Source of the DNA: a virus
IMG/VR virus record: IMGVR_UViG_3300045996_000988
Location: 1-45,248 of that record
DNA length: 45,248 nt
Strand: one strand, 5' to 3'
Shown here: one piece after another, positions 1 to 45,248 of the stretch
How the letters are laid out: each line of letters opens with the position of its first letter
How positions within the stretch are numbered: position 1 is the stretch's first letter
Translations under genes and position numbers: made by a program
The notes under the pieces: model-generated
What the model was told of the DNA's origin: nothing
What the model saw: the letters and a program-made list of their open reading frames with translations, nothing else
The model's database searches: none

Positions 1-127
1 GACGTTCGGCGCCGCAACGTCTCACTCGCTCGCGGGCGCGGGCGCGGTGGTGTTCGTCCCGTTCCAATCGTCACTGGCAGCAGCGACCGGAACCCAGTTC
101 TACACCGAAGCCCAAACGGTCGGCGGC
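1..127. repeat. Terminal direct repeat, left copy
   Basis: The first 127 bases recur exactly at 45122-45248. The repeat lies inside a tail gene whose reading frame continues smoothly across the join, so it is an overlap from a circular assembly, not a genetic repeat. A length of 127 is a common largest assembler k-mer, which supports this. The unique circle is therefore 45,121 bp. Confidence 0.95.
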
Positions 128-781
128 TACGTTCATTTCGACTACCTGGGTGGCGGCAACGTGGCGCTGATGGTTCACGGCCGGCTCACGGGAGCGGTAG
201 ACGGCGACCTGCCGCATCTGGCGCTCGGGGAGTGGGACGGATCCGCCTGGACGTTCAACACCGTGGGGAAGGCGAGCACGGCCGGCAGTGGCGTGCTGGT
301 TGCCTGCCGCAATGGAGCGGACCTACTCACGACGGTGGGGATCAAGAAGCTCAAAGGGCTATCGAAGTCGGGCGCGTTCACAGCGGATTACACCGTAGTG
401 GGCGGCACCCGCAACCCCAGCGGGCTCTCCGAGATCCACAACCAGGCGCTCGTGACCGGCGGCAACGGGGACCAGATTGTCGCACTGGACGGCAGCGGCA
501 TCTACCTGCAGCGTCGTCTCCAGGCGTTCGAGCTGCGAGCGGCGCAAGATGCCTGGGTGCTTACCGGATCCGCAGCTAACACGTCCGCTGAACTGCTCAA
601 AGCGTGGGCGCTCGCTGCTTTCGCGACCGGAACCGCGGCCTATCTGCTCTCACGCGCGGGGCGGGCGCGGATGCGCGGGGATGGGCGATGGGAGTTGCTG
701 TATCTCAATCGCAGCCAGCAACCGGAGATCATCCGGTTTACGAAGATCACGCGGGCCGTAACGCCGCTCACCTGGTATTGA
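2..781 (+). CDS. Minor tail protein, 3' part of the gene that crosses the circle junction
   Basis: This is the in-frame continuation of the gene starting at 44709; the whole product is 397 residues. The first ATG in this part (47) is internal and should not be used as a start. It lies directly after the tape measure gene and before a 708-residue tail protein, the position of distal tail or tail-tip components. No catalytic motif is visible. The C-terminal part reads like a beta-rich structural protein with an aromatic/basic end (W-E-L-L-Y-L-N-R). The role as distal tail/tip protein is inferred from order alone. Confidence 0.8.
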   Translation, partial: TFGAATSHSLAGAGAVVFVPFQSSLAAATGTQFYTEAQTVGGYVHFDYLGGGNVALMVHGRLTGAVDGDLPHLALGEWDGSAWTFNTVGKASTAGSGVLVACRNGADLLTTVGIKKLKGLSKSGAFTADYTVVGGTRNPSGLSEIHNQALVTGGNGDQIVALDGSGIYLQRRLQAFELRAAQDAWVLTGSAANTSAELLKAWALAAFATGTAAYLLSRAGRARMRGDGRWELLYLNRSQQPEIIRFTKITRAVTPLTWY

Positions 782-785
782 TCCG

Positions 786-2912
786 ATGCCTGTTACGCGC
801 GACCAACCCTATATCAGCGTGCGGCTCTACGACGCAGGCCACGGGGACCCGATCGTTATCGAACCGGGAACCGCCTGGTATGACGTGATGGAGCAAGCCG
901 CGGGCACCGGCACGCCTTCCGTCGACGCCAACGGCTTTCCGCTTACGGAGTTCATCCCCGGGGTGGGGTTGTGCTGCCGCGCGTTCCTCGTGCAGAAGTC
1001 GTTGACGACGGCGCAGGGCTCCACTTCAAGCGGCACGTGGGAAGACCGGGCGCTCGCTACCGGCCGTTACATCGGGCGCATCTCGCAGCTCGACACGGCA
1101 GCATCCCTAACTTCGTGGTCCTACCGTTGGGGCTACCCGCACCCGGCGAATCCGCAGGTGGCGTTCTCGCTGCTCTTGTTCGATACCCCGAGCGATTGGG
1201 ACTATGCGACCTATCCACCGTTCGTCCGGATCGAATTGGGCAATGCCTACGGGCTTCAGTTCACGAAGGACGGCGCGTTCCTGATGCGGTTCGTGGCCGG
1301 CGCCTGGCGAGCAGTGATGAGCCTGCCCAACCCGCCGCGCTCCGGGGGCTACCAGGACGCGGAAGAGACGTGGATTTGGGTTAGGGTGCTACGCGGCACG
1401 CTGCTCATCTCCTTCGACGGGGGCAACAGCTACGCGTCGTATACCGAGCCTGGCGGGGTCACGATCTCCGCGGGGCAGATCGTGCTTCGCGGGCGAGGCG
1501 GCGCGGTGACGTTTGGCATCCACCAGCTAATCAGCTACGCGGCGACCTGGGACAGCGCCGTCCGCTACGTGGACCGGTCCCGCGCGGCCGCTACGGCCAC
1601 GTTCACCGGCTCCCGCTACGAAGCGCCCACGGGCACGGCTTCTAACAGCAGTGTGGGGTTCACGGACCTCGGCGTCCCGCTCGCGCGACAGCAGCAATAT
1701 CGGGCCACGCTCACGCCAGCGGTCACCACCGGCACGCTGTGGGACTGGTACCATTCGCCGGTCCTCTATGCGGCGATGTATCGGACGGCGCCGCTGCTGC
1801 AAACGATCGGGAACAACTCGACCACGCCTTACGACACGCTGCTGACTTCGTTCCGGATCAACAAGCCGCGGGACCTGGCCGGCGGATCCGCTACGTTTAC
1901 GGTAGAGCTCGACGCCTACGAAGAGAACGAGCTGCGCGGGCTCCTGCTCCGGAAGGTGGAGATCGATCTCGGGTATCGGCTCTCGGACGGGAACGACGAC
2001 TTCGTGACGGCGTTCACCGGCTACATCACGGAGATTAGCGCATCGTGGGGCGAGGAGCTATCTAAAGCCGTCGTCACCTTCCAGTGTGCGAACGCCTCGC
2101 TGCGGCTCCGGCGGAACCCGTGGGGGCCGTTCCTGCAAAGCGTGCTGTCCGGACAAACCCCGAACGCGGCCGGCGCCGAGATCCTGGAATGGCACGGGCT
2201 CAACAGCAGCTACTACTCGTGGAGTGCTTACGGCGCGTCGGGGGTGATTGATCCGGGTTCGCCCGAAGAGCCGTGCGAGCTGTGCAACATCACGGAACTG
2301 CCCTGGGAGACGCTCACCCGGATCATGGATGAGCGATACCTCGAAGTGGGCGTGGATGATACGGGCGTCTTCTTCACGCTGCCGAAGAACTACGCATCAG
2401 CCATCGTGGACGTGGAACTCCGCGCGGTGCCGGAAGATCCAACCGACCCGGAAGCGACCGATCAGCGGGAGATGCCGAAGTCGCTCTCAATGCGGATGGA
2501 TGCGCTGGAAGGGGCTACGGCGGTCATCTGCTACGCGCGGGATGCGAACGGGCAGTTCGTCTTTGCCTCGGCGGTGGACGTGTCGGCGGAAACCGATATC
2601 ACCTCGAACCGCTTCCGTCCGTGGAAGGAGACGGTCCTGCGCGAGATCCCCGGCACGGTTACCGCCGGCTACCTGGCGGGCCACGCCGCGAACCTCGCGC
2701 AGTTGAAGTTCCGGCTGAACGAGGAAGCGGACTACAGCGTTCCCATCGACTTCCGGCGCTCTCGCCGCGACCGGGTTGCCCTCTACGGGTTCCAGGGCGT
2801 CGACGCACCGGACGGAACGGAGTGTGTCATCCTGACGATGGAGCACAGCGGCCAGCGTCAACAGGGGCTACTGGAGATGGAGACGAAGGCGGGGCTGCAG
2901 CGGTTGACGTAG
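786..2912 (+). CDS. Large tail-tip / baseplate protein (708 aa)
   Basis: This ORF of 708 residues starts 4 bp after the previous tail gene and is probably translationally coupled. Position (tape measure, then a 397-aa protein, then this) is that of the tail-associated, host-contacting proteins of siphoviruses. Residues about 85-240 resemble a beta-sandwich with many W/Y/G/S residues. Residues about 340-440 (rich in T-F-T-V-E-L-D and ending in a 'CANASLRLRR' stretch) look like a baseplate hub-type domain with a following scaffold region. I see no lysozyme or peptidase motif. The exact family is not recognised. Its last 86 bases overlap the minus-strand gene 2827-3102, tail to tail. Confidence 0.75.
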   Translation: MPVTRDQPYISVRLYDAGHGDPIVIEPGTAWYDVMEQAAGTGTPSVDANGFPLTEFIPGVGLCCRAFLVQKSLTTAQGSTSSGTWEDRALATGRYIGRISQLDTAASLTSWSYRWGYPHPANPQVAFSLLLFDTPSDWDYATYPPFVRIELGNAYGLQFTKDGAFLMRFVAGAWRAVMSLPNPPRSGGYQDAEETWIWVRVLRGTLLISFDGGNSYASYTEPGGVTISAGQIVLRGRGGAVTFGIHQLISYAATWDSAVRYVDRSRAAATATFTGSRYEAPTGTASNSSVGFTDLGVPLARQQQYRATLTPAVTTGTLWDWYHSPVLYAAMYRTAPLLQTIGNNSTTPYDTLLTSFRINKPRDLAGGSATFTVELDAYEENELRGLLLRKVEIDLGYRLSDGNDDFVTAFTGYITEISASWGEELSKAVVTFQCANASLRLRRNPWGPFLQSVLSGQTPNAAGAEILEWHGLNSSYYSWSAYGASGVIDPGSPEEPCELCNITELPWETLTRIMDERYLEVGVDDTGVFFTLPKNYASAIVDVELRAVPEDPTDPEATDQREMPKSLSMRMDALEGATAVICYARDANGQFVFASAVDVSAETDITSNRFRPWKETVLREIPGTVTAGYLAGHAANLAQLKFRLNEEADYSVPIDFRRSRRDRVALYGFQGVDAPDGTECVILTMEHSGQRQQGLLEMETKAGLQRLT

Positions 2913-3102
2913 CGCGAGCGTTCCACGCTGGCGCGGGATCGCCCATCCTGATCTCTGGACCCGTGGCGCCGCACTTGACGCAGCGGATCGCATCGGTTGC
3001 CCACGGGGCGCTCTGGAGTTCCGTTCCGCCGCAGAACGGGCAGGGCTCTAATTGCTCGTTCATCTCACAGGCGGCGCGGGAGCCTCGTTGGTATTCGCTC
3101 AC
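2827..3102 (-). CDS. Lar-like restriction alleviation protein
   Basis: The product (91 aa from a GTG start, or 78 aa from ATG at 3063) has the Lar-family zinc ribbon: CPFCGG near the start, then a C-V-K-C-G pair about 20 residues later, then an A-W-N motif. In known phages Lar proteins ease or modulate host type I restriction, so an anti-restriction role is inferred. The GTG at 3102 overlaps the upstream stop as GTGA, which argues for translational coupling. The 3' end runs 86 bp antisense into the tail gene 786-2912. The Pro/Ser/Ala-rich tail after residue 65 is longer than usual for the family and may be unstructured. Confidence 0.75.
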   Translation of the reverse strand: MSEYQRGSRAACEMNEQLEPCPFCGGTELQSAPWATDAIRCVKCGATGPEIRMGDPAPAWNARATSTAAAPPSSPSPVAPVDAGRCAPSSG

Positions 3103-3401
3103 TCACCCTCTCCCTTCTGCCGCACGGCAAAGCGGCCCTTCTCGTCTCGCGGCCACGAATGGAACGCGTTGCCGTCCGGAAAGAACCGCATCGCGTAGTC
3201 GATCAGCATTTGGAGTTGCTGCGTCGGGTTGTCGTCTTCGCTGCCAGGCGCGGGCGGCTCCTGGTCGGGGTTGCTTCGCCAGCGCCGGAGCCACTCGCGT
3301 TGAGCGGGCCGCAAGCCGAGCGAGACGAACTGCAACTTGTTGAGGTCGGGCCGTCTCCCGCGCGTGCCCTTCTGCCGAATTTCGCTAGTAGTGGAATTCA
3401 T
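3099..3401 (-). CDS. Hypothetical protein, accessory operon (100 aa)
   Basis: Not recognised. It is hydrophilic and rich in Arg, Gln and Trp; a basic N-terminus (K-G-T-R-G-R-R-P) precedes a likely helical region with L-R-P-A-Q-R-E-W-L-R-R-W. It overlaps the upstream gene by ATGA at 3398-3401 and the downstream Lar-like gene by GTGA, so it sits inside a tightly coupled minus-strand operon. The first codons encode N-S-T-T-S-E-I and contain one of three copies of a recurring 16-bp motif (3378-3393). Nucleic-acid binding is possible from composition but unproven. Confidence 0.6.
   Translation of the reverse strand: MNSTTSEIRQKGTRGRRPDLNKLQFVSLGLRPAQREWLRRWRSNPDQEPPAPGSEDDNPTQQLQMLIDYAMRFFPDGNAFHSWPRDEKGRFAVRQKGEGE
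3378..3393 (-). repeat. Recurring 16-bp motif, copy C (inverted)
   Basis: On the minus strand CACTACTAGCGAAATT, inside the first codons of the gene 3099-3401. With its flanks it matches copy B over 20 bases with one change. Confidence 0.4.
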
Positions 3402-3619
3402 AGTAGGGGCGTTGTACCTCTTTCCGGTTCGGGCGTCCAGCCACAGGCATCGAGCGCAGCGCGGGCTTGCTCGAAGGCATGAGCGACCTGAATGGCAAGC
3501 GCGACCTTTTCGTCGTCATCCATCCCCAGGGAGTTGTTCTCGGCGTCAATGACGAGCAATAGTCGGTGCAGGCTCGTTGCCATCAGGATCTCATTCGTCG
3601 TCAGTGGTCTCTGGTTCAC
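3398..3619 (-). CDS. Hypothetical protein, accessory operon (73 aa)
   Basis: Small acidic protein with heptad-like hydrophobic spacing (L-H-R-L-L-L-V-I-D... V-A-L-A-I-Q-V-A-H-A-F-E-Q-A), likely two helices. No family recognised. Its ATG lies 29 bases inside the end of the upstream HTH gene, and its stop overlaps the next start (ATGA). Both suggest co-translation within the minus-strand operon. Confidence 0.55.
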   Translation of the reverse strand: MNQRPLTTNEILMATSLHRLLLVIDAENNSLGMDDDEKVALAIQVAHAFEQARAALDACGWTPEPERGTTPLL

Positions 3620-3860
3620 TGCTACAGTCTCCTTCTTGTTGTAGTTCCTGGACTTCTAGTAGGCGGCGAGGCCGTCCGCTCGGTAGCGCCTTCCAGGCGT
3701 CCACATCGGCGGGCTTGAGCCAGTAGACGGGGCCGCGGGGCGTCTCCTCGCGGGTAGCAGGTAGCGGGTTGGTTTTCGCGTGGATCAATGCGCGGACCCG
3801 CCTCGGAGACAATCCGAGACGGGCAGCGGCTTCAGCGACGGTTAGGCGGTTAGGCTTCAC
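3591..3860 (-). CDS. MerR/excisionase-type helix-turn-helix protein (89 aa)
   Basis: Starting at the GTG that overlaps the upstream stop (GTGA at 3860-3857), the product opens with N-R-L-T-V-A-E-A-A-A-R-L-G-L-S-P-R-R-V, a typical winged-helix HTH_17/excisionase pattern. A later P-V-Y-W-L-K-P-A-D-V-D-A-W motif is also usual for this group. The C-terminal 25 residues are acidic. Such proteins act as recombination directionality factors or small repressors. It could be the excisionase partner of the integrase 5 kb away, or the regulator of its own operon; the sequence does not decide. A longer in-frame ORF upstream (to 4064) is out-of-frame shadow of the preceding gene. Confidence 0.7.
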   Translation of the reverse strand: MKPNRLTVAEAAARLGLSPRRVRALIHAKTNPLPATREETPRGPVYWLKPADVDAWKALPSGRPRRLLEVQELQQEGDCSSEPETTDDE

Positions 3861-4096
3861 AGGCTCCGTCCGTAGTTCCAGTTCTGGGCTTTGGCATCTT
3901 CGATCAGCTCCCACTCCATTGTTTCGGTATCGTAGCGCAGCTTGTGGTCGGCGCAGATGGCACAGGCGGCTTTGTCCGCGCTCTCGTCGCCTACGTAAAA
4001 GTTGGGCGCCCAGCCGAACTCTACGGCGGTTTCGGTCGGCACGGTCAAGCCGCAGAAGGCGCAAGTTTCGGTCGGGGCGGTGGTCGGGTTGCTCAT
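3857..4096 (-). CDS. Small zinc-finger protein, first gene of accessory operon (79 aa)
   Basis: The product has two Cys pairs, C-A-F-C-G near residue 12 and C-A-I-C-A-D-H near residue 46, consistent with one zinc-binding fold of HNH-like or ribbon type, without the full His/Asn set of an active nuclease. A good ribosome site (GAGGAGAG) lies just upstream, and a strong promoter is 40 bp further up. It is the promoter-proximal member of a five-gene minus-strand operon. Function unknown. Confidence 0.65.
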   Translation of the reverse strand: MSNPTTAPTETCAFCGLTVPTETAVEFGWAPNFYVGDESADKAACAICADHKLRYDTETMEWELIEDAKAQNWNYGRSL

Positions 4097-4134
4097 CTCG
4101 TCTCTCCTCGTTCGTCGTTCCTGCCTACGACCAA

Positions 4135-4163
4135 AATATACCGCAACCGGAATAGACAGTCAA
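4135..4163 (-). promoter_or_regulatory. Sigma-70-type promoter of the minus-strand accessory operon
   Basis: Read on the minus strand: -35 TTGACT (4163-4158), a 17-bp spacer, -10 TATATT (4140-4135). It is close to consensus, in an AT-richer patch, and 39 bp ahead of the first gene's ATG at 4096. Confidence 0.8.
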
Positions 4164-4184
4164 CCCTATTTGGAGAAAACTTAA

Positions 4185-4382
4185 GTGCGACCAACCGAAG
4201 TGAACCGCATACTTAAAGAGGGGGAGAGACGCGCTCGCACCATCGCTCACTCACCAGGCTCGCAAGTCGGTCCCGCGAAGAGCGAACCGCACCACGCCGG
4301 CACGATGGACAGCGGCGAGTGGGTGCCGTATGGGCGCGTCGGCATCACGCTGATCGGTGACGGCTTCCGGGTAAGGGGGTAG
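4185..4382 (+). CDS. Possible small protein ahead of tail fibre gene (65 aa)
   Basis: A GTG start with GGAG 9 bases upstream opens a 65-codon frame that stops one base before the next ATG, a spacing typical of this operon. The product is basic in its first third (R-I-L-K-E-G-E-R-R-A-R-T) and not recognised. The start lies just behind the -35 box of the divergent accessory promoter, so the region may be partly regulatory. Coding status is moderate. Confidence 0.4.
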   Translation: MRPTEVNRILKEGERRARTIAHSPGSQVGPAKSEPHHAGTMDSGEWVPYGRVGITLIGDGFRVRG

Positions 4383-4383
4383 G

Positions 4384-5112
4384 ATGGCAACCGCAACGCT
4401 GGGGCTCAAGAACGACTACGCGGATGGGGACGCGCTGGACGACGCCGACCTGAACGCGGCGGCGGATGCGATCGAAGTAGCCTTTGCCGGGATGCTGCTG
4501 AAGGACTGCTCCGGGTCCGCTGACATCACGCTGACGAGCACGGAAGCCCGCAACCCGCTGCTCTACCTGAACGGCACGCTGACGGGCGACATTGACGTTA
4601 TCCTGCCGACGTGGGCAAAACGTTGGCTCATCATCAACGCGAGCTCCGGCGCGTTCAGCATCACGGTGAAGACGGCGAGCGGTGCAGGCGTAGCGATCAC
4701 GCAGGGGTATCAGGGCGAGGTTTACGGCGACGGCACGGACATCCTGCGGCGAGGGAGCGAGAGCACTGGCAGCACCGTGCGCGTCTCCACCGTCATCCTC
4801 GCGGGGCTCACTTCCTCGCCGGTCGCCACGGTGCAGAACGTCGCCACGGGCAACACGATCACCCTGCCGACCGGTGGCAAGAACAAGCGGCTCTCGGCAT
4901 CGGCCGGCGCCGCGACGGGCGTAATCCTGACCGCGGGCACGGTGGACGGCCAGGAGTTGACGCTGTTTAACATCGAGGCGACGAACACGATCACGATGGC
5001 CGCGGCGGGGACTTCGAACGTAGCGGACGGCGCTTCCTGTGTCATTGGGGCGCTGCGTGCGATCCATCTCACCTGGGATAGCGTTTCCGCCCGGTGGTAC
5101 CGCACCGGCTAA
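4384..5112 (+). CDS. Tail fibre / spike-like protein (242 aa)
   Basis: The protein is rich in Thr, Ala, Gly, Ser and Asn with repeated short beta-strand patterns (for example L-L-Y-L-N-G-T-L-T-G-D-I-D-V-I-L-P). Residues about 75-125 (W-L-I-I-N-A-S-S-G-A-F-S-I-T-V-K-T) match a motif seen in many phage fibre proteins. The N-terminus (L-G-L-K-N-D-Y-A-D-G-D) could be the virion attachment part. It begins right after the accessory operon promoter region and restarts the tail operon. The role in host recognition is inferred. Confidence 0.65.
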   Translation: MATATLGLKNDYADGDALDDADLNAAADAIEVAFAGMLLKDCSGSADITLTSTEARNPLLYLNGTLTGDIDVILPTWAKRWLIINASSGAFSITVKTASGAGVAITQGYQGEVYGDGTDILRRGSESTGSTVRVSTVILAGLTSSPVATVQNVATGNTITLPTGGKNKRLSASAGAATGVILTAGTVDGQELTLFNIEATNTITMAAAGTSNVADGASCVIGALRAIHLTWDSVSARWYRTG

Positions 5113-5118
5113 CCTCTT

Positions 5119-5136
5119 CCCCGCAATCCCGCGGGG
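5119..5136 (+). other. Short GC hairpin between fibre genes
   Basis: CCCCGC and GCGGGG form a 6-bp stem around a 6-base loop in the 47-base gap after the fibre gene stop. Only TGTT follows, so this is at best a weak terminator or an mRNA-processing/stability hairpin. Confidence 0.35.
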
Positions 5137-5159
5137 TGTTCGGACGAAAGGCAACGGCA

Positions 5160-5399
5160 ATGCTACAGAGCAGCGACGTAGGCGAGAACGGCATCCGGCT
5201 CGTAGACGGGGAATTCCCAACCGACTTCGTGCGGACACGCGGCGAGCTGCAACAGCTCGTCAGCGAGCACGGGGCAGAGCCAGCAGCGGAGATCGTAGCA
5301 GCGGACATCCGGGAGTGGTATCTCCCGAACGAGTTCTCATATGTCGTGCTCACGTTCGAGGCGAACGCCTATCCGATCCTCGAACTGGGGTTGAGCTAA
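5160..5399 (+). CDS. Small tail-region protein (79 aa)
   Basis: The ATG at 5160 follows a ribosome site (GAAAGG) about 10 bases upstream, preferred over an in-frame start at 5094 that would overlap the previous gene. The product is acidic (many E/D) with a C-terminal N-E-F-S-Y-V-V-L-T-F-E-A-N-A-Y-P-I-L-E-L segment. It resembles small proteins between fibre genes of siphoviruses but is not assigned. A fibre chaperone or adaptor role is possible. Confidence 0.6.
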   Translation: MLQSSDVGENGIRLVDGEFPTDFVRTRGELQQLVSEHGAEPAAEIVAADIREWYLPNEFSYVVLTFEANAYPILELGLS

Positions 5400-5403
5400 C
5401 GCC

Positions 5404-6534
5404 ATGGCTCTCGTCAACTTCGGCGGCTTTCTCACCGGGGATTCGGCGGAGTTGGAAGGCACTTCCGGGGCGGTGGGCGTGCAGTCCACCGTCTCGGAAA
5501 CGGGTGGCTATGCCCTGCGTGCCAACCCGACTACCACCGGCACCGGGTTTGCCAGCGTCCGCGCACTCGACGCACAGGGGCGGCAGTCCACCACTAGCGT
5601 CAACGCCACCCACTATACCAGCTTCCGGTTCCGGGTGGACACGCTGCCGGCGAGCGGCGACGAACCGATCTGCCTGATGGTTTCCGGCATCTCCGGGGTC
5701 AAGCTGGAAGTCCGGATTAACGCCGCGGGCCGGCTGGCGGTCTACAACACCAGCGTTGCCCTCGTGGCGACCGGCGCCACGGTGCTCGCCACCGGCACCT
5801 GGTACACCATCGGCGTGCTGTCCAGCACGGGCAACCCGTCGCCGTATGAGTTGCGGATCAACGGCGTGACGGAGCTCTCCGGCAGCGCCAACCAGGGCAC
5901 CGGCAACCACTCCGGGGCGCGGTTCGGCAAGACGAACAACCGCAACGGCAACTCGGTTGATTTTTACTATGACCGCTATGTGATCGACACGGCAGCCTTC
6001 GTGTTCGGCTCCGTCGGCGTATGCATCCCCGACGCCAACGGCACGCCGATGCAGTGGACCGCGGGCACGGGCGCCAGCGACTACACCCAGATCAACAACA
6101 TCCCGACAACGACTGGAACCCGTGTGGCATCCACGGGAACGGCGGGCGAGGTGGCGCGGTTTGGCTTCCAGAGCCTCGCCACGGCCGGGATCGCGGGGAG
6201 CGTGTTGGCGGTGCGGGCCGTAGGGTTGATCGCCCAAAACGGAGCCGACACCAACGCCTGGAACCTGCGGCTGGTTTCCGGTGGCAGCACGCTCAACACC
6301 ACGGCTTTCGACGCTGCCGGCGCGACACTCCACCTCATCGCCGAGACGGACCCGGCGACGGGCGCCGCCTGGACGGGCGCAGCGGTGGATGCGGTCGAAG
6401 CCGGCGCCGTGGAAGCTAACGCGGTAGTCACACGGCTCACCGATTTGTTCTTGATGGTGCTGTATACGCCGAGCAGCGGCCGATTGCTGCCCCGAATGAT
6501 ACAGGACGGACTCTACGTGGGAGCGCAGCTATGA
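5404..6534 (+). CDS. Tail fibre protein with LamG/concanavalin-like fold (376 aa)
   Basis: Residues about 30-200 read like a carbohydrate-binding beta-sandwich: Y-A-L-R-A-N-P near residue 37, then T-S-F-R-F-R-V-D-T-L-P, alternating hydrophobic strands, A-G-T-G-T-W-Y-T-I-G-V and F-Y-Y-D-R-Y-V-I-D. This order is typical of LamG/concanavalin-like domains used to bind glycans. The C-terminal half is a second beta-rich region. It ends by overlapping the next gene by 4 bases (ATGA). A receptor-binding role is inferred from fold and position. Confidence 0.65.
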   Translation: MALVNFGGFLTGDSAELEGTSGAVGVQSTVSETGGYALRANPTTTGTGFASVRALDAQGRQSTTSVNATHYTSFRFRVDTLPASGDEPICLMVSGISGVKLEVRINAAGRLAVYNTSVALVATGATVLATGTWYTIGVLSSTGNPSPYELRINGVTELSGSANQGTGNHSGARFGKTNNRNGNSVDFYYDRYVIDTAAFVFGSVGVCIPDANGTPMQWTAGTGASDYTQINNIPTTTGTRVASTGTAGEVARFGFQSLATAGIAGSVLAVRAVGLIAQNGADTNAWNLRLVSGGSTLNTTAFDAAGATLHLIAETDPATGAAWTGAAVDAVEAGAVEANAVVTRLTDLFLMVLYTPSSGRLLPRMIQDGLYVGAQL

Positions 6535-7802
6535 GAGCGATCAAACTCGGCAGCACAGATCAGAGCGTCACCATCCGGATCGTAGACAGCACGGACGGCA
6601 CCCCGGAGACGGGAGTGGTGGCGGCTACTTCCGGCCTCGCGCTCTACTACCGGCGCCAGGGCGCGGCCCGCGTAGCACTCACGGCGCTCAACGACCTGGC
6701 CGGGGCAAACTCGGCGCACAACGACGGTGGGCTTTTCCACTTGGGAGACGGCTACTACCGGGTAGACCCGCAGGACGCAGCGTTCGCAAGCGGGTCCGCT
6801 GATGTGGTGATCGAGGGGACCGCAACCGGTATGGTGGTGATTGGAGCGTATCATCCGCTCGTGGCCTATGACCCGGCCGACGCGGCGGGGCTCGGGCTCT
6901 CCCGGATCGACGCCGCGGTTAGCTCTCGCAGCACCCTGACGGCGCAGGGGGTCTGGGAATACGCTACCCGCACTCTATCTGCCATCTCCGACAGCGCGGG
7001 CGTGACGACGCTTCTGGACCGGCTTACAGCTACTCGGGCGGGCTACCTGGACAACCTCGCGAACGCCATCGCCACGGCAGCCGAGAACGCAGCGGCAGTA
7101 TGGGCTGCAGTGTCCCGCACCATCACAGGGACTGTCTCACTGGGGAGCGGCGAGCGGGTGAAGCTGGACGCCTCGCAGCCGGATTACGCGCCGCTGAAGG
7201 CCAGCGACTACACCGCGCCGCCGACCGTGGGAGCCATCGCAGATGCCGTGTGGGACGAAACGGCAGCGGACCACGAGACGGCCGGCAGCACCGGAGAGGC
7301 GCTCGCGGACGGTGGCGGGGGCGGTGGGGCGAGTGCAGCGGACATCTGGGGTTACTCATCGCGCACGCTCACTATGACGGCAGCGCAGATTGCCGACGTG
7401 CTGGCGGGCGATACGATCAACATCCGGCAAGCGGATAAGGTCACCATCCCTCTCGTGGGCATCGGTTCGCTGGTCGGCCGGCAGAAGCTCTACTTCACGG
7501 TGAAGCTGAAGCGGACTGACTCGGATGAAAAGTCGCTACTCCAGATCGAAGAGACGGCCGGCGCGGTCTACATCAACGGGGTTCCGGCGAGCGCAGGTTC
7601 GCTCTGCTCGCTCACGGTCACGAACGCGAACACGGGAGCGGTCACCATCGTGCTGAAGTCGGGTGCGGCCAAGCTCCTGCCCGCAGGCGAGGGCTACGTC
7701 TACGACGTGAAGATGATCACCAGCACTGACAACGACGCCGCGACGAAGACCGAAGGCGAGGCGACCGTAACGGGAGCGGTGACGCGGGCGACCACGGCCT
7801 AA
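6531..7802 (+). CDS. Tail fibre / receptor-binding protein (423 aa)
   Basis: The N-terminus (residues 1-110) matches a pattern common at the start of phage tail fibre and baseplate proteins: an opening beta domain, G-L-A-L-Y-Y-R-R, G-L-F-H-L-G-D-G-Y-Y-R-V-D, D-A-A-F-A and G-M-V-V-I-G-A-Y-H-P-L. A helical middle carries repeats of A-x-W-E-Y/W-D-E-T and a glycine run near residue 263. The C-terminal 120 residues are beta-rich. It is the last gene of the tail operon and is followed by a strong terminator. A host-range determinant is likely but inferred. Confidence 0.65.
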   Translation: MRAIKLGSTDQSVTIRIVDSTDGTPETGVVAATSGLALYYRRQGAARVALTALNDLAGANSAHNDGGLFHLGDGYYRVDPQDAAFASGSADVVIEGTATGMVVIGAYHPLVAYDPADAAGLGLSRIDAAVSSRSTLTAQGVWEYATRTLSAISDSAGVTTLLDRLTATRAGYLDNLANAIATAAENAAAVWAAVSRTITGTVSLGSGERVKLDASQPDYAPLKASDYTAPPTVGAIADAVWDETAADHETAGSTGEALADGGGGGGASAADIWGYSSRTLTMTAAQIADVLAGDTINIRQADKVTIPLVGIGSLVGRQKLYFTVKLKRTDSDEKSLLQIEETAGAVYINGVPASAGSLCSLTVTNANTGAVTIVLKSGAAKLLPAGEGYVYDVKMITSTDNDAATKTEGEATVTGAVTRATTA

Positions 7803-7828
7803 CACCTAACGCCCAACGCCCATCCATC

Positions 7829-7866
7829 AAAGAGCCCGGGTACCAACTGGTACCCGGGCTCTTTTT
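7829..7866. terminator. Bidirectional rho-independent terminator
   Basis: A perfect 15-bp stem, AGAGCCCGGGTACCA with its complement, closes on a very short loop (7831-7862). It is flanked by AA on the left and TTTT on the right, so it can stop transcription from both sides. It lies exactly between the convergent tail operon (plus) and integrase operon (minus). Confidence 0.92.
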
Positions 7867-7870
7867 GCGT

Positions 7871-8071
7871 CTACGGCACGTCCACGCCGAGGGTTCTAGC
7901 GACGGCTCGCAGGCTCTCTCCCGCCTGATCCGCTTTCTCCACGTCCAGCCAGTTGACGAGCTCCGGATGATCCGGCCGCATCTGCCGAGCGAGGTGAACG
8001 CGCAGGCGCTCCACTACCTCGCTCGCTTCCGTCAGCTTGACCAGGTAAGCGGTCAACGGTTCCTTTGGCAT
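7871..8071 (-). CDS. Hypothetical protein downstream of integrase (66 aa)
   Basis: The small protein starts 3 bases after the integrase stop, on the same strand. It is probably helical (L-T-A-Y-L-V-K-L-T-E-A-S-E-V-V-E-R-L-R-V-H-L-A-R). No family recognised. Position and coupling suggest co-expression with integrase in lysogeny; it ends at the bidirectional terminator. Confidence 0.55.
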   Translation of the reverse strand: MPKEPLTAYLVKLTEASEVVERLRVHLARQMRPDHPELVNWLDVEKADQAGESLRAVARTLGVDVP

Positions 8072-8074
8072 ATC

Positions 8075-9091
8075 CTATCCCTTCCTTCGCTGCCTCAACC
8101 ACGCGCGGCGGTCCTCTGGCTTACTCTCTACTCGCGGGGGTGAATTCGGCGGCGGCGGCGGTTTCGGCTCCGGCTCGGTAGGGTGAACCGCGCCACGCCC
8201 CATCTTCGCGGCGCCTTCTGCGATGCTGGCATTGTCCCACTTGAGATAGTCCAGCGTGCTCGCGATGTTGCTGTGACGCATCAGCCGGGACGTATCGGCC
8301 AGGGACACGCCGCGGCGGTTGAGCGTGGTCCCGTAGTAGCGGCGCAGGCAGTGGTCGGTGATGCGCTTCGCGGGCTTGACGGTGCGGTTGATCCAATCCC
8401 ACATCGCCCGGTTTCCGGCGTCTCCCCACTTCCGCGCCCGGTCGGTCGGAAGCAGCGCCACGTCTACCGGCGGCACGGGCTGGTGTTTCGCTGCCCACGC
8501 CTCGCGGACCTTCAGCCACTCGGCCAGGTAGTCCCGCAGGTCAGGGCTCGAAAGCGGGAGCCAGTCCGTCTTGGAGCCCTTCCCGCAGCGGATCCGCAGC
8601 CGACGCGCCGGCAGATCGATATCACCCAATTCGAGGGCTTGCAGCTCGGAGTGTCGCAACCCGGCCCAAGCGATCAGCGCCAACACCGTGAGCGTTCTCC
8701 GGCGCACGAACACCTGATGGGCCGTCTTCTGCGGGAGTTCCTCGACACAGCGCCAGATCCGCTCCATCTCGGCGTCGGTGGGGCAGTAGGAGTCCGGGGC
8801 GTCCAAAGCCGGCAGCTTGATCTTGAGCGGGGCGCCGGTAATCTGTCCGGTGTCCTGCATCCATCCGAGGTAGCCTCTGACCGCTGCCATCGCGGGGCGG
8901 ATCGTGCGGGGGCGCAGGGCGAGTTCTGTTTGCAGGTAGCGCACGTAGGCGTTCACGTTCGCGCCGGTAGGGGGACGGTCGGCTAACCAGCCGGTAAACC
9001 GCTTGAGCGCCATCCCGTAGACGCGCACCGTGGCGGGTGCTTTGCCTTCGTCGGCAAGCTTCTGTAAGTAGGATTCGACTTCGGGTAACAT
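8075..9091 (-). CDS. int: Tyrosine recombinase / phage integrase
   Basis: The product has an N-terminal SAM-like core-binding domain (residues about 1-95) and a catalytic domain with the full tyrosine recombinase set: Arg in A-G-L-R-H-S-E (R146), Lys in G-K-G-S-K (K174), H-C-L-R-R (H247, R250), R-H-S-N (H273) and Y282 in L-D-Y-L-K-W. The Pro-rich C-terminal extension of about 40 residues is unusual. I chose the ATG at 9091 (338 aa) because GAGG sits just upstream and the domain begins there; an in-frame ATG at 9178 would add 29 residues with no clear ribosome site. It integrates and, with a partner, excises the prophage. Confidence 0.95.
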   Translation of the reverse strand: MLPEVESYLQKLADEGKAPATVRVYGMALKRFTGWLADRPPTGANVNAYVRYLQTELALRPRTIRPAMAAVRGYLGWMQDTGQITGAPLKIKLPALDAPDSYCPTDAEMERIWRCVEELPQKTAHQVFVRRRTLTVLALIAWAGLRHSELQALELGDIDLPARRLRIRCGKGSKTDWLPLSSPDLRDYLAEWLKVREAWAAKHQPVPPVDVALLPTDRARKWGDAGNRAMWDWINRTVKPAKRITDHCLRRYYGTTLNRRGVSLADTSRLMRHSNIASTLDYLKWDNASIAEGAAKMGRGAVHPTEPEPKPPPPPNSPPRVESKPEDRRAWLRQRRKG

Positions 9092-9178
9092 CGCGACCTC
9101 GCAGGCACGTTCCCCCCGCAATCCGGGGCCGTCACGTTCGGTACCACGAGGCACGTCACCTCCCGAAAACGCAAACAC

Positions 9179-9387
9179 ATGTTCACTAATTCTAGTTGCT
9201 TGCCGAGTAAACCGGCTTGCCAGAGCAGAAACCAGTGGGTGCCTGTAGCGAGCAGATGCCTAACTGTTCGGCAAACGCTGAATGCGGCTTGACTGCTCGT
9301 AGAGACATCAACTGTTTACCGGCACGAAGAGAGCCCACTGAAGCGGGCCGCACGCCTTACTGATCACCGCTCACCTGTCCACGCTCA
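9179..9387. other. Integrase-repressor intergenic region, candidate attP area
   Basis: No gene seen. The stretch is AT-richer than its surroundings and has short repeated elements (GCTTGCC twice near 9197-9222; GTAAACCGGC near 9207 and GTTTACCGGC near 9310) that could be arm-type integrase sites. This is the classical place for attP, but no core can be named without the host sequence. Confidence 0.3.
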
Positions 9388-9708
9388 CTAGGCGCAGGCA
9401 GCGGGTGAATTAGGGCGCTGGCGGCTCATCATCATCTCCGACACCTGCCTACCGATCTCGGCATAGTGGCGGATCTCCGCGGGCACGCCGTCGTCTTCCC
9501 CGAAGAAGTACCCAACCGAGTAGCCGGTGACCTTCGCCAACAGCGCCAAGTTCCGGGCACTCGGGGTTTTCTCGCCCGACATCCACTGCTGGAGCGTGCT
9601 CTGATGGAGCCCAATGCTCCTGGCCACAGAGACGGTGCTACCGCCAGTAGCTTCTACAGCTCGGCGGATACGCTCCGGTTGGACGCCAATATTCAGGTCG
9701 TCTAGCAT
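9388..9708 (-). CDS. HTH_3/XRE-family repressor (106 aa)
   Basis: Residues about 24-80 form an XRE helix-turn-helix: S-V-A-R-S-I-G-L-H-Q-S-T-L-Q-Q-W-M-S-G-E-K-T-P-S, then N-L-A-L-L-A-K-V-T-G-Y-S-V-G-Y-F-F-G. The C-terminus is short and has no LexA/CI peptidase domain, so induction would not be by RecA-driven self-cleavage. It is divergent from a Cro-like gene across a control region with paired promoters and shared boxes. It is most likely the immunity repressor that maintains lysogeny. Confidence 0.85.
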   Translation of the reverse strand: MLDDLNIGVQPERIRRAVEATGGSTVSVARSIGLHQSTLQQWMSGEKTPSARNLALLAKVTGYSVGYFFGEDDGVPAEIRHYAEIGRQVSEMMMSRQRPNSPAACA

Positions 9709-9752
9709 CGCTCGTTCTCCCGTCCGCGGTTCACTACAGCGGACACAGTGAA

Positions 9753-9781
9753 TGTATACCGCACTGGTGACTGCCCGTCAA
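9753..9781 (-). promoter_or_regulatory. Promoter for the repressor/integrase side (PL-like)
   Basis: On the minus strand: -35 TTGACG (9781-9776), 17-bp spacer, -10 TATACA (9758-9753). It lies 45 bp ahead of the repressor ATG. The spacer contains CACCAGTG, the reverse complement of the box in the opposing promoter. Confidence 0.8.
9762..9769. promoter_or_regulatory. Operator-like box O1 (CACTGGTG)
   Basis: This near-palindromic 8-mer lies between the -35 and -10 of the leftward promoter. The identical 8-mer lies in the spacer of the rightward promoter at 9881. That placement is where a repressor would block both promoters. Confidence 0.55.
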
Positions 9782-9865
9782 CAGCACTGTTGTCGATACT
9801 TCCACCACCGGATTGGGGCTCAAACATATTTCTTGCTTGGGACACCAAATATTCCGACAACGGTG

Positions 9866-9895
9866 TTGACGTGCTATTACCACTGGTGTTATAAG
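9866..9895 (+). promoter_or_regulatory. Promoter for the Cro-like/early operon (PR-like)
   Basis: -35 TTGACG (9866-9871), 18-bp spacer, -10 TATAAG (9890-9895). It lies about 38 bp ahead of the Cro-like start at 9934. The spacer holds the second CACTGGTG box. Confidence 0.8.
9881..9888. promoter_or_regulatory. Operator-like box O2 (CACTGGTG)
   Basis: Same 8-mer as 9762-9769, here inside the spacer of the early promoter and abutting its -10. Further dyads lie between the two promoters (TTCACT...AGTGAA at 9730-9752, CAACAG...CTGTTG at 9780-9793) and may also bind regulators. Confidence 0.55.
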
Positions 9896-9933
9896 CTACC
9901 TACCTGCACGGAAAGATGGCAGGCAGAGGGCTT

Positions 9934-10152
9934 ATGCACCAAGCGAACGAGCTAATCAAGCGGCGCGAGAGGGCAGGGATCTCCCAGGTTGGGTTTGCCG
10001 ACCTGTTGCAGATCGACCGAACTACCCTCTGGAAGCGCGAGCGGAACCCGGATAAGGCTCCTGCCGGGTTTTGGGACACCTACGAGGAGCGACTGAACGC
10101 TGCCATCGCGGCCAAGCAGGCTGAACTCGCCTGTGTCGGGAGCGCCGCCTGA
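9934..10152 (+). CDS. Cro/CI-type HTH protein (72 aa)
   Basis: Residues about 5-40 are a helix-turn-helix: A-N-E-L-I-K-R-R-E-R-A-G-I-S-Q-V-G-F-A-D-L-L-Q-I-D-R-T-T-L-W-K-R-E. I chose the ATG at 9934, which has AGAGGG just upstream, rather than an in-frame ATG at 9916. It is the first gene of the rightward operon and faces the repressor, the place of Cro. It probably competes for the same operators to set the lytic/lysogenic choice. It ends overlapping the next ATG. Confidence 0.8.
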   Translation: MHQANELIKRRERAGISQVGFADLLQIDRTTLWKRERNPDKAPAGFWDTYEERLNAAIAAKQAELACVGSAA

Positions 10153-10382
10153 TGGCTACCATCACCATCACGCGCACCGAGGGCGGCTCCGAAGTCCAGC
10201 GCGTCATCAACGACGCCACGCCGATGGAAACCGAGCAGCTTCTACTCCGCGTCACGGCCGCTATGACGCAAGCCTGGGGCAGCTACGAGTGCCACCGGAT
10301 CGACGCGCAGTGCGGCGAGTTCCGCTCCCCGCAGCACATCACGCCGCCGGTTGTGGTCCGCTTCGAGGCGGCCTGGCAATGA
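10152..10382 (+). CDS. Hypothetical early protein (76 aa)
   Basis: Small protein, ATG preceded by GGGAG. Mixed alpha/beta composition; it opens with A-T-I-T-I-T-R-T-E-G-G. No family recognised. It overlaps both neighbours, so it is co-translated in the early operon. Confidence 0.6.
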   Translation: MATITITRTEGGSEVQRVINDATPMETEQLLLRVTAAMTQAWGSYECHRIDAQCGEFRSPQHITPPVVVRFEAAWQ

Positions 10383-10675
10383 TGCGCTACTCCCCCGGCA
10401 CGCGGCACCTGGCGCGGATGAACGCGGCTTCCGAGCAGTCCGCAACGTTGATCCCCGGCGAGCGAGCGATCACGCACCGCCACCACGCGCATCGGTGGTA
10501 CCCGGTCGGCCACCAGCTACCGCCAGCCTACCGCGTCGAAGCTCGGATGAGCGCCTACGGACGCCGGGAAGTGCGGATCACCACGCCGAGCGGCAACACG
10601 CTCACGGGCTACGGCCCCAACGACCTCGCCGCAATCAGGGCGGCACTCAACTCTTCCGGCACTCTGGCCGGCTAA
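10379..10675 (+). CDS. Hypothetical early protein (98 aa)
   Basis: The start is one of two consecutive ATGs (10379, 10382) overlapping the previous stop. The product is basic and His-rich in the middle (T-H-R-H-H-A-H-R-W-Y). It ends with a compact domain reading R-E-V-R-I-T-T-P-S-G-N-T-L-T-G-Y-G-P-N-D-L-A-A-I. Not recognised. Confidence 0.6.
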   Translation: MMRYSPGTRHLARMNAASEQSATLIPGERAITHRHHAHRWYPVGHQLPPAYRVEARMSAYGRREVRITTPSGNTLTGYGPNDLAAIRAALNSSGTLAG

Positions 10676-10686
10676 CCACACGCAAA

Positions 10687-10728
10687 AACTCCCCGGCTGC
10701 AGTCTTGGCGGGCGCAGCGCAGGGAGTT
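10687..10728 (+). promoter_or_regulatory. Leader hairpin covering a ribosome site
   Basis: AACTCCC (10687-10693) pairs with GGGAGTT (10722-10728), with an inner GCTGC/GCAGC stem. The 3' arm contains the GGGAG ribosome site of the gene starting at 10731, so the structure could limit its translation. A second in-frame start at 10743 has its own GGAG outside the hairpin. Confidence 0.45.
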
Positions 10729-10730
10729 CA

Positions 10731-11120
10731 ATGGAGATCCCGATGATACACGACGATGCTTTGTCGGCGCAAGTAGCAGCCGAGCCCCAGCAGGACAACC
10801 CCGTCGTTGCCGTGCTGCGAGAGGCGCGGCGGCTGATCGCTGAAGTCGGCTGGACGCAGGGGGCATACGCTCGGGATGCAGTCGGCACGACCATCAGCCC
10901 TGCACGAGAAGATGCGACGTGCTTCTGTATGGAAGGCGCACTGAGACGGGCATCTCGTGACCGCGGCCTATTCGACGCAGCGGAAGGCGTGATCCTGGAC
11001 AAGTGCGGAGAACTGACGATCCCTTCATTCAACGACGCGCCGGACCGCACGAAGGATGAGGTGCTCTCCGTTCTCGACCGGGCCATCGCTGCGGCGGAAG
11101 CGGGCGAGGTGGCGCTGTGA
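10731..11120 (+). CDS. DUF6197-like protein (129 aa)
   Basis: The pattern V-L-R-E-A-R-R-L-I-A-E-V-G-W-T-Q-G-A-Y-A-R-D, followed by a Cys-rich C-F-C-M-E-G-A-L-R-R-A and a C-terminal helix, matches a small family of phage and actinobacterial proteins (DUF6197) as I remember it. Function of the family is unknown. Two starts are possible (10731 and 10743), each with a ribosome site. It overlaps the next gene by GTGA. Confidence 0.65.
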   Translation: MEIPMIHDDALSAQVAAEPQQDNPVVAVLREARRLIAEVGWTQGAYARDAVGTTISPAREDATCFCMEGALRRASRDRGLFDAAEGVILDKCGELTIPSFNDAPDRTKDEVLSVLDRAIAAAEAGEVAL

Positions 11121-11593
11121 GTTGCACCGAGCCCTTCATCCCTCTCCTGCCTCGATGGGCGCTCAACCCGTCCGTGATGTGGAAGTGTGCCCATCGCGGC
11201 TGTGAATACCAGTTCTGGGCGAGCGAGATGCGGACGCGAGCGGACCACTGGGACCCCTACGCGTGGTTCGCGCCGTGCGGCCACAACCAGAGCGCCCACG
11301 CCCCGCAAGCCATCGCGCCGAACACCTACCGGGACCCGGCACGCGAGAGCGACGAGCTGCGCGGGCTCACGATCCCCGTGGAATACCACGACAGCGAAGA
11401 TCCGAGCGACGAAGAGCTGTTCGGCCGCCCCGTGGTGATGATGGCTTACGACGCGCGACCGGACAGCGCCGAGGCGTTCGTTGCGGACTGGCGCGTCCTC
11501 TGCTTCTGGGTGGTCGGCATCATCGCCTGTCTCGTGCTGGCGGGCGTAGCGTTCGGAACGCTCCTCGCGTGGGCGTGGGGGTGGATCGGATGA
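11117..11593 (+). CDS. Hypothetical protein with C-terminal membrane segment (158 aa)
   Basis: A GTG start overlaps the previous stop. The N-terminal half has Cys/His residues (W-K-C-A-H-R-G-C, P-C-G-H) that could bind zinc. Residues about 126-155 form one clear transmembrane helix (V-L-C-F-W-V-V-G-I-I-A-C-L-V-L-A-G-V-A-F). The predicted layout is a tail-anchored protein with its bulk in the cytoplasm. Roles could include superinfection exclusion, but nothing shows it directly. Confidence 0.6.
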   Translation: MSCTEPFIPLLPRWALNPSVMWKCAHRGCEYQFWASEMRTRADHWDPYAWFAPCGHNQSAHAPQAIAPNTYRDPARESDELRGLTIPVEYHDSEDPSDEELFGRPVVMMAYDARPDSAEAFVADWRVLCFWVVGIIACLVLAGVAFGTLLAWAWGWIG

Positions 11594-11916
11594 ACGAGAA
11601 ACACACGCCGGGACCGTGGCGAATCCACGTGATCGAACACCTGGGAGCGAAGCCCATCGAGATCGCGACAAGCGGTCCAACATACCGCGGCGACGTCGCT
11701 TACCTTCAGCATTCCGAAAACATCGAGGGCATCACTTCGGCAGAGAACATGGCGAACGCGCACCTGATCGCAGCCGCTCCGGATCTGCTGGCAGCACTGG
11801 AAGAACTAGACGGCGTTCTGCGCTCCGGGTTCTCGACTGACGAAGCGATCCGTTCGGCACTCGACAAGTCGGAGCGAGCACTCGCCCGCGCGCGCGGAGA
11901 AGAGGTGACGCTGTGA
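11590..11916 (+). CDS. Phage 'HTPGPW' family protein (108 aa)
   Basis: The N-terminal K-H-T-P-G-P-W-R and the later N-A-H-L-I-A-A-A-P-D-L-L-A-A-L-E are hallmarks of a very widespread phage protein family of unknown role. ATG overlaps the previous stop. The C-terminal half is helical. Family membership is secure by pattern; function is not known. Confidence 0.7.
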   Translation: MNEKHTPGPWRIHVIEHLGAKPIEIATSGPTYRGDVAYLQHSENIEGITSAENMANAHLIAAAPDLLAALEELDGVLRSGFSTDEAIRSALDKSERALARARGEEVTL

Positions 11917-12233
11917 AGACCACCATCGTCAACTCGCTGCTCGCGTGTCCGGATGCCATCGCGACGATGAACCGCACGCTCATTGCCTGCGAGCAGAGCT
12001 ACCAAGATGCGCTGTTGGAGCTCAAGCGAGCCGAAGCGGCGCGGCACATGCAGGGGTTCGAGGGCAAGACGAACGTCGAGCAGCGGGAAGCCATCGTGCT
12101 GATGGAGACGATGGGCCAGCGGGAAGCGGTGCGGCGAGCGAAACAGCGCCGGAACGAAGCCGCCATCGATCACCAGCGTTACCGCGACGAGTTCGACGCA
12201 TTGAAGGCCGTCGCCGCTCTGGGAGTGGCGTGA
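11913..12233 (+). CDS. Hypothetical helical protein (106 aa)
   Basis: GTG start in a GTGA overlap. The product is almost all charged helix (A-L-L-E-L-K-R-A-E-A-A-R-H, A-V-R-R-A-K-Q-R-R-N-E-A-A-I-D-H-Q-R-Y), probably a coiled coil. No family recognised. Part of the early operon. Confidence 0.6.
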   Translation: MKTTIVNSLLACPDAIATMNRTLIACEQSYQDALLELKRAEAARHMQGFEGKTNVEQREAIVLMETMGQREAVRRAKQRRNEAAIDHQRYRDEFDALKAVAALGVA

Positions 12234-12451
12234 TGGAGAAGGAACTCCGGCTCAAGCTCAAAGCCATCGAAGGCGTTGCCCGTGAGCTCCGCGCTGATTG
12301 CGACGAAGGCGGCGACGACACCAGAGACGATCTCCAGATGATCGCCGATGTATGCGAAACGCTCCTCGATAACAACGGGGATCTATGGTCGCTCTACGGG
12401 ATGTTCAGCGGCTATTTGACGAGCGAAATCGCCAGCCGGAGCGGTGCCTGA
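12233..12451 (+). CDS. Hypothetical small protein (72 aa)
   Basis: ATG overlaps the previous stop. Acidic helical protein (L-R-L-K-L-K-A-I-E-G-V-A-R-E-L-R-A-D-C-D-E-G-G-D). Not recognised. The last bases precede a tRNA-like 3' end (12466-12510). Confidence 0.5.
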   Translation: MEKELRLKLKAIEGVARELRADCDEGGDDTRDDLQMIADVCETLLDNNGDLWSLYGMFSGYLTSEIASRSGA

Positions 12452-12465
12452 CAGCCAGAGAGACG

Positions 12466-12510
12466 GCGGCGCGGCGAGTGGTTTCCCCGGTTCGACTCCG
12501 GGGCGCCGCA
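12466..12510 (+). other. tRNA-like T-arm and acceptor stem (possible attP core or tRNA remnant)
   Basis: CCCGG-TTCGACT-CCGGG (12486-12502) has the form of a perfect tRNA T-arm with the B-box GGTTCGANTCC. It is followed directly by seven bases and an A (12503-12510), laid out like an acceptor 3' strand and discriminator base. The seven bases pair perfectly with GCGGCGC at 12466-12472, or with one G-U with GCGGTGC at 12441-12447. No D or anticodon arm can be drawn, and no CCA follows. A tRNA 3' end carried by a phage is often its attachment core, but here it is 3 kb from the integrase. Confidence 0.35.
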
Positions 12511-12563
12511 TCGGGGCATCGGCTCCGAGCGTGACAGTGTGACGTGAAAGGACTTGAACCGAA

Positions 12564-13124
12564 ATGAGCGAGACGACGATGGAACTGGAATGGACCCGGA
12601 AGCCAGCCTACGAGATGCACCCGGCGGGAACGTGGAAAGCGCAGTTCGTGGAGTGGGCTCCCGATCGTCACCAGGAGTTCGGCCTGCAGGTGAGGCTGGC
12701 GTTTGAGACGCAGGTCGAAGACGCCGAGGGAAAGCCGCGCAGGATGACGGTGTGGACGAAGCCGAGCCTGCACGCGAAGGGCCGGATCTTCGGGCTCCTG
12801 ATGGCATTCGGGATCGACCCCACGAAAGACATCGCAGACGAAGACCTGCAGAACTTTTCGCTGGATCCCTACGTGGGCAAGAAGCTCCGGCTGCAGATCA
12901 CGCACGTAGCCAAGAAGGACGCGAAGGGCAATGCCATCGCCGGCGAGTTCACGGACAAGATCACCGGCTTCCTGCCGTTCAAAGAGGCCAACGTGAAGCT
13001 GTCCAGCCGGTTCGACGACGCCGAGGAAGCGCCTGCCGCTCCGGCTACCGAGCCCGCGAAGCCGAAGGCTCCCAAGCCGCCGGCCGCTCCTGCCGCTCCC
13101 GAGCCCGACTGGGACGAGGAGTAG
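12564..13124 (+). CDS. Putative single-stranded DNA-binding protein (186 aa)
   Basis: An N-terminal beta-rich domain (residues 1-140) resembles the phage SSB-like/DUF669-type fold: G-T-W-K-A-Q-F-V-E-W, L-A-F-E-T-Q-V-E, D-P-Y-V-G-K-K-L-R-L-Q-I. A Pro/Ala/Lys linker follows, and then an acidic aromatic tip, D-W-D-E-E, the layout of SSB proteins whose tail recruits replication partners. It sits directly before the primase/helicase. The assignment is inference from architecture and position. Confidence 0.6.
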   Translation: MSETTMELEWTRKPAYEMHPAGTWKAQFVEWAPDRHQEFGLQVRLAFETQVEDAEGKPRRMTVWTKPSLHAKGRIFGLLMAFGIDPTKDIADEDLQNFSLDPYVGKKLRLQITHVAKKDAKGNAIAGEFTDKITGFLPFKEANVKLSSRFDDAEEAPAAPATEPAKPKAPKPPAAPAAPEPDWDEE

Positions 13125-13180
13125 CGCACGCATCCGAGCCGGGGCGGACCCTTCCCCGGCAATACCTCTCCCGCGAATTG

Positions 13181-13196
13181 CACTAGTAGCGAAATT
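13181..13196 (+). repeat. Recurring 16-bp motif, copy A
   Basis: CACTAGTAGCGAAATT, one change from the copy at 3378-3393 (inverted) and two from 33628. It lies in the 107-base gap before the primase gene, which lacks a strong ribosome site. Confidence 0.4.
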
Positions 13197-13231
13197 ATCC
13201 GACGCTGCATCTTGCTAGGTTCTACACCGAA

Positions 13232-16180
13232 ATGCCGTCACCTGAAACCCTAATCTGGCTCGCCACCTTCGCCCACAAGCAGGACACCAAGCCGGCTCAA
13301 AAGGCGCTGCCGTGGGAGCGCGTGGCGGCGCTGCTGCTTACCCACGAAGAACGAGACGAGAAGGACGGTCCGCTGTTCTCTCCCGCGCTCTACAAGAAGA
13401 ACACGCTTCGCAAGAAGGAGAACGTCCACTCCCTCTACCTGCTCGTGATGGACTTCGACGACGGCACGCACTGGGATGCGTTTGCCGAGTTGTGGAGCCC
13501 TTACACCTATCTCGTCTACACCAGCTACTCGCACACTACCGCGCGGCCGCGCTTCCGTGCCGTGTTCCCACTGAAGGAAGCGGTCAAAGCCGAAGACTGG
13601 CCGCGCGTCCACCGGAACCTCGTCACCGCTCTCGGTGGCGGTCACACCGATCCGGTATGTAAGGACGCGAGCCGGATGTATTACCTACCGGCGCATCCTG
13701 CCGGCGCCATTCCGCACACGGAACTGAACGCGGGCGAGTGGTTGGATCCGTTCACCTTCCCTAACGTGGCCGAGCCGGAACTGGAGCGCCGTAACGTCGC
13801 CGCTAACAGGGCTGTGGTGACCAGGAACAGCCGGGTAGACGCCGAGACGCTGATCGTCCGCGCGCTCGATCGCTGCCGCGCTGAAGGCCGCAATCCGGCG
13901 GGCCTCTGGCTGGCGTGTCAGCTTCGGGACAACCTCTACAGCCATCCGGAAGCGGAGACGGCGCTCCAGTCCTACCACGGACGGGTACCGGCGTTCGAGC
14001 GGGTCTACGAGTGGGACGAATGCGTCAACGCGCTCGATCAGGCTTACAGCCAGGTCGCCCGGGAACCGTGGGAAGTCGCGCGGCCCATCACGCTCGCCAC
14101 GCCGGGAGCCAACGGCAAGCACGCCCCGGATGAACCGGACCCGCTCATCATCGCCCGTCAGGCCGTCCTCGACCTGAAGACGGACCGGGGCATCATCTTC
14201 GAACTTAAGAACGCTACGGCGCTCGCGCAGATCCGGCAGTGGGACCCGGCGAACTGGCAGCGGCTCCTCGCGGACATCCGCAAATACGTCTCGCTCACGG
14301 ATTTGAAAGTGGGCCTCGATAAGGTGGCGCCGCGGGAAGAGCCGGCCGAAGAGGGCGAACCGAAGCCGCGACTTGCCGGGGAGTTCCTAGACGAGTGCCC
14401 GGTTCCGCTTGCCATCGTGCCGCACGGCTACGGCCTGAAGGAAGGCGCGACGTGCAAGATCGTGGAGACGGAAGGCGGCGGGAGCGCAATGGCAACCATC
14501 GCCGCAGCGCCGATCCTGATTGCAGCTCGCTGCCGGGACACTCTGACCGCTGATGAGAAGCTCCTGCTGGCCTGGCGGCATCCCGGAGAGAACTGGTGTT
14601 TCCGCCTGGTAGACCGCGACCTCGCGATGGTGTCCCGGCAACTGCCGCTGCTGGCGAAGGCCGGCTTCCCGTTCAAAGAGCGGAACGCGAAAGACGTAGC
14701 GGACTACATCTCGGACCTCGAAACCGCCAACCGTCGCTCGCTGGTGTGTGCCCGGTATTCCAACCATCTCGGCTGGCAGGGCAAGCCGGCGAACGAAGCG
14801 CCGTTCCTCTGCGGCGCCACGCTGATCCTGCCGGATGGAGTAGCAGAAGCGACCTCGGCACTGGACGAAGAGCATCCGGAGCAGTGGCGTCCGGACCGCG
14901 TGATGTTCCACGGGGTAGGAGACGGCGAAGCGCAGATTGTCGAAGCGTTCGGATCCGCCGGCAGCTACCAGCTCTGGGCGCAGGCCGTGAAGGAGCTCCT
15001 GCCCTACCCGCGCATCGCGACGATGTTCTACGCCGGGTTCTGTGCGCCGCTGTTGGACCTCTTCGACGTGCCGAACTTCGTCGTTGACCTCTCGCACTCC
15101 ACGTCCACCGGCAAGACGACTTCGCTCCGGCTCGCTGCTTCCGTGTGGGGAAACCCGAACGAGAACGCACCGTCAACGCTGCTCCATCACTGGAACTCCA
15201 CGCGGGTGTACCTCGAGCGGGTGGCACACGTATGCAGCGGCGCTCCGGTGATCCTGGACGATACCAAGCAGTGCCGAAAGCCCGCGGACATCGCGGAGAT
15301 CATCTATCAGGTGTGTTTCGGGCGCGGGCGCGGGCGCGGGACCATCAAAGGCATCGGTGCCACGCTGCACTCTCGCACTGTGGTTCTTTCCACCGGGGAG
15401 CAGCCGGCGACGTCATTCACGCAGGACGGCGGAACCCGAACCAGGGTGTTGACCATCCGCGGGTTGCCGTTCGGTAAGCGGGAGCCGGAGACGTTCGGGC
15501 CGCTCGCGAAGCGGTTGAACGGGGCGCTGTGCCGCAACTACGGACACGCCGCTATCCGCTTCCTTTCCTGGCTGATGAAGCACCGGGACAAATGGGAAGA
15601 GTGGCGCACGCGCTACGAGGAATGGGTGACGTTCTACGGCGCCGACCCGGGAACCGCGGAAGCGGGACGCCTGGCCTCTTACGCGGCGCTGGTAACGCTG
15701 GCGGGTGAACTCGCTCACCTGGCGCTGCCGGAGCTCGGGCCGTTCAAGAACCCGATGCTGGAGATCTGGCCGGAAGTGGCGGCGGAAGCGTCGGACGCAG
15801 CCGGGGGACGGCGGGCGCTGGAAGACGTGCGCTCCTGGGTCGACTCTCACGAGAAGACGTTTCACGGGCGCACCGGCAGCAACTACTTCAACGGGCAACA
15901 GAGCGGACCTGCAGAGATGTCGGGCCGTTGGGACGATACCGAAGACTGGCCGTTCATCGCTTTCTATCCGACCGTGCTCCGGAAGGTGCTCACCGAGTTG
16001 GGATACCCGCACCCTGACAGCATCCTCGGAGAGTGGCGTGAAGCCGGCTGGCTGGACTGTTTGCCGGGTGCGTTCACCAATCGCGTGTATCTGGCGCCGG
16101 GGAAGTCGCCCCGGATGGTAGCGATCCGACGTTCGGCGTTTGACGCCCTCGAACTGGTCGAAAACGAGCCGTGTTCCTAG
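13232..16180 (+). CDS. Primase-polymerase / DUF927 helicase fusion (982 aa)
   Basis: Residues about 60-160 look like a primase-polymerase-type catalytic domain: L-V-M-D-F-D-D-G (D74, D76), then T-S-Y-S-H-T...P-R-F-R-A-V-F-P-L (about 97-114), then D-A-S-R-M-Y-Y-L-P-A (about 145-154). The C-terminal half is a DUF927-type helicase ATPase: N-H-L-G-W-Q-G near 510, Walker A S-T-S-T-G-K-T near 624, Walker B V-I-L-D-D-T near 673. It probably primes and unwinds DNA at the phage origin. Its stop codon lies inside the first repeat of the iteron array, so gene and candidate origin abut. Ribosome site is weak. Confidence 0.85.
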   Translation: MPSPETLIWLATFAHKQDTKPAQKALPWERVAALLLTHEERDEKDGPLFSPALYKKNTLRKKENVHSLYLLVMDFDDGTHWDAFAELWSPYTYLVYTSYSHTTARPRFRAVFPLKEAVKAEDWPRVHRNLVTALGGGHTDPVCKDASRMYYLPAHPAGAIPHTELNAGEWLDPFTFPNVAEPELERRNVAANRAVVTRNSRVDAETLIVRALDRCRAEGRNPAGLWLACQLRDNLYSHPEAETALQSYHGRVPAFERVYEWDECVNALDQAYSQVAREPWEVARPITLATPGANGKHAPDEPDPLIIARQAVLDLKTDRGIIFELKNATALAQIRQWDPANWQRLLADIRKYVSLTDLKVGLDKVAPREEPAEEGEPKPRLAGEFLDECPVPLAIVPHGYGLKEGATCKIVETEGGGSAMATIAAAPILIAARCRDTLTADEKLLLAWRHPGENWCFRLVDRDLAMVSRQLPLLAKAGFPFKERNAKDVADYISDLETANRRSLVCARYSNHLGWQGKPANEAPFLCGATLILPDGVAEATSALDEEHPEQWRPDRVMFHGVGDGEAQIVEAFGSAGSYQLWAQAVKELLPYPRIATMFYAGFCAPLLDLFDVPNFVVDLSHSTSTGKTTSLRLAASVWGNPNENAPSTLLHHWNSTRVYLERVAHVCSGAPVILDDTKQCRKPADIAEIIYQVCFGRGRGRGTIKGIGATLHSRTVVLSTGEQPATSFTQDGGTRTRVLTIRGLPFGKREPETFGPLAKRLNGALCRNYGHAAIRFLSWLMKHRDKWEEWRTRYEEWVTFYGADPGTAEAGRLASYAALVTLAGELAHLALPELGPFKNPMLEIWPEVAAEASDAAGGRRALEDVRSWVDSHEKTFHGRTGSNYFNGQQSGPAEMSGRWDDTEDWPFIAFYPTVLRKVLTELGYPHPDSILGEWREAGWLDCLPGAFTNRVYLAPGKSPRMVAIRRSAFDALELVENEPCS

Positions 16181-16471
16181 CGTGTTCCTACCAATGTTCC
16201 TATCTAAATCGTTACATTCCAGGCACGTGTTCCTAGTGTTCCTAGTGTTCCTAGCAGAAACACACCCTAAGGGACGGAGCGAGAGAGGGAAAACTAAAGG
16301 CAATCTAAAGGGCCGGGACACTCTCTGAATTTGTCTCGCGCGTATAGAGAAAACCACTAGGAACACTAGGAACACTAGGAACACGGGTAAAAACCGTGCG
16401 TAATTGTAAGGAAGTCAGATAGGAACAAAACAGGGGTCTGCTAGGAACAAATAGACCTTCTACTAGGAACA
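16172..16471. repeat. Symmetrical iteron array, candidate replication origin
   Basis: A 9-bp motif TGTTCCTAG occurs six times forward: 16172, 16183 (ends C), 16195 (ends T), then three in tandem at 16228-16254. It also occurs six times inverted: three in tandem at 16357-16383, then 16419 (starts A), 16441 and 16463. The two tandem blocks make a 29-bp perfect inverted repeat (16226-16254 with 16357-16385) around 102 bases. The region is AT-richer than the genome. Position right after the primase/helicase suggests an origin; a regulator-binding region is the alternative. Confidence 0.7.
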
Positions 16472-16483
16472 AGTTGGTTTGAG

Positions 16484-17392
16484 ATGAGAGTTGGCAGCCT
16501 GTTCGCCGGTATTGGCGGTTTCGACCTGGCAGCGAGCCGAGTTTGGGGTTGGGACTGTGTGAAGTGGCAAGTGGAGATCGATCCCTGGTGCCGGCGAGTT
16601 CTAGCGAAGCACTGGCCTGACGTGCAGCGGCACGGTGACATTCGAGAAGTAAGCGGAGATGAGCTTGAGCCAGTTGACCTTATTTGTGGAGGGTTCCCCT
16701 GCCAGCCTTTCAGTGTTGCCGGGGAGCAGCGAGGCACAGCGGATGACCGCTATCTCTGGCCGGAAATGGCTCGTGTCATCGCTGCCAAGCGGCCCCGTTG
16801 GGTTGTTGGTGAGAATGTGCCTGGCCTACGAAAGCTGGCACTCGACGGCGTGCTATCTCACCTGGAAGATCTCGGTTACACCGTTGCGACGATCAGTATT
16901 CCGGCTTGCGCCCTCGGTGCCCCGCATCGACGTGAGCGGCTCTGGATTGTGGCCTACTCCCGACGCGAGGGACTCGAATGCAGAGGGACTGGAAGCGGGA
17001 ATGCGCCGGATCCAGAAGTATTCGACGTGCGGGCTGCAAACGGCAGCGATCCTATCTTTGCTTCCGACGCCTCGCTCATCGGATGCGGATCGAGGGGGAC
17101 GGGGCGACCTTTCGCTACCGCTAACAGGTCGCCCCGACAAGCACACGGGGGCAATGGGGATGCTGCCAACGCCGACCAAGAGCGACGGGACGGGCGGGCC
17201 GGGCTGTTCGGGGCGCGACGGCGGGGAGAACCTACGCACTGCGATTGGTGGGCAGTTGAACCCGACGTGGGTCGAGTGGTTAATGGGCTATCCGGACGGG
17301 TGGAGCGACTTAAAGGGCTCGGAAACGCCGTAGTGCCGCAGATCCCTGAACTCCTGTTCCGGTGGATAGACGAGATCGAGAAGCAGAGATGA
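16484..17392 (+). CDS. C5-cytosine DNA methyltransferase (302 aa)
   Basis: All key motifs are present: motif I S-L-F-A-G-I-G-G-F-D (residues 5-14), motif IV G-G-F-P-C-Q-P-F-S with the catalytic Cys (near 73), motif VI G-E-N-V (near 110), motif VIII H-R-R-E-R-L-W-I-V-A (near 148), and motif X G-L-G-N-A-V-V-P-Q-I near the end. The target recognition part (about 160-255) is Gly/Arg/Asp-rich and low in complexity. That coincides with a second ORF (16659-17333) in another frame. It probably methylates phage DNA against host restriction. No partner nuclease gene is adjacent. Confidence 0.93.
   Translation: MRVGSLFAGIGGFDLAASRVWGWDCVKWQVEIDPWCRRVLAKHWPDVQRHGDIREVSGDELEPVDLICGGFPCQPFSVAGEQRGTADDRYLWPEMARVIAAKRPRWVVGENVPGLRKLALDGVLSHLEDLGYTVATISIPACALGAPHRRERLWIVAYSRREGLECRGTGSGNAPDPEVFDVRAANGSDPIFASDASLIGCGSRGTGRPFATANRSPRQAHGGNGDAANADQERRDGRAGLFGARRRGEPTHCDWWAVEPDVGRVVNGLSGRVERLKGLGNAVVPQIPELLFRWIDEIEKQR
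16659..17333 (+). CDS. Overlapping ORF inside the methyltransferase gene, 'WPTP' type (224 aa)
   Basis: This second frame is open for 224 codons wholly inside the methyltransferase gene. Its product looks like a real protein: L-T-L-F-V-E-G-S-P-A-S at the start, C-Y-L-T-W-K, three repeats of the form L-W/L-P-T-P-x-x-x-D (near residues 98, 137, 169), and N-P-T-W-V-E-W-L-M-G-Y-P-D-G-W near the end. I recall proteins with these motifs from many phage sequences, where they likewise read across methyltransferase motifs IV to X in another frame. ATG with AAGCGGAG close upstream. Whether it is translated is unknown. Confidence 0.5.
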   Translation: MSLSQLTLFVEGSPASLSVLPGSSEAQRMTAISGRKWLVSSLPSGPVGLLVRMCLAYESWHSTACYLTWKISVTPLRRSVFRLAPSVPRIDVSGSGLWPTPDARDSNAEGLEAGMRRIQKYSTCGLQTAAILSLLPTPRSSDADRGGRGDLSLPLTGRPDKHTGAMGMLPTPTKSDGTGGPGCSGRDGGENLRTAIGGQLNPTWVEWLMGYPDGWSDLKGSETP

Positions 17393-20202
17393 GCACAGCA
17401 ACAGCGACAGAGACAACCACACAGCGTCCACCAGTGAGCGAACGAGTGTTCGGGCGAGACGGGCTTCTCGCGCAGCGTTTCAGCGGCTACGAGCCGCGAC
17501 CGTCACAACAGCAGATGGCTGACCTCGTGGAGCGGATGCTGAACGATCAGCAAGACGAGCGGGTAGCGTTGATCGAAGCGGGGACCGGGACCGGAAAGTC
17601 GTATGCCTACCTCGTGCCGGCCATTGAGAGCGGTCAGAAGGTGCTGGTATCGACGGAGACGATCAGCCTACAGGAACAGCTCATCCGGAAGGATCTGCCG
17701 GCGCTAGAAGCGATCCTCGGGCACCCGATCAAATTCGCCATTGCGAAGGGCCGGGGCAACTATTTCTGCGAGCGAAACACGATCAGCTTCGTGCAGGATC
17801 AGAAGGCGAAGCTGGAGCCATCCGAGCAGCTCATCACTGCGGAACAGCTTCTCGGCGATTTCACCGGGCGCACCTGGGACGGCAACAAAGCCACCGTGAA
17901 GCGGCCCGTGCCTGATTTTGTATGGGCTGACTTCTCCGGAGATGACTCCTGCACGGGCGCCAAGTGTGAGCACTCCGGAACCTGTGCCTATATGGCCGCG
18001 CGGCAGAAGGTAGCGGACGCGGACATCATCGTCGCTAACCACCACTACGCGGCCCTAGACAGCTACGTGTTCGAGCGCGTGGGCATCCGGCTACTCCCGG
18101 AGCATCGCTTCTACATTGCCGACGAAGCGCACACGCTGCCTGACATCGTGCAGTCCGTCTACGGCCTGGAGATCCGCCAGGGGCAGCCGCGGCGGTTCGT
18201 GCAGAAGCTCCTGCGGCAGTTGAAGGCGCTCAAGCTGGACATCGATTGGAAGCCGGATATGGTCCGGATCGAAGACGCCGCCGATGCCTTCTTCTCCTGC
18301 TTCCGCGGGGCGCCGAAGGAAGAGCAGCTCTGGGAAGAGTTCCCGGAAGACGTGCTGGCGCAGGCCGAACGCCGGATGGAAGAGCTGGTGACGGTGCTCA
18401 AGCCCATTCAGGTCGCGATCCATCGGGCAGCGGCGACGTGCAACCCGTCCGAGGAGATGCTGCGGGCGCTCCGGATGCTGAAGAGCGGCATCGACGGGAT
18501 GATCGGCGGGCTGCGGGAGATGTTCGAAGAGCCGACGATCCGGTGTGATTGCTGGGGGCAATGGGATCCGCACCCGGAATGCGATCGTTGCAATGCTACC
18601 GGACGCATCCCCAACCCTGACCCGCCCGTTCGCTACGCCGAGGTGACGAAGAGCCGGGAGCGCGACGGGAAGCGCCACGTCACGCTGCACAGCAAGCCTG
18701 CCGAGACGGCGCCGATCTTCCGGCGGATGTTCCGGGACCTGTCCAGCGTGATCCTGACGAGCGCCACGCTCTCGGTCGGCGGCTCCTTCTCGGCAGTGTG
18801 CGAGGAGTTTGGTCTGGGTCAGTTCGACGTGGAGACGTTGCGGGCCGCGTCGCCTTTCAACTACCGGGAGCAGGTGCGGGGCTACTACCCGCGGACGATC
18901 CCGGTGAAGTCAGCCGAGAACACGAGCGATTACCACGACGCGCTGACGGATGAGATCCTGCGGATTGTGGACTGGACGGGCGGGCGAACTTTTGTGCTCT
19001 TCACGTCCAACTTCGACCTGTCCGAAGTCAAGAAGCGGTTGTACCCGGTGTGCCCTTACCCGCTGCTCTGCCAGGGGGACATGTCGAAGGACCTGCTCGT
19101 CTCGGAGTTCCGCTCGGAGCCGTCCGTCCTGCTCGGCAACAAGAGCTTCTGGACGGGCGTGGACATCAGCGGCGCCGCTCTCTCCTGCGTGGTGTTGGTC
19201 GCGTTCCCGTTCCCGCAACCGGATGCGCCGCTCGTCAAAGCCCGCTGCCAGCGCATCGACGCGAAGCACGGGAAGATGGCTTCCTTCCAGCGTTACAGCC
19301 TGCCGCGCGTCGTGCGGGACGTGCAGCAGGGGTTCGGCCGGCTGATCCGCTCGAACTCCGACCGCGGGCTGTTCGTGGTGCTTGATCCGCGGTGGCACAC
19401 GAAAGCCTACGCCAAGCGGACCATCGCGCCGTCCCTTCCCCTCTTCCCCGGTGACGAGGAGCTGCCGACTGATTGGAGCCTCGACGATGCGATTGGACTT
19501 CAGCCGGAAGCCGGCGCCCAAGTGGATGAAGCCCACGGCGCCAGCCTCGCCGGAACCGGGCTCCTGGCGGCAAGCGCGGCTCAATGCAGCGTGCCACTAC
19601 CCGGAGCCGTCATCCGCTTACCTTCGGTCGCTTACAGCGTGGCTCCATCGGATCAGCCGGGACCCGGCGCTGTTCAGCCGGTCGCGCCTGGAAGCGCGGC
19701 TAACGCAGGTGACGGGGCTGCTGGACGCCCTGGCGGCGACGTTGGAGCAGCCGGCGCCGGAGACAACGGGAGTGGAGTGGTTGGCGGCGCACACGGAGCG
19801 GCTCCGGTTGCGGGGACAGGCGGAAGCGATCCGGCAATCGCTCCGCACCCGCTACGTTGGCGCTACCTGCGGGCGTGGCTCACGAACCAATACCTCGATC
19901 GAGGCGCCGGAGATCCACGATCCCTTTGCGCTGGTTTGACGGCCGGCGAGCGCAACGAGGCGCGGGCGATGTGGAACGCGCTCTACGCTCAATACCTGCG
20001 CGTGGATGAGCGGAACCGCTACCTGTGCGAGAACCCGGAGCATCCCCGGTATTGGGAACTCCACGAGAAGACGCGGGCGAGTGAACAGCGATGGAGTGAG
20101 ATGCAAGCCGCGCTGATCGAGTGGGCGGCGGCGGATAGTTACGAATTCCTCGACCTGTGGGGCGAGATTATCAACGGGCTGGAGAGGAGCGAACAGGGAT
20201 GA
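17389..20202 (+). CDS. DinG/XPD-family DNA helicase with unusual C-terminal extension (937 aa)
   Basis: Superfamily 2 helicase: Walker A E-A-G-T-G-T-G-K-S (64-72), iron-sulphur cluster cysteines near 127, 188, 193 and 199, D-E-A-H near 245, S-A-T-L-S motif, and motif VI Q-G-F-G-R-L-I-R near 648. ATG overlaps the methyltransferase stop (ATGA). After about residue 700 the frame turns into a low-complexity Gly/Ala/Pro stretch until about 848, then a normal-looking helical region of about 88 residues. The odd stretch coincides with a better ORF in the +1 frame (19487-19939). The real helicase may have ended near 19490 and lost its stop. Confidence 0.88.
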   Translation: MSTATATETTTQRPPVSERVFGRDGLLAQRFSGYEPRPSQQQMADLVERMLNDQQDERVALIEAGTGTGKSYAYLVPAIESGQKVLVSTETISLQEQLIRKDLPALEAILGHPIKFAIAKGRGNYFCERNTISFVQDQKAKLEPSEQLITAEQLLGDFTGRTWDGNKATVKRPVPDFVWADFSGDDSCTGAKCEHSGTCAYMAARQKVADADIIVANHHYAALDSYVFERVGIRLLPEHRFYIADEAHTLPDIVQSVYGLEIRQGQPRRFVQKLLRQLKALKLDIDWKPDMVRIEDAADAFFSCFRGAPKEEQLWEEFPEDVLAQAERRMEELVTVLKPIQVAIHRAAATCNPSEEMLRALRMLKSGIDGMIGGLREMFEEPTIRCDCWGQWDPHPECDRCNATGRIPNPDPPVRYAEVTKSRERDGKRHVTLHSKPAETAPIFRRMFRDLSSVILTSATLSVGGSFSAVCEEFGLGQFDVETLRAASPFNYREQVRGYYPRTIPVKSAENTSDYHDALTDEILRIVDWTGGRTFVLFTSNFDLSEVKKRLYPVCPYPLLCQGDMSKDLLVSEFRSEPSVLLGNKSFWTGVDISGAALSCVVLVAFPFPQPDAPLVKARCQRIDAKHGKMASFQRYSLPRVVRDVQQGFGRLIRSNSDRGLFVVLDPRWHTKAYAKRTIAPSLPLFPGDEELPTDWSLDDAIGLQPEAGAQVDEAHGASLAGTGLLAASAAQCSVPLPGAVIRLPSVAYSVAPSDQPGPGAVQPVAPGSAANAGDGAAGRPGGDVGAAGAGDNGSGVVGGAHGAAPVAGTGGSDPAIAPHPLRWRYLRAWLTNQYLDRGAGDPRSLCAGLTAGERNEARAMWNALYAQYLRVDERNRYLCENPEHPRYWELHEKTRASEQRWSEMQAALIEWAAADSYEFLDLWGEIINGLERSEQG
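19487..19939 (+). CDS. Nested +1-frame ORF in the 3' part of the helicase gene (150 aa)
   Basis: The start ATG has GGAG eight bases upstream. The product has normal amino-acid use: W-R-Q-A-R-L-N-A-A-C-H-Y-P, L-R-S-L-T-A-W-L-H-R-I-S-R-D-P-A-L-F, R-L-T-Q-V-T-G-L-L-D-A-L-A. The helicase frame over the same bases reads as Gly/Ala/Pro filler. Its TGA overlaps a TTG (19936) that could start the following 88-residue segment now fused to the helicase. It looks like an independent gene, mainly helical and not recognised. Confidence 0.55.
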   Translation: MRLDFSRKPAPKWMKPTAPASPEPGSWRQARLNAACHYPEPSSAYLRSLTAWLHRISRDPALFSRSRLEARLTQVTGLLDALAATLEQPAPETTGVEWLAAHTERLRLRGQAEAIRQSLRTRYVGATCGRGSRTNTSIEAPEIHDPFALV

Positions 20203-20723
20203 TATGGATAGGCATAGACCCCGGAGTCAGTGGCGCCGTGGCGGTGATCGACGGTGACACGATCATGCTGCACGATGTTCCCGCTTACCGTGCCAAGCGC
20301 GGCGAGAAGATGAACGACGGAATGATGTGCGAGTTACTGAAGCGGTTCAACAACACTGTTCCGCATTTGCTCGCGACATTCAGTCCGAGCCGTCCGCTGC
20401 CGGAGCCGGCGTTCTGCGTGCTCGAAGACATCTACACGAAGCCCGGCGAGAGCAACACGAGTGCGCTCACCATCGGGAGGCATTGGGGGTTGTGGAAGGG
20501 CATTCTGTCCGCTTACTGCATCCCCCACGAGATTGCACTGCCGTCCGTGTGGAAGAAAGAGTTCCGGTTGATCCTGCACGACAAGAGAGCGAGCCGAGCG
20601 CGGGCGATGGAGTTGTTTCCGCAGATGCGCGGCGAGTTGGCGAAGCGCCGGCCCGACTTCAGCGAGGCTTTACTGCTAGCGGAATACGCCAGGCGACGGC
20701 ACGCGGGGCAGGTGACGAAATGA
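20199..20723 (+). CDS. RuvC-like Holliday junction resolvase (174 aa)
   Basis: RNase H-fold nuclease: first acidic residue in I-G-I-D-P-G-V-S-G (D7), second in C-V-L-E-D (E76/D77), and a C-terminal acidic helix S-E-A-L-L-L-A-E-Y. G-I-D-P-G-x-S-G is typical of RuvC-type phage resolvases. ATG overlaps the helicase stop. It probably cuts branched recombination or replication intermediates before packaging. Confidence 0.85.
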   Translation: MIWIGIDPGVSGAVAVIDGDTIMLHDVPAYRAKRGEKMNDGMMCELLKRFNNTVPHLLATFSPSRPLPEPAFCVLEDIYTKPGESNTSALTIGRHWGLWKGILSAYCIPHEIALPSVWKKEFRLILHDKRASRARAMELFPQMRGELAKRRPDFSEALLLAEYARRRHAGQVTK

Positions 20724-21085
20724 GCCTCTTCGCTGATGCGGAACTGGAGACATTGGCACCGGAGCCGAAGGAGAAAGCTCCCTCGTTCAAGATGCCGCGA
20801 CTGCACGGTCCGCGGGAGTTGGTGAACGGCGCGGTGACGTTTCGTTCTCGCCACATCGCCGAGTGCCGGCGGATCATCAAGCGCCGGGAACAGGCCGCGG
20901 AGAAGTGGCGGAACGGCTGTGCGGCGGGAGACACGGAGCGGTTAGAGGCGCTGGAGATGGAAGTGGGGACGATGCGCGGCAACCTGGAGCGGACCCTAAC
21001 GCAGGAGACGGACGCGGAGTATTGGCTGTCGCTCCGCAACCAGGCGATAGACGCGGAGACGTGGCTGAAAGGCGGGGCGAGATGA
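20720..21085 (+). CDS. Hypothetical coiled-coil protein (121 aa)
   Basis: ATGA overlap on both ends. Residues about 45-115 are charged helix (A-E-C-R-R-I-I-K-R-R-E-Q-A-A-E-K-W-R). No family recognised. Its place between resolvase and SNF2-methyltransferase suggests a replication/recombination accessory role. Confidence 0.55.
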   Translation: MSLFADAELETLAPEPKEKAPSFKMPRLHGPRELVNGAVTFRSRHIAECRRIIKRREQAAEKWRNGCAAGDTERLEALEMEVGTMRGNLERTLTQETDAEYWLSLRNQAIDAETWLKGGAR

Positions 21086-23877
21086 AGGACTACGAGGCAT
21101 TCCTACAGCGGAAGCGGAAGGCGGCGGTGCCGACCGGCTTCCTGATCGAGCCGGAGCAGTTGGGGGCGCACCTTTACGAGTGGCAGCGGCCCGTGGTGCG
21201 GTGGGCACTCCGGCGTGGGTGTGCGGCGCTGTTCGAGGACTGCGGGCTCGGAAAGACCGCACAGCAGCTCGAATGGGCGGCACAGGTAGCGGACCACGTC
21301 GACGCGCCGGTATTGATCTTCGCGCCACTCGCGGTGGCGCGGCAAACGCAGGCCGAGGGCGAGAAGTTCGGCATCCCGGTAACGGTGTGCCGGCGAATGG
21401 AAGACGTGCGAGAGGGCGTGAACGTCACCAACTACGACCTGCTGCAGCACTTCCAGCCGGCAGCGTTCGGTGGGATCGTGCTGGACGAGAGCAGCATCCT
21501 GAAGGGTGATGGCACGGTGCGGAAGGCCATCACGGAGTTTGCGGAGCGCATCCCGTTCCGTCTCGCCTGCACGGCCACGCCGGCGCCGAACGATCACCAG
21601 GAGCTCATCAATCACGCGGAGTTCCTCGGCGTGATGCGGGGAGACGAGATCCTCTCGCTCTGGTTCACGCAGGACGGCAACACGACGCACAAATGGCGGC
21701 TGAAGGGTCACGCCCGGGAAGACTTCTGGCGCTGGGTGGCAACGTGGGCGCTCGCGGTGCGGACGCCGGCCGATCTGGGCTACCCGGCTGACGGGTACAC
21801 GCTCCCGCCGATCACCTACGTGCAGCACGTCGTTGATACGGGCGCACCGACCGACGCGCTGTTTCAGGCGGAAGCCCGTGGCATCGCGGAGCAGCGCCGG
21901 GTGCGCCGGGAGACGCTGGCCGCTCGGGTGTGGCTGACGGTTAACATCGTAACTTCTTCGGGCCTAACTGACGCCTGCGGAGGTAAAATTGATGTATGTG
22001 GAAACCAGAATACGCCGCAAGACAACGAGAGAAGTATCGCACTGACCCCGAAGTGCGGGCACGAGTCCGTGCCAGTAATCGAACTCCCGAAGAGAACCGG
22101 GAATACATGCAAGCCTACTACGAGGCCAACAAAGAGAAGTATCAAGAGTACCGACGTGCCAACGCTGAAAAGCGAAATAGGGAACGTCGGGAACGATACG
22201 CAGCCGACGCAGAGTTCCGCGAGAAGTGCAAACAGCACTCTAGGAACCGAGACAAGTCAGCCAAGCGCGACGGGCGGCTCAAAGCGGAGTTCGGAATTGG
22301 AAGCTCCGAGTACGACGCACTGCTTGAGCAACAGGGCGGACGGTGCGCTATCTGTGGCGCAGAGCAGGCCGACAAGCGGGGACATCAACTCCATGTCGAT
22401 CACTGCCACGCAACCGGAGTTGTCCGAGGGCTCCTCTGCGGCGGATGCAACATGGGCATCGGTAAGTTCAAAGACGACCCTGAACGGCTCCGGAAAGCCG
22501 TGGATTATCTGGTGCGAGCTAAATGACGAGCAGGACGCACTAGCGGAAGCACTGGGCGACAGTGCTATCTCCATCTACGGGTCGTTGTCCTCGGACGAGA
22601 AGGAACGAAGAGTTCTTTCCTGGCTCCGAGGGGATCGACCCGTTCTCATTTCAAAGCCATCCCTGATCGGGTTTGGGATGAACTTTCAGCACTGCGCGGA
22701 CGTGGTATTCAGCGGCCTGGGGAACAGCTACGAGAAGTATTACCAGGCCGTCAGGCGGTGCTATCGGTTCGGGCAGAAGCGGCCGGTAACGGTGCATGTG
22801 GTGACGAGTGAAGCGGACGGGCCGATCGTCCGGAACATCGAACGGAAGGAGCAGCAAGCAGTGGAGATGATGAGTGAACTGATCGGACTTACTGATCTGA
22901 CGTGCGCCGCGGCGAGCGCCCGGGAAGAGATGGAATACACCGAGGGTAAGGCGTCCGGTACCGGATGGGATCTGCTGCTCGGCGATAGCTGCAAGACGCT
23001 CGTGGAGCTCAAGACGGGGAGCGTCGGGCACTCGGTGTTCTCTCCCCCCTTCCCGTCGATGTATGTCTACACCAACTCCCCGCACGACATCGGCAACTGC
23101 GCGTCGTTCGAGGAGATGCTGTCCCACTTCCGGTTCCTGATCCCGGAGCTCCTGCGCGTGACGATGCCGGGGCGTTCCTGCTCCGTCCATCTCACCCAGG
23201 CGCTCTCGTTCGTGGGGAAAGACGGCCACGCAGGGATGAAAGACTTCCGCGGCGCCACGATCCGCGCGTTCGAAGATGCCGGCTGGCACTACTACGGCGA
23301 GGTAGCGATCGACAAGAACCCGCAGTTGAAGGCGATCCGCACGAAGGACCGCGGGCTGTTGTTCAAGACGCTCGCGACGGACAGCGCCCATATGCATATG
23401 GCGATGGCCGACTACCTGCTGCAGTTCCGGGCGCCCGGGGACAACCCCGAACCGATCCGCGCCGGCATCAGCGACAAGTATGGGAACCCGGACGGGTGGA
23501 TCTCGCAGGACGAGTGGATCCGTTGGGCGCGTCCGGTATGGTATGCCGCTGACTTCGCTCCGGACGGGGACGGCATCGCGGAGACGGACGTGCTCAACGT
23601 GTCGCAGGCGCGGGACACGAACGACGAGCGCCACCTGTGCCCGCTGCAGCTCGGCGTGATCGAGCGGTCCCTGAAGCTGTGGTCGAACCCTGGCGACCTG
23701 ATCCTCTCGCCGTTCGCCGGCATCGGGAGCGAGGGGTACCAGGCGGTGCGCTTCGGCCGGCGGTTCATCGGTGGGGAGTTGAAGCCGAGCTACTTCCGGC
23801 AGGCGGTTCGCAACCTGAAGCGGGCCGAAGCGATGTCGACGCAGCGTTCCCTCGCGGGCGCTCTGTTCGGGGAGTAA
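21082..23877 (+). CDS. SNF2-type helicase fused to a DNA methyltransferase, interrupted by an HNH insertion (931 aa as read)
   Basis: N-terminal SNF2 helicase: E-D-C-G-L-G-K-T (52-59), L-D-E-S-S (near 135), C-T-A-T-P motif, and R-C-Y-R-F-G-Q-K-R-P near 556. C-terminal DNA amino-methyltransferase: catalytic F-S-P-P-F (near 653) before the AdoMet motif S-P-F-A-G-I-G-S-E-G (near 878), the beta-class order. Such fusions are seen in other phages. Residues about 294-470 are Ser/Thr/Asn-rich and out of character; removing 531 bp (21961-22491) joins T-S-S-G directly to K-P-W-I-I-W-C and restores a normal helicase. Whether the inserted 177 codons are translated or removed is open. Confidence 0.85.
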   Translation: MKDYEAFLQRKRKAAVPTGFLIEPEQLGAHLYEWQRPVVRWALRRGCAALFEDCGLGKTAQQLEWAAQVADHVDAPVLIFAPLAVARQTQAEGEKFGIPVTVCRRMEDVREGVNVTNYDLLQHFQPAAFGGIVLDESSILKGDGTVRKAITEFAERIPFRLACTATPAPNDHQELINHAEFLGVMRGDEILSLWFTQDGNTTHKWRLKGHAREDFWRWVATWALAVRTPADLGYPADGYTLPPITYVQHVVDTGAPTDALFQAEARGIAEQRRVRRETLAARVWLTVNIVTSSGLTDACGGKIDVCGNQNTPQDNERSIALTPKCGHESVPVIELPKRTGNTCKPTTRPTKRSIKSTDVPTLKSEIGNVGNDTQPTQSSARSANSTLGTETSQPSATGGSKRSSELEAPSTTHCLSNRADGALSVAQSRPTSGDINSMSITATQPELSEGSSAADATWASVSSKTTLNGSGKPWIIWCELNDEQDALAEALGDSAISIYGSLSSDEKERRVLSWLRGDRPVLISKPSLIGFGMNFQHCADVVFSGLGNSYEKYYQAVRRCYRFGQKRPVTVHVVTSEADGPIVRNIERKEQQAVEMMSELIGLTDLTCAAASAREEMEYTEGKASGTGWDLLLGDSCKTLVELKTGSVGHSVFSPPFPSMYVYTNSPHDIGNCASFEEMLSHFRFLIPELLRVTMPGRSCSVHLTQALSFVGKDGHAGMKDFRGATIRAFEDAGWHYYGEVAIDKNPQLKAIRTKDRGLLFKTLATDSAHMHMAMADYLLQFRAPGDNPEPIRAGISDKYGNPDGWISQDEWIRWARPVWYAADFAPDGDGIAETDVLNVSQARDTNDERHLCPLQLGVIERSLKLWSNPGDLILSPFAGIGSEGYQAVRFGRRFIGGELKPSYFRQAVRNLKRAEAMSTQRSLAGALFGE
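21961..22491 (+). mobile_element. 531-bp HNH homing element inserted in the SNF2 gene
   Basis: The left flank codes T-S-S-G (ending TCG-GGC) and the right flank codes G-S-G-K (TCC-GGA), so the ends share coding sense and deletion of exactly 177 codons is seamless. It carries 35 bp with a GGAGG ribosome site, then nearly all of an HNH gene in the +2 frame. There is no room for a group I intron core. Ends are inferred to within a few bases. Confidence 0.65.
21996..22526 (+). CDS. HNH endonuclease, endonuclease VII family (176 aa)
   Basis: C-terminal EndoVII/HNH domain: C117-A-I-C120, then H-V-D-H-C-H (D135, H136, H138), R-G-L-L-C148-G-G-C151-N152. Two Cys pairs bind zinc and D-H...N is the active site. 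The N-terminal 95 residues are basic repeats (Y-E-A-N-K-E-K-Y, A-N-A-E-K-R-N-R-E-R-R-E-R), as in free-standing homing endonucleases. GGAGG lies 12 bases upstream. The last dozen residues (K-A-V-D-Y-L-V-R-A-K) are encoded by host-gene bases that also code the helicase motif K-P-W-I-I-W-C-E-L. Probably a homing nuclease. Confidence 0.88.
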   Translation: MWKPEYAARQREKYRTDPEVRARVRASNRTPEENREYMQAYYEANKEKYQEYRRANAEKRNRERRERYAADAEFREKCKQHSRNRDKSAKRDGRLKAEFGIGSSEYDALLEQQGGRCAICGAEQADKRGHQLHVDHCHATGVVRGLLCGGCNMGIGKFKDDPERLRKAVDYLVRAK

Positions 23878-23882
23878 CGACG

Positions 23883-24386
23883 ATGCACGTTCTACTGGGC
23901 ACCGACGAGCAGCAGGTTCACTCCAAGCGGGGGCAACTCGCCGCGCTGACCACTCACGAAGGCCGGAACGCAGCAATCAGGCGGCGGCGCGAGGCGTTGG
24001 CAGGCGTGATTGCGGGGGTGGCGCTGCTCTATCCGGATGGACGGATCTACGCTCGCGATACGTGGGTGTGGAAGGAGTTGGCCGACATCACAGGGGCGAC
24101 GGAAGCGGAACTCACCACCATCGCGGCGGCGGTGGGCCACTGGCCGTGGAATAAGGAGCAGATCCTACGGGCGGTGCGGGACGGCACGGATGACGGCGCA
24201 CCGGTGGAAGCCATCACGGATGAAGAGCGAGCGTTGTTCCACAAGCCGGAACCCGCAGAGGTGTCGGACCCTGAAAAAGAGGAGTGGGAGCGTTACCAGC
24301 GGGAGCGCAGGGCACGCAACCAGCGGAACACCTACCGGCGCCGGCGCGAGGCGCAACAGCGAGCGAAGGAGCAGGCAGCGAGATGA
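23883..24386 (+). CDS. Hypothetical protein with basic helical tail (167 aa)
   Basis: N-terminal half is compact, with W-V-W-K-E-L-A-D-I-T-G-A-T-E-A-E-L. The last 50 residues are highly charged (R-Y-Q-R-E-R-R-A-R-N-Q-R-N-T-Y-R-R-R), a likely nucleic-acid-binding helix. Starts 5 bp after the previous gene and overlaps the next by ATGA. No family recognised. Confidence 0.6.
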   Translation: MHVLLGTDEQQVHSKRGQLAALTTHEGRNAAIRRRREALAGVIAGVALLYPDGRIYARDTWVWKELADITGATEAELTTIAAAVGHWPWNKEQILRAVRDGTDDGAPVEAITDEERALFHKPEPAEVSDPEKEEWERYQRERRARNQRNTYRRRREAQQRAKEQAAR

Positions 24387-24961
24387 GCACAGCGGAACGC
24401 GTGGGGGATTGGATGCAGGTGGGGGACGGGCGGCGGTTCTACCCGTTCGACCCGCGACCCGAGGAGATCCACATCGAAGACATTGCGGGGGCTCTTTCTC
24501 GCATCTGCCGGTTCGGCGGGCACACGCGAGACTTCTACAGCGTGGCGCAACACAGCGTAATGGTGTCGCAGGTGTGCGCTCCGGAAGATGCGCTGTGGGG
24601 ACTGCTCCACGATGCGGCGGAAGCCTACATCGGTGACCTGCCGCGACCGATCAAGCGGCACAGTTCGATGATGAACTACCGGCTGTCCGAAGGTTACGTG
24701 ATGCTGGCGGTCACGGAGCGGTTCGGGTTGGAGCCGCCGGATAGATGGGTTCACGGGATGCCGGAGTCCGTTCACCGGGCAGATGAGATCCTGCTGGCTA
24801 CGGAAGCACGGGATCTGATGGGGAACGGCAACCTACCGCGATGGGACAGCCTGACGGGCATTGAGCCGCTTCCGGCTCGTATTCAGGCGTGGGGGCCGGA
24901 CTATACCAGGTTGGCGTTCATGTATCGGTTCCGGGAGCTAACGGGGGGAACGGGCAAATGA
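24383..24961 (+). CDS. HD-domain phosphohydrolase, YfbR-like (192 aa)
   Basis: Metal-binding HD pattern: V-A-Q-H-S-V-M-V (first His), L-L-H-D-A-A-E-A-Y (HD) with I-G-D after it, and a later H-R-A-D-E acid. I-x-D-I-A-G-A-L-S-R-I-C-R-F-G-G-H near the start is typical of phage HD hydrolases of the 5'-nucleotidase/YfbR type. It probably trims nucleotides or dNMPs during phage DNA synthesis; substrate is inferred. Confidence 0.85.
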   Translation: MSTAERVGDWMQVGDGRRFYPFDPRPEEIHIEDIAGALSRICRFGGHTRDFYSVAQHSVMVSQVCAPEDALWGLLHDAAEAYIGDLPRPIKRHSSMMNYRLSEGYVMLAVTERFGLEPPDRWVHGMPESVHRADEILLATEARDLMGNGNLPRWDSLTGIEPLPARIQAWGPDYTRLAFMYRFRELTGGTGK

Positions 24962-25515
24962 TCCACACACCGTTAGAGCCGCTCATCAAAGCGGCAGGGC
25001 TCTCGGAGCGGCAGTCGGAAGTGGTGCGGCTCCTGGCGGCGGATATGGTGATCGGCGACATCGCCATTGAGCTTAAGATCACGCCGCAGTCCGTCCGCAC
25101 GCACCAGCAGCGAGCGTGGGAGAAGATGGAGCTCGTCAAGCGGCTCCTCGACAAGATGGCCGACGACGAAGCGGAGATGGCGGATCCGCACCGGCAGGCA
25201 GGCTTCATCATCGGCTGTGTGAAGGGACCGCCGAACCACGCGCCGGGTACACCCGTGTTCCGCAACGTGGTCGAGGAAGCGGTGTTCAGCGAGACGCAGA
25301 TGGAGCAGGGGCGGATGATGAAGCTCGGCGTGGTCCGGTATGCGGATAAGGCGAGCATCCGCGGGCAGATGGTGACGCCGGAAGATGTGGTGAACGCGCC
25401 GGCGCGGCGACCCATCGGACCGAACGCTTACGGGCTGGACACGGACGACATCGGGCCGTATGAGCCGGGGGCGGTGGCGAACCGGAGCACGTTGGCGCGG
25501 AAGGGAGAGGATTGA
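24958..25515 (+). CDS. LuxR/sigma-4-like HTH protein (185 aa)
   Basis: Residues about 14-60 form a LuxR/sigma-region-4 type HTH: L-S-E-R-Q-S-E-V-V-R-L-L-A-A-D, I-A-I-E-L-K-I-T-P-Q-S-V-R-T-H-Q-Q-R-A-W. The rest (60-185) has no recognised domain. No receiver or signal domain is present. A transcription regulator of middle or late phage genes is the likely role. ATGA overlap with the HD gene. Confidence 0.75.
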   Translation: MIHTPLEPLIKAAGLSERQSEVVRLLAADMVIGDIAIELKITPQSVRTHQQRAWEKMELVKRLLDKMADDEAEMADPHRQAGFIIGCVKGPPNHAPGTPVFRNVVEEAVFSETQMEQGRMMKLGVVRYADKASIRGQMVTPEDVVNAPARRPIGPNAYGLDTDDIGPYEPGAVANRSTLARKGED

Positions 25516-25516
25516 G

Positions 25517-25789
25517 ATGGCACGAGTATTCGACCGGACCTTTGACGAGCCGGTTCCGTTCACCCCCGACCTGACGGTGATCTCTCGACGCGGCTACAGC
25601 CGGGAGTGGGCAGCGGAACTCATAGCTGACGACGCAGGGATACTGGCTGACGAAGTCAGCCTCTCTGAAGCGTGGGTGCGTTACGGGCCTACGCCAGAAG
25701 GGGTGGATGTGGATTTCCCGATGTGCTGGTACACCTGCAGGGAAAATGATCGCGGGGCGCAGCCGGTGTGGATCTTCGGAGACTATTGA
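25517..25789 (+). CDS. Hypothetical protein (90 aa)
   Basis: Starts 1 bp after the previous stop, with GGAGAGG upstream. Acidic, aromatic C-terminus (F-P-M-C-W-Y-T-C-R). No family recognised. Confidence 0.55.
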   Translation: MARVFDRTFDEPVPFTPDLTVISRRGYSREWAAELIADDAGILADEVSLSEAWVRYGPTPEGVDVDFPMCWYTCRENDRGAQPVWIFGDY

Positions 25790-26199
25790 TGAGCGAACCT
25801 ACACACGAACGCCTCTTCGTCATCGCAATTTCCGCCTGGAAGCTCACGGTGGGCACGCGAGGCAACGGAAACGGGGTGGTCATCGTGCCGGGGATTACGA
25901 CGGGATGGAGTGAGAGCCCGGCGATGGCGCGGGAAGCGGGCGAACTCCTCGCCAAGTCGCAACTCCCAGCGGTGAAGGGGTACCGGGATCACGCGGCGCT
26001 GGCGAAGGAAGTTCCGGAAATCAGGTTGCAGGAGTGGGCGGCGCGGCGCGGCTACCTCTCGCCGGAAGAGTGGGAGACGATCAAAGAGGCAACGAACGCC
26101 GTGATCGAGGAGTTGCGCGAAGAGAACCGGCGCTTGCGGAAGAAAGCGGGCGGTAAGGGCCGGCGCCTGGCGATGCTGGAAGAAGAAGGGGGAGAATGA
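25789..26199 (+). CDS. Hypothetical protein with C-terminal coiled coil (136 aa)
   Basis: ATG shares the A of the previous TGA. Residues 1-75 are a mixed domain; residues about 95-130 are a charged coiled coil (N-A-V-I-E-E-L-R-E-E-N-R-R-L-R-K-K). It could be a dimer-forming regulator. Not recognised. Confidence 0.55.
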   Translation: MSEPTHERLFVIAISAWKLTVGTRGNGNGVVIVPGITTGWSESPAMAREAGELLAKSQLPAVKGYRDHAALAKEVPEIRLQEWAARRGYLSPEEWETIKEATNAVIEELREENRRLRKKAGGKGRRLAMLEEEGGE

Positions 26200-26870
26200 T
26201 GGAGATTGACGAGGATGCAGTTGTGTCGTCGGGAGTGCTCACCGAGCTTTACTGCGTTCGCGGGCTATCCGTGGAAGGAGTGTGCAGATCGACAGGATTG
26301 CGCCGGTGGGTTGTCGAGCGGCTGATGAAGCAATATGGCATCACGAAGCGTTCGATGTCGCAGCAGCGAAGAATGGACCTTCGCGTTGGTTTGTTTTCCG
26401 GCTGCAATAAATTGCCGATGCCGCAGGCAGCCATTGATGCGTCGGCGGCTGCCCGTGCAGGTAAGCCTATGCCGACTGAAACTCGCCAGAGGATTTCCAA
26501 CGCGTTGAAGAAACGCGTTTGGTGCGTGTGTGCGTGGTGCGGCAAAGCGTTTCAGCGCCAACCGTGGCGAGCCGTCAAAGGTGAATACCGAGCGTGCAGT
26601 TCAGCATGTGTTGGCTACTACCGTCACTTCCTGCGTAAGCACGGACCCGACGCGCCCCGTCCGGTGATCGTGGAGAAGCTGACGGCACTAGTGAAAGAGA
26701 AGGCCGGGATGCTGCGAGAGCGGGACAGCAAAGACCGGCGACGGCCGAACACCTGGGAGCAGATCGAGAAGGTAGGCGCAGAGATCGGCGCACGGGAACC
26801 AGAGATCGAGGCGGTTCACTTCGCGCAGATGGACGAATATGCCGAGGCGTGCGCTAAAGACACCTTCTAG
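26196..26870 (+). CDS. HTH / zinc-finger DNA-binding protein, candidate late antiterminator (224 aa)
   Basis: N-terminal HTH-like region (about 12-48: S-V-E-G-V-C-R-S-T-G-L-R-R-W-V-V-E-R-L-M). A NUMOD3-like motif follows (A-G-K-P-M-P-T-E-T-R-Q-R-I-S-N-A-L, about 88-105), then a zinc finger C-A-W-C-G-K-A-F...C-S-S-A-C. NUMOD3 is a DNA-contact module of homing nucleases, but no nuclease domain is seen here. It ends 35 bp before a promoter and terminator that precede the late genes, the same place as lambda Q (also a zinc-binding protein). An antiterminator role is inferred from that layout. Confidence 0.6.
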   Translation: MMEIDEDAVVSSGVLTELYCVRGLSVEGVCRSTGLRRWVVERLMKQYGITKRSMSQQRRMDLRVGLFSGCNKLPMPQAAIDASAAARAGKPMPTETRQRISNALKKRVWCVCAWCGKAFQRQPWRAVKGEYRACSSACVGYYRHFLRKHGPDAPRPVIVEKLTALVKEKAGMLRERDSKDRRRPNTWEQIEKVGAEIGAREPEIEAVHFAQMDEYAEACAKDTF

Positions 26871-26904
26871 CAAACAGGCATTAGAAAAATAATCGCCTGC
26901 CAGC

Positions 26905-26934
26905 TTGACGTTCGTGTCGCGCATCACGCACAAT
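26905..26934 (+). promoter_or_regulatory. Candidate late promoter
   Basis: -35 TTGACG (26905-26910), 18-bp spacer, -10 CACAAT (26929-26934). The transcript would start near 26941 and meet a terminator about 115 bases later. A hairpin with CAGGC/GCCTG arms lies just upstream (about 26876-26900). Confidence 0.55.
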
Positions 26935-27055
26935 AATGGCGGTGGCTCTTCGTCTCATCAGCGATAGCCACTTGAGTGACGCAGCGATCTTCAGTGGACG
27001 TTTGTTCGTTGGACGTTGGTTGTTCATCTCGCTCATCTCTCCTCGCCCAACAGAA

Positions 27056-27092
27056 GGCGGCGGTTTCCCTGATACGGAAGCCGTCGCCTTTT
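27056..27092 (+). terminator. Strong intrinsic terminator ahead of late genes
   Basis: GGCGGCGGTTTCC pairs with GGAAGCCGTCGCC (two G-U pairs) around a 7-base loop CTGATAC, followed by TTTT. The stem extends outward to about 17 bp through an A-run/T-run. It is only 18 bases before the next ATG, so late expression must pass it or escape it. Confidence 0.85.
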
Positions 27093-27110
27093 GGCGTCTC
27101 TGCTGCTCTT

Positions 27111-27410
27111 ATGCTCAATCCCTACTTCTCTGGCGGCGGGCACAGGAAGAAGCCGACGCAGCTCTTCGATGTGGACGGCAACCCGATTGAGACGGTGCCG
27201 GAACCGCGGACGTGGTGCAAGCTGGCGTTCTCGGTGTCGCTAGTCCCGCCGAAGATAGGGCAGGTGTTCAGCATTGAGCAGGGACCGTTCACCCGGCGCC
27301 TGGTGATCTACGCTCCCCGTCCGGTAGTGATCGCAGCCACAACGGCGCTCTTGGGTTCGGTGCCGTGGGTGCAGCAAGTAGTGCAGTGGGCTCTCCATCT
27401 CGCGAGGTAA
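27111..27410 (+). CDS. Hypothetical protein, possible membrane/holin-like (99 aa)
   Basis: I chose the ATG at 27111, just after the terminator; a longer in-frame ORF from 26976 would run through the hairpin and has odd composition. The C-terminal segment (V-V-I-A-A-T-T-A-L-L-G-S-V-P-W-V-Q-Q-V-V) is moderately hydrophobic and might span a membrane. It precedes the endolysin by one gene, the place of a holin, but the helix is weak. No strong ribosome site is visible. Confidence 0.5.
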   Translation: MLNPYFSGGGHRKKPTQLFDVDGNPIETVPEPRTWCKLAFSVSLVPPKIGQVFSIEQGPFTRRLVIYAPRPVVIAATTALLGSVPWVQQVVQWALHLAR

Positions 27411-27414
27411 GACA

Positions 27415-27603
27415 ATGACGGACGTAGTGATCCTTTACGCGCTCTCTCGCAGTAAGAAGCTCGCCCTGCTGTATCAGGTGTACCAAACGCTCCTGATGGC
27501 AAAGACGGGCGTGCCCACGCCGCTGAACATTCGCGGTGCCAAGCTCTCCGGCGACACCTACGATCTGGAAGGCACGCTGACGAAGCGCGTAAAGGCTGCC
27601 TGA
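27415..27603 (+). CDS. Small protein ahead of endolysin (62 aa)
   Basis: Preceded by GAGGTAAGACA. It has a hydrophobic/basic N-terminal half (V-I-L-Y-A-L-S-R-S-K-K-L-A-L-L-Y-Q-V-Y-Q-T-L-L). Not recognised. Its stop overlaps the endolysin start, so it is part of the lysis cassette by position. Confidence 0.55.
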   Translation: MTDVVILYALSRSKKLALLYQVYQTLLMAKTGVPTPLNIRGAKLSGDTYDLEGTLTKRVKAA

Positions 27604-28142
27604 TGGCCGTCTCACTCACGCAACTGCTGGAGTGTATGCCGCATCTCCCCCTCTCGCGAGCGCAGGGTTACCTCGTGCCTCTGCAAGCCGCGATGACGGA
27701 GTTTGAGATCAGCTTCACCACCAGGCGGGCCGCGGCGTTCCTCGCCCAAATCGGCCACGAGAGCGCCGACCTGAAGCATTGGTCCGAGAAGTGGGGACCG
27801 ACGCCGGCGCAGCAGCGTTACGAAGGCCGGAAGGATCTCGACAACGTCCACCCGGGCGACGGCTTCAAGTTCCGGGGGCGCGGACCACTGCAGCTTACCG
27901 GACGGGCGAACTATGAGCGTTACGGGGAGTTGCTCGGCATCGACTTGATTGCGGACCCGTCGCTCGCTGCTTCTCCTCGAGGTGGCTTTCGGATCGCTGG
28001 CCTCTACTGGCGGGAACACGGGCTCAACGCTTTGGCCGACGCCAACCGGTTTGACGACATCACCCGGCGCATCAACGGGGGCGTGAACGGGGCGGACGAT
28101 CGACTGCGGCGGTATCGGCGGTGCCTCGCGGTGTTGGGATAA
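27603..28142 (+). CDS. Endolysin, glycoside hydrolase family 19 type (179 aa)
   Basis: GH19 chitinase/lysozyme-like muralytic enzyme: catalytic Glu in Q-I-G-H-E-S-A-D-L (E53), then F-K-F-R-G-R-G-P-L-Q-L-T-G-R-A-N-Y (near 88-104), and a C-terminal R-R-I-N-G-G-V-N-G. Length suits a single-domain endolysin. No signal peptide, so a holin or other membrane protein should release it to the peptidoglycan. Confidence 0.92.
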   Translation: MAVSLTQLLECMPHLPLSRAQGYLVPLQAAMTEFEISFTTRRAAAFLAQIGHESADLKHWSEKWGPTPAQQRYEGRKDLDNVHPGDGFKFRGRGPLQLTGRANYERYGELLGIDLIADPSLAASPRGGFRIAGLYWREHGLNALADANRFDDITRRINGGVNGADDRLRRYRRCLAVLG

Positions 28143-28155
28143 TGAATGAGACGTT

Positions 28156-28710
28156 ATGAGCGAACCGGCGACGGAACAGGATAGCTCTTACGCTGGGCTC
28201 TCGGGAAAACAGCGTCTCTTCGTTGACCACTACATCGGCGCGGCGAACGGCAACGCGACCGAAGCGGCGCGGCTGGCGGGCTACAACGGACGCTCCGGAC
28301 AGGCCGGGTACGAGTGCCTGAAAAAACCTGAAGTGCGGGCCGCGATAGACGAACGGCTAGAAGCGCTCTCCCTTTCGTCCCGCGAAGTGCTCGCCAGGCT
28401 GACGGAGCAGGCCAAAGCGGCACACGTTGACTTCATCAAAGACGACGGCACGGTAGACCTCGCAGGGCTCCGTAAAGCCGGTTTGATGCGACTGGTCAAG
28501 AAGATCAGTTGGGACAAAGCCGGGAATCGCGTGGTTGAATTCCACTGCGCTCAAGCGGCGCTCCTAAACCTAGGCAAGCACTATCGCCTGTTCGTGGATC
28601 GTCAAGAGATCAGCGGTCCTGCCAGCGGGCCAATCGCCGTCCGTGAAGTCACCGTCCATCTCCCCGCGGAACCCGAAGCCGATGAAGCAGCAACTGGTGA
28701 CGATGGATAG
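28156..28710 (+). CDS. terS: Terminase small subunit (184 aa)
   Basis: N-terminal region (L-S-G-K-Q-R-L-F-V-D-H-Y...G-N-A-T-E-A-A-R-L-A-G-Y...G-Y-E-C-L-K-K-P-E-V) is the Terminase_2 HTH pattern that recognises the packaging site. The middle is helical for oligomer formation. The acidic tail overlaps the start of the large subunit. It loads phage DNA onto the motor. Confidence 0.92.
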   Translation: MSEPATEQDSSYAGLSGKQRLFVDHYIGAANGNATEAARLAGYNGRSGQAGYECLKKPEVRAAIDERLEALSLSSREVLARLTEQAKAAHVDFIKDDGTVDLAGLRKAGLMRLVKKISWDKAGNRVVEFHCAQAALLNLGKHYRLFVDRQEISGPASGPIAVREVTVHLPAEPEADEAATGDDG

Positions 28711-29989
28711 TGCTGGACAGCCGCATCTTCATCCCCACACTGGACAGGCGAAAGCGTGGCGCTCCCAACGTCGGTTTGTGTTCGTGTTGGCAGGGACACA
28801 ATCCGGCAAAACTTCGTTCGGTCCCTGGTGACTGTGGAATGAGATCCGCAACACGCAGCGAACCGGCGAGGCGAACGACTACATAGCGGTAACCGCTTCC
28901 TATGACCTGTTCAAGCTGAAGATGCTTCCCGAGATGCGGGAAGTCTTCGAGTATAAGCTGGGCATCGGGAAGTATTGGGCTGCTAACGGCGTCATCGAAC
29001 TGAAGAACCCCGACACGGGCCAGTTCCAGGCGAAGAACGCCGATGACGTGATGTATGGGCGCATCATCCTGCGTTCAGCCGTCGCAAAAGGCGGGCTCGA
29101 AAGCGCGACGGCAAAAGCAGCGTGGCTGGACGAATGCGGCCAGGACAGCTTCACCGTTGAGACGTGGGAAGCTGTGCTTCGGCGCCTGTCGCTGTCCAGA
29201 GGGCGCGTGCTGGGCACCACGACGCCGTATAACCTGGGCTGGTTGAAGAGCGACGTGTTCGACAAGTGGCAGAGGGGCAGCACCGACTTCGACGTCATCC
29301 AGTTCGCCAGCACGAGCAACCCGCAGTTCAGCCAGGAAGAATACGAACGCGCGAAGGCTTCAATGCCGAAGTGGCGCTTCGATATGTTCTACCGCGGGCT
29401 CCTCTCCAAGCCCGCGGGCCTCGTTTACGACTGCTTCGATGATGCGTTCCACGTCATTGACGACTTCGAGCTGCCGGCGCACTGGCCGCGGTATGTGGGA
29501 GTGGACTTCGGCGCGGTTCATACCGCGCTGATCTGGGTAGCGGAGAACCCGCAAACCGGCGCCTTCTACGTTTACCGGGAATCGCTCTCGGGTGGGAAAT
29601 CGACCGATGAACACGCAGCGGAAGCGTTGGAACTGGCGAAGAATGAGCACGTCGTTAGCTGGCTTGGCGGTGCGCCGTCCGAAACACAGCAGCGGATGGA
29701 CTGGGGCGCTGCTGGCGTGCCTGTGCTGGCTCCTTATGTCAGTGATGTTCTCGCTGGGATTGATCGTCCCTATGGGCTGTTCAAAACCAAGCGGCTATTC
29801 GTGTTTCGATCCTGTTCCGGCCTGGTCGATGAACTGGGGTCGTATCGGTTCAAGCTAGACCCGAGCGGCAACGCCATCGAAGGGCTGATCGTGGACAAGA
29901 GCACCTATCACCGGCTGGACGCGCTCCGCTACGTGGCGAGCGGCCTGGCGGTGGACGGCATCAGCTACGGCCCGGGGATCTACAGGTAA
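28682..29989 (+). CDS. terL: Terminase large subunit, with an in-frame TGA
   Basis: Packaging ATPase and nuclease: Walker A A-G-T-Q-S-G-K-T-S (28790s), Walker B A-A-W-L-D-E, coupling motif G-T-T-T-P-Y-N-L-G-W, RNase H-type nuclease starting V-G-V-D-F-G, and late acid Y-H-R-L-D-A-L-R-Y. A TGA at 28829-28831 interrupts the frame in F-G-P-W-(stop)-L-W-N-E. Related terminases as I recall them read P-W-W-L-W here, so the codon should be TGG. The frame is otherwise intact, 435 codons. Start uncertain (28682 ATG, 28703 ATG, or GTG 28643). Confidence 0.9.
28829..28831 (+). other. In-frame TGA at a conserved Trp position of terL
   Basis: Single stop codon in context TGG-TGA-CTG-TGG. TGA is used as an ordinary stop in many genes here (ATGA and GTGA overlaps), so the code is not reassigned. 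It is one base (G to A) from TGG. Confidence 0.9.
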
Positions 29990-30008
29990 GAGCAGAGGGG
30001 GAGACGAG

Positions 30009-30098
30009 ATGAACCAGGAAGACAAGCGGGCAGGGCATACCGATTGGGCGTGGTGTTACTGTGTCCACAAACCCCGACACTCGGCACGGCGGGACTAG
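30009..30098 (+). CDS. Possible 29-residue peptide after terL
   Basis: ATG with a strong purine ribosome site (GAGGGGGAGACGAG) opens 29 codons containing W-A-W-C-Y-C-V-H-K-P-R-H. Short and unproven; the ribosome site is the main support. Confidence 0.35.
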   Translation: MNQEDKRAGHTDWAWCYCVHKPRHSARRD

Positions 30099-30311
30099 CA
30101 GGAGAGAAGCCGGAGCAGGGTTCGTGCTTCGTCCTGACGATTGGGGCGAAGAGTAGCTGATAACGAAAAAGGTCTTCATAGTAGGCATTCTCATTAGCTA
30201 CGGTGACCGGCAGTCAAGTTTTCAGAGCGCGTTTGAAAATCCAGTCCGACCGCTCTGAACGGGGCGGGTAAGGTCTCACACTTCCCGCCCCACCCCTTCC
30301 GCTTCTAACTA
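30099..30311 (+). other. Intergenic region before portal with two hairpins
   Basis: No gene seen. TTCAGAGCG (30221-30229) pairs with CGCTCTGAA (30251-30259), and GGGGCGGG (30261-30268) with CCCGCCCC (30284-30291). The segment 30140-30240 is AT-rich for this genome. Could hold an mRNA-processing site, a weak terminator or a packaging site. Confidence 0.5.
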
Positions 30312-31748
30312 ATGGTTGAACTCACCCTAATCGAAGAAGCGGTTCAGGCAAACCACGAGCGGCGATGCCGCATCAAAGCCGCCTGGGAAGCCTACGAGGG
30401 CAACCTGCCCAAGCCGCTGAAGGTGGCACCCGGCGACTTCGATGACAACTGCCTGATCCCGCTCGGCCAGGTGGTGGTCAACAAAGGCGTGGCGTTCCTC
30501 TTTCCCGAGGGCGTGAAGTTCGAGCTCGAAACCGAGACGGACGGCGCAGAGACGGAAGCCGACCGCTGGCTAGATAAGGCGTGGAAGGCCAACCGGTTCG
30601 CCACCACGCTGATGAACCTCGGCATCAACGGCGGGGTATGCGGCGACGTGTTCTTGCGTTTGGTGCCGCGGCCGGAGTATCCCCGCGTGGTGGTGATGGA
30701 TACCGCCGACGTCGATGTGATCTGGGAAGAGGATGACATCGAGTGCGAGCGGGCGTTCGTCTACCAGCGGACCACGGGAGCGAGCCAGGGCAACGAGCCC
30801 GTGGTGAAGCGGACCGTCTTCTACAACGAGGGCACGCCGGAGCGCCAGCGGTGGAGCATCACCGAGTATGAGAGCCGGGAGCGGGGCAACACCTTTACGC
30901 AGGTGGGACCGGTGGTGATGTGGCCTTACCCGTGGGCGCCGATCGTCCACTGCCAGAACCTCCCCCAACCCAACGTCTACTACGGCTACTCGGATCTTGA
31001 GCCGTGCGTCGTTGGGCTGAACAACAGCGTCAACTTCGTGGAGACGAACACCGGCAGGATCATCCGCTTCCACGCGCACCCTCTGCCGGTGGTCGAGGGT
31101 GCCAGCGCCCCGCGGGCAGCCCCCGGAGCGGTTCACGGCGGCAGGGTGCCGGGGCAGCTCGAAGTCGGACCCGATAAGGTGCTGTATCTCCCGCAGGGCA
31201 CGATCAAGAACCTGGAGATGCAGAGCGACCTCGCCAGTTCGCAGAACCAAGCGGAACGGCTCCTCGATCGCTACTTCGAAGCTACCCGCGTGCCTCGCGT
31301 GGCAACCGGCAAGCTGGACAGCATCGGGCAGCTCTCGGGCTTGGCGCTGAAGCTACTCTACGGGCCGCTGCTCGAAAAGACCGGTACCAAGCGCGTGCTC
31401 TACGGCGAGATGCTCTGCGAGGTGTCGCGCCGGATGCTGGAGATGGGCGGGAAGGCGAAAGGCGCCGCGGTGGTGATCCACTTCCCGGATCCGCTGCCGG
31501 CGAACGAGAAGGAAGCGGCCGACACGGCAGCGGTCAAGAACGACCTCGGGGTTAGTCGTCACACGCTGCTGCAGGAACTCGGCTACGACCCGGAGACGGA
31601 AGAGCAGAAGCGCCAGCAGGAGCGGGAGACCGACGCCGAACTCGGCAGTAAGCTCCTGGACGACTTCAACGCGGGGCGAGAGGGAGCGAACCCAGATGAG
31701 CAGCGACCGCCGACCGGGAACCCTGCAACCGCGCCGCCAAACCGGTAA
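30312..31748 (+). CDS. Portal protein, SPP1 gp6 type (478 aa)
   Basis: Length and order (terminase, portal, MuF head protein) fit the SPP1_gp6 portal family. Visible pattern: G-Q-V-V-V-N-K-G-V-A-F-L-F near residue 53, a beta-rich wing (120-210), W-P-Y-P-W-A-P-I-V-H-C-Q-N, Y-G-Y-S-D-L-E, then a stem/crown with S-Q-N-Q-A-E-R-L-L-D-R-Y and G-L-A-L-K-L-L-Y-G-P-L. Twelve-subunit ring for DNA entry and exit. Little ribosome site is visible upstream. Confidence 0.88.
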   Translation: MVELTLIEEAVQANHERRCRIKAAWEAYEGNLPKPLKVAPGDFDDNCLIPLGQVVVNKGVAFLFPEGVKFELETETDGAETEADRWLDKAWKANRFATTLMNLGINGGVCGDVFLRLVPRPEYPRVVVMDTADVDVIWEEDDIECERAFVYQRTTGASQGNEPVVKRTVFYNEGTPERQRWSITEYESRERGNTFTQVGPVVMWPYPWAPIVHCQNLPQPNVYYGYSDLEPCVVGLNNSVNFVETNTGRIIRFHAHPLPVVEGASAPRAAPGAVHGGRVPGQLEVGPDKVLYLPQGTIKNLEMQSDLASSQNQAERLLDRYFEATRVPRVATGKLDSIGQLSGLALKLLYGPLLEKTGTKRVLYGEMLCEVSRRMLEMGGKAKGAAVVIHFPDPLPANEKEAADTAAVKNDLGVSRHTLLQELGYDPETEEQKRQQERETDAELGSKLLDDFNAGREGANPDEQRPPTGNPATAPPNR

Positions 31749-31869
31749 GCTCTGGGCCTGCAAGCACTGCGGGCGCAACCACTGGGAGCTGCTCTCCGAC
31801 TGCGTGAAGTGCCTGAACTGCGGGAAGGTGTCGAAGGTCGCGATGTCCAGCGAGGGGGCGGAGAAGTGA
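31696..31869 (+). CDS. Small zinc-ribbon protein (57 aa)
   Basis: Overlaps the end of the portal gene. GGGAG lies about 10 bases before the ATG. The product has C-K-H-C-G...C-V-K-C-L-N-C-G, a clear zinc ribbon, and a basic N-terminus. Its stop overlaps the next start by GTGA. Real small gene by these signs; function unknown. Confidence 0.65.
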   Translation: MSSDRRPGTLQPRRQTGKLWACKHCGRNHWELLSDCVKCLNCGKVSKVAMSSEGAEK

Positions 31870-32117
31870 ACCGCTATCTGGCCTTTGGCGGCGACCACTA
31901 CTATCCCGCCGGCGGGTGGAACGACTTCCGCGGATCCGCCGCCACGCCAGATGAAGCGGCTCAACTCGCTTCGCAGGGATGGAGCCCCGGAACCGATTAC
32001 GCTTCACCCTTCGACTGGTGGCAGGTGATCGACGGTGAGACTGGCGAGCAGATAGCGTCGAATGCCCAACCTCTACGAACTGAACCGGGCGTTTCGAGCG
32101 CGGCTGATAGCTCTTGA
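31866..32117 (+). CDS. Hypothetical protein (83 aa)
   Basis: GTG start in a GTGA overlap with the zinc-ribbon gene. Tyr/Trp/Gly-rich N-terminus (Y-L-A-F-G-G-D-H-Y-Y-P-A-G-G-W-N-D-F), then S-P-F-D-W-W-Q-V-I-D. Similar small proteins occur near portal genes of many phages. Its 3' end overlaps the MuF gene by 56 bases. Confidence 0.6.
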   Translation: MNRYLAFGGDHYYPAGGWNDFRGSAATPDEAAQLASQGWSPGTDYASPFDWWQVIDGETGEQIASNAQPLRTEPGVSSAADSS

Positions 32118-33105
32118 CGACGCGGCGCTCCGAGCCATCCGGGACAGCTACGGCACTGCCTACCAGGCCATCGACGCGCGGTTGCGGGAGACGCTCCGGC
32201 AGATCGAAGAGGCGCAGGCGGCTGGCGAGACGGTCAACGCTTCGTGGTTGAACCGGCAGGAGCGGCTTGAGAGCCTGCTGCGGGACGTGCGAGCCGAGAT
32301 AGAGCGGTTCAGTGGCCAGGCGACGGGCACCGTGACGGCGAACCAGGCAGCAGCGGTTAGCCTCGGGCTGGAAGCCGCCCCGGCACTCCTGGCAGCGGCC
32401 ACGGGGGACGCAGCGCAAGCGGTAATCGGCATCGCATTCAACCGGGTACCGACCGCGGCGTTTCAGCAGCTCGTGGGGTTCACGTCGGACGGCACGCCGC
32501 TCCGGAAGTTGCTGGACGAACTCGGACCGTCCGCTTCGACGAAGGTGCGGGACACGCTCAAGAGAGGCGTGGCGCAGGGCTACGGGGCGAAGAAGATCGC
32601 TCGCGAGGTGAAGGAAGAGTTGGGCGGCGATATGGTGCGGGCGATGCGGATCAGCCGCACGGAAACGCTCCGCGCCTACCGAGCGGCCAACATCGAAAGC
32701 TTTGGCGCCAACCCCGACGTATGCGAGCGGTGGCGGTGGACGGCATCCCGGCAGCTTCGGACGTGCGCCGTGTGCCTCGCGATGGACGGCAAGACGTTCC
32801 CGCTTACCACGCCGTTCGGATCTCACGTAAATTGCCGATGCGTGCCGCTTCCTGTGACGAAGAGCCTGGGAGAGATCCTCGGTGACCCGACCATTCCCGA
32901 CCGGCGACCGCAGCGCGAAACGGGCGAGGCGTGGCTACGGAAGCAGCCGGCCGACGCACAGCGGAAGATCCTCGGACCCGCCAAATACGAGGCGTGGCAG
33001 GCAGGCAAGATCCAGCTTGACGACGTGGTGAAGTATCACGATCACCCCGATTGGGGACCGACGCGCACGGAGCGGAGTTTGCGCGACATTCTAGGCGAGG
33101 AGTAG
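32062..33105 (+). CDS. Phage head morphogenesis protein, SPP1 gp7 / Mu F type (347 aa)
   Basis: The diagnostic MuF domain is at residues about 190-270: R-I-S-R-T-E-T-L-R-A-Y, then W-R-W-T-A-S-R-Q-L-R-T-C-A-V-C-L-A-M-D-G-K-T-F-P, then G-S-H-V-N-C-R-C-V-P-L-P. Minor head protein bound to the portal and often ejected with DNA. N-terminal 150 residues are helical. Confidence 0.9.
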   Translation: MPNLYELNRAFRARLIALDDAALRAIRDSYGTAYQAIDARLRETLRQIEEAQAAGETVNASWLNRQERLESLLRDVRAEIERFSGQATGTVTANQAAAVSLGLEAAPALLAAATGDAAQAVIGIAFNRVPTAAFQQLVGFTSDGTPLRKLLDELGPSASTKVRDTLKRGVAQGYGAKKIAREVKEELGGDMVRAMRISRTETLRAYRAANIESFGANPDVCERWRWTASRQLRTCAVCLAMDGKTFPLTTPFGSHVNCRCVPLPVTKSLGEILGDPTIPDRRPQRETGEAWLRKQPADAQRKILGPAKYEAWQAGKIQLDDVVKYHDHPDWGPTRTERSLRDILGEE

Positions 33106-33109
33106 AGAA

Positions 33110-33346
33110 ATGGTTCGAGCCAAGTTCAAAGTCACCGAGATTACCCGCCGTCCAGGCTGGAGTGGGATCAAAGAGGTGCAGGTCATTCGGCTGGCACCTG
33201 TGATGAACGGCAGCGAGGAGAACAAGAAGTTCTACGCGGCCACTCCAGGCGGCTCCATCGAACTCGCGTGCGTGAACGCCGAGGCTGTCTCGCAGTTCGA
33301 CCTGGGCGCGGAGTTCTACGTGGACTTCACTCCGGCTGTGGAGTAG
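33110..33346 (+). CDS. Conserved phage hypothetical protein (78 aa)
   Basis: Small beta-rich protein (K-V-T-E-I-T-R-R...V-Q-V-I-R-L-A-P-V, then F-Y-A-A-T-P-G-G-S-I-E-L) of a type common between minor head and scaffold genes. It starts 4 bp after the MuF gene. Function unknown. Confidence 0.65.
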   Translation: MVRAKFKVTEITRRPGWSGIKEVQVIRLAPVMNGSEENKKFYAATPGGSIELACVNAEAVSQFDLGAEFYVDFTPAVE

Positions 33347-33351
33347 CGGCG

Positions 33352-33615
33352 ATGATGTTCCGCAAGAAGCCGGTAGTGATCGAGGCACAGCAGATCAACT
33401 CCTACATGGACCTTCCTGCCATTGACGCCTGGATCAACTCCAACGGGGGCAAAGCGGTCTACGGGCAACAGGATGGCGGTCCGGCCGAATTGCTTATCAG
33501 CACGCTCGAAGGTGTGATGGTGGGCAGCATTGGCGACTGGATCATCAAAGGCGTGAAGGGCGAGTTCTACCCCTGCAAGCCTGACATCTTCAAAGCGACT
33601 TACGAGCCGGCCTAA
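33352..33615 (+). CDS. Conserved phage hypothetical protein (87 aa)
   Basis: Two adjacent ATGs (33352, 33355). F-R-K-K-P-V-V-I-E-A-Q-Q, G-D-W-I-I-K-G-V-K-G-E-F-Y-P-C-K-P-D-I-F-K-A-T-Y-E matches a very widespread small phage protein family of unknown role. Confidence 0.75.
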   Translation: MMFRKKPVVIEAQQINSYMDLPAIDAWINSNGGKAVYGQQDGGPAELLISTLEGVMVGSIGDWIIKGVKGEFYPCKPDIFKATYEPA

Positions 33616-33627
33616 CCGGCGCTTTTC

Positions 33628-33643
33628 CACTACTAGCGGAATT
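33628..33643 (+). repeat. Recurring 16-bp motif, copy B
   Basis: CACTACTAGCGGAATT; other copies at 13181-13196 (one G/C change in CACTA[C/G]TAG) and inverted at 3378-3393. Here it overlaps a 12-bp palindrome GCGGAATTCCGC (33636-33647) in the gap between genes. Confidence 0.45.
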
Positions 33644-33668
33644 CCGCACAACCAGCTTTCCCTTACGG

Positions 33669-33697
33669 CAGGCTCGCTCCCAGGTGGGGCGGGCCTG
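33669..33697 (+). terminator. Hairpin ahead of scaffold gene, possible weak terminator
   Basis: CAGGCTCGCTCC pairs with GGGGCGGGCCTG (two G-U pairs) around a 5-base loop, followed by TTCTC. With few T residues it is a weak terminator or an mRNA end-protecting hairpin. Confidence 0.5.
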
Positions 33698-33760
33698 TTC
33701 TCACATCCGGGGTAGATCCCCACACCCAATGCCGGCCAGGTGCCGGCGGGAGCAACGAGT

Positions 33761-34330
33761 ATGAAGATCAGCGATCAGTTCCGCGGCGTCTACTTCGGGC
33801 CCGACGATCCGCCACCTGGGAACCCGCCGGCAGATCCGGCGCCCAACAGCGACCCGCCCGCACAGCCGAAGACCTACGACGAGGCTTACGTCAAGCAGCT
33901 CCGCGACGAGGCCGCGTCCAACCGCAAGAAGGCAGCGGACGCCGAGAAGCGGTTGAAGGAGATCGACGACGCCAACCTGACGGAAGCCGAGAAGCTGAAG
34001 CAGCGTGCCGAGGCAGCGGAAGCGAAGGTGACCGGCAGTCAGGTTCGTGTCGCGAAGGCCGAAGCGGAGAAGGCGGCGGCGCTCGCGAAGGTCGTCAATC
34101 CTGGCGTAGCCTACAAGCTGATCCGGGACGACATCACCTTCGACAAAGACGGCGAGCCGGAGAACATCCCGGCGCTGATCGCACAGCTCGTGAAGGACAA
34201 CCCGTATCTGCTCGGAGCGGGTGACGGCGGCGGTGGCGGGGCTGGAAACGGCGCCAGCGATCGCCGGGGCGGGGAGAAGAAGCTCGACCCGAAGCACATC
34301 CCCGGATGGAGCGAGGTGTTCAAGCGGTGA
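33761..34330 (+). CDS. Capsid scaffold protein (189 aa)
   Basis: Proline-rich N-terminus (residues 15-40), long charged coiled coil (about 50-115: R-D-E-A-A-S-N-R-K-K-A-A-D-A-E-K-R-L-K-E), Gly-rich hinge near 160 and a short basic C-terminus, the classic layout of scaffolds that bind capsid protein by the tail. Two genes before the major capsid gene. ATG at 33761 chosen for its GGGAG site over a GTG at 33740. Confidence 0.8.
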   Translation: MKISDQFRGVYFGPDDPPPGNPPADPAPNSDPPAQPKTYDEAYVKQLRDEAASNRKKAADAEKRLKEIDDANLTEAEKLKQRAEAAEAKVTGSQVRVAKAEAEKAAALAKVVNPGVAYKLIRDDITFDKDGEPENIPALIAQLVKDNPYLLGAGDGGGGGAGNGASDRRGGEKKLDPKHIPGWSEVFKR

Positions 34331-34503
34331 CGGGCCGCACCGCTGGCAAAGTGGTCGCTGCCGTGGCGGCTCATCTGAAGGCGTGCGGCGTGGCGGATCC
34401 TGACGAACAGGCACGGCTCGCCATCGCTCACTTGATCGACGCGGCGGTTAACTCGCCCCATCTGCCGGAGCCGGTAGTGCGGGCGCTCATGACGTTGGCG
34501 TAA
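34327..34503 (+). CDS. Small protein between scaffold and capsid genes (58 aa)
   Basis: GTG start overlaps the scaffold stop (GTGA). Helical Ala-rich protein (A-A-V-A-A-H-L-K-A-C-G-V, R-L-A-I-A-H-L-I-D-A-A-V). Not recognised; possible head decoration or assembly helper by position only. Confidence 0.6.
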   Translation: MTGRTAGKVVAAVAAHLKACGVADPDEQARLAIAHLIDAAVNSPHLPEPVVRALMTLA

Positions 34504-34567
34504 CGCTCCGCGAGGGGCCTTACATAGATACCGGCAGCGAACCTGCCTGAACAGGGAGACAATCTCT

Positions 34568-35581
34568 ATGGCTGTGGACAGCAGCGCACTTACCCTGCCG
34601 CAGTATGCGATGATGAGCAACGATCCGCTCGTCAGGCGCATCACCTACTCCCTGCTCGCCGCGGGGAGCGTGCTCACGGACATCCCGCTCGTCAACCGGA
34701 AGACGCTCATCGCGAACGGCGTCCGGTTCGAGGGTGACAGCCTTCCCGATGTGAACTGGGAGCAGATCAACGGCGAGCCGGTGACGGTGACCGCCACGCC
34801 CAAAGCCTACCAGGCGCAGGCGTACATGATCCGCAACCAGATCGACACCGACAAGCGCCTCGTGGAAGACGAGAACGCCATTCAGGACCCGCGCGGCGTG
34901 CGGCTGGAAGCGTATCTCCGCGCGGTGGCCTACGACTTCAACAACATCTTCATCAACAACACCCACACGGCGGGCGACGTGAACGCGCCGGTTGGGCTGC
35001 GGGCGCGGCTCGACAACCCGACCCTCTACGGGTGCGAGAGCGAGCTGAAGATCGACGGCGGCGCGGTGGACATGACCACGGCGATGACGGCGACCACGGC
35101 GAACAACTTCATCGAGTTGGTGGACACGCTCCTGTCCTACCTGGGCGCTCCGGACGGGAACGGCGTGGTGATCTACATGAACGACACGCTGCATCGGCGC
35201 TTCGCTCGTGCGATCCGCATCCTCGGCGCCGGCTCCGGCTTTGCGACCGACCGGGACGCTTTCGACCGCACCGTCGAGACGTATAAGGGTGCCGTGGTGC
35301 GGGACATCGGGCGGAAGAAGGATCAGTCCACCCGGATCATCACCACCACGGAAGACACCTCTGGCGTGGACGGTGCCAGCACCTATACGAGCCTCTACGC
35401 GGTCCGCTACGGCGAGGAAGGGCTGTTCGGCTGGCAGTTCGAGGACCTCTCCTCGGCGGTGCGTGACCTCGGCCTGCTGAACAACGGCGTGACCTACCGC
35501 ACGGTGATCGATTGGGCCGTGGGGCTCTACCAGGCGCACACGCGGGCCGTCGGGCGGATCTTCGAGATCAAGCTCGCCTGA
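34568..35581 (+). CDS. Major capsid protein, HK97 fold (337 aa)
   Basis: Follows the scaffold gene. Excellent ribosome site (AGGGAG). Pattern of phage capsid proteins of this length: an N-terminal arm, P-L-V-N-R-K-T-L-I-A-N-G-V-R-F-E-G (E-loop area), R-N-Q-I-D-T-D-K-R-L-V-E, N-N-I-F-I-N-N, V-I-Y-M-N-D-T-L-H-R-R-F (A-domain), and Y-A-V-R-Y-G-E-E-G-L-F-G near the end. No separate protease gene is seen, so cleavage of the arm is not implied. Confidence 0.85.
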   Translation: MAVDSSALTLPQYAMMSNDPLVRRITYSLLAAGSVLTDIPLVNRKTLIANGVRFEGDSLPDVNWEQINGEPVTVTATPKAYQAQAYMIRNQIDTDKRLVEDENAIQDPRGVRLEAYLRAVAYDFNNIFINNTHTAGDVNAPVGLRARLDNPTLYGCESELKIDGGAVDMTTAMTATTANNFIELVDTLLSYLGAPDGNGVVIYMNDTLHRRFARAIRILGAGSGFATDRDAFDRTVETYKGAVVRDIGRKKDQSTRIITTTEDTSGVDGASTYTSLYAVRYGEEGLFGWQFEDLSSAVRDLGLLNNGVTYRTVIDWAVGLYQAHTRAVGRIFEIKLA

Positions 35582-35603
35582 TCCATCCTGCAGTGTCTCT
35601 TTA

Positions 35604-35634
35604 GCCGGCTCGCTCCTTCGCGGAGCGAGCCGGC
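35604..35634 (+). terminator. Strong hairpin after the major capsid gene
   Basis: Perfect 13-bp stem GCCGGCTCGCTCC with its complement, loop TTCGC. Few T residues follow (GCTGTTT), so it may act as a partial terminator or RNA stabiliser that keeps capsid mRNA abundant over downstream genes. Confidence 0.75.
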
Positions 35635-35664
35635 GCTGTTTCCGGCGAAAGGAAACCAGTTCCA

Positions 35665-36006
35665 ATGTATGATGCGAACGCAATCCTGCAGGCGGATGTG
35701 ACCAAAACGGCCACCTTCACCGGTACCGGGCTCGATCTGAAGACGGGCACTCCCCGGCGCGGGCTGAAGGCGCGGTTGCGCGTCGGCACCGTGGGCGGGA
35801 CCTCTCCCACGCTGGACGTGAAGATCCAGGAGAGCGACGACAACACCACCTACAACGATCTCGTGGTGTTCGACCGGCTCACGGCGACCGGCCTCGGGTT
35901 CGAGACGGTGGAGACGAGCAAGCGGTATATCCGCGCTCTCGCCACTCTCGGCGGAACCTCTCCGTCGTTCGTCTACGGGATCGATCTGGGCATCGCGCGA
36001 CCCTGA
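35665..36006 (+). CDS. Virion protein, possible head decoration (113 aa)
   Basis: Beta-rich small protein with T-A-T-F-T-G-T-G-L-D-L, V-G-G-T-S-P-T-L-D-V-K-I-Q-E-S-D-D-N-T-T and a final F-V-Y-G-I-D-L-G. The T-L-D-V-K-I-Q-E-S-x-D-x-x-T pattern is common in small proteins found right after capsid genes. Decoration or head-completion role inferred. Confidence 0.65.
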   Translation: MYDANAILQADVTKTATFTGTGLDLKTGTPRRGLKARLRVGTVGGTSPTLDVKIQESDDNTTYNDLVVFDRLTATGLGFETVETSKRYIRALATLGGTSPSFVYGIDLGIARP

Positions 36007-37148
36007 TGAGCACCATTGACAGCTATCGCGCGGCACTCGCGCAGGACCCGCAGGACCTTCGGGCGCTGTTGGGGCTCGCAACGGTGTTGGGCGAGGCTGG
36101 CGACTACCAGGGAGCGGCGGAAGCGTGCTCCCTGGTAGTCGCGCTCGATCCGCAGTGCGTCGGCGGTTGGGCGGTATACGGCGGCGTGCTGGCGCGGATG
36201 GGCGACTATCCGGCAGCGTTGGCCGCTCTCGATCGGGCGTTACAGCTTGGTCCCGGCTGCCCCGCGGCACACTGGAACCGCTCCGGGGTCCGCCTGGTGC
36301 TCGGTGACTTCGCGGGCGGCTGGGCAGATTACGAGTGGGGGAAGGTCAACCGGATGCGGCGGGTGCGAACCCTGCAGCCGGAATGGACCGGGGCGCCGCT
36401 CCCGGGGGGCACGTTGCTCCTCTGGTGCGAGCAGGGCGCCGGAGACACCTTTCAATTCGTGCGGCTCGTGCAGCGGGCCAAAGAGCAGGCGCAAGCGGCC
36501 CGGGTGCTGTTGGAAGTTCCGGAAGCTCTGGTGCCGCTCTTACACGGGCAGGTAGACGCGACGGTCTACGCGCAAACGCCAGCGGGCGACCTGCCGTATC
36601 GGTTTGACCACCATACATCTTTGCTCTCGCTCCCCCACCTCTTGGGGTTGACGCTGGAGAGCATCCCCGCGGCGCCCTACCTGGGAGCGAAGGGGAAGGC
36701 CAACTTGGCCGGCGACGGGCGGAAGGTCGGCATCGTGTGGCGCGGCAACCCGGAGCACGCGAACGACGCTAACCGCTCAATCACCGACCTCTCGGGCCTC
36801 TCGCCGCTGTGGCAGGTGCCGGGAGTGCAGTTTTACTCGCTCGGGATCGACGTGGAGTGTCCCGCGGGCGTGGTCGATCTCGGCGCCGGCATCACGGACT
36901 GGACACATACAGCGGCGCTGTTGAACGAGCTTGATTTACTGGTGACGGTGGATACTGGCATCGCGCACCTGGCGGGAGCGATGGGGCGCCCTACGTGGCT
37001 GATGCTGCCCTACGCTCCGGACTGGCGTTGGCTGCTGGAGCGAGCTGATAGTCCGTGGTACCCGTCAACCCGACTGTTCCGGCAGGAGACAGCGGGCGAC
37101 TGGAAGAGCGTAGTGCAGCGGGTAGCCGCGGAATTGGGGGCGCTGTGA
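36006..37148 (+). CDS. TPR-repeat glycosyltransferase (380 aa)
   Basis: Residues about 1-105 are three tetratricopeptide repeats (L-R-A-L-L-G-L-A-T-V-L-G-E-A-G-D-Y, G-G-V-L-A-R-M-G-D-Y-P-A-A-L-A-A-L). The rest is a GT-B type transferase: L-L-W-C-E-Q-G-A-G-D-T-F-Q-F, V-G-I-V-W-R-G-N-P-E-H near 240, and T-V-D-T-G-I-A-H-L-A-G-A-M-G-R-P-T-W near 316, as in heptosyltransferase/O-GlcNAc-type enzymes. It lies between capsid and connector genes and overlaps the FkbM gene. Sugar modification of virion proteins is inferred. Confidence 0.85.
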   Translation: MSTIDSYRAALAQDPQDLRALLGLATVLGEAGDYQGAAEACSLVVALDPQCVGGWAVYGGVLARMGDYPAALAALDRALQLGPGCPAAHWNRSGVRLVLGDFAGGWADYEWGKVNRMRRVRTLQPEWTGAPLPGGTLLLWCEQGAGDTFQFVRLVQRAKEQAQAARVLLEVPEALVPLLHGQVDATVYAQTPAGDLPYRFDHHTSLLSLPHLLGLTLESIPAAPYLGAKGKANLAGDGRKVGIVWRGNPEHANDANRSITDLSGLSPLWQVPGVQFYSLGIDVECPAGVVDLGAGITDWTHTAALLNELDLLVTVDTGIAHLAGAMGRPTWLMLPYAPDWRWLLERADSPWYPSTRLFRQETAGDWKSVVQRVAAELGAL

Positions 37149-37912
37149 GTGTGCCGGTGGAAGCCAGAGATTGCCGACACGGGCGGATGCTCTACAACCC
37201 GCGGGACCGCTACGTCGGACGCTCGTTGCAGCTTTACGGCGAGTTCAGCGAGGGGGAAGCGGCCCTCTTTCGGCAGCTCGTGGAACCGGGCGATACGGTG
37301 GTTGAGATTGGAGCGAACCTCGGCGCTCTCACGGTGCCGTTGGCGCGGTTCGTCGGTGACGACGGGCGAGTGATTGCCTGCGAGCCGCAGCGGATCGTCT
37401 TCCAGCAACTCTGTGCGAACCTCGCCCTGAACGGGCTTTCGAACGTCGATGCGCGACAGGTAGCGGTGAGCGACTGCTCCGGCACCATATTGGTGCCGCG
37501 GCTGGACTATACGGCTGTCGCGAACTACGGCGGGGTGCCTCTCGGACAGTGGGAAGCCGGCGAGACGGTCCCCGTGGTGACGGTGGATTGTTGGGAGCTG
37601 CCGCGGCTCCATCTGCTGAAGGTGGACGTAGAAGGGATGGAGTGTGAAGTGCTCCGAGGGGCGATGCTCACGATCGAACGGTGCCGGCCGCTCATCTATG
37701 TGGAGAACGACCGGGAAGAGCACACGGAGCGGCTAATGTGGCTACTGCGTTCGTCCGGGTACCGGATCTTCGAGCATCATCCGCCGCTGTTCAATCCTGA
37801 CAACTGGGCGCGGAACCGAACGAACGTGTTCGGCACCATCGGCTCGCTCAATCTCCTCTGCACGCCGGCCGAAGTGGAAGCGGACCTGCGCGGCTTCCGG
37901 GAGCTCACCTGA
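37145..37912 (+). CDS. FkbM-family methyltransferase (255 aa)
   Basis: GTG start in a GTGA overlap. AdoMet motif D-T-V-V-E-I-G-A-N-L-G-A-L-T (near 52-65), V-I-A-C-E-P (near 80), and the FkbM signature L-L-K-V-D-V-E-G-M-E-C-E-V-L-R-G-A (near 158-174). The family methylates sugars or polyketides. Paired with the glycosyltransferase, it probably methylates the sugar added to a virion protein. A longer in-frame ORF from 37055 reads over the previous gene and is not preferred. Confidence 0.88.
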   Translation: MSVPVEARDCRHGRMLYNPRDRYVGRSLQLYGEFSEGEAALFRQLVEPGDTVVEIGANLGALTVPLARFVGDDGRVIACEPQRIVFQQLCANLALNGLSNVDARQVAVSDCSGTILVPRLDYTAVANYGGVPLGQWEAGETVPVVTVDCWELPRLHLLKVDVEGMECEVLRGAMLTIERCRPLIYVENDREEHTERLMWLLRSSGYRIFEHHPPLFNPDNWARNRTNVFGTIGSLNLLCTPAEVEADLRGFRELT

Positions 37913-38529
37913 TGGCAGCACGCGAAACCTGTGCCGAACTGATCGAGCGTCTCCGGGACCTGATCGGTGACCCGGCCTCTCCGCTACCGGACGCGACGGC
38001 GCCTACGTGGTCCGACACACAGCTACAGCGGGCGCTCGATAGCCGGCGCGAGGACGTGCGGTATCTGGAGCTTACGCCTGCTGACACGCTCTCCGGCGGC
38101 AGCATCGTCTACCTGGAGTTCTACGCCCCGGTGGGCGACTGGGAAGAGGACGCGGCGCTCTACGACAACCAGGGCACGCTGCTGGAGACGTCAGCCGAAG
38201 ACTACCAGGTCGGCAAGTGGACGTTCGCGGCGGATACCTCGCTGCCCGTCCTGATCGTCGGCAAGACGTTCGATCTCGACGCGGCGGCAGCGGACGTGTT
38301 GGAGCAGTGGGCGGCGAAGGTCAAACTCGATTTCGGGTTCCAGGCCGGCAACAACGGCGGGCAGTTCAGCCGGCAGCAGAAGCACGCGATGCTCTTGGAG
38401 CAGGCGCGACAGTGCCGCGGGCGGGCGCGTCCGGTAACGATCACGATGCACCGAGGAGACGTGAATGGGACTGCTCTCTGCGGCGGATCTGACCGCTATG
38501 CGCGGCACGGTGGCCGATACCACCTTTGA
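37912..38529 (+). CDS. Head-tail connector / adaptor protein (205 aa)
   Basis: Starts at the last base of the FkbM stop. N-terminal helical region with L-I-E-R-L-R-D-L-I-G-D-P and W-S-D-T-Q-L-Q-R-A-L-D-S-R-R-E-D-V-R-Y-L is typical of head-completion (adaptor) proteins placed after capsid genes. The last 21 residues overlap the next gene and may be non-essential read-through. Role inferred from pattern and order. Confidence 0.7.
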   Translation: MAARETCAELIERLRDLIGDPASPLPDATAPTWSDTQLQRALDSRREDVRYLELTPADTLSGGSIVYLEFYAPVGDWEEDAALYDNQGTLLETSAEDYQVGKWTFAADTSLPVLIVGKTFDLDAAAADVLEQWAAKVKLDFGFQAGNNGGQFSRQQKHAMLLEQARQCRGRARPVTITMHRGDVNGTALCGGSDRYARHGGRYHL

Positions 38530-38830
38530 TCTCACGGCATCCATCCAAAGCCGCACCGGTGCCGCTGACGGGCAGGGTGGCGAGGTGGATACATGGACCG
38601 AAGCGGTCTCGGTGGCTTGCTGCGTGCTGCCTAAAGCCTCGTATGGAGACAAGCTCGAAGGCGGCAGGCAGGCGAGTGACGCGCGATGGATCGTGCGCGT
38701 CCCCTACGGCACAGCGGTAACGGCACGGCAGCGGATCGTGGTCGGCTCCGTGACTTACGAAGTGCTCTCGGTGGACGATGGGAAGTCGAACCCGCTGAAC
38801 ATCGATTGCGAGTGCAAGACGATCACGTAA
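38465..38830 (+). CDS. Head-tail joining / head closure protein (121 aa)
   Basis: Beta-rich small protein: L-T-A-S-I-Q-S-R-T-G-A-A-D-G-Q-G-G near 25, A-R-W-I-V-R-V-P-Y-G-T-A-V-T-A-R-Q-R-I-V-V-G-S-V-T-Y-E-V near 73. This matches the head-tail joining proteins of the SPP1/HK97 head-closure type. Overlaps the connector gene by 65 bases. Confidence 0.75.
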   Translation: MGLLSAADLTAMRGTVADTTFDLTASIQSRTGAADGQGGEVDTWTEAVSVACCVLPKASYGDKLEGGRQASDARWIVRVPYGTAVTARQRIVVGSVTYEVLSVDDGKSNPLNIDCECKTIT

Positions 38831-38918
38831 ATAGGCTGGACGTTTACCCCCGGAACGCCGTGCTTCACATAGCAACCTTCGGCCCATTGGGCGCCCAGCC
38901 GCAGATACTTTACCTCCG

Positions 38919-39335
38919 ATGCCTGCCAACCTGACCATTACCGCTGACGTGTCGGGGCTCGCGGGCTTGGGCGCGTCGGTTCACCGGCAACTCGTGGCGG
39001 TGCTGGACAGTGCAGCGCAAGAGGTGCTGACACACGCAGCGGACAGCATCACGGGCGGCTCCAAGACGGGGCGCATCTACGGCGAACACCAGTCGTCGGC
39101 TCCCGGCGAAGCTCCCGCGAACGATGAAGGCGTATTGGCCGGTTCGATGTTCATTGAGCGGACGAGTGACCTGGTGCGGCACGTCATCGCCCCGGCAGAA
39201 TACGCGGCGGCGCTGGAGTTCGGCACGCTGGACGGCCGGATAGCACCTCGCCCGTTCCTCGGCCCTGCGCTGGAAGCGGTCAAGCCGGGGTTCGTGGCCG
39301 ATGTGGCGGAAGTAGTCAAGAGGGCAGGGGGATGA
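38919..39335 (+). CDS. HK97 gp10-like tail component (138 aa)
   Basis: R-I-Y-G-E-H-Q-S-S-A-P-G-E-A-P-A-N-D-x-G-x-L near 48-68 and Y-A-A-A-L-E-F-G-T...R-P-F-L-G-P-A-L near 92-115 are the hallmarks of the HK97-gp10 family, a neck/tail completion protein. An 88-base gap precedes it. ATGA overlap with the next gene. Confidence 0.88.
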   Translation: MPANLTITADVSGLAGLGASVHRQLVAVLDSAAQEVLTHAADSITGGSKTGRIYGEHQSSAPGEAPANDEGVLAGSMFIERTSDLVRHVIAPAEYAAALEFGTLDGRIAPRPFLGPALEAVKPGFVADVAEVVKRAGG

Positions 39336-39763
39336 ACGAAACCGGCGCGGCAGCGAAGCACCTTTACGACACGCTCCTAGCCAGCGAAGCCCTTGCCGCG
39401 CTTGTGGGTACCCGCATCTATGCGGACGCAGGGAAGCAGGGAGCGACCTATCCCTTCGTGCTGATCTCGCACATGGGCGGTTCCGACCGGCGCGTCCCCG
39501 GTGCCGATGCGCGGATGATGACGCGTGATCGCTGGCTAGTAGCGTGCCACCACAACGAGCGCAACCCGGCTCTCGCCCGCAAGATCAGCGGACTGATCGA
39601 CGCCGCGCTCGTGGGAGCCACGGATACCGTCACGCTGGACGCGCAGGCTTACCACATCCTCGCTGTGTATCGTGACCAACCCGTCGAACGCGGCGGCGAC
39701 GTGAACGGCGTTTACTACATCCAATCCGGGGGCGTCTACGTGGTGCCCGTCACTACCCGTTAA
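39332..39763 (+). CDS. Tail terminator protein (143 aa)
   Basis: DUF3168/gpU-like pattern: L-Y-D-T-L-L-A-S-E-A-L-A-A-L-V-G-T-R-I-Y, Y-P-F-V-L-I-S, then a C-terminal Y-H-I-L-A-V-Y-R-D. Caps the tail tube and joins it to the head. Order (gp10-like, terminator, major tail) is canonical. Confidence 0.8.
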   Translation: MNETGAAAKHLYDTLLASEALAALVGTRIYADAGKQGATYPFVLISHMGGSDRRVPGADARMMTRDRWLVACHHNERNPALARKISGLIDAALVGATDTVTLDAQAYHILAVYRDQPVERGGDVNGVYYIQSGGVYVVPVTTR

Positions 39764-39772
39764 GGGGGTTCA

Positions 39773-40723
39773 ATGGTCCGAGCTACAGTCAATGAGCGGA
39801 TCCAGGTCGGGGTTGAAGTGACCTCGGGCACGGGAGTATCCGCCAACAAGCGCCTGATGGGGCTGGACAGCCTGACACTCCAGCCGTCCGAACCGCAGGG
39901 CCGGCACCGCTCCGCAGGCAGTGAAGGGCCTTCCGGGGTGTCGCTGCAGAAGGTTCACAGCACATTCGAATTCGAGGGGCCGTTCTGCTTCCTGACGGTG
40001 CCCTACCTGTTCTCTTCGATGTGGTTGGACCAGGCGTCAAGTCCGTATACCTACACGCCGGATCCCTACGGCGTCGATGATATCAAAACGCTCACGATCG
40101 AAGCCGGCAACGATGACGAAGCGGAGAAGGCGGCTTACGGCGTCACTACCAACGTCCGCATTCGCGCCAACCAGTCCGATGTGACGGTGAACGGCGGCGG
40201 GTTCGCTCGCAAGCTGTCTCTCGGCATCACGCCCACGGCCACGCCCACGGTAGTCGGGAAGGCGTTGGCGGATCCGGCGCTAACGAGCGTGCTGATCGGT
40301 ACCACGGTCGGCGGACTCGCGGAAGTCAACCACCTGGAAGTGGAGCTGAACTACCCGGCTCGTTGGGCGCCCCACTTCACGCTGAACGTGGCGACGGACT
40401 CCTACGACAGCCACAAGAAGCTGGCCGGCGAGCCGACCATCACGCTCACCCTGGAGAGTTCCGCGGCGCTCGCGGACGTGCTGCACGGCTACGCGCGGGC
40501 GAAAACGAAGTGCTTCGTGCGGATCATCCTCGGGACAGCGGACGAATACAGCGCCGGCAACACCTACGAGGCGCAGTTCACCCACTACTGCACCGTGGAA
40601 GCGCCGCAGCGAGCGGACAAAGACGCCGTGTTCGGCGCGACGTTCATCTTGCATCCGGAGCCGCACGCTGACACGGGCGACTCCTGGGTCGAAGCGATCA
40701 TCACCAACGGCGGCAGCCTCTAA
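39773..40723 (+). CDS. Major tail tube protein (316 aa)
   Basis: Strong AAGGGGG site. A 316-residue beta-rich protein between the tail terminator and the chaperone/tape measure genes, the place of the tube subunit. N-terminus R-I-Q-V-G-V-E-V-T-S-G-T-G-V-S-A-N-K-R-L and a following E-G-P-F-C-F-L-T-V-P-Y-L-F pattern occur in long tail-tube proteins of siphoviruses. C-terminal domain may be an extra surface domain. Confidence 0.82.
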   Translation: MVRATVNERIQVGVEVTSGTGVSANKRLMGLDSLTLQPSEPQGRHRSAGSEGPSGVSLQKVHSTFEFEGPFCFLTVPYLFSSMWLDQASSPYTYTPDPYGVDDIKTLTIEAGNDDEAEKAAYGVTTNVRIRANQSDVTVNGGGFARKLSLGITPTATPTVVGKALADPALTSVLIGTTVGGLAEVNHLEVELNYPARWAPHFTLNVATDSYDSHKKLAGEPTITLTLESSAALADVLHGYARAKTKCFVRIILGTADEYSAGNTYEAQFTHYCTVEAPQRADKDAVFGATFILHPEPHADTGDSWVEAIITNGGSL

Positions 40724-40741
40724 CCCGCGGAGAACAGTTGA

Positions 40742-41146
40742 ATGAGTATCACCGTCACCGCCGGTTTGGCTTTCACCAGCGACCGGCTCTCAAAAGACGT
40801 AGCGATTACCGCCGAGGGCGAGACGGACATCACCGTTTCCGTCGCCAACGGGCAAACCGCCTTCCGCGTCAACCTCGCCATCGACGTGTCGCAGATGAAG
40901 GCGATCTACATCGTCAGCGACAAAGCCGTCACGATCGAAACGAACGACAGCGCCACGCCGGATGAAACGATCGTGCTACAGGCCAACGTGCCGCTGATGT
41001 GGTTCGCGGGGCCGACCGTCGATACCGGTGGGGGCGCGTCTACGATGTGCCCGCTGCCCACGGACATCACCGACCTCTACTTCGCGAATGCCAGCGGCTC
41101 GACGGCCACGGTTCGCATCCGGGTAGCGCAGGACGCTACGCCGTAA
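40742..41146 (+). CDS. Virion-associated protein after the tail tube gene (134 aa)
   Basis: Beta-rich, Thr/Ala/Val-rich; I-Y-I-V-S-D-K-A-V-T-I-E-T-N-D-S and V-P-L-M-W-F-A-G-P. Small proteins of this pattern accompany tail tube genes in other phages. Followed by a strong terminator. Function not known. Confidence 0.65.
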   Translation: MSITVTAGLAFTSDRLSKDVAITAEGETDITVSVANGQTAFRVNLAIDVSQMKAIYIVSDKAVTIETNDSATPDETIVLQANVPLMWFAGPTVDTGGGASTMCPLPTDITDLYFANASGSTATVRIRVAQDATP

Positions 41147-41182
41147 CCCAGATCCCTCGCGCGATTTGCCGAGGGTAGACGA

Positions 41183-41217
41183 GGGCCGCTCCTGCCGCAA
41201 GTGGGAGCGGCCCTTTT
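41183..41217 (+). terminator. Intrinsic terminator after tail tube cluster
   Basis: GGGCCGCTCC (41183-41192) and GGAGCGGCCC (41204-41213) form a 10-bp stem with an 11-base loop, followed by TTTT. Would reduce transcription into the chaperone/tape measure genes. Confidence 0.88.
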
Positions 41218-41253
41218 CGCATATCCGGGCCGCAAGCCCACGAAAGGACAGCG

Positions 41254-41604
41254 ATGAAGACGATCGACTTGGAAGACGGTTCGCAGCTCCTCGCGAACGT
41301 GACCGCTGATGTGTTCGGGCGCGAGGTGGGGGTCACCTACCGCGCCGACCTCTACACGCCCGCGTTCCTGCGGCAAGAGGGGCTGACGGTCCCGGCCGCG
41401 GTGGCTGCCATCGTGACGGAGTGGGGCATTACCCGCGGCGGGGTGCCGGTACCACCCACCGAAGAAGGAGTGTCCTCTTTGCCGCAGTCCATCGTCGGGC
41501 GCGTGTGGGATGCCATCGGGGGTGACTTCAGCACTTCCCCAAAGTGGACCTCGGGCTCCGGCAGTATCTCAACTCCGGTGGAGCCCGCGGACGCTGCCCG
41601 CTGA
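41254..41604 (+). CDS. Tail assembly chaperone, short form (gpG-like, 116 aa)
   Basis: ATG preceded by AAAGGA. Compact domain (T-I-D-L-E-D-G-S-Q-L-L-A-N-V-T-A-D-V-F-G-R) then V-W-D-A-I-G. It is followed by an overlapping downstream ORF in the -1 frame and then the tape measure gene, the universal order for gpG/gpGT chaperones. A slippery heptamer lies near its end. Confidence 0.85.
   Translation: MKTIDLEDGSQLLANVTADVFGREVGVTYRADLYTPAFLRQEGLTVPAAVAAIVTEWGITRGGVPVPPTEEGVSSLPQSIVGRVWDAIGGDFSTSPKWTSGSGSISTPVEPADAAR
41538..41544 (+). promoter_or_regulatory. -1 ribosomal frameshift site C CCA AAG
   Basis: Perfect X-XXY-YYZ heptamer in the zero frame of the chaperone (codons CCA AAG), inside the overlap with the -1 ORF. 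After slipping, the next codon is GTG at 41544. Confidence 0.8.
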
Positions 41605-41771
41605 TTTACAGCGTGCTGAAGACGGCGCAGCATCTCGGCTGCCGACCGTGGGAGCTACTCCCCGGGTGGCCGGTGCCGGCGCAGGCAGCGTTCTGGATGC
41701 GCTGGAGTAACCTGGTCGCCGCGGCAGAGGCTTACGCGGAGCGCGAACGGATTATGCGCCACCGGGCCTAG
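41544..41771 (+). CDS. Tail assembly chaperone, frameshift extension (gpT-like, 75 aa)
   Basis: This -1-frame ORF has no good start of its own and is best read as the C-terminal half of a 172-residue fusion made by slipping at 41538-41544 (97 + 75 residues). The extension (L-K-T-A-Q-H-L-G-C-R-P-W-E-L-L-P-G-W, then W-M-R-W-S-N) resembles gpT segments that recruit tape measure protein. Confidence 0.78.
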   Translation: MDLGLRQYLNSGGARGRCPLIYSVLKTAQHLGCRPWELLPGWPVPAQAAFWMRWSNLVAAAEAYAERERIMRHRA

Positions 41772-41914
41772 TGGGGTCCGGTGGCCTTCCCGTAGATCAG
41801 GGCGAAGAAGAAGAACCCCAATAGCAGCAGGAACGCGCTCAAGAACACGATTTTAGTAATCGCCCATCCGAGCTGCTGCACGATCTCCCACTTGGTCAAC
41901 GGCTTCTGGTTCAT
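41768..41914 (-). CDS. Antisense single-span membrane peptide (48 aa)
   Basis: On the minus strand, a GAGAGGGAG site sits before ATG at 41914. The product has a polar/basic N-terminus (N-Q-K-P-L-T-K-W-E), then one strong membrane helix (I-V-F-L-S-A-F-L-L-L-L-G-F-F-F-F-A-L-I-Y), then a short polar tail. It fills the otherwise empty gap between the chaperones and the tape measure, on the opposite strand; its stop overlaps theirs. Could be a prophage-expressed exclusion or lysis-related peptide; not recognised. Confidence 0.6.
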   Translation of the reverse strand: MNQKPLTKWEIVQQLGWAITKIVFLSAFLLLLGFFFFALIYGKATGPH

Positions 41915-41974
41915 CTGGTTCTCCCTCTCACGCTCTAACGCGCTCTTTGTTCGCCTGGTTACGGAAACCCTCTT

Positions 41975-44707
41975 ATGGAAGCCGGAAAAGTCACCGTCAG
42001 GCTAGAACTCGACGATAAGGGCTTTCAGCAGAAGCTCCAGGCTGACACTCGAACGCTGCAGGAGCTGGCCCCGAAGGCCACGGGGACCGCTACGGCGCTG
42101 CGGGAACTGGCGGGCGCTACGGATCGTCTCGCGACTGTAGCGGACCGGATGGAAACGACCCTGGTAGCGAATACCGCGGCGATCCGGGAGATGGGCAAAC
42201 GGGCAGAGGATACGACGCCGAAGGTAGCCTCGCTCACGCAGCGGTTGGGTGACTTCGGATCGAAGGCCGGCGAAGTCGGGCGCTCGCTCACGATGGGGGT
42301 GACGCTGCCGCTCGTGGCGTTTGCTGGGGCCGCGGTGAAGTCCGCTGTGGATATGGAAAGCCTGCGCCGCGGGCTCACGGCGGTCACCGGCTCCTCGGCC
42401 GCGATGGAAGTTCAGATGGTGCGGCTCCGGGAAGTGTCGAAGCTCCCGGGGCTCGGGTTCGAGGAAGCGGTTAAGGGCTCCATCCGTCTCCAGGCGGCGG
42501 GCATCTCTGCGGAGACAGCCGAGAAGGCGCTGCGGGGGTTCGGCAACGCTCTCGCCACCATTGGCGCCGGCAGGGAAGAACTCGGCGGGGTCATCCGGGC
42601 ACTGTCGCAGATCCAATCGAAGGGGACGGTGCAGGCCGAGGAGATCAACCAGCTTGCCGAGCGGCTCCCGCAGATCCGAACGGTAATGAAGGAAGCGTTC
42701 GGCACGTCGAACACCGAAGCCCTGCAGGGGATGGGGATCAGCAGCGAAGAGTTCATCTCCAAGATTACCGATGCACTCGCCAAGCTCCCCCCGGCAGCGA
42801 CCGGCGCCAAAGAGAGCTTTGAAGAACTGGCGGATACCGCGAAGATCAGCCTGGCTAAAGTGGGCGAGGCCATTCTGCCGGCCGCGAACAAGCTGGCGAA
42901 AGAACTCGCCCCGGCCATCGAGAAGGTGGCCGATGGGTTCCGGGCGATGCCCGATGCGGCACAGCAGGGGATTCTGATCGGTGGCGCAGTGGTCGCTGCC
43001 GTTGGCCCGGCGGTGTTGGCGTTGGGGAGCTTGGCGAACACCATCGTCAACGTTCGAACGCTGCTGCTGTCTCTACGTGCCACGCAGGCAGCAGGCGCCG
43101 CTACGGGGGCGTTGAGTGACTTCGCAGGGGTCGGGGGCGCGGCGGTAACCGCAGGCAGGGCAGCGTCGGCGGGGCCGATCGGAGTGGCGATTGCGGCCGC
43201 TCTGGCGCTTCGGGCAGGTGGCGAGGGGCTAAAGTCCGCGGGGATCATCCCGAAGGATATGCCGCTGTCCGCTGCCGATGCAGTAGTGGGTACCGGCAGC
43301 AAGCTCCTCGGCCGGTTCTTCCCGGGCAAGCCTGTCGGCGGCGCGATGTCCGTAAAGGGTAACGGCGCGGACTTCGGACCGACACGTCCCCAAACCTCGT
43401 TCGTGCGTGACACTTCGAAGGCCGACGCCAAGCAGGCGAAGTTCCTGGACGCGGCCGGCGGCGGGCAGTTTGCCACGCAGATGCAGGGAGCGTCGAACGC
43501 CTCGCTGATGGCCGCTCCGGGCTCGCAGGCACAGCGAGAGGCGGCGCTCGCGCTCCCCATCATCACGGCTCGCCGTCAGGAACTCCAGCAAGCAGCGGAA
43601 GCACTCAAGCCGCTCATCAAAGAGGATGCCGAGAGCGCGAAGAAGTATTGGGCGTTCCAGCGAGAAGACGCCAGCCTTCAGGGATCCGCGATCAAGCTGC
43701 AGCAGGACGCGGCGCGAGAAGTAGCGGAGAACCGGAAGAAGACGGAAGCCGAGGCGAAGAAGACAGCGGACCTGCAGAAGCAGCAGGTGGAGAACGTGCA
43801 GCGGTTCAGGGCGAACGCGTTCCGGGAGCAGTTGGCCGGTGCAGAAGCCTCGGCAGCGGCACGCTCCGAAGAGGGGCGGACGATGGGGCGACTCGAGGAA
43901 GTCGTTCCTGTGCTGGAGACGCGGCAGCGGGAGCTAATGGCCGAGGCGAAGAGCCTCGAACCGCTCGTTAGCTCTTCGTGGGACGCGGCACTCCGGCGGC
44001 AAGAGGTAATGACGGAAGTCGCCAACCTCGAACGCCAGAAGCAGCAAGCGCACCGGTCCGCACTGGAAGAGCACGATCGAGCCGAGAAGAAGGCCGCGGA
44101 CGAAGCGAAGCGGACTGCCGAGAAGATGAAGCAGAACGCAGGGCGGTTGGCGACGGCTTACAAAGAGATCAGCGATCAGGTGATGGCTGGCTTTCAGAAG
44201 ATGAACTCCGAGCGGTTGGAGTTCCCTAACCTCGTCGCGCAAGTCGAAGCAGCCAAAGCCAAGAACAATCCGTTCCTGAACGACCGGCAACGGGCAGCAG
44301 CACCGCTTCGCGCAATGGAGCGGCAGCTATTCGAAACGCTGCGGCCGGTGCAGGGGGAGAGCGTGATGGACGGCGGGCGGCGGCAACTCGCTGCTGAAGG
44401 GATCAAGTCGCAAGTGATCGAAGCGCTGGGCGGATTCGGCCGGATGGGGCGGCGCGGGGCGTTGATGCTCAACCAGCAGTTCGGGGCGCTGGAAGTGCAG
44501 GCGCAGAACACTCCAGTGACTTCGCGGGCCGTGACGGAAGCGCAGGCGCTCGCGCGGGACGCTGCCACGCAAGCCGGTAAGCCGGTGGTGATGCAGATGT
44601 TCCTGAACGGCGCGGCAATGAGCGAGAAGGCGCTGATGGACTTCTTCCGGGAAGCGATGCGGCGGGCCAACACCGAGAGCGGACTAGCCGGAGCAGCGGG
44701 GTATTAG
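41975..44707 (+). CDS. Tail tape measure protein (910 aa)
   Basis: Longest structural gene, directly after the chaperones. N-terminal coiled coil (Q-Q-K-L-Q-A-D-T-R-T-L-Q-E-L-A), a TMP_2-like core (G-F-E-E-A-V-K-G-S-I-R-L-Q-A-A-G-I, A-E-E-I-N-Q-L-A-E-R-L-P-Q-I-R near 225), hydrophobic spans near 330-420, then long charged coiled coil (540-720). Sets tail length; at about 1.5 angstroms per residue roughly 135 nm would be expected, by the usual rule. Confidence 0.93.
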   Translation: MEAGKVTVRLELDDKGFQQKLQADTRTLQELAPKATGTATALRELAGATDRLATVADRMETTLVANTAAIREMGKRAEDTTPKVASLTQRLGDFGSKAGEVGRSLTMGVTLPLVAFAGAAVKSAVDMESLRRGLTAVTGSSAAMEVQMVRLREVSKLPGLGFEEAVKGSIRLQAAGISAETAEKALRGFGNALATIGAGREELGGVIRALSQIQSKGTVQAEEINQLAERLPQIRTVMKEAFGTSNTEALQGMGISSEEFISKITDALAKLPPAATGAKESFEELADTAKISLAKVGEAILPAANKLAKELAPAIEKVADGFRAMPDAAQQGILIGGAVVAAVGPAVLALGSLANTIVNVRTLLLSLRATQAAGAATGALSDFAGVGGAAVTAGRAASAGPIGVAIAAALALRAGGEGLKSAGIIPKDMPLSAADAVVGTGSKLLGRFFPGKPVGGAMSVKGNGADFGPTRPQTSFVRDTSKADAKQAKFLDAAGGGQFATQMQGASNASLMAAPGSQAQREAALALPIITARRQELQQAAEALKPLIKEDAESAKKYWAFQREDASLQGSAIKLQQDAAREVAENRKKTEAEAKKTADLQKQQVENVQRFRANAFREQLAGAEASAAARSEEGRTMGRLEEVVPVLETRQRELMAEAKSLEPLVSSSWDAALRRQEVMTEVANLERQKQQAHRSALEEHDRAEKKAADEAKRTAEKMKQNAGRLATAYKEISDQVMAGFQKMNSERLEFPNLVAQVEAAKAKNNPFLNDRQRAAAPLRAMERQLFETLRPVQGESVMDGGRRQLAAEGIKSQVIEALGGFGRMGRRGALMLNQQFGALEVQAQNTPVTSRAVTEAQALARDAATQAGKPVVMQMFLNGAAMSEKALMDFFREAMRRANTESGLAGAAGY

Positions 44708-44708
44708 G

Positions 44709-45248
44709 ATGCCGACGATCATTCCGTTCACTTGGACGCAGGGCCGCTCCGTGCAGGCGTGGGCAACGTCGGCGCCGGCTACCGGGCAGTGGTACATTGA
44801 CCGCTCCGACCCGGACTACATCAACGGCGTGCAGTTGGTCTATAAGGTCGTCCCGCAGTGGAAGGTGTTGGACTTCACGCGCACGCGCGACGGCAACCTG
44901 CTCATTCTGGTGTGCGGGCCGACCGACACGGGCGAGCGCGGGCTCCTGCGCGTCTACCGGGGCGACGGCACCCCCGAACCGGCGAGCGTCACCGATTACG
45001 TGGAACTGGAAGCGACCAACGTCTCCGGCGCGGCTATCGGTGTTCGCTCGAGCGGCGAGGTGGACGTGTTCTACAACCACGGGGGCACGATCAAGAGCCG
45101 GGTATCCAGCGACGGGGGTGAGACGTTCGGCGCCGCAACGTCTCACTCGCTCGCGGGCGCGGGCGCGGTGGTGTTCGTCCCGTTCCAATCGTCACTGGCA
45201 GCAGCGACCGGAACCCAGTTCTACACCGAAGCCCAAACGGTCGGCGGC
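44709..45248 (+). CDS. Minor tail protein, 5' part of the gene that crosses the circle junction
   Basis: ATG one base after the tape measure stop. This part codes the first 180 residues (of which the last 42 or so fall in the repeated end); the frame continues at base 2 to 781. N-terminus P-F-T-W-T-Q-G-R-S-V-Q-A-W. Later Y-V-E-L-E-A-T-N-V-S-G-A-A-I-G-V-R-S-S-G-E-V-D-V-F-Y and R-V-S-S-D-G-G-E-T-F-G look like beta-propeller or sialidase-type (Asp-box-like S-x-D-G-G-x-T-F) repeats, usual in tail-tip proteins. Confidence 0.8.
   Translation, partial: MPTIIPFTWTQGRSVQAWATSAPATGQWYIDRSDPDYINGVQLVYKVVPQWKVLDFTRTRDGNLLILVCGPTDTGERGLLRVYRGDGTPEPASVTDYVELEATNVSGAAIGVRSSGEVDVFYNHGGTIKSRVSSDGGETFGAATSHSLAGAGAVVFVPFQSSLAAATGTQFYTEAQTVGG
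45122..45248. repeat. Terminal direct repeat, right copy
   Basis: Exact copy of bases 1-127. Joining base 45121 to base 1 restores one open reading frame (44709 to 781). The window therefore carries these bases twice; the biological molecule most likely has them once. Confidence 0.95.

Follow-up and report, generated by a model that had tools for sequence, protein, structure and literature searches.

A phage gene nested in the +1 frame of a C5-cytosine DNA methyltransferase gene, and its putative role as the small subunit of a two-part enzyme

Does a phage methyltransferase gene encode a second protein in another reading frame and, if so, what would this protein contribute? The question arises from a locus in the window analysed here, a 45,248-nucleotide IMG/VR virus record (IMGVR_UViG_3300045996_000988), for which the original prediction had described a 224-codon frame nested in a C5 methyltransferase gene. 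The open reading frames of the window bear out this description. The outer gene (16484..17392, plus strand; called here alpha) encodes a 302-residue protein recognised as the large subunit of a C5-cytosine DNA methyltransferase, and the inner gene (16659..17333, plus strand; called here beta), which begins with ATG and encodes 224 residues of a putative motif IX and recognition subunit, lies entirely within alpha, on the same strand and offset by +1.

Alpha possesses the hallmarks of C5-cytosine DNA methyltransferases, namely motifs I, IV (PCQ), VI (ENV), VIII and X together with a match to Pfam PF00145, and its complement of motifs is I to VIII plus X, without motif IX. It matched PHROG_363 over its full length (1.2e-79) and its residues 3-159 are similar to M.HhaI (1.3e-19). 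Because the PF00145 match (8.4e-42) is confined to residues 1-165, which correspond to positions 1-168 of the 324-position profile, and because a motif IX-like block is found in the other frame, alpha does not belong to the single-chain C5 type: the variable region and motif IX are not in the catalytic chain. Alignment to M.HhaI positions motif IV (GFPCQPFS), which carries the catalytic cysteine, at 16691..16714 and motif VIII (PHRRERLWIVA) at 16922..16954; motif X (LGNAVVPQ) is at 17318..17341, all on the plus strand.

The inner protein contains three motifs of the pattern [WL]PTPxxxD (called here WPTP motifs), LWPTPDARD (16947..16973, overlapping the end of alpha motif VIII), LLPTPRSSD (17058..17084) and MLPTPTKSD (17160..17186), and a motif IX-like block, LNPTWVEWLMGYPDGW, at 17256..17303 (all plus strand), where alpha reads VEPDVGRVVNGLSGR. 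The repeated LPTP-type motifs and the N-P-x-W-V-E-W-L-M-G-Y-P element of the original prediction are both present, and residues L200-P212 of this block are almost all invariant among 70 relatives. The overlap was said to run from motif IV to motif X; it does span motifs IV to VIII and the variable region, but it ends within motif X, where the beta stop codon lies (17331-17333). Beta matched PHROG_1008 (4.9e-39), so other phages have this frame annotated as a gene; no family was found for it in Pfam or NCBIfam. It should be noted that PHROG_1008, PHROG_363 and PHROG_116 are all labelled 'DNA methyltransferase', labels that are silent on the fact that PHROG_1008 shares its DNA with PHROG_363.

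Nearly all of the relatives fetched with beta carry it nested in the +1 frame of a methyltransferase gene, and their third frame is rich in stops. Since that set is biased by its query, a second, unbiased set was fetched with only the N-terminal 159 residues of the methyltransferase, yielding 71 distinct genes (window included) in which the +1 frame was scanned from the PCQ motif to motif X. Stop codons in the second frame of relatives, to which the original prediction had pointed as counter-evidence, proved to be scarce: the frame was stop-free in 56 of the 71 genes, compared with 1.1% of shuffles in which synonymous codons were permuted within each gene, keeping protein and codon usage, and which contained 5.0 stops on average. 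Most of the exceptions have one stop close to one end, and the real +1 frame outscored every shuffle by HMM in 71/71 genes. For the window's alpha, 100 synonymous shuffles gave a mean of 4.7 stops in the beta frame and no open frame, and the real frame scored 231 bits, compared with 69.5 bits for the best of 20 shuffles, against a beta profile of 18 rows that includes the window's own protein. Across 70 genes, the part of beta that lies over motifs IV-VIII averaged 88.7 bits (32.7 when shuffled) and the remaining C-terminal part 66.4 bits (5.4 when shuffled). A chance open frame is ruled out by these synonymous shuffles.

The two frames also leave their mark on synonymous sites. With a +1 offset, each third codon position of alpha doubles as a second position of beta, and constraint was measured as pairwise identity beyond base composition at fourfold-degenerate codons of alpha; the values given here pool related sequences, with a bootstrap over sequences and not over independent lineages. 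With the full set (149 genes) the excess identity was 0.05 before beta, 0.31-0.52 inside it (0.40 over motifs IV-VIII, 0.37 in the variable region and 0.52 at the IX block) and 0.12 after its stop codon. In the unbiased subset (35 genes) it was 0.03 before beta (95% interval 0.004-0.054), then, inside beta, 0.17, 0.26 (motifs IV-VIII), 0.21 (variable region) and 0.49 (IX block), and 0.16 (0.04-0.33) after beta. Third-position constraint thus rises at the beta start and drops at the beta stop. In the reverse test, constraint on alpha was good over motifs IV-VIII (0.54) and weak in the variable region (0.17), where mean pairwise identity is 0.195 for alpha as against 0.300 for beta. Over motifs IV-VIII both proteins therefore matter, and from motif VIII to the LNP block beta dominates, which accounts for the 'low-complexity' look of the methyltransferase variable region, a fair remark of the original prediction. 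Taken together, the open frames and the synonymous sites demonstrate, at the level of sequence, that each of the two frames is coding and conserved; the proposal of dual coding in a large family holds, with stops depleted in the unbiased set and both frames constrained in the overlapping-gene test.

Two candidate translation starts of beta are found within 16644..16667 (plus strand): ATG 16659, with GAGAAG (16644-16649) 9 nt upstream, and an in-frame alternative, TTG 16665, with GGAG (16655-16658) 6 nt upstream. Beta starts in many relatives resemble GTAAAGGAGTTAGCAAATG. An in-frame start with an upstream Shine-Dalgarno-like element was present in 59% of 104 genes compared with 10% of shuffles, and a start with a 5-base element in 39% compared with 4%.

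The arrangement of the two coding regions differs among relatives. The nested form is found in the window, in Paenibacillus phages and in K1ind3; the annotators of Paenibacillus phage Shelly list the nested gene as 'g55 internal gene' and that of K1ind3 is annotated 'putative Mte8-like protein'. At three E. coli prophage loci, RefSeq lists alpha only while the +1 ORF is open in each, and at one of these loci alpha is annotated as a pseudogene in two pieces. A side-by-side form in which the two genes overlap little occurs in Ashwin (gp7/gp6), Peaches (gp77/gp76) and Heather (gp35/gp36), where alpha stops just past motif VIII and a second gene, whose start overlaps alpha, bears the WPTP repeats, the IX block and motif X; Colucci gp82/gp83 resembles this form. 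Finally, one-frame fusions are found in Babsiella (gp54), in Bibwit (gp4, annotated as two joined pieces), in relatives L285 and L298 and in many IMG/VR relatives. The same beta sequence can be a gene of its own or be joined to alpha in one frame.

Fused forms match PHROG_363, PHROG_116 and PHROG_1008. The 372-residue fused L285 matched PHROG_363 (9e-72), PHROG_1008 over residues 218-369 (3e-57) and PF00145 across residues 1-356. A profile comparison of nested betas with the fusions (E 4.6e-11) aligned WPTP on WPTP and paired LNPxWVEWLMGYPxGW with LNPAFSEWMMGWPAGW, so that the frame-2 part of the fusions carries what reads as the motif IX-like block absent from alpha. The motifs singled out in the original prediction are explained as WPTP repeats and a motif IX block that belong to the C-terminal part lacking from the methyltransferase.

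Structure prediction points in the same direction. The model of the fused chain (pLDDT 71, pTM 0.73), confident over residues 290-360 in the IX-X part (about 88-96) and disordered in the WPTP repeats, superposes end to end on M.HhaI (Z 21.5, 236 residues, 3.1 A, model 1-372 on chain 12-326). Modelled alone with AlphaFold2, beta gave a mean pLDDT of 59 and was confident only for about residues 20-90, which form two helices and a hairpin (24-86); a lone beta that folds this poorly may need alpha. This low-confidence model had no significant structural match among solved folds, and a search of the PDB with the beta sequence returned no relative. A profile of the fused C-terminal part likewise found no C5 methyltransferase motif IX among PDB sequences, and the motif IX assignment therefore rests on position, fold and consensus.

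The reading that we favour, at a probability of roughly 0.87, is a C5-cytosine DNA methyltransferase of two subunits, the smaller one encoded in the +1 frame within the gene of the larger. Alpha would bind AdoMet and catalyse the reaction through motifs I, IV, VI, VIII and X. Beta, translated from its own internal start, would supply the conserved motif IX block that alpha is without; its WPTP-repeat region would probably provide most of the target recognition, and its residues 20-90 would add a further small domain that may serve as an interface. Together, the chains would co-fold into the equivalent of single-chain M.HhaI and methylate DNA, presumably the phage's own, candidate roles being self-protection against restriction or marking for replication. 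We infer that alpha and beta assemble physically, that both subunits are needed and that some part of beta may contact the target.

Three other explanations were weighed against this one. The best placed, though unlikely, is that beta is real and is not a methyltransferase subunit, being an independent overprinted phage protein, for example an anti-restriction or regulatory one. Some fusions lend it a point, as a truncated beta (the N-terminal part with WPTP) is still nested in the +1 frame in L285 (1977-2378), L280 (2100-2498) and L292 (1938-2303), suggesting a role beyond motif IX; these remnants matched PHROG_1008 at 1e-15 to 2e-24 and the C-terminal part lies in the alpha frame, while fused L298 had no nested remnant matching PHROG_1008. 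Set against this, complete single-chain methyltransferases end, in frame, with what is the C-terminal half of beta, and this half completes their fold; in the window, the PF00145 match of alpha goes no further than motif VIII. Less probable still is that ribosomal frameshifting from the alpha into the beta frame, and possibly back, makes one polypeptide in place of two proteins. Such a product would be a contiguous I-VIII/IX/X chain, as in the natural fusions, and in L170 and L226 alpha continues in frame into the motif IX block; however, beta reaches upstream over motifs IV-VIII, where it would be superfluous to a frameshifted alpha and is nevertheless constrained, and the internal start with its Shine-Dalgarno enrichment speaks against a frameshift product. 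The least probable, that the methyltransferase protein sequence and its codon usage merely hold the second frame open with no second protein, draws on a beta N-terminus that partly mirrors conserved alpha motifs (shuffled genes still score about 33 bits against the beta N-terminal profile) and is already refuted by shuffles that average 5 stops and are open in 1.1% of cases, by constraint that sets in where beta begins and falls off at its stop codon, and by relatives in which beta is separate or fused in the alpha frame.

A C5 methyltransferase made of two polypeptides has precedents. According to PMC3404938 (citing Lee, Kam and Shaw 1995), M.EcoHK31I (YGGCCR) is a two-polypeptide C5 methyltransferase whose large subunit contains motifs I-VIII and X and whose small subunit contains motif IX. 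Its predicted target recognition domain is placed on the large subunit, and not on beta as proposed here (PMC3404938). M.AquI (CYCGRG) is likewise a C5 methyltransferase split over two polypeptides (PMC3404938). Unlike the window pair, M.AquI is split in the variable region and has motifs IX and X together on the small subunit, and the actinophage split forms (Ashwin, Peaches, Heather) are closer to it than the window is. Canonical single-chain enzymes such as M.HhaI, whose catalytic domain is homologous to alpha, have one chain in one reading frame. The window pair has the same motif division as the EcoHK31I enzyme, the two being likened by the description of their motifs with the window's motif IX partly inferred. 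The small subunit of M.EcoHK31I is also reportedly encoded in a different frame within the large-subunit gene, so that the window's arrangement, a small subunit within the large gene in another frame, would be a shared feature. The window pair is assigned to this known kind because of the common motif division. By contrast, M.EcoHK31I is part of a restriction-modification system and the window enzyme lies in a phage replication region.

The kind of enzyme is already known; what is new is how far it extends among phages and prophages, and that RefSeq annotation misses it in the three E. coli prophages checked. IMG/VR contained at least 593 matching stretches, and 84,980 species genomes from many phyla contained 439, with nesting checked in part: among the best 80 of these 439, 45 had a complete alpha, the LNP-type motif was in the +1 frame in 45/45 and the frame was open throughout in 33/45. 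No description of nested phage C5 methyltransferases was found in the open-access papers searched, which is weak evidence of absence. The suggestion of an 'overlooked partner protein' is accurate for RefSeq at the three E. coli prophages; in view of the annotations in Shelly and K1ind3, the family PHROG_1008 and the M.EcoHK31I precedent (PMC3404938), the protein has not been overlooked altogether.

We lean, by a small margin, towards a wider view: nested alpha/beta C5 methyltransferases would be a major class that has gone largely unannotated, found in phages and prophages across many bacterial phyla and switching recurrently between nested, split and fused forms, and the beta N-terminal domain, still nested in some of the fusions, would have its own function in assembly, specificity or regulation. 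The locus is a well-supported example of same-strand dual coding over more than 200 codons that has persisted in very diverged phages and bacteria, and it leaves annotation incomplete. For these enzymes, cloning or specificity prediction that starts only from the annotated gene would leave out the subunit with motif IX and probably the recognition region, and a missing beta could wrongly make such enzymes look inactive. The nested, overlapping, adjacent and fused relatives offer a series for studying the origin and resolution of overlapping genes.

Several relatives show further rearrangements. HNH-endonuclease-like ORFs are nested in the methyltransferase gene of L110 (3432-3809), L130 (1929-2318) and L262 (842-1297); in L110 and L130 this ORF follows beta in the same +1 frame as a third overlapping gene, and in Bibwit the HNH ORF is annotated as HNH endonuclease gp5. 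The stops counted in L110, L130, L122 and L170 reflect an additional HNH-like ORF in the gene, a beta of different build or a change of frame, and not a loss of beta. A RERERER run (GA-type repeat) marks the place where the alpha and beta tails switch frame in L119 (3229-3274) and L170 (3241-3260), and in L170 and L226 the alpha frame contains the motif IX block, with motif X read in the third frame; phase variation or frameshifting are possible causes of the frame changes in L119, L170 and L226. A Paenibacillus polymyxa plasmid methyltransferase (L089, 2977-4044) has the LNPxWVE block twice in the beta frame, with a corresponding duplication of the alpha stretch.

In the window, the methyltransferase gene is flanked by genes for a DUF927/HTH protein and a DinG-like helicase, and a scan of seven neighbours revealed no restriction enzyme or endonuclease. 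Further downstream, past the DinG-like helicase, a 1004-residue ORF (20863-23877) combines helicase and N6/N4 DNA methylase domains. All 12 copies of TAGGAACA found in the window (0.34 expected) lie in the intergenic region just upstream of the methyltransferase (16172-16471), six on the minus strand followed by six on the plus strand, with 9- and 22-nt spacings and a perfect 29-nt inverted repeat (16226-16254 / 16357-16385). This TAGGAACA cluster resembles an array of iterons or operators and may be a replication origin.

Follow-up and report, generated by a model that had tools for sequence, protein, structure and literature searches.

The window, by which we mean the whole stretch of DNA analysed here, is a virus record of 45,248 bp that carries replication, lysis, portal and tape-measure genes. 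One of its open reading frames encodes a SNF2-like helicase (Pfam Helicase_C, 2e-7) fused to an N6/N4 DNA methyltransferase, and a gene for an HNH endonuclease lies inside it in a different frame. An initial annotation had described an HNH homing gene inserted in frame in a SNF2-methyltransferase gene; both reading frames and an insert of 531 nt were verified, and uninterrupted homologues continue directly through this site. The features of the locus are as follows.

21082-23877, + strand: host gene, SNF2-like helicase fused to N6/N4 DNA methyltransferase; 931 codons (931 aa), ATG at 21082, stop at 23877
21082-21960, + strand: helicase lobe 1 (RecA1); motifs GLGKT, DESS and TATP; last residues NIVTSS; pLDDT mostly >90
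21961-22491, + strand: in-frame insert at site A; 531 nt, 177 codons; in the host frame a Ser/Thr/Asn-rich loop without stops, probably disordered
21979-21983, + strand: GGAGG, Shine-Dalgarno-like site of the HNH gene; 12 nt 5′ of the ATG; anti-SD duplex -10.8 kcal/mol
21982-21995, + strand: possible diverged copy of the element's 5′ motif, recognised by eye only and failing a 1-mismatch scan; GRTAAACTGGCAAC before the ATG in relatives, GGTAAAATTGATGT here
21996-22526, + strand: endonuclease gene of the homing type, HNH (endonuclease VII-like); 176 aa; codons offset by 2 nt from those of the host gene
22492-22935, + strand: helicase lobe 2 (RecA2); motifs GMNFQHC and QAVRRCYRFGQ; no in-frame start codon near its beginning
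22495-22526, + strand: bases read twice, 32 nt; HNH C-terminus ...KAVDYLVRAK with its stop, and conserved host KPWIIWCELN
23020-23877, + strand: N6/N4 DNA methyltransferase domain; motifs SPPF and FAGIGS; PF01555 (N6_N4_Mtase), 1e-11

The host frame is free of stops across the whole insert. Deletion of 21961-22491 joins TSS to GKPWIIWC, and the product is then as long as homologues without the insert, for example ...LVNSSSEPWLVWC..., so the prediction that removing 531 bp (177 codons) restores the helicase holds. Relatives without the insertion, which were to be sought in order to confirm its ends, are common, but the exact ends remain ambiguous by a few nucleotides (TCGGGC / TCCGGA). A Foldseek search with the predicted helicase structure retrieved the motors of Mot1, Sth1, Isw1, Chd1, Ino80 and CSB.

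The HNH protein matches PF02945 (Endonuclease_7, 1.2e-27) and phrog_2914 (9e-38) and, in the PDB, Hpy99I (1e-7) and T4 EndoVII (4e-4), in agreement with its description as an endonuclease VII-like protein in a shifted frame. It has the motifs of this type, CAIC, DHCH and CGGCN, which hold the zinc cysteines (C-x2-C ... C-x2-C) and the catalytic DH ... N; these columns are invariant in our alignment A1 and were also aligned with T4 EndoVII. The GGAGG site attributed to the gene is likewise present, with the stable anti-SD duplex listed above. Elsewhere in the window, a 224-aa ORF at 26196-26870 with CAWCGKAF...CSSAC possibly encodes another HNH-associated or zinc-finger DNA-binding protein.

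Occurrence and movement of the element

Two host-based searches returned 80 loci each. The site A insert was absent from all 77 measurable loci of the first, and the sole insert-bearing locus of the second was L404, which is occupied at another site (site B) and was drawn by the site-B stretch CICGHKSG contained in the query. Since nearly all loci in these searches are uninterrupted, occupancy is low and sporadic among the sequences compared, as expected of a homing element.

Searches with the HNH protein led to further loci in IMG/VR and in alpha-proteobacterial genome contigs (Sphingobium, Rhizobium and Mesorhizobium). Within their helicase gene, 22 other distinct contigs carry a member of the same HNH subfamily, and two insertion sites are used. 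Site A, which is the site of the window, lies between the helicase lobes, ahead of EPWIIWC; site B precedes the RVLISKP motif and is occupied in L088, L099, L102, L103, L180, L183 and L404. Insert lengths are multiples of 3, the HNH codon offset is normally 2 nt but 1 nt in L087 and L351, and the N6/N4 methyltransferase is a separate gene in many relatives. Gordonia phage Malisha has an HNH gene in the same place as the window, with a product 53% identical, and a near copy is found in phage Squiddly; the records of both annotate the helicase only, and the HNH gene is hidden in a single helicase CDS. Two loci (L351 and L352) encode a distant helicase-methylase with motifs closer to those of Pacc40 gp60, a site A HNH gene in the other offset and an open host frame. 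L089 has a second HNH-like gene (5402-5767) between the helicase and methyltransferase parts of the locus. One locus (L218) passed the open-frame filter automatically but lacks helicase flanks, and two others (L137 and L123) are not helicase insertions; these were rejected.

As the initial annotation had noted, the last HNH codons in the window are written by host bases, the HNH stop (22526) falling within the host codons for KPWIIWCELND. From the alignment of site A elements this sharing looks incidental, because the HNH stop lies before, in or after the conserved EPWIIWC, depending on the element. Just 5′ of the HNH start, TAAACTGGCA is conserved (L085:3989-4001, L102:3938, L180:3968, L101:3981 and others). 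It is present within 1 mismatch in many nested elements, at both sites and also near the free-standing gene of L101, and was checked as a Shine-Dalgarno site and found not to be one; most nested elements are without a good Shine-Dalgarno site. Upstream of the HNH start in L098, L178 and L330, a second ACTGGCA-like copy lies ~10-25 nt from the first and is perhaps the host target sequence.

The distribution of insert-bearing hosts requires 12 changes on the helicase tree, 6 of which are forced by well-supported branches. The helicase of the window sits among uninterrupted helicases (98), whereas its HNH clusters with those of L085, L178, L179 and L328 (98/95), whose hosts belong to another clade; the bootstrap of the HNH tree is not fully settled, including for this five-element grouping, and several deep branches are open. 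Because the HNH tree and the host tree disagree, the phylogenies indicate that the HNH element moves horizontally between diverged hosts, and its distribution is disjunct.

The same nuclease is also found in other arrangements. Two AT-rich loci, L090 and L104, carry related elements with host-frame stops. Their helicase gene is divided in two: a stop terminates the upstream half, and the downstream half begins at a start codon of its own with a Shine-Dalgarno site (SD duplexes of -10.7 and -6.0). In L101, a free-standing HNH relative lies between intact helicase and methyltransferase genes. L090 also has TnpB- and TnpA-like genes at 5325-6826 (- strand), an IS200/IS605-type element recognised from its ORF sequences, between its helicase and methyltransferase genes.

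Constraint on the host frame

Among the 24 loci with an HNH gene between helicase halves, 22 have zero host-frame stops, and L404 is a further such case found later; the open host frame is thus not universal, since L090 and L104 carry stops. As a null expectation, the HNH gene of each of 21 nested elements was recoded with synonymous codons at the usage of its locus. A total of 62.4 host-frame stops is expected under this null and 0 were seen, with a joint P of ~10^-30 if the elements were independent, a value that overstates independence and significance because the nested elements are related by descent. The expected number per element ranges from 1.0 to 9.2, the maximum being that of L102 (30% GC). 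The null is conservative, since 104 other relatives, mostly free-standing, have more stops than it predicts (592 vs 423). Set beside the 77 measurable loci that have no insert at site A, these figures show that the arrangement is not accidental.

It could be argued that high GC content and HNH composition leave the host frame open as a side effect, in a helicase gene that is already dead. Stops are rare in this offset for GC-rich HNH genes, and the window by itself, with 1.7 stops expected (P = 0.14), is not significant. The AT-rich L102 (9.2 expected) and L180 (6.4), and L087 (6.4) and L351 (4.9) in the other offset, nevertheless have none, which is striking for each of them alone, and in the window the helicase and methyltransferase motifs and both flanks of the insert are intact. 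A by-product in a dead gene is therefore extremely unlikely.

The loop encoded in the host frame also differs from its recodings in hydropathy, with a mean z of -2.2 (n = 19) vs +0.2 in the other relatives (n = 104; Welch P = 1e-7); the two other-offset elements, L087 and L351, show no hydrophilic bias (z = +0.2 and +2.2). Substitutions between related elements (34/23/76 and 24/10/83 by codon position) fall mostly on HNH third codon positions. The possibility that the host-frame segment is conserved as a protein was considered and rejected: its identity, 0.30-0.51, follows that of the third frame and falls well short of the HNH frame (0.54-0.84). Third-position substitutions and a freely diverging host-frame peptide indicate that the HNH reading is the conserved protein and is under purifying selection. 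The host frame, by the same comparisons, seems to be under no other constraint than staying open and, in most cases, giving a soluble peptide. The initial annotation had reckoned that a Ser/Thr/Asn-rich segment conserved in relatives without the HNH frame, or a lack of uninterrupted homologues, would speak against an insertion; what we find is that uninterrupted homologues exist and that in element pairs the HNH protein is conserved and the host-frame peptide is not.

At site B, the host frame has a C-x-C pair, one motif shortly before the insert and one at its end, in all seven elements. C-x-C is present there in 0 of the 79 uninterrupted loci of the second host-based search, and at the corresponding 3′ end in 3 of 265 other HNH loci. 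The 5′ motif lies mostly outside the HNH gene. The 3′ motif overlaps the HNH motif Y-L-R and has a recoding P of 0.008-0.31 per element; as a sequence signal it is weaker evidence than the 5′ motif, because of this overlap and an appreciable chance occurrence in some elements. We infer that the paired motifs may act as a metal or disulphide clamp.

Fate of the insert in mRNA and protein

Pfam and PHROG searches assign no domain to the host-frame reading of the insert. In AlphaFold2 models of the loop-bearing helicases of the window and L088, the lobes mostly have pLDDT >90 and the loop <50 (in the window at residues 298-437 and 439-464), although low confidence alone is no proof of disorder. 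The lobe junction of SNF2 enzymes tolerates long insertions. The insert might be a protein-spliced, intein-like element with an unusual domain, and like inteins it does interrupt conserved residues in a gene of DNA metabolism. The host-frame insert, however, has no recognisable Hint domain and is given no fold by AlphaFold2, and its ends lack the N-terminal Cys/Ser and the C-terminal His-Asn, so that protein splicing is the least probable of the explanations considered here.

The insert might instead be removed from the mRNA as a self-splicing intron or be bypassed by the ribosome as in T4 gene 60, in either case giving a normal helicase. Deletion of the insert does give a helicase of normal length, and self-removal is frequent in mobile elements of coding genes. 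The initial annotation saw no space for a group I intron core, and this is borne out: only 35 nt of the insert precede the HNH ORF, and an Rfam search of the insert gave chance matches only, with no group I intron or other family. The RNA fold of the insert is ordinary and close to that of shuffles (z = -1.9). Neither splicing nor bypass would require a host frame that is hydrophilic and free of stops, and still such a frame is kept in 22 of the 24 loci, and the host-frame C-x-C pairs at site B would be left unexplained. We consider removal or bypass highly improbable. The choice between a loop and a repair step had been left undecided by the initial annotation; the loop gains from an open and hydrophilic frame that is disordered in models, whereas excision and bypass have gained no support.

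It is also very improbable that the helicase of the window is produced, like that of L090 and L104, as separate lobe 1 and lobe 2 proteins which then reassemble. The second halves in those two loci do have their own starts with SD sites, and phages are known in which a homing endonuclease has given rise to a split gene, but in the window no host-frame ATG, GTG or TTG is found from 30 codons before to 8 codons after the HNH stop, and the host frame has no stop.

The comparative data strongly favour a retained loop, because the open frame is nearly always kept, the loop is biased towards hydrophilic residues, site B has its C-x-C pairs and the loop is disordered in models. On these comparisons, the insert is very probably an unspliced out-of-frame homing element that is retained as a disordered loop of the helicase, the HNH protein being made by internal initiation. 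The single gene of such an element would encode an HNH nuclease of the endonuclease VII type. This nuclease most likely cleaves helicase genes that lack the insert, at a conserved stretch, and the element would be copied into the cut allele during repair, that is, by homing. As the element is in frame and its second frame is stop-free, ribosomes translating the helicase would read straight through it, with nothing spliced. The product would be a helicase with a hydrophilic, disordered loop of 170-200 residues between its lobes, a place tolerable to a SNF2 enzyme, and this loop would be retained in the active enzyme. The HNH protein would be translated from the same mRNA via internal initiation, in the window probably from the GGAGG. 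The arrangement thus suggests how an insert can be tolerated without splicing. The evidence, all of it sequence-based, establishes where the insert lies and in which frames it is read, that the host frame is open, that the HNH gene is under purifying selection and that the element moves horizontally.

A wider reading, which we offer tentatively, is that out-of-frame HNH elements are mobile genes of a widespread type that do without splicing and yet leave their host unharmed, with selection holding the unused frame as a stop-free hydrophilic linker. The C-x-C pair at both ends (site B and Pacc40) may then coordinate a metal or be joined by disulphides and so hold the loop shut, and the free-standing, nested and split states may be different forms in which the same nuclease coexists with one helicase target.

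Comparison with known systems

The free-standing endonuclease VII-like HNH genes of phages (phrog_2914, phrog_2633, PF02945) have the same nuclease fold and motifs as the window, but they are not nested and have many stops in their other frames. Split genes made by homing endonucleases, such as nrdA/mobE of phage Aeh1, resemble the window in that an endonuclease gene interrupts a phage coding gene without an intron, and L090 and L104 are of this type; unlike in the window, the host gene is broken into two proteins. In T4 gene 60 and in the mobile bypassing elements of yeast mitochondria, the ribosome skips an unspliced insert in a coding gene, for which, unlike in the window, an open frame is not needed. 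When mobile endonuclease genes lie in coding sequence, an intron or intein is expected to make them tolerable, and read-through of a harmless frame would be a third way. This way is seen many times, at two sites and in phages of 30-68% GC, with a measurable signature of selection. Annotation programs that assign only one frame to each stretch overlook nucleases of this sort.

The closest known cases are the ShiLan domain and Pacc40 gp60, out-of-frame HNH genes in phage methylase and helicase-methylase genes, whose host frames are stop-free, which are neither introns nor inteins and for which a retained loop has been proposed (Arsenault, Gosselin and Gogarten 2025, PMC11855218; earlier PMC9957025). 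Another such insertion was announced in 2025 in phage Applejack (PMC12613952). Like the window, Pacc40 gp60 of a Mycobacterium phage has an out-of-frame HNH-like gene in a helicase-methylase ORF, with a stop-free host frame and no intron or intein (PMC11855218); like site B, it has C-x-C at both host-frame ends of the insert (CRCLC...CPC), at a third site. It differs in that the insertion lies earlier in the helicase (PSDI|DTGYDLPPL) and that the matches reported for its nuclease are HNH/AP2-like and not endonuclease VII, in the one phage reported (PMC11855218). The Pacc40 gp60 record (L393:3102-7127) is labelled as the large subunit of an anaerobic ribonucleoside reductase, but its sequence encodes a helicase-methylase that contains both an intein and an out-of-frame HNH insert. 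ShiLan gp65 shares with the window an out-of-frame HNH gene, a stop-free host frame, a disjunct distribution and a proposed retained loop; unlike the window, its host is a methylase without a helicase, its nuclease has flanking zinc fingers, its start is a GTG without an SD site, and it is reported from Mycobacterium phages (PMC9957025, PMC11855218).

By its frames and coding content, the window element is of the ShiLan/Pacc40 kind, with a different nuclease family and different sites, and the present statistics on coding sequence support the retained-loop proposal of PMC11855218. New here are the endonuclease VII-type nuclease, helicase sites A and B, the statistics for host-frame translation, the split and free-standing sister states and the paired C-x-C flanking the loop (site B and Pacc40). 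The 2025 proposal for a few Mycobacterium phages thereby becomes a testable general rule, with Malisha and Squiddly as culturable examples.
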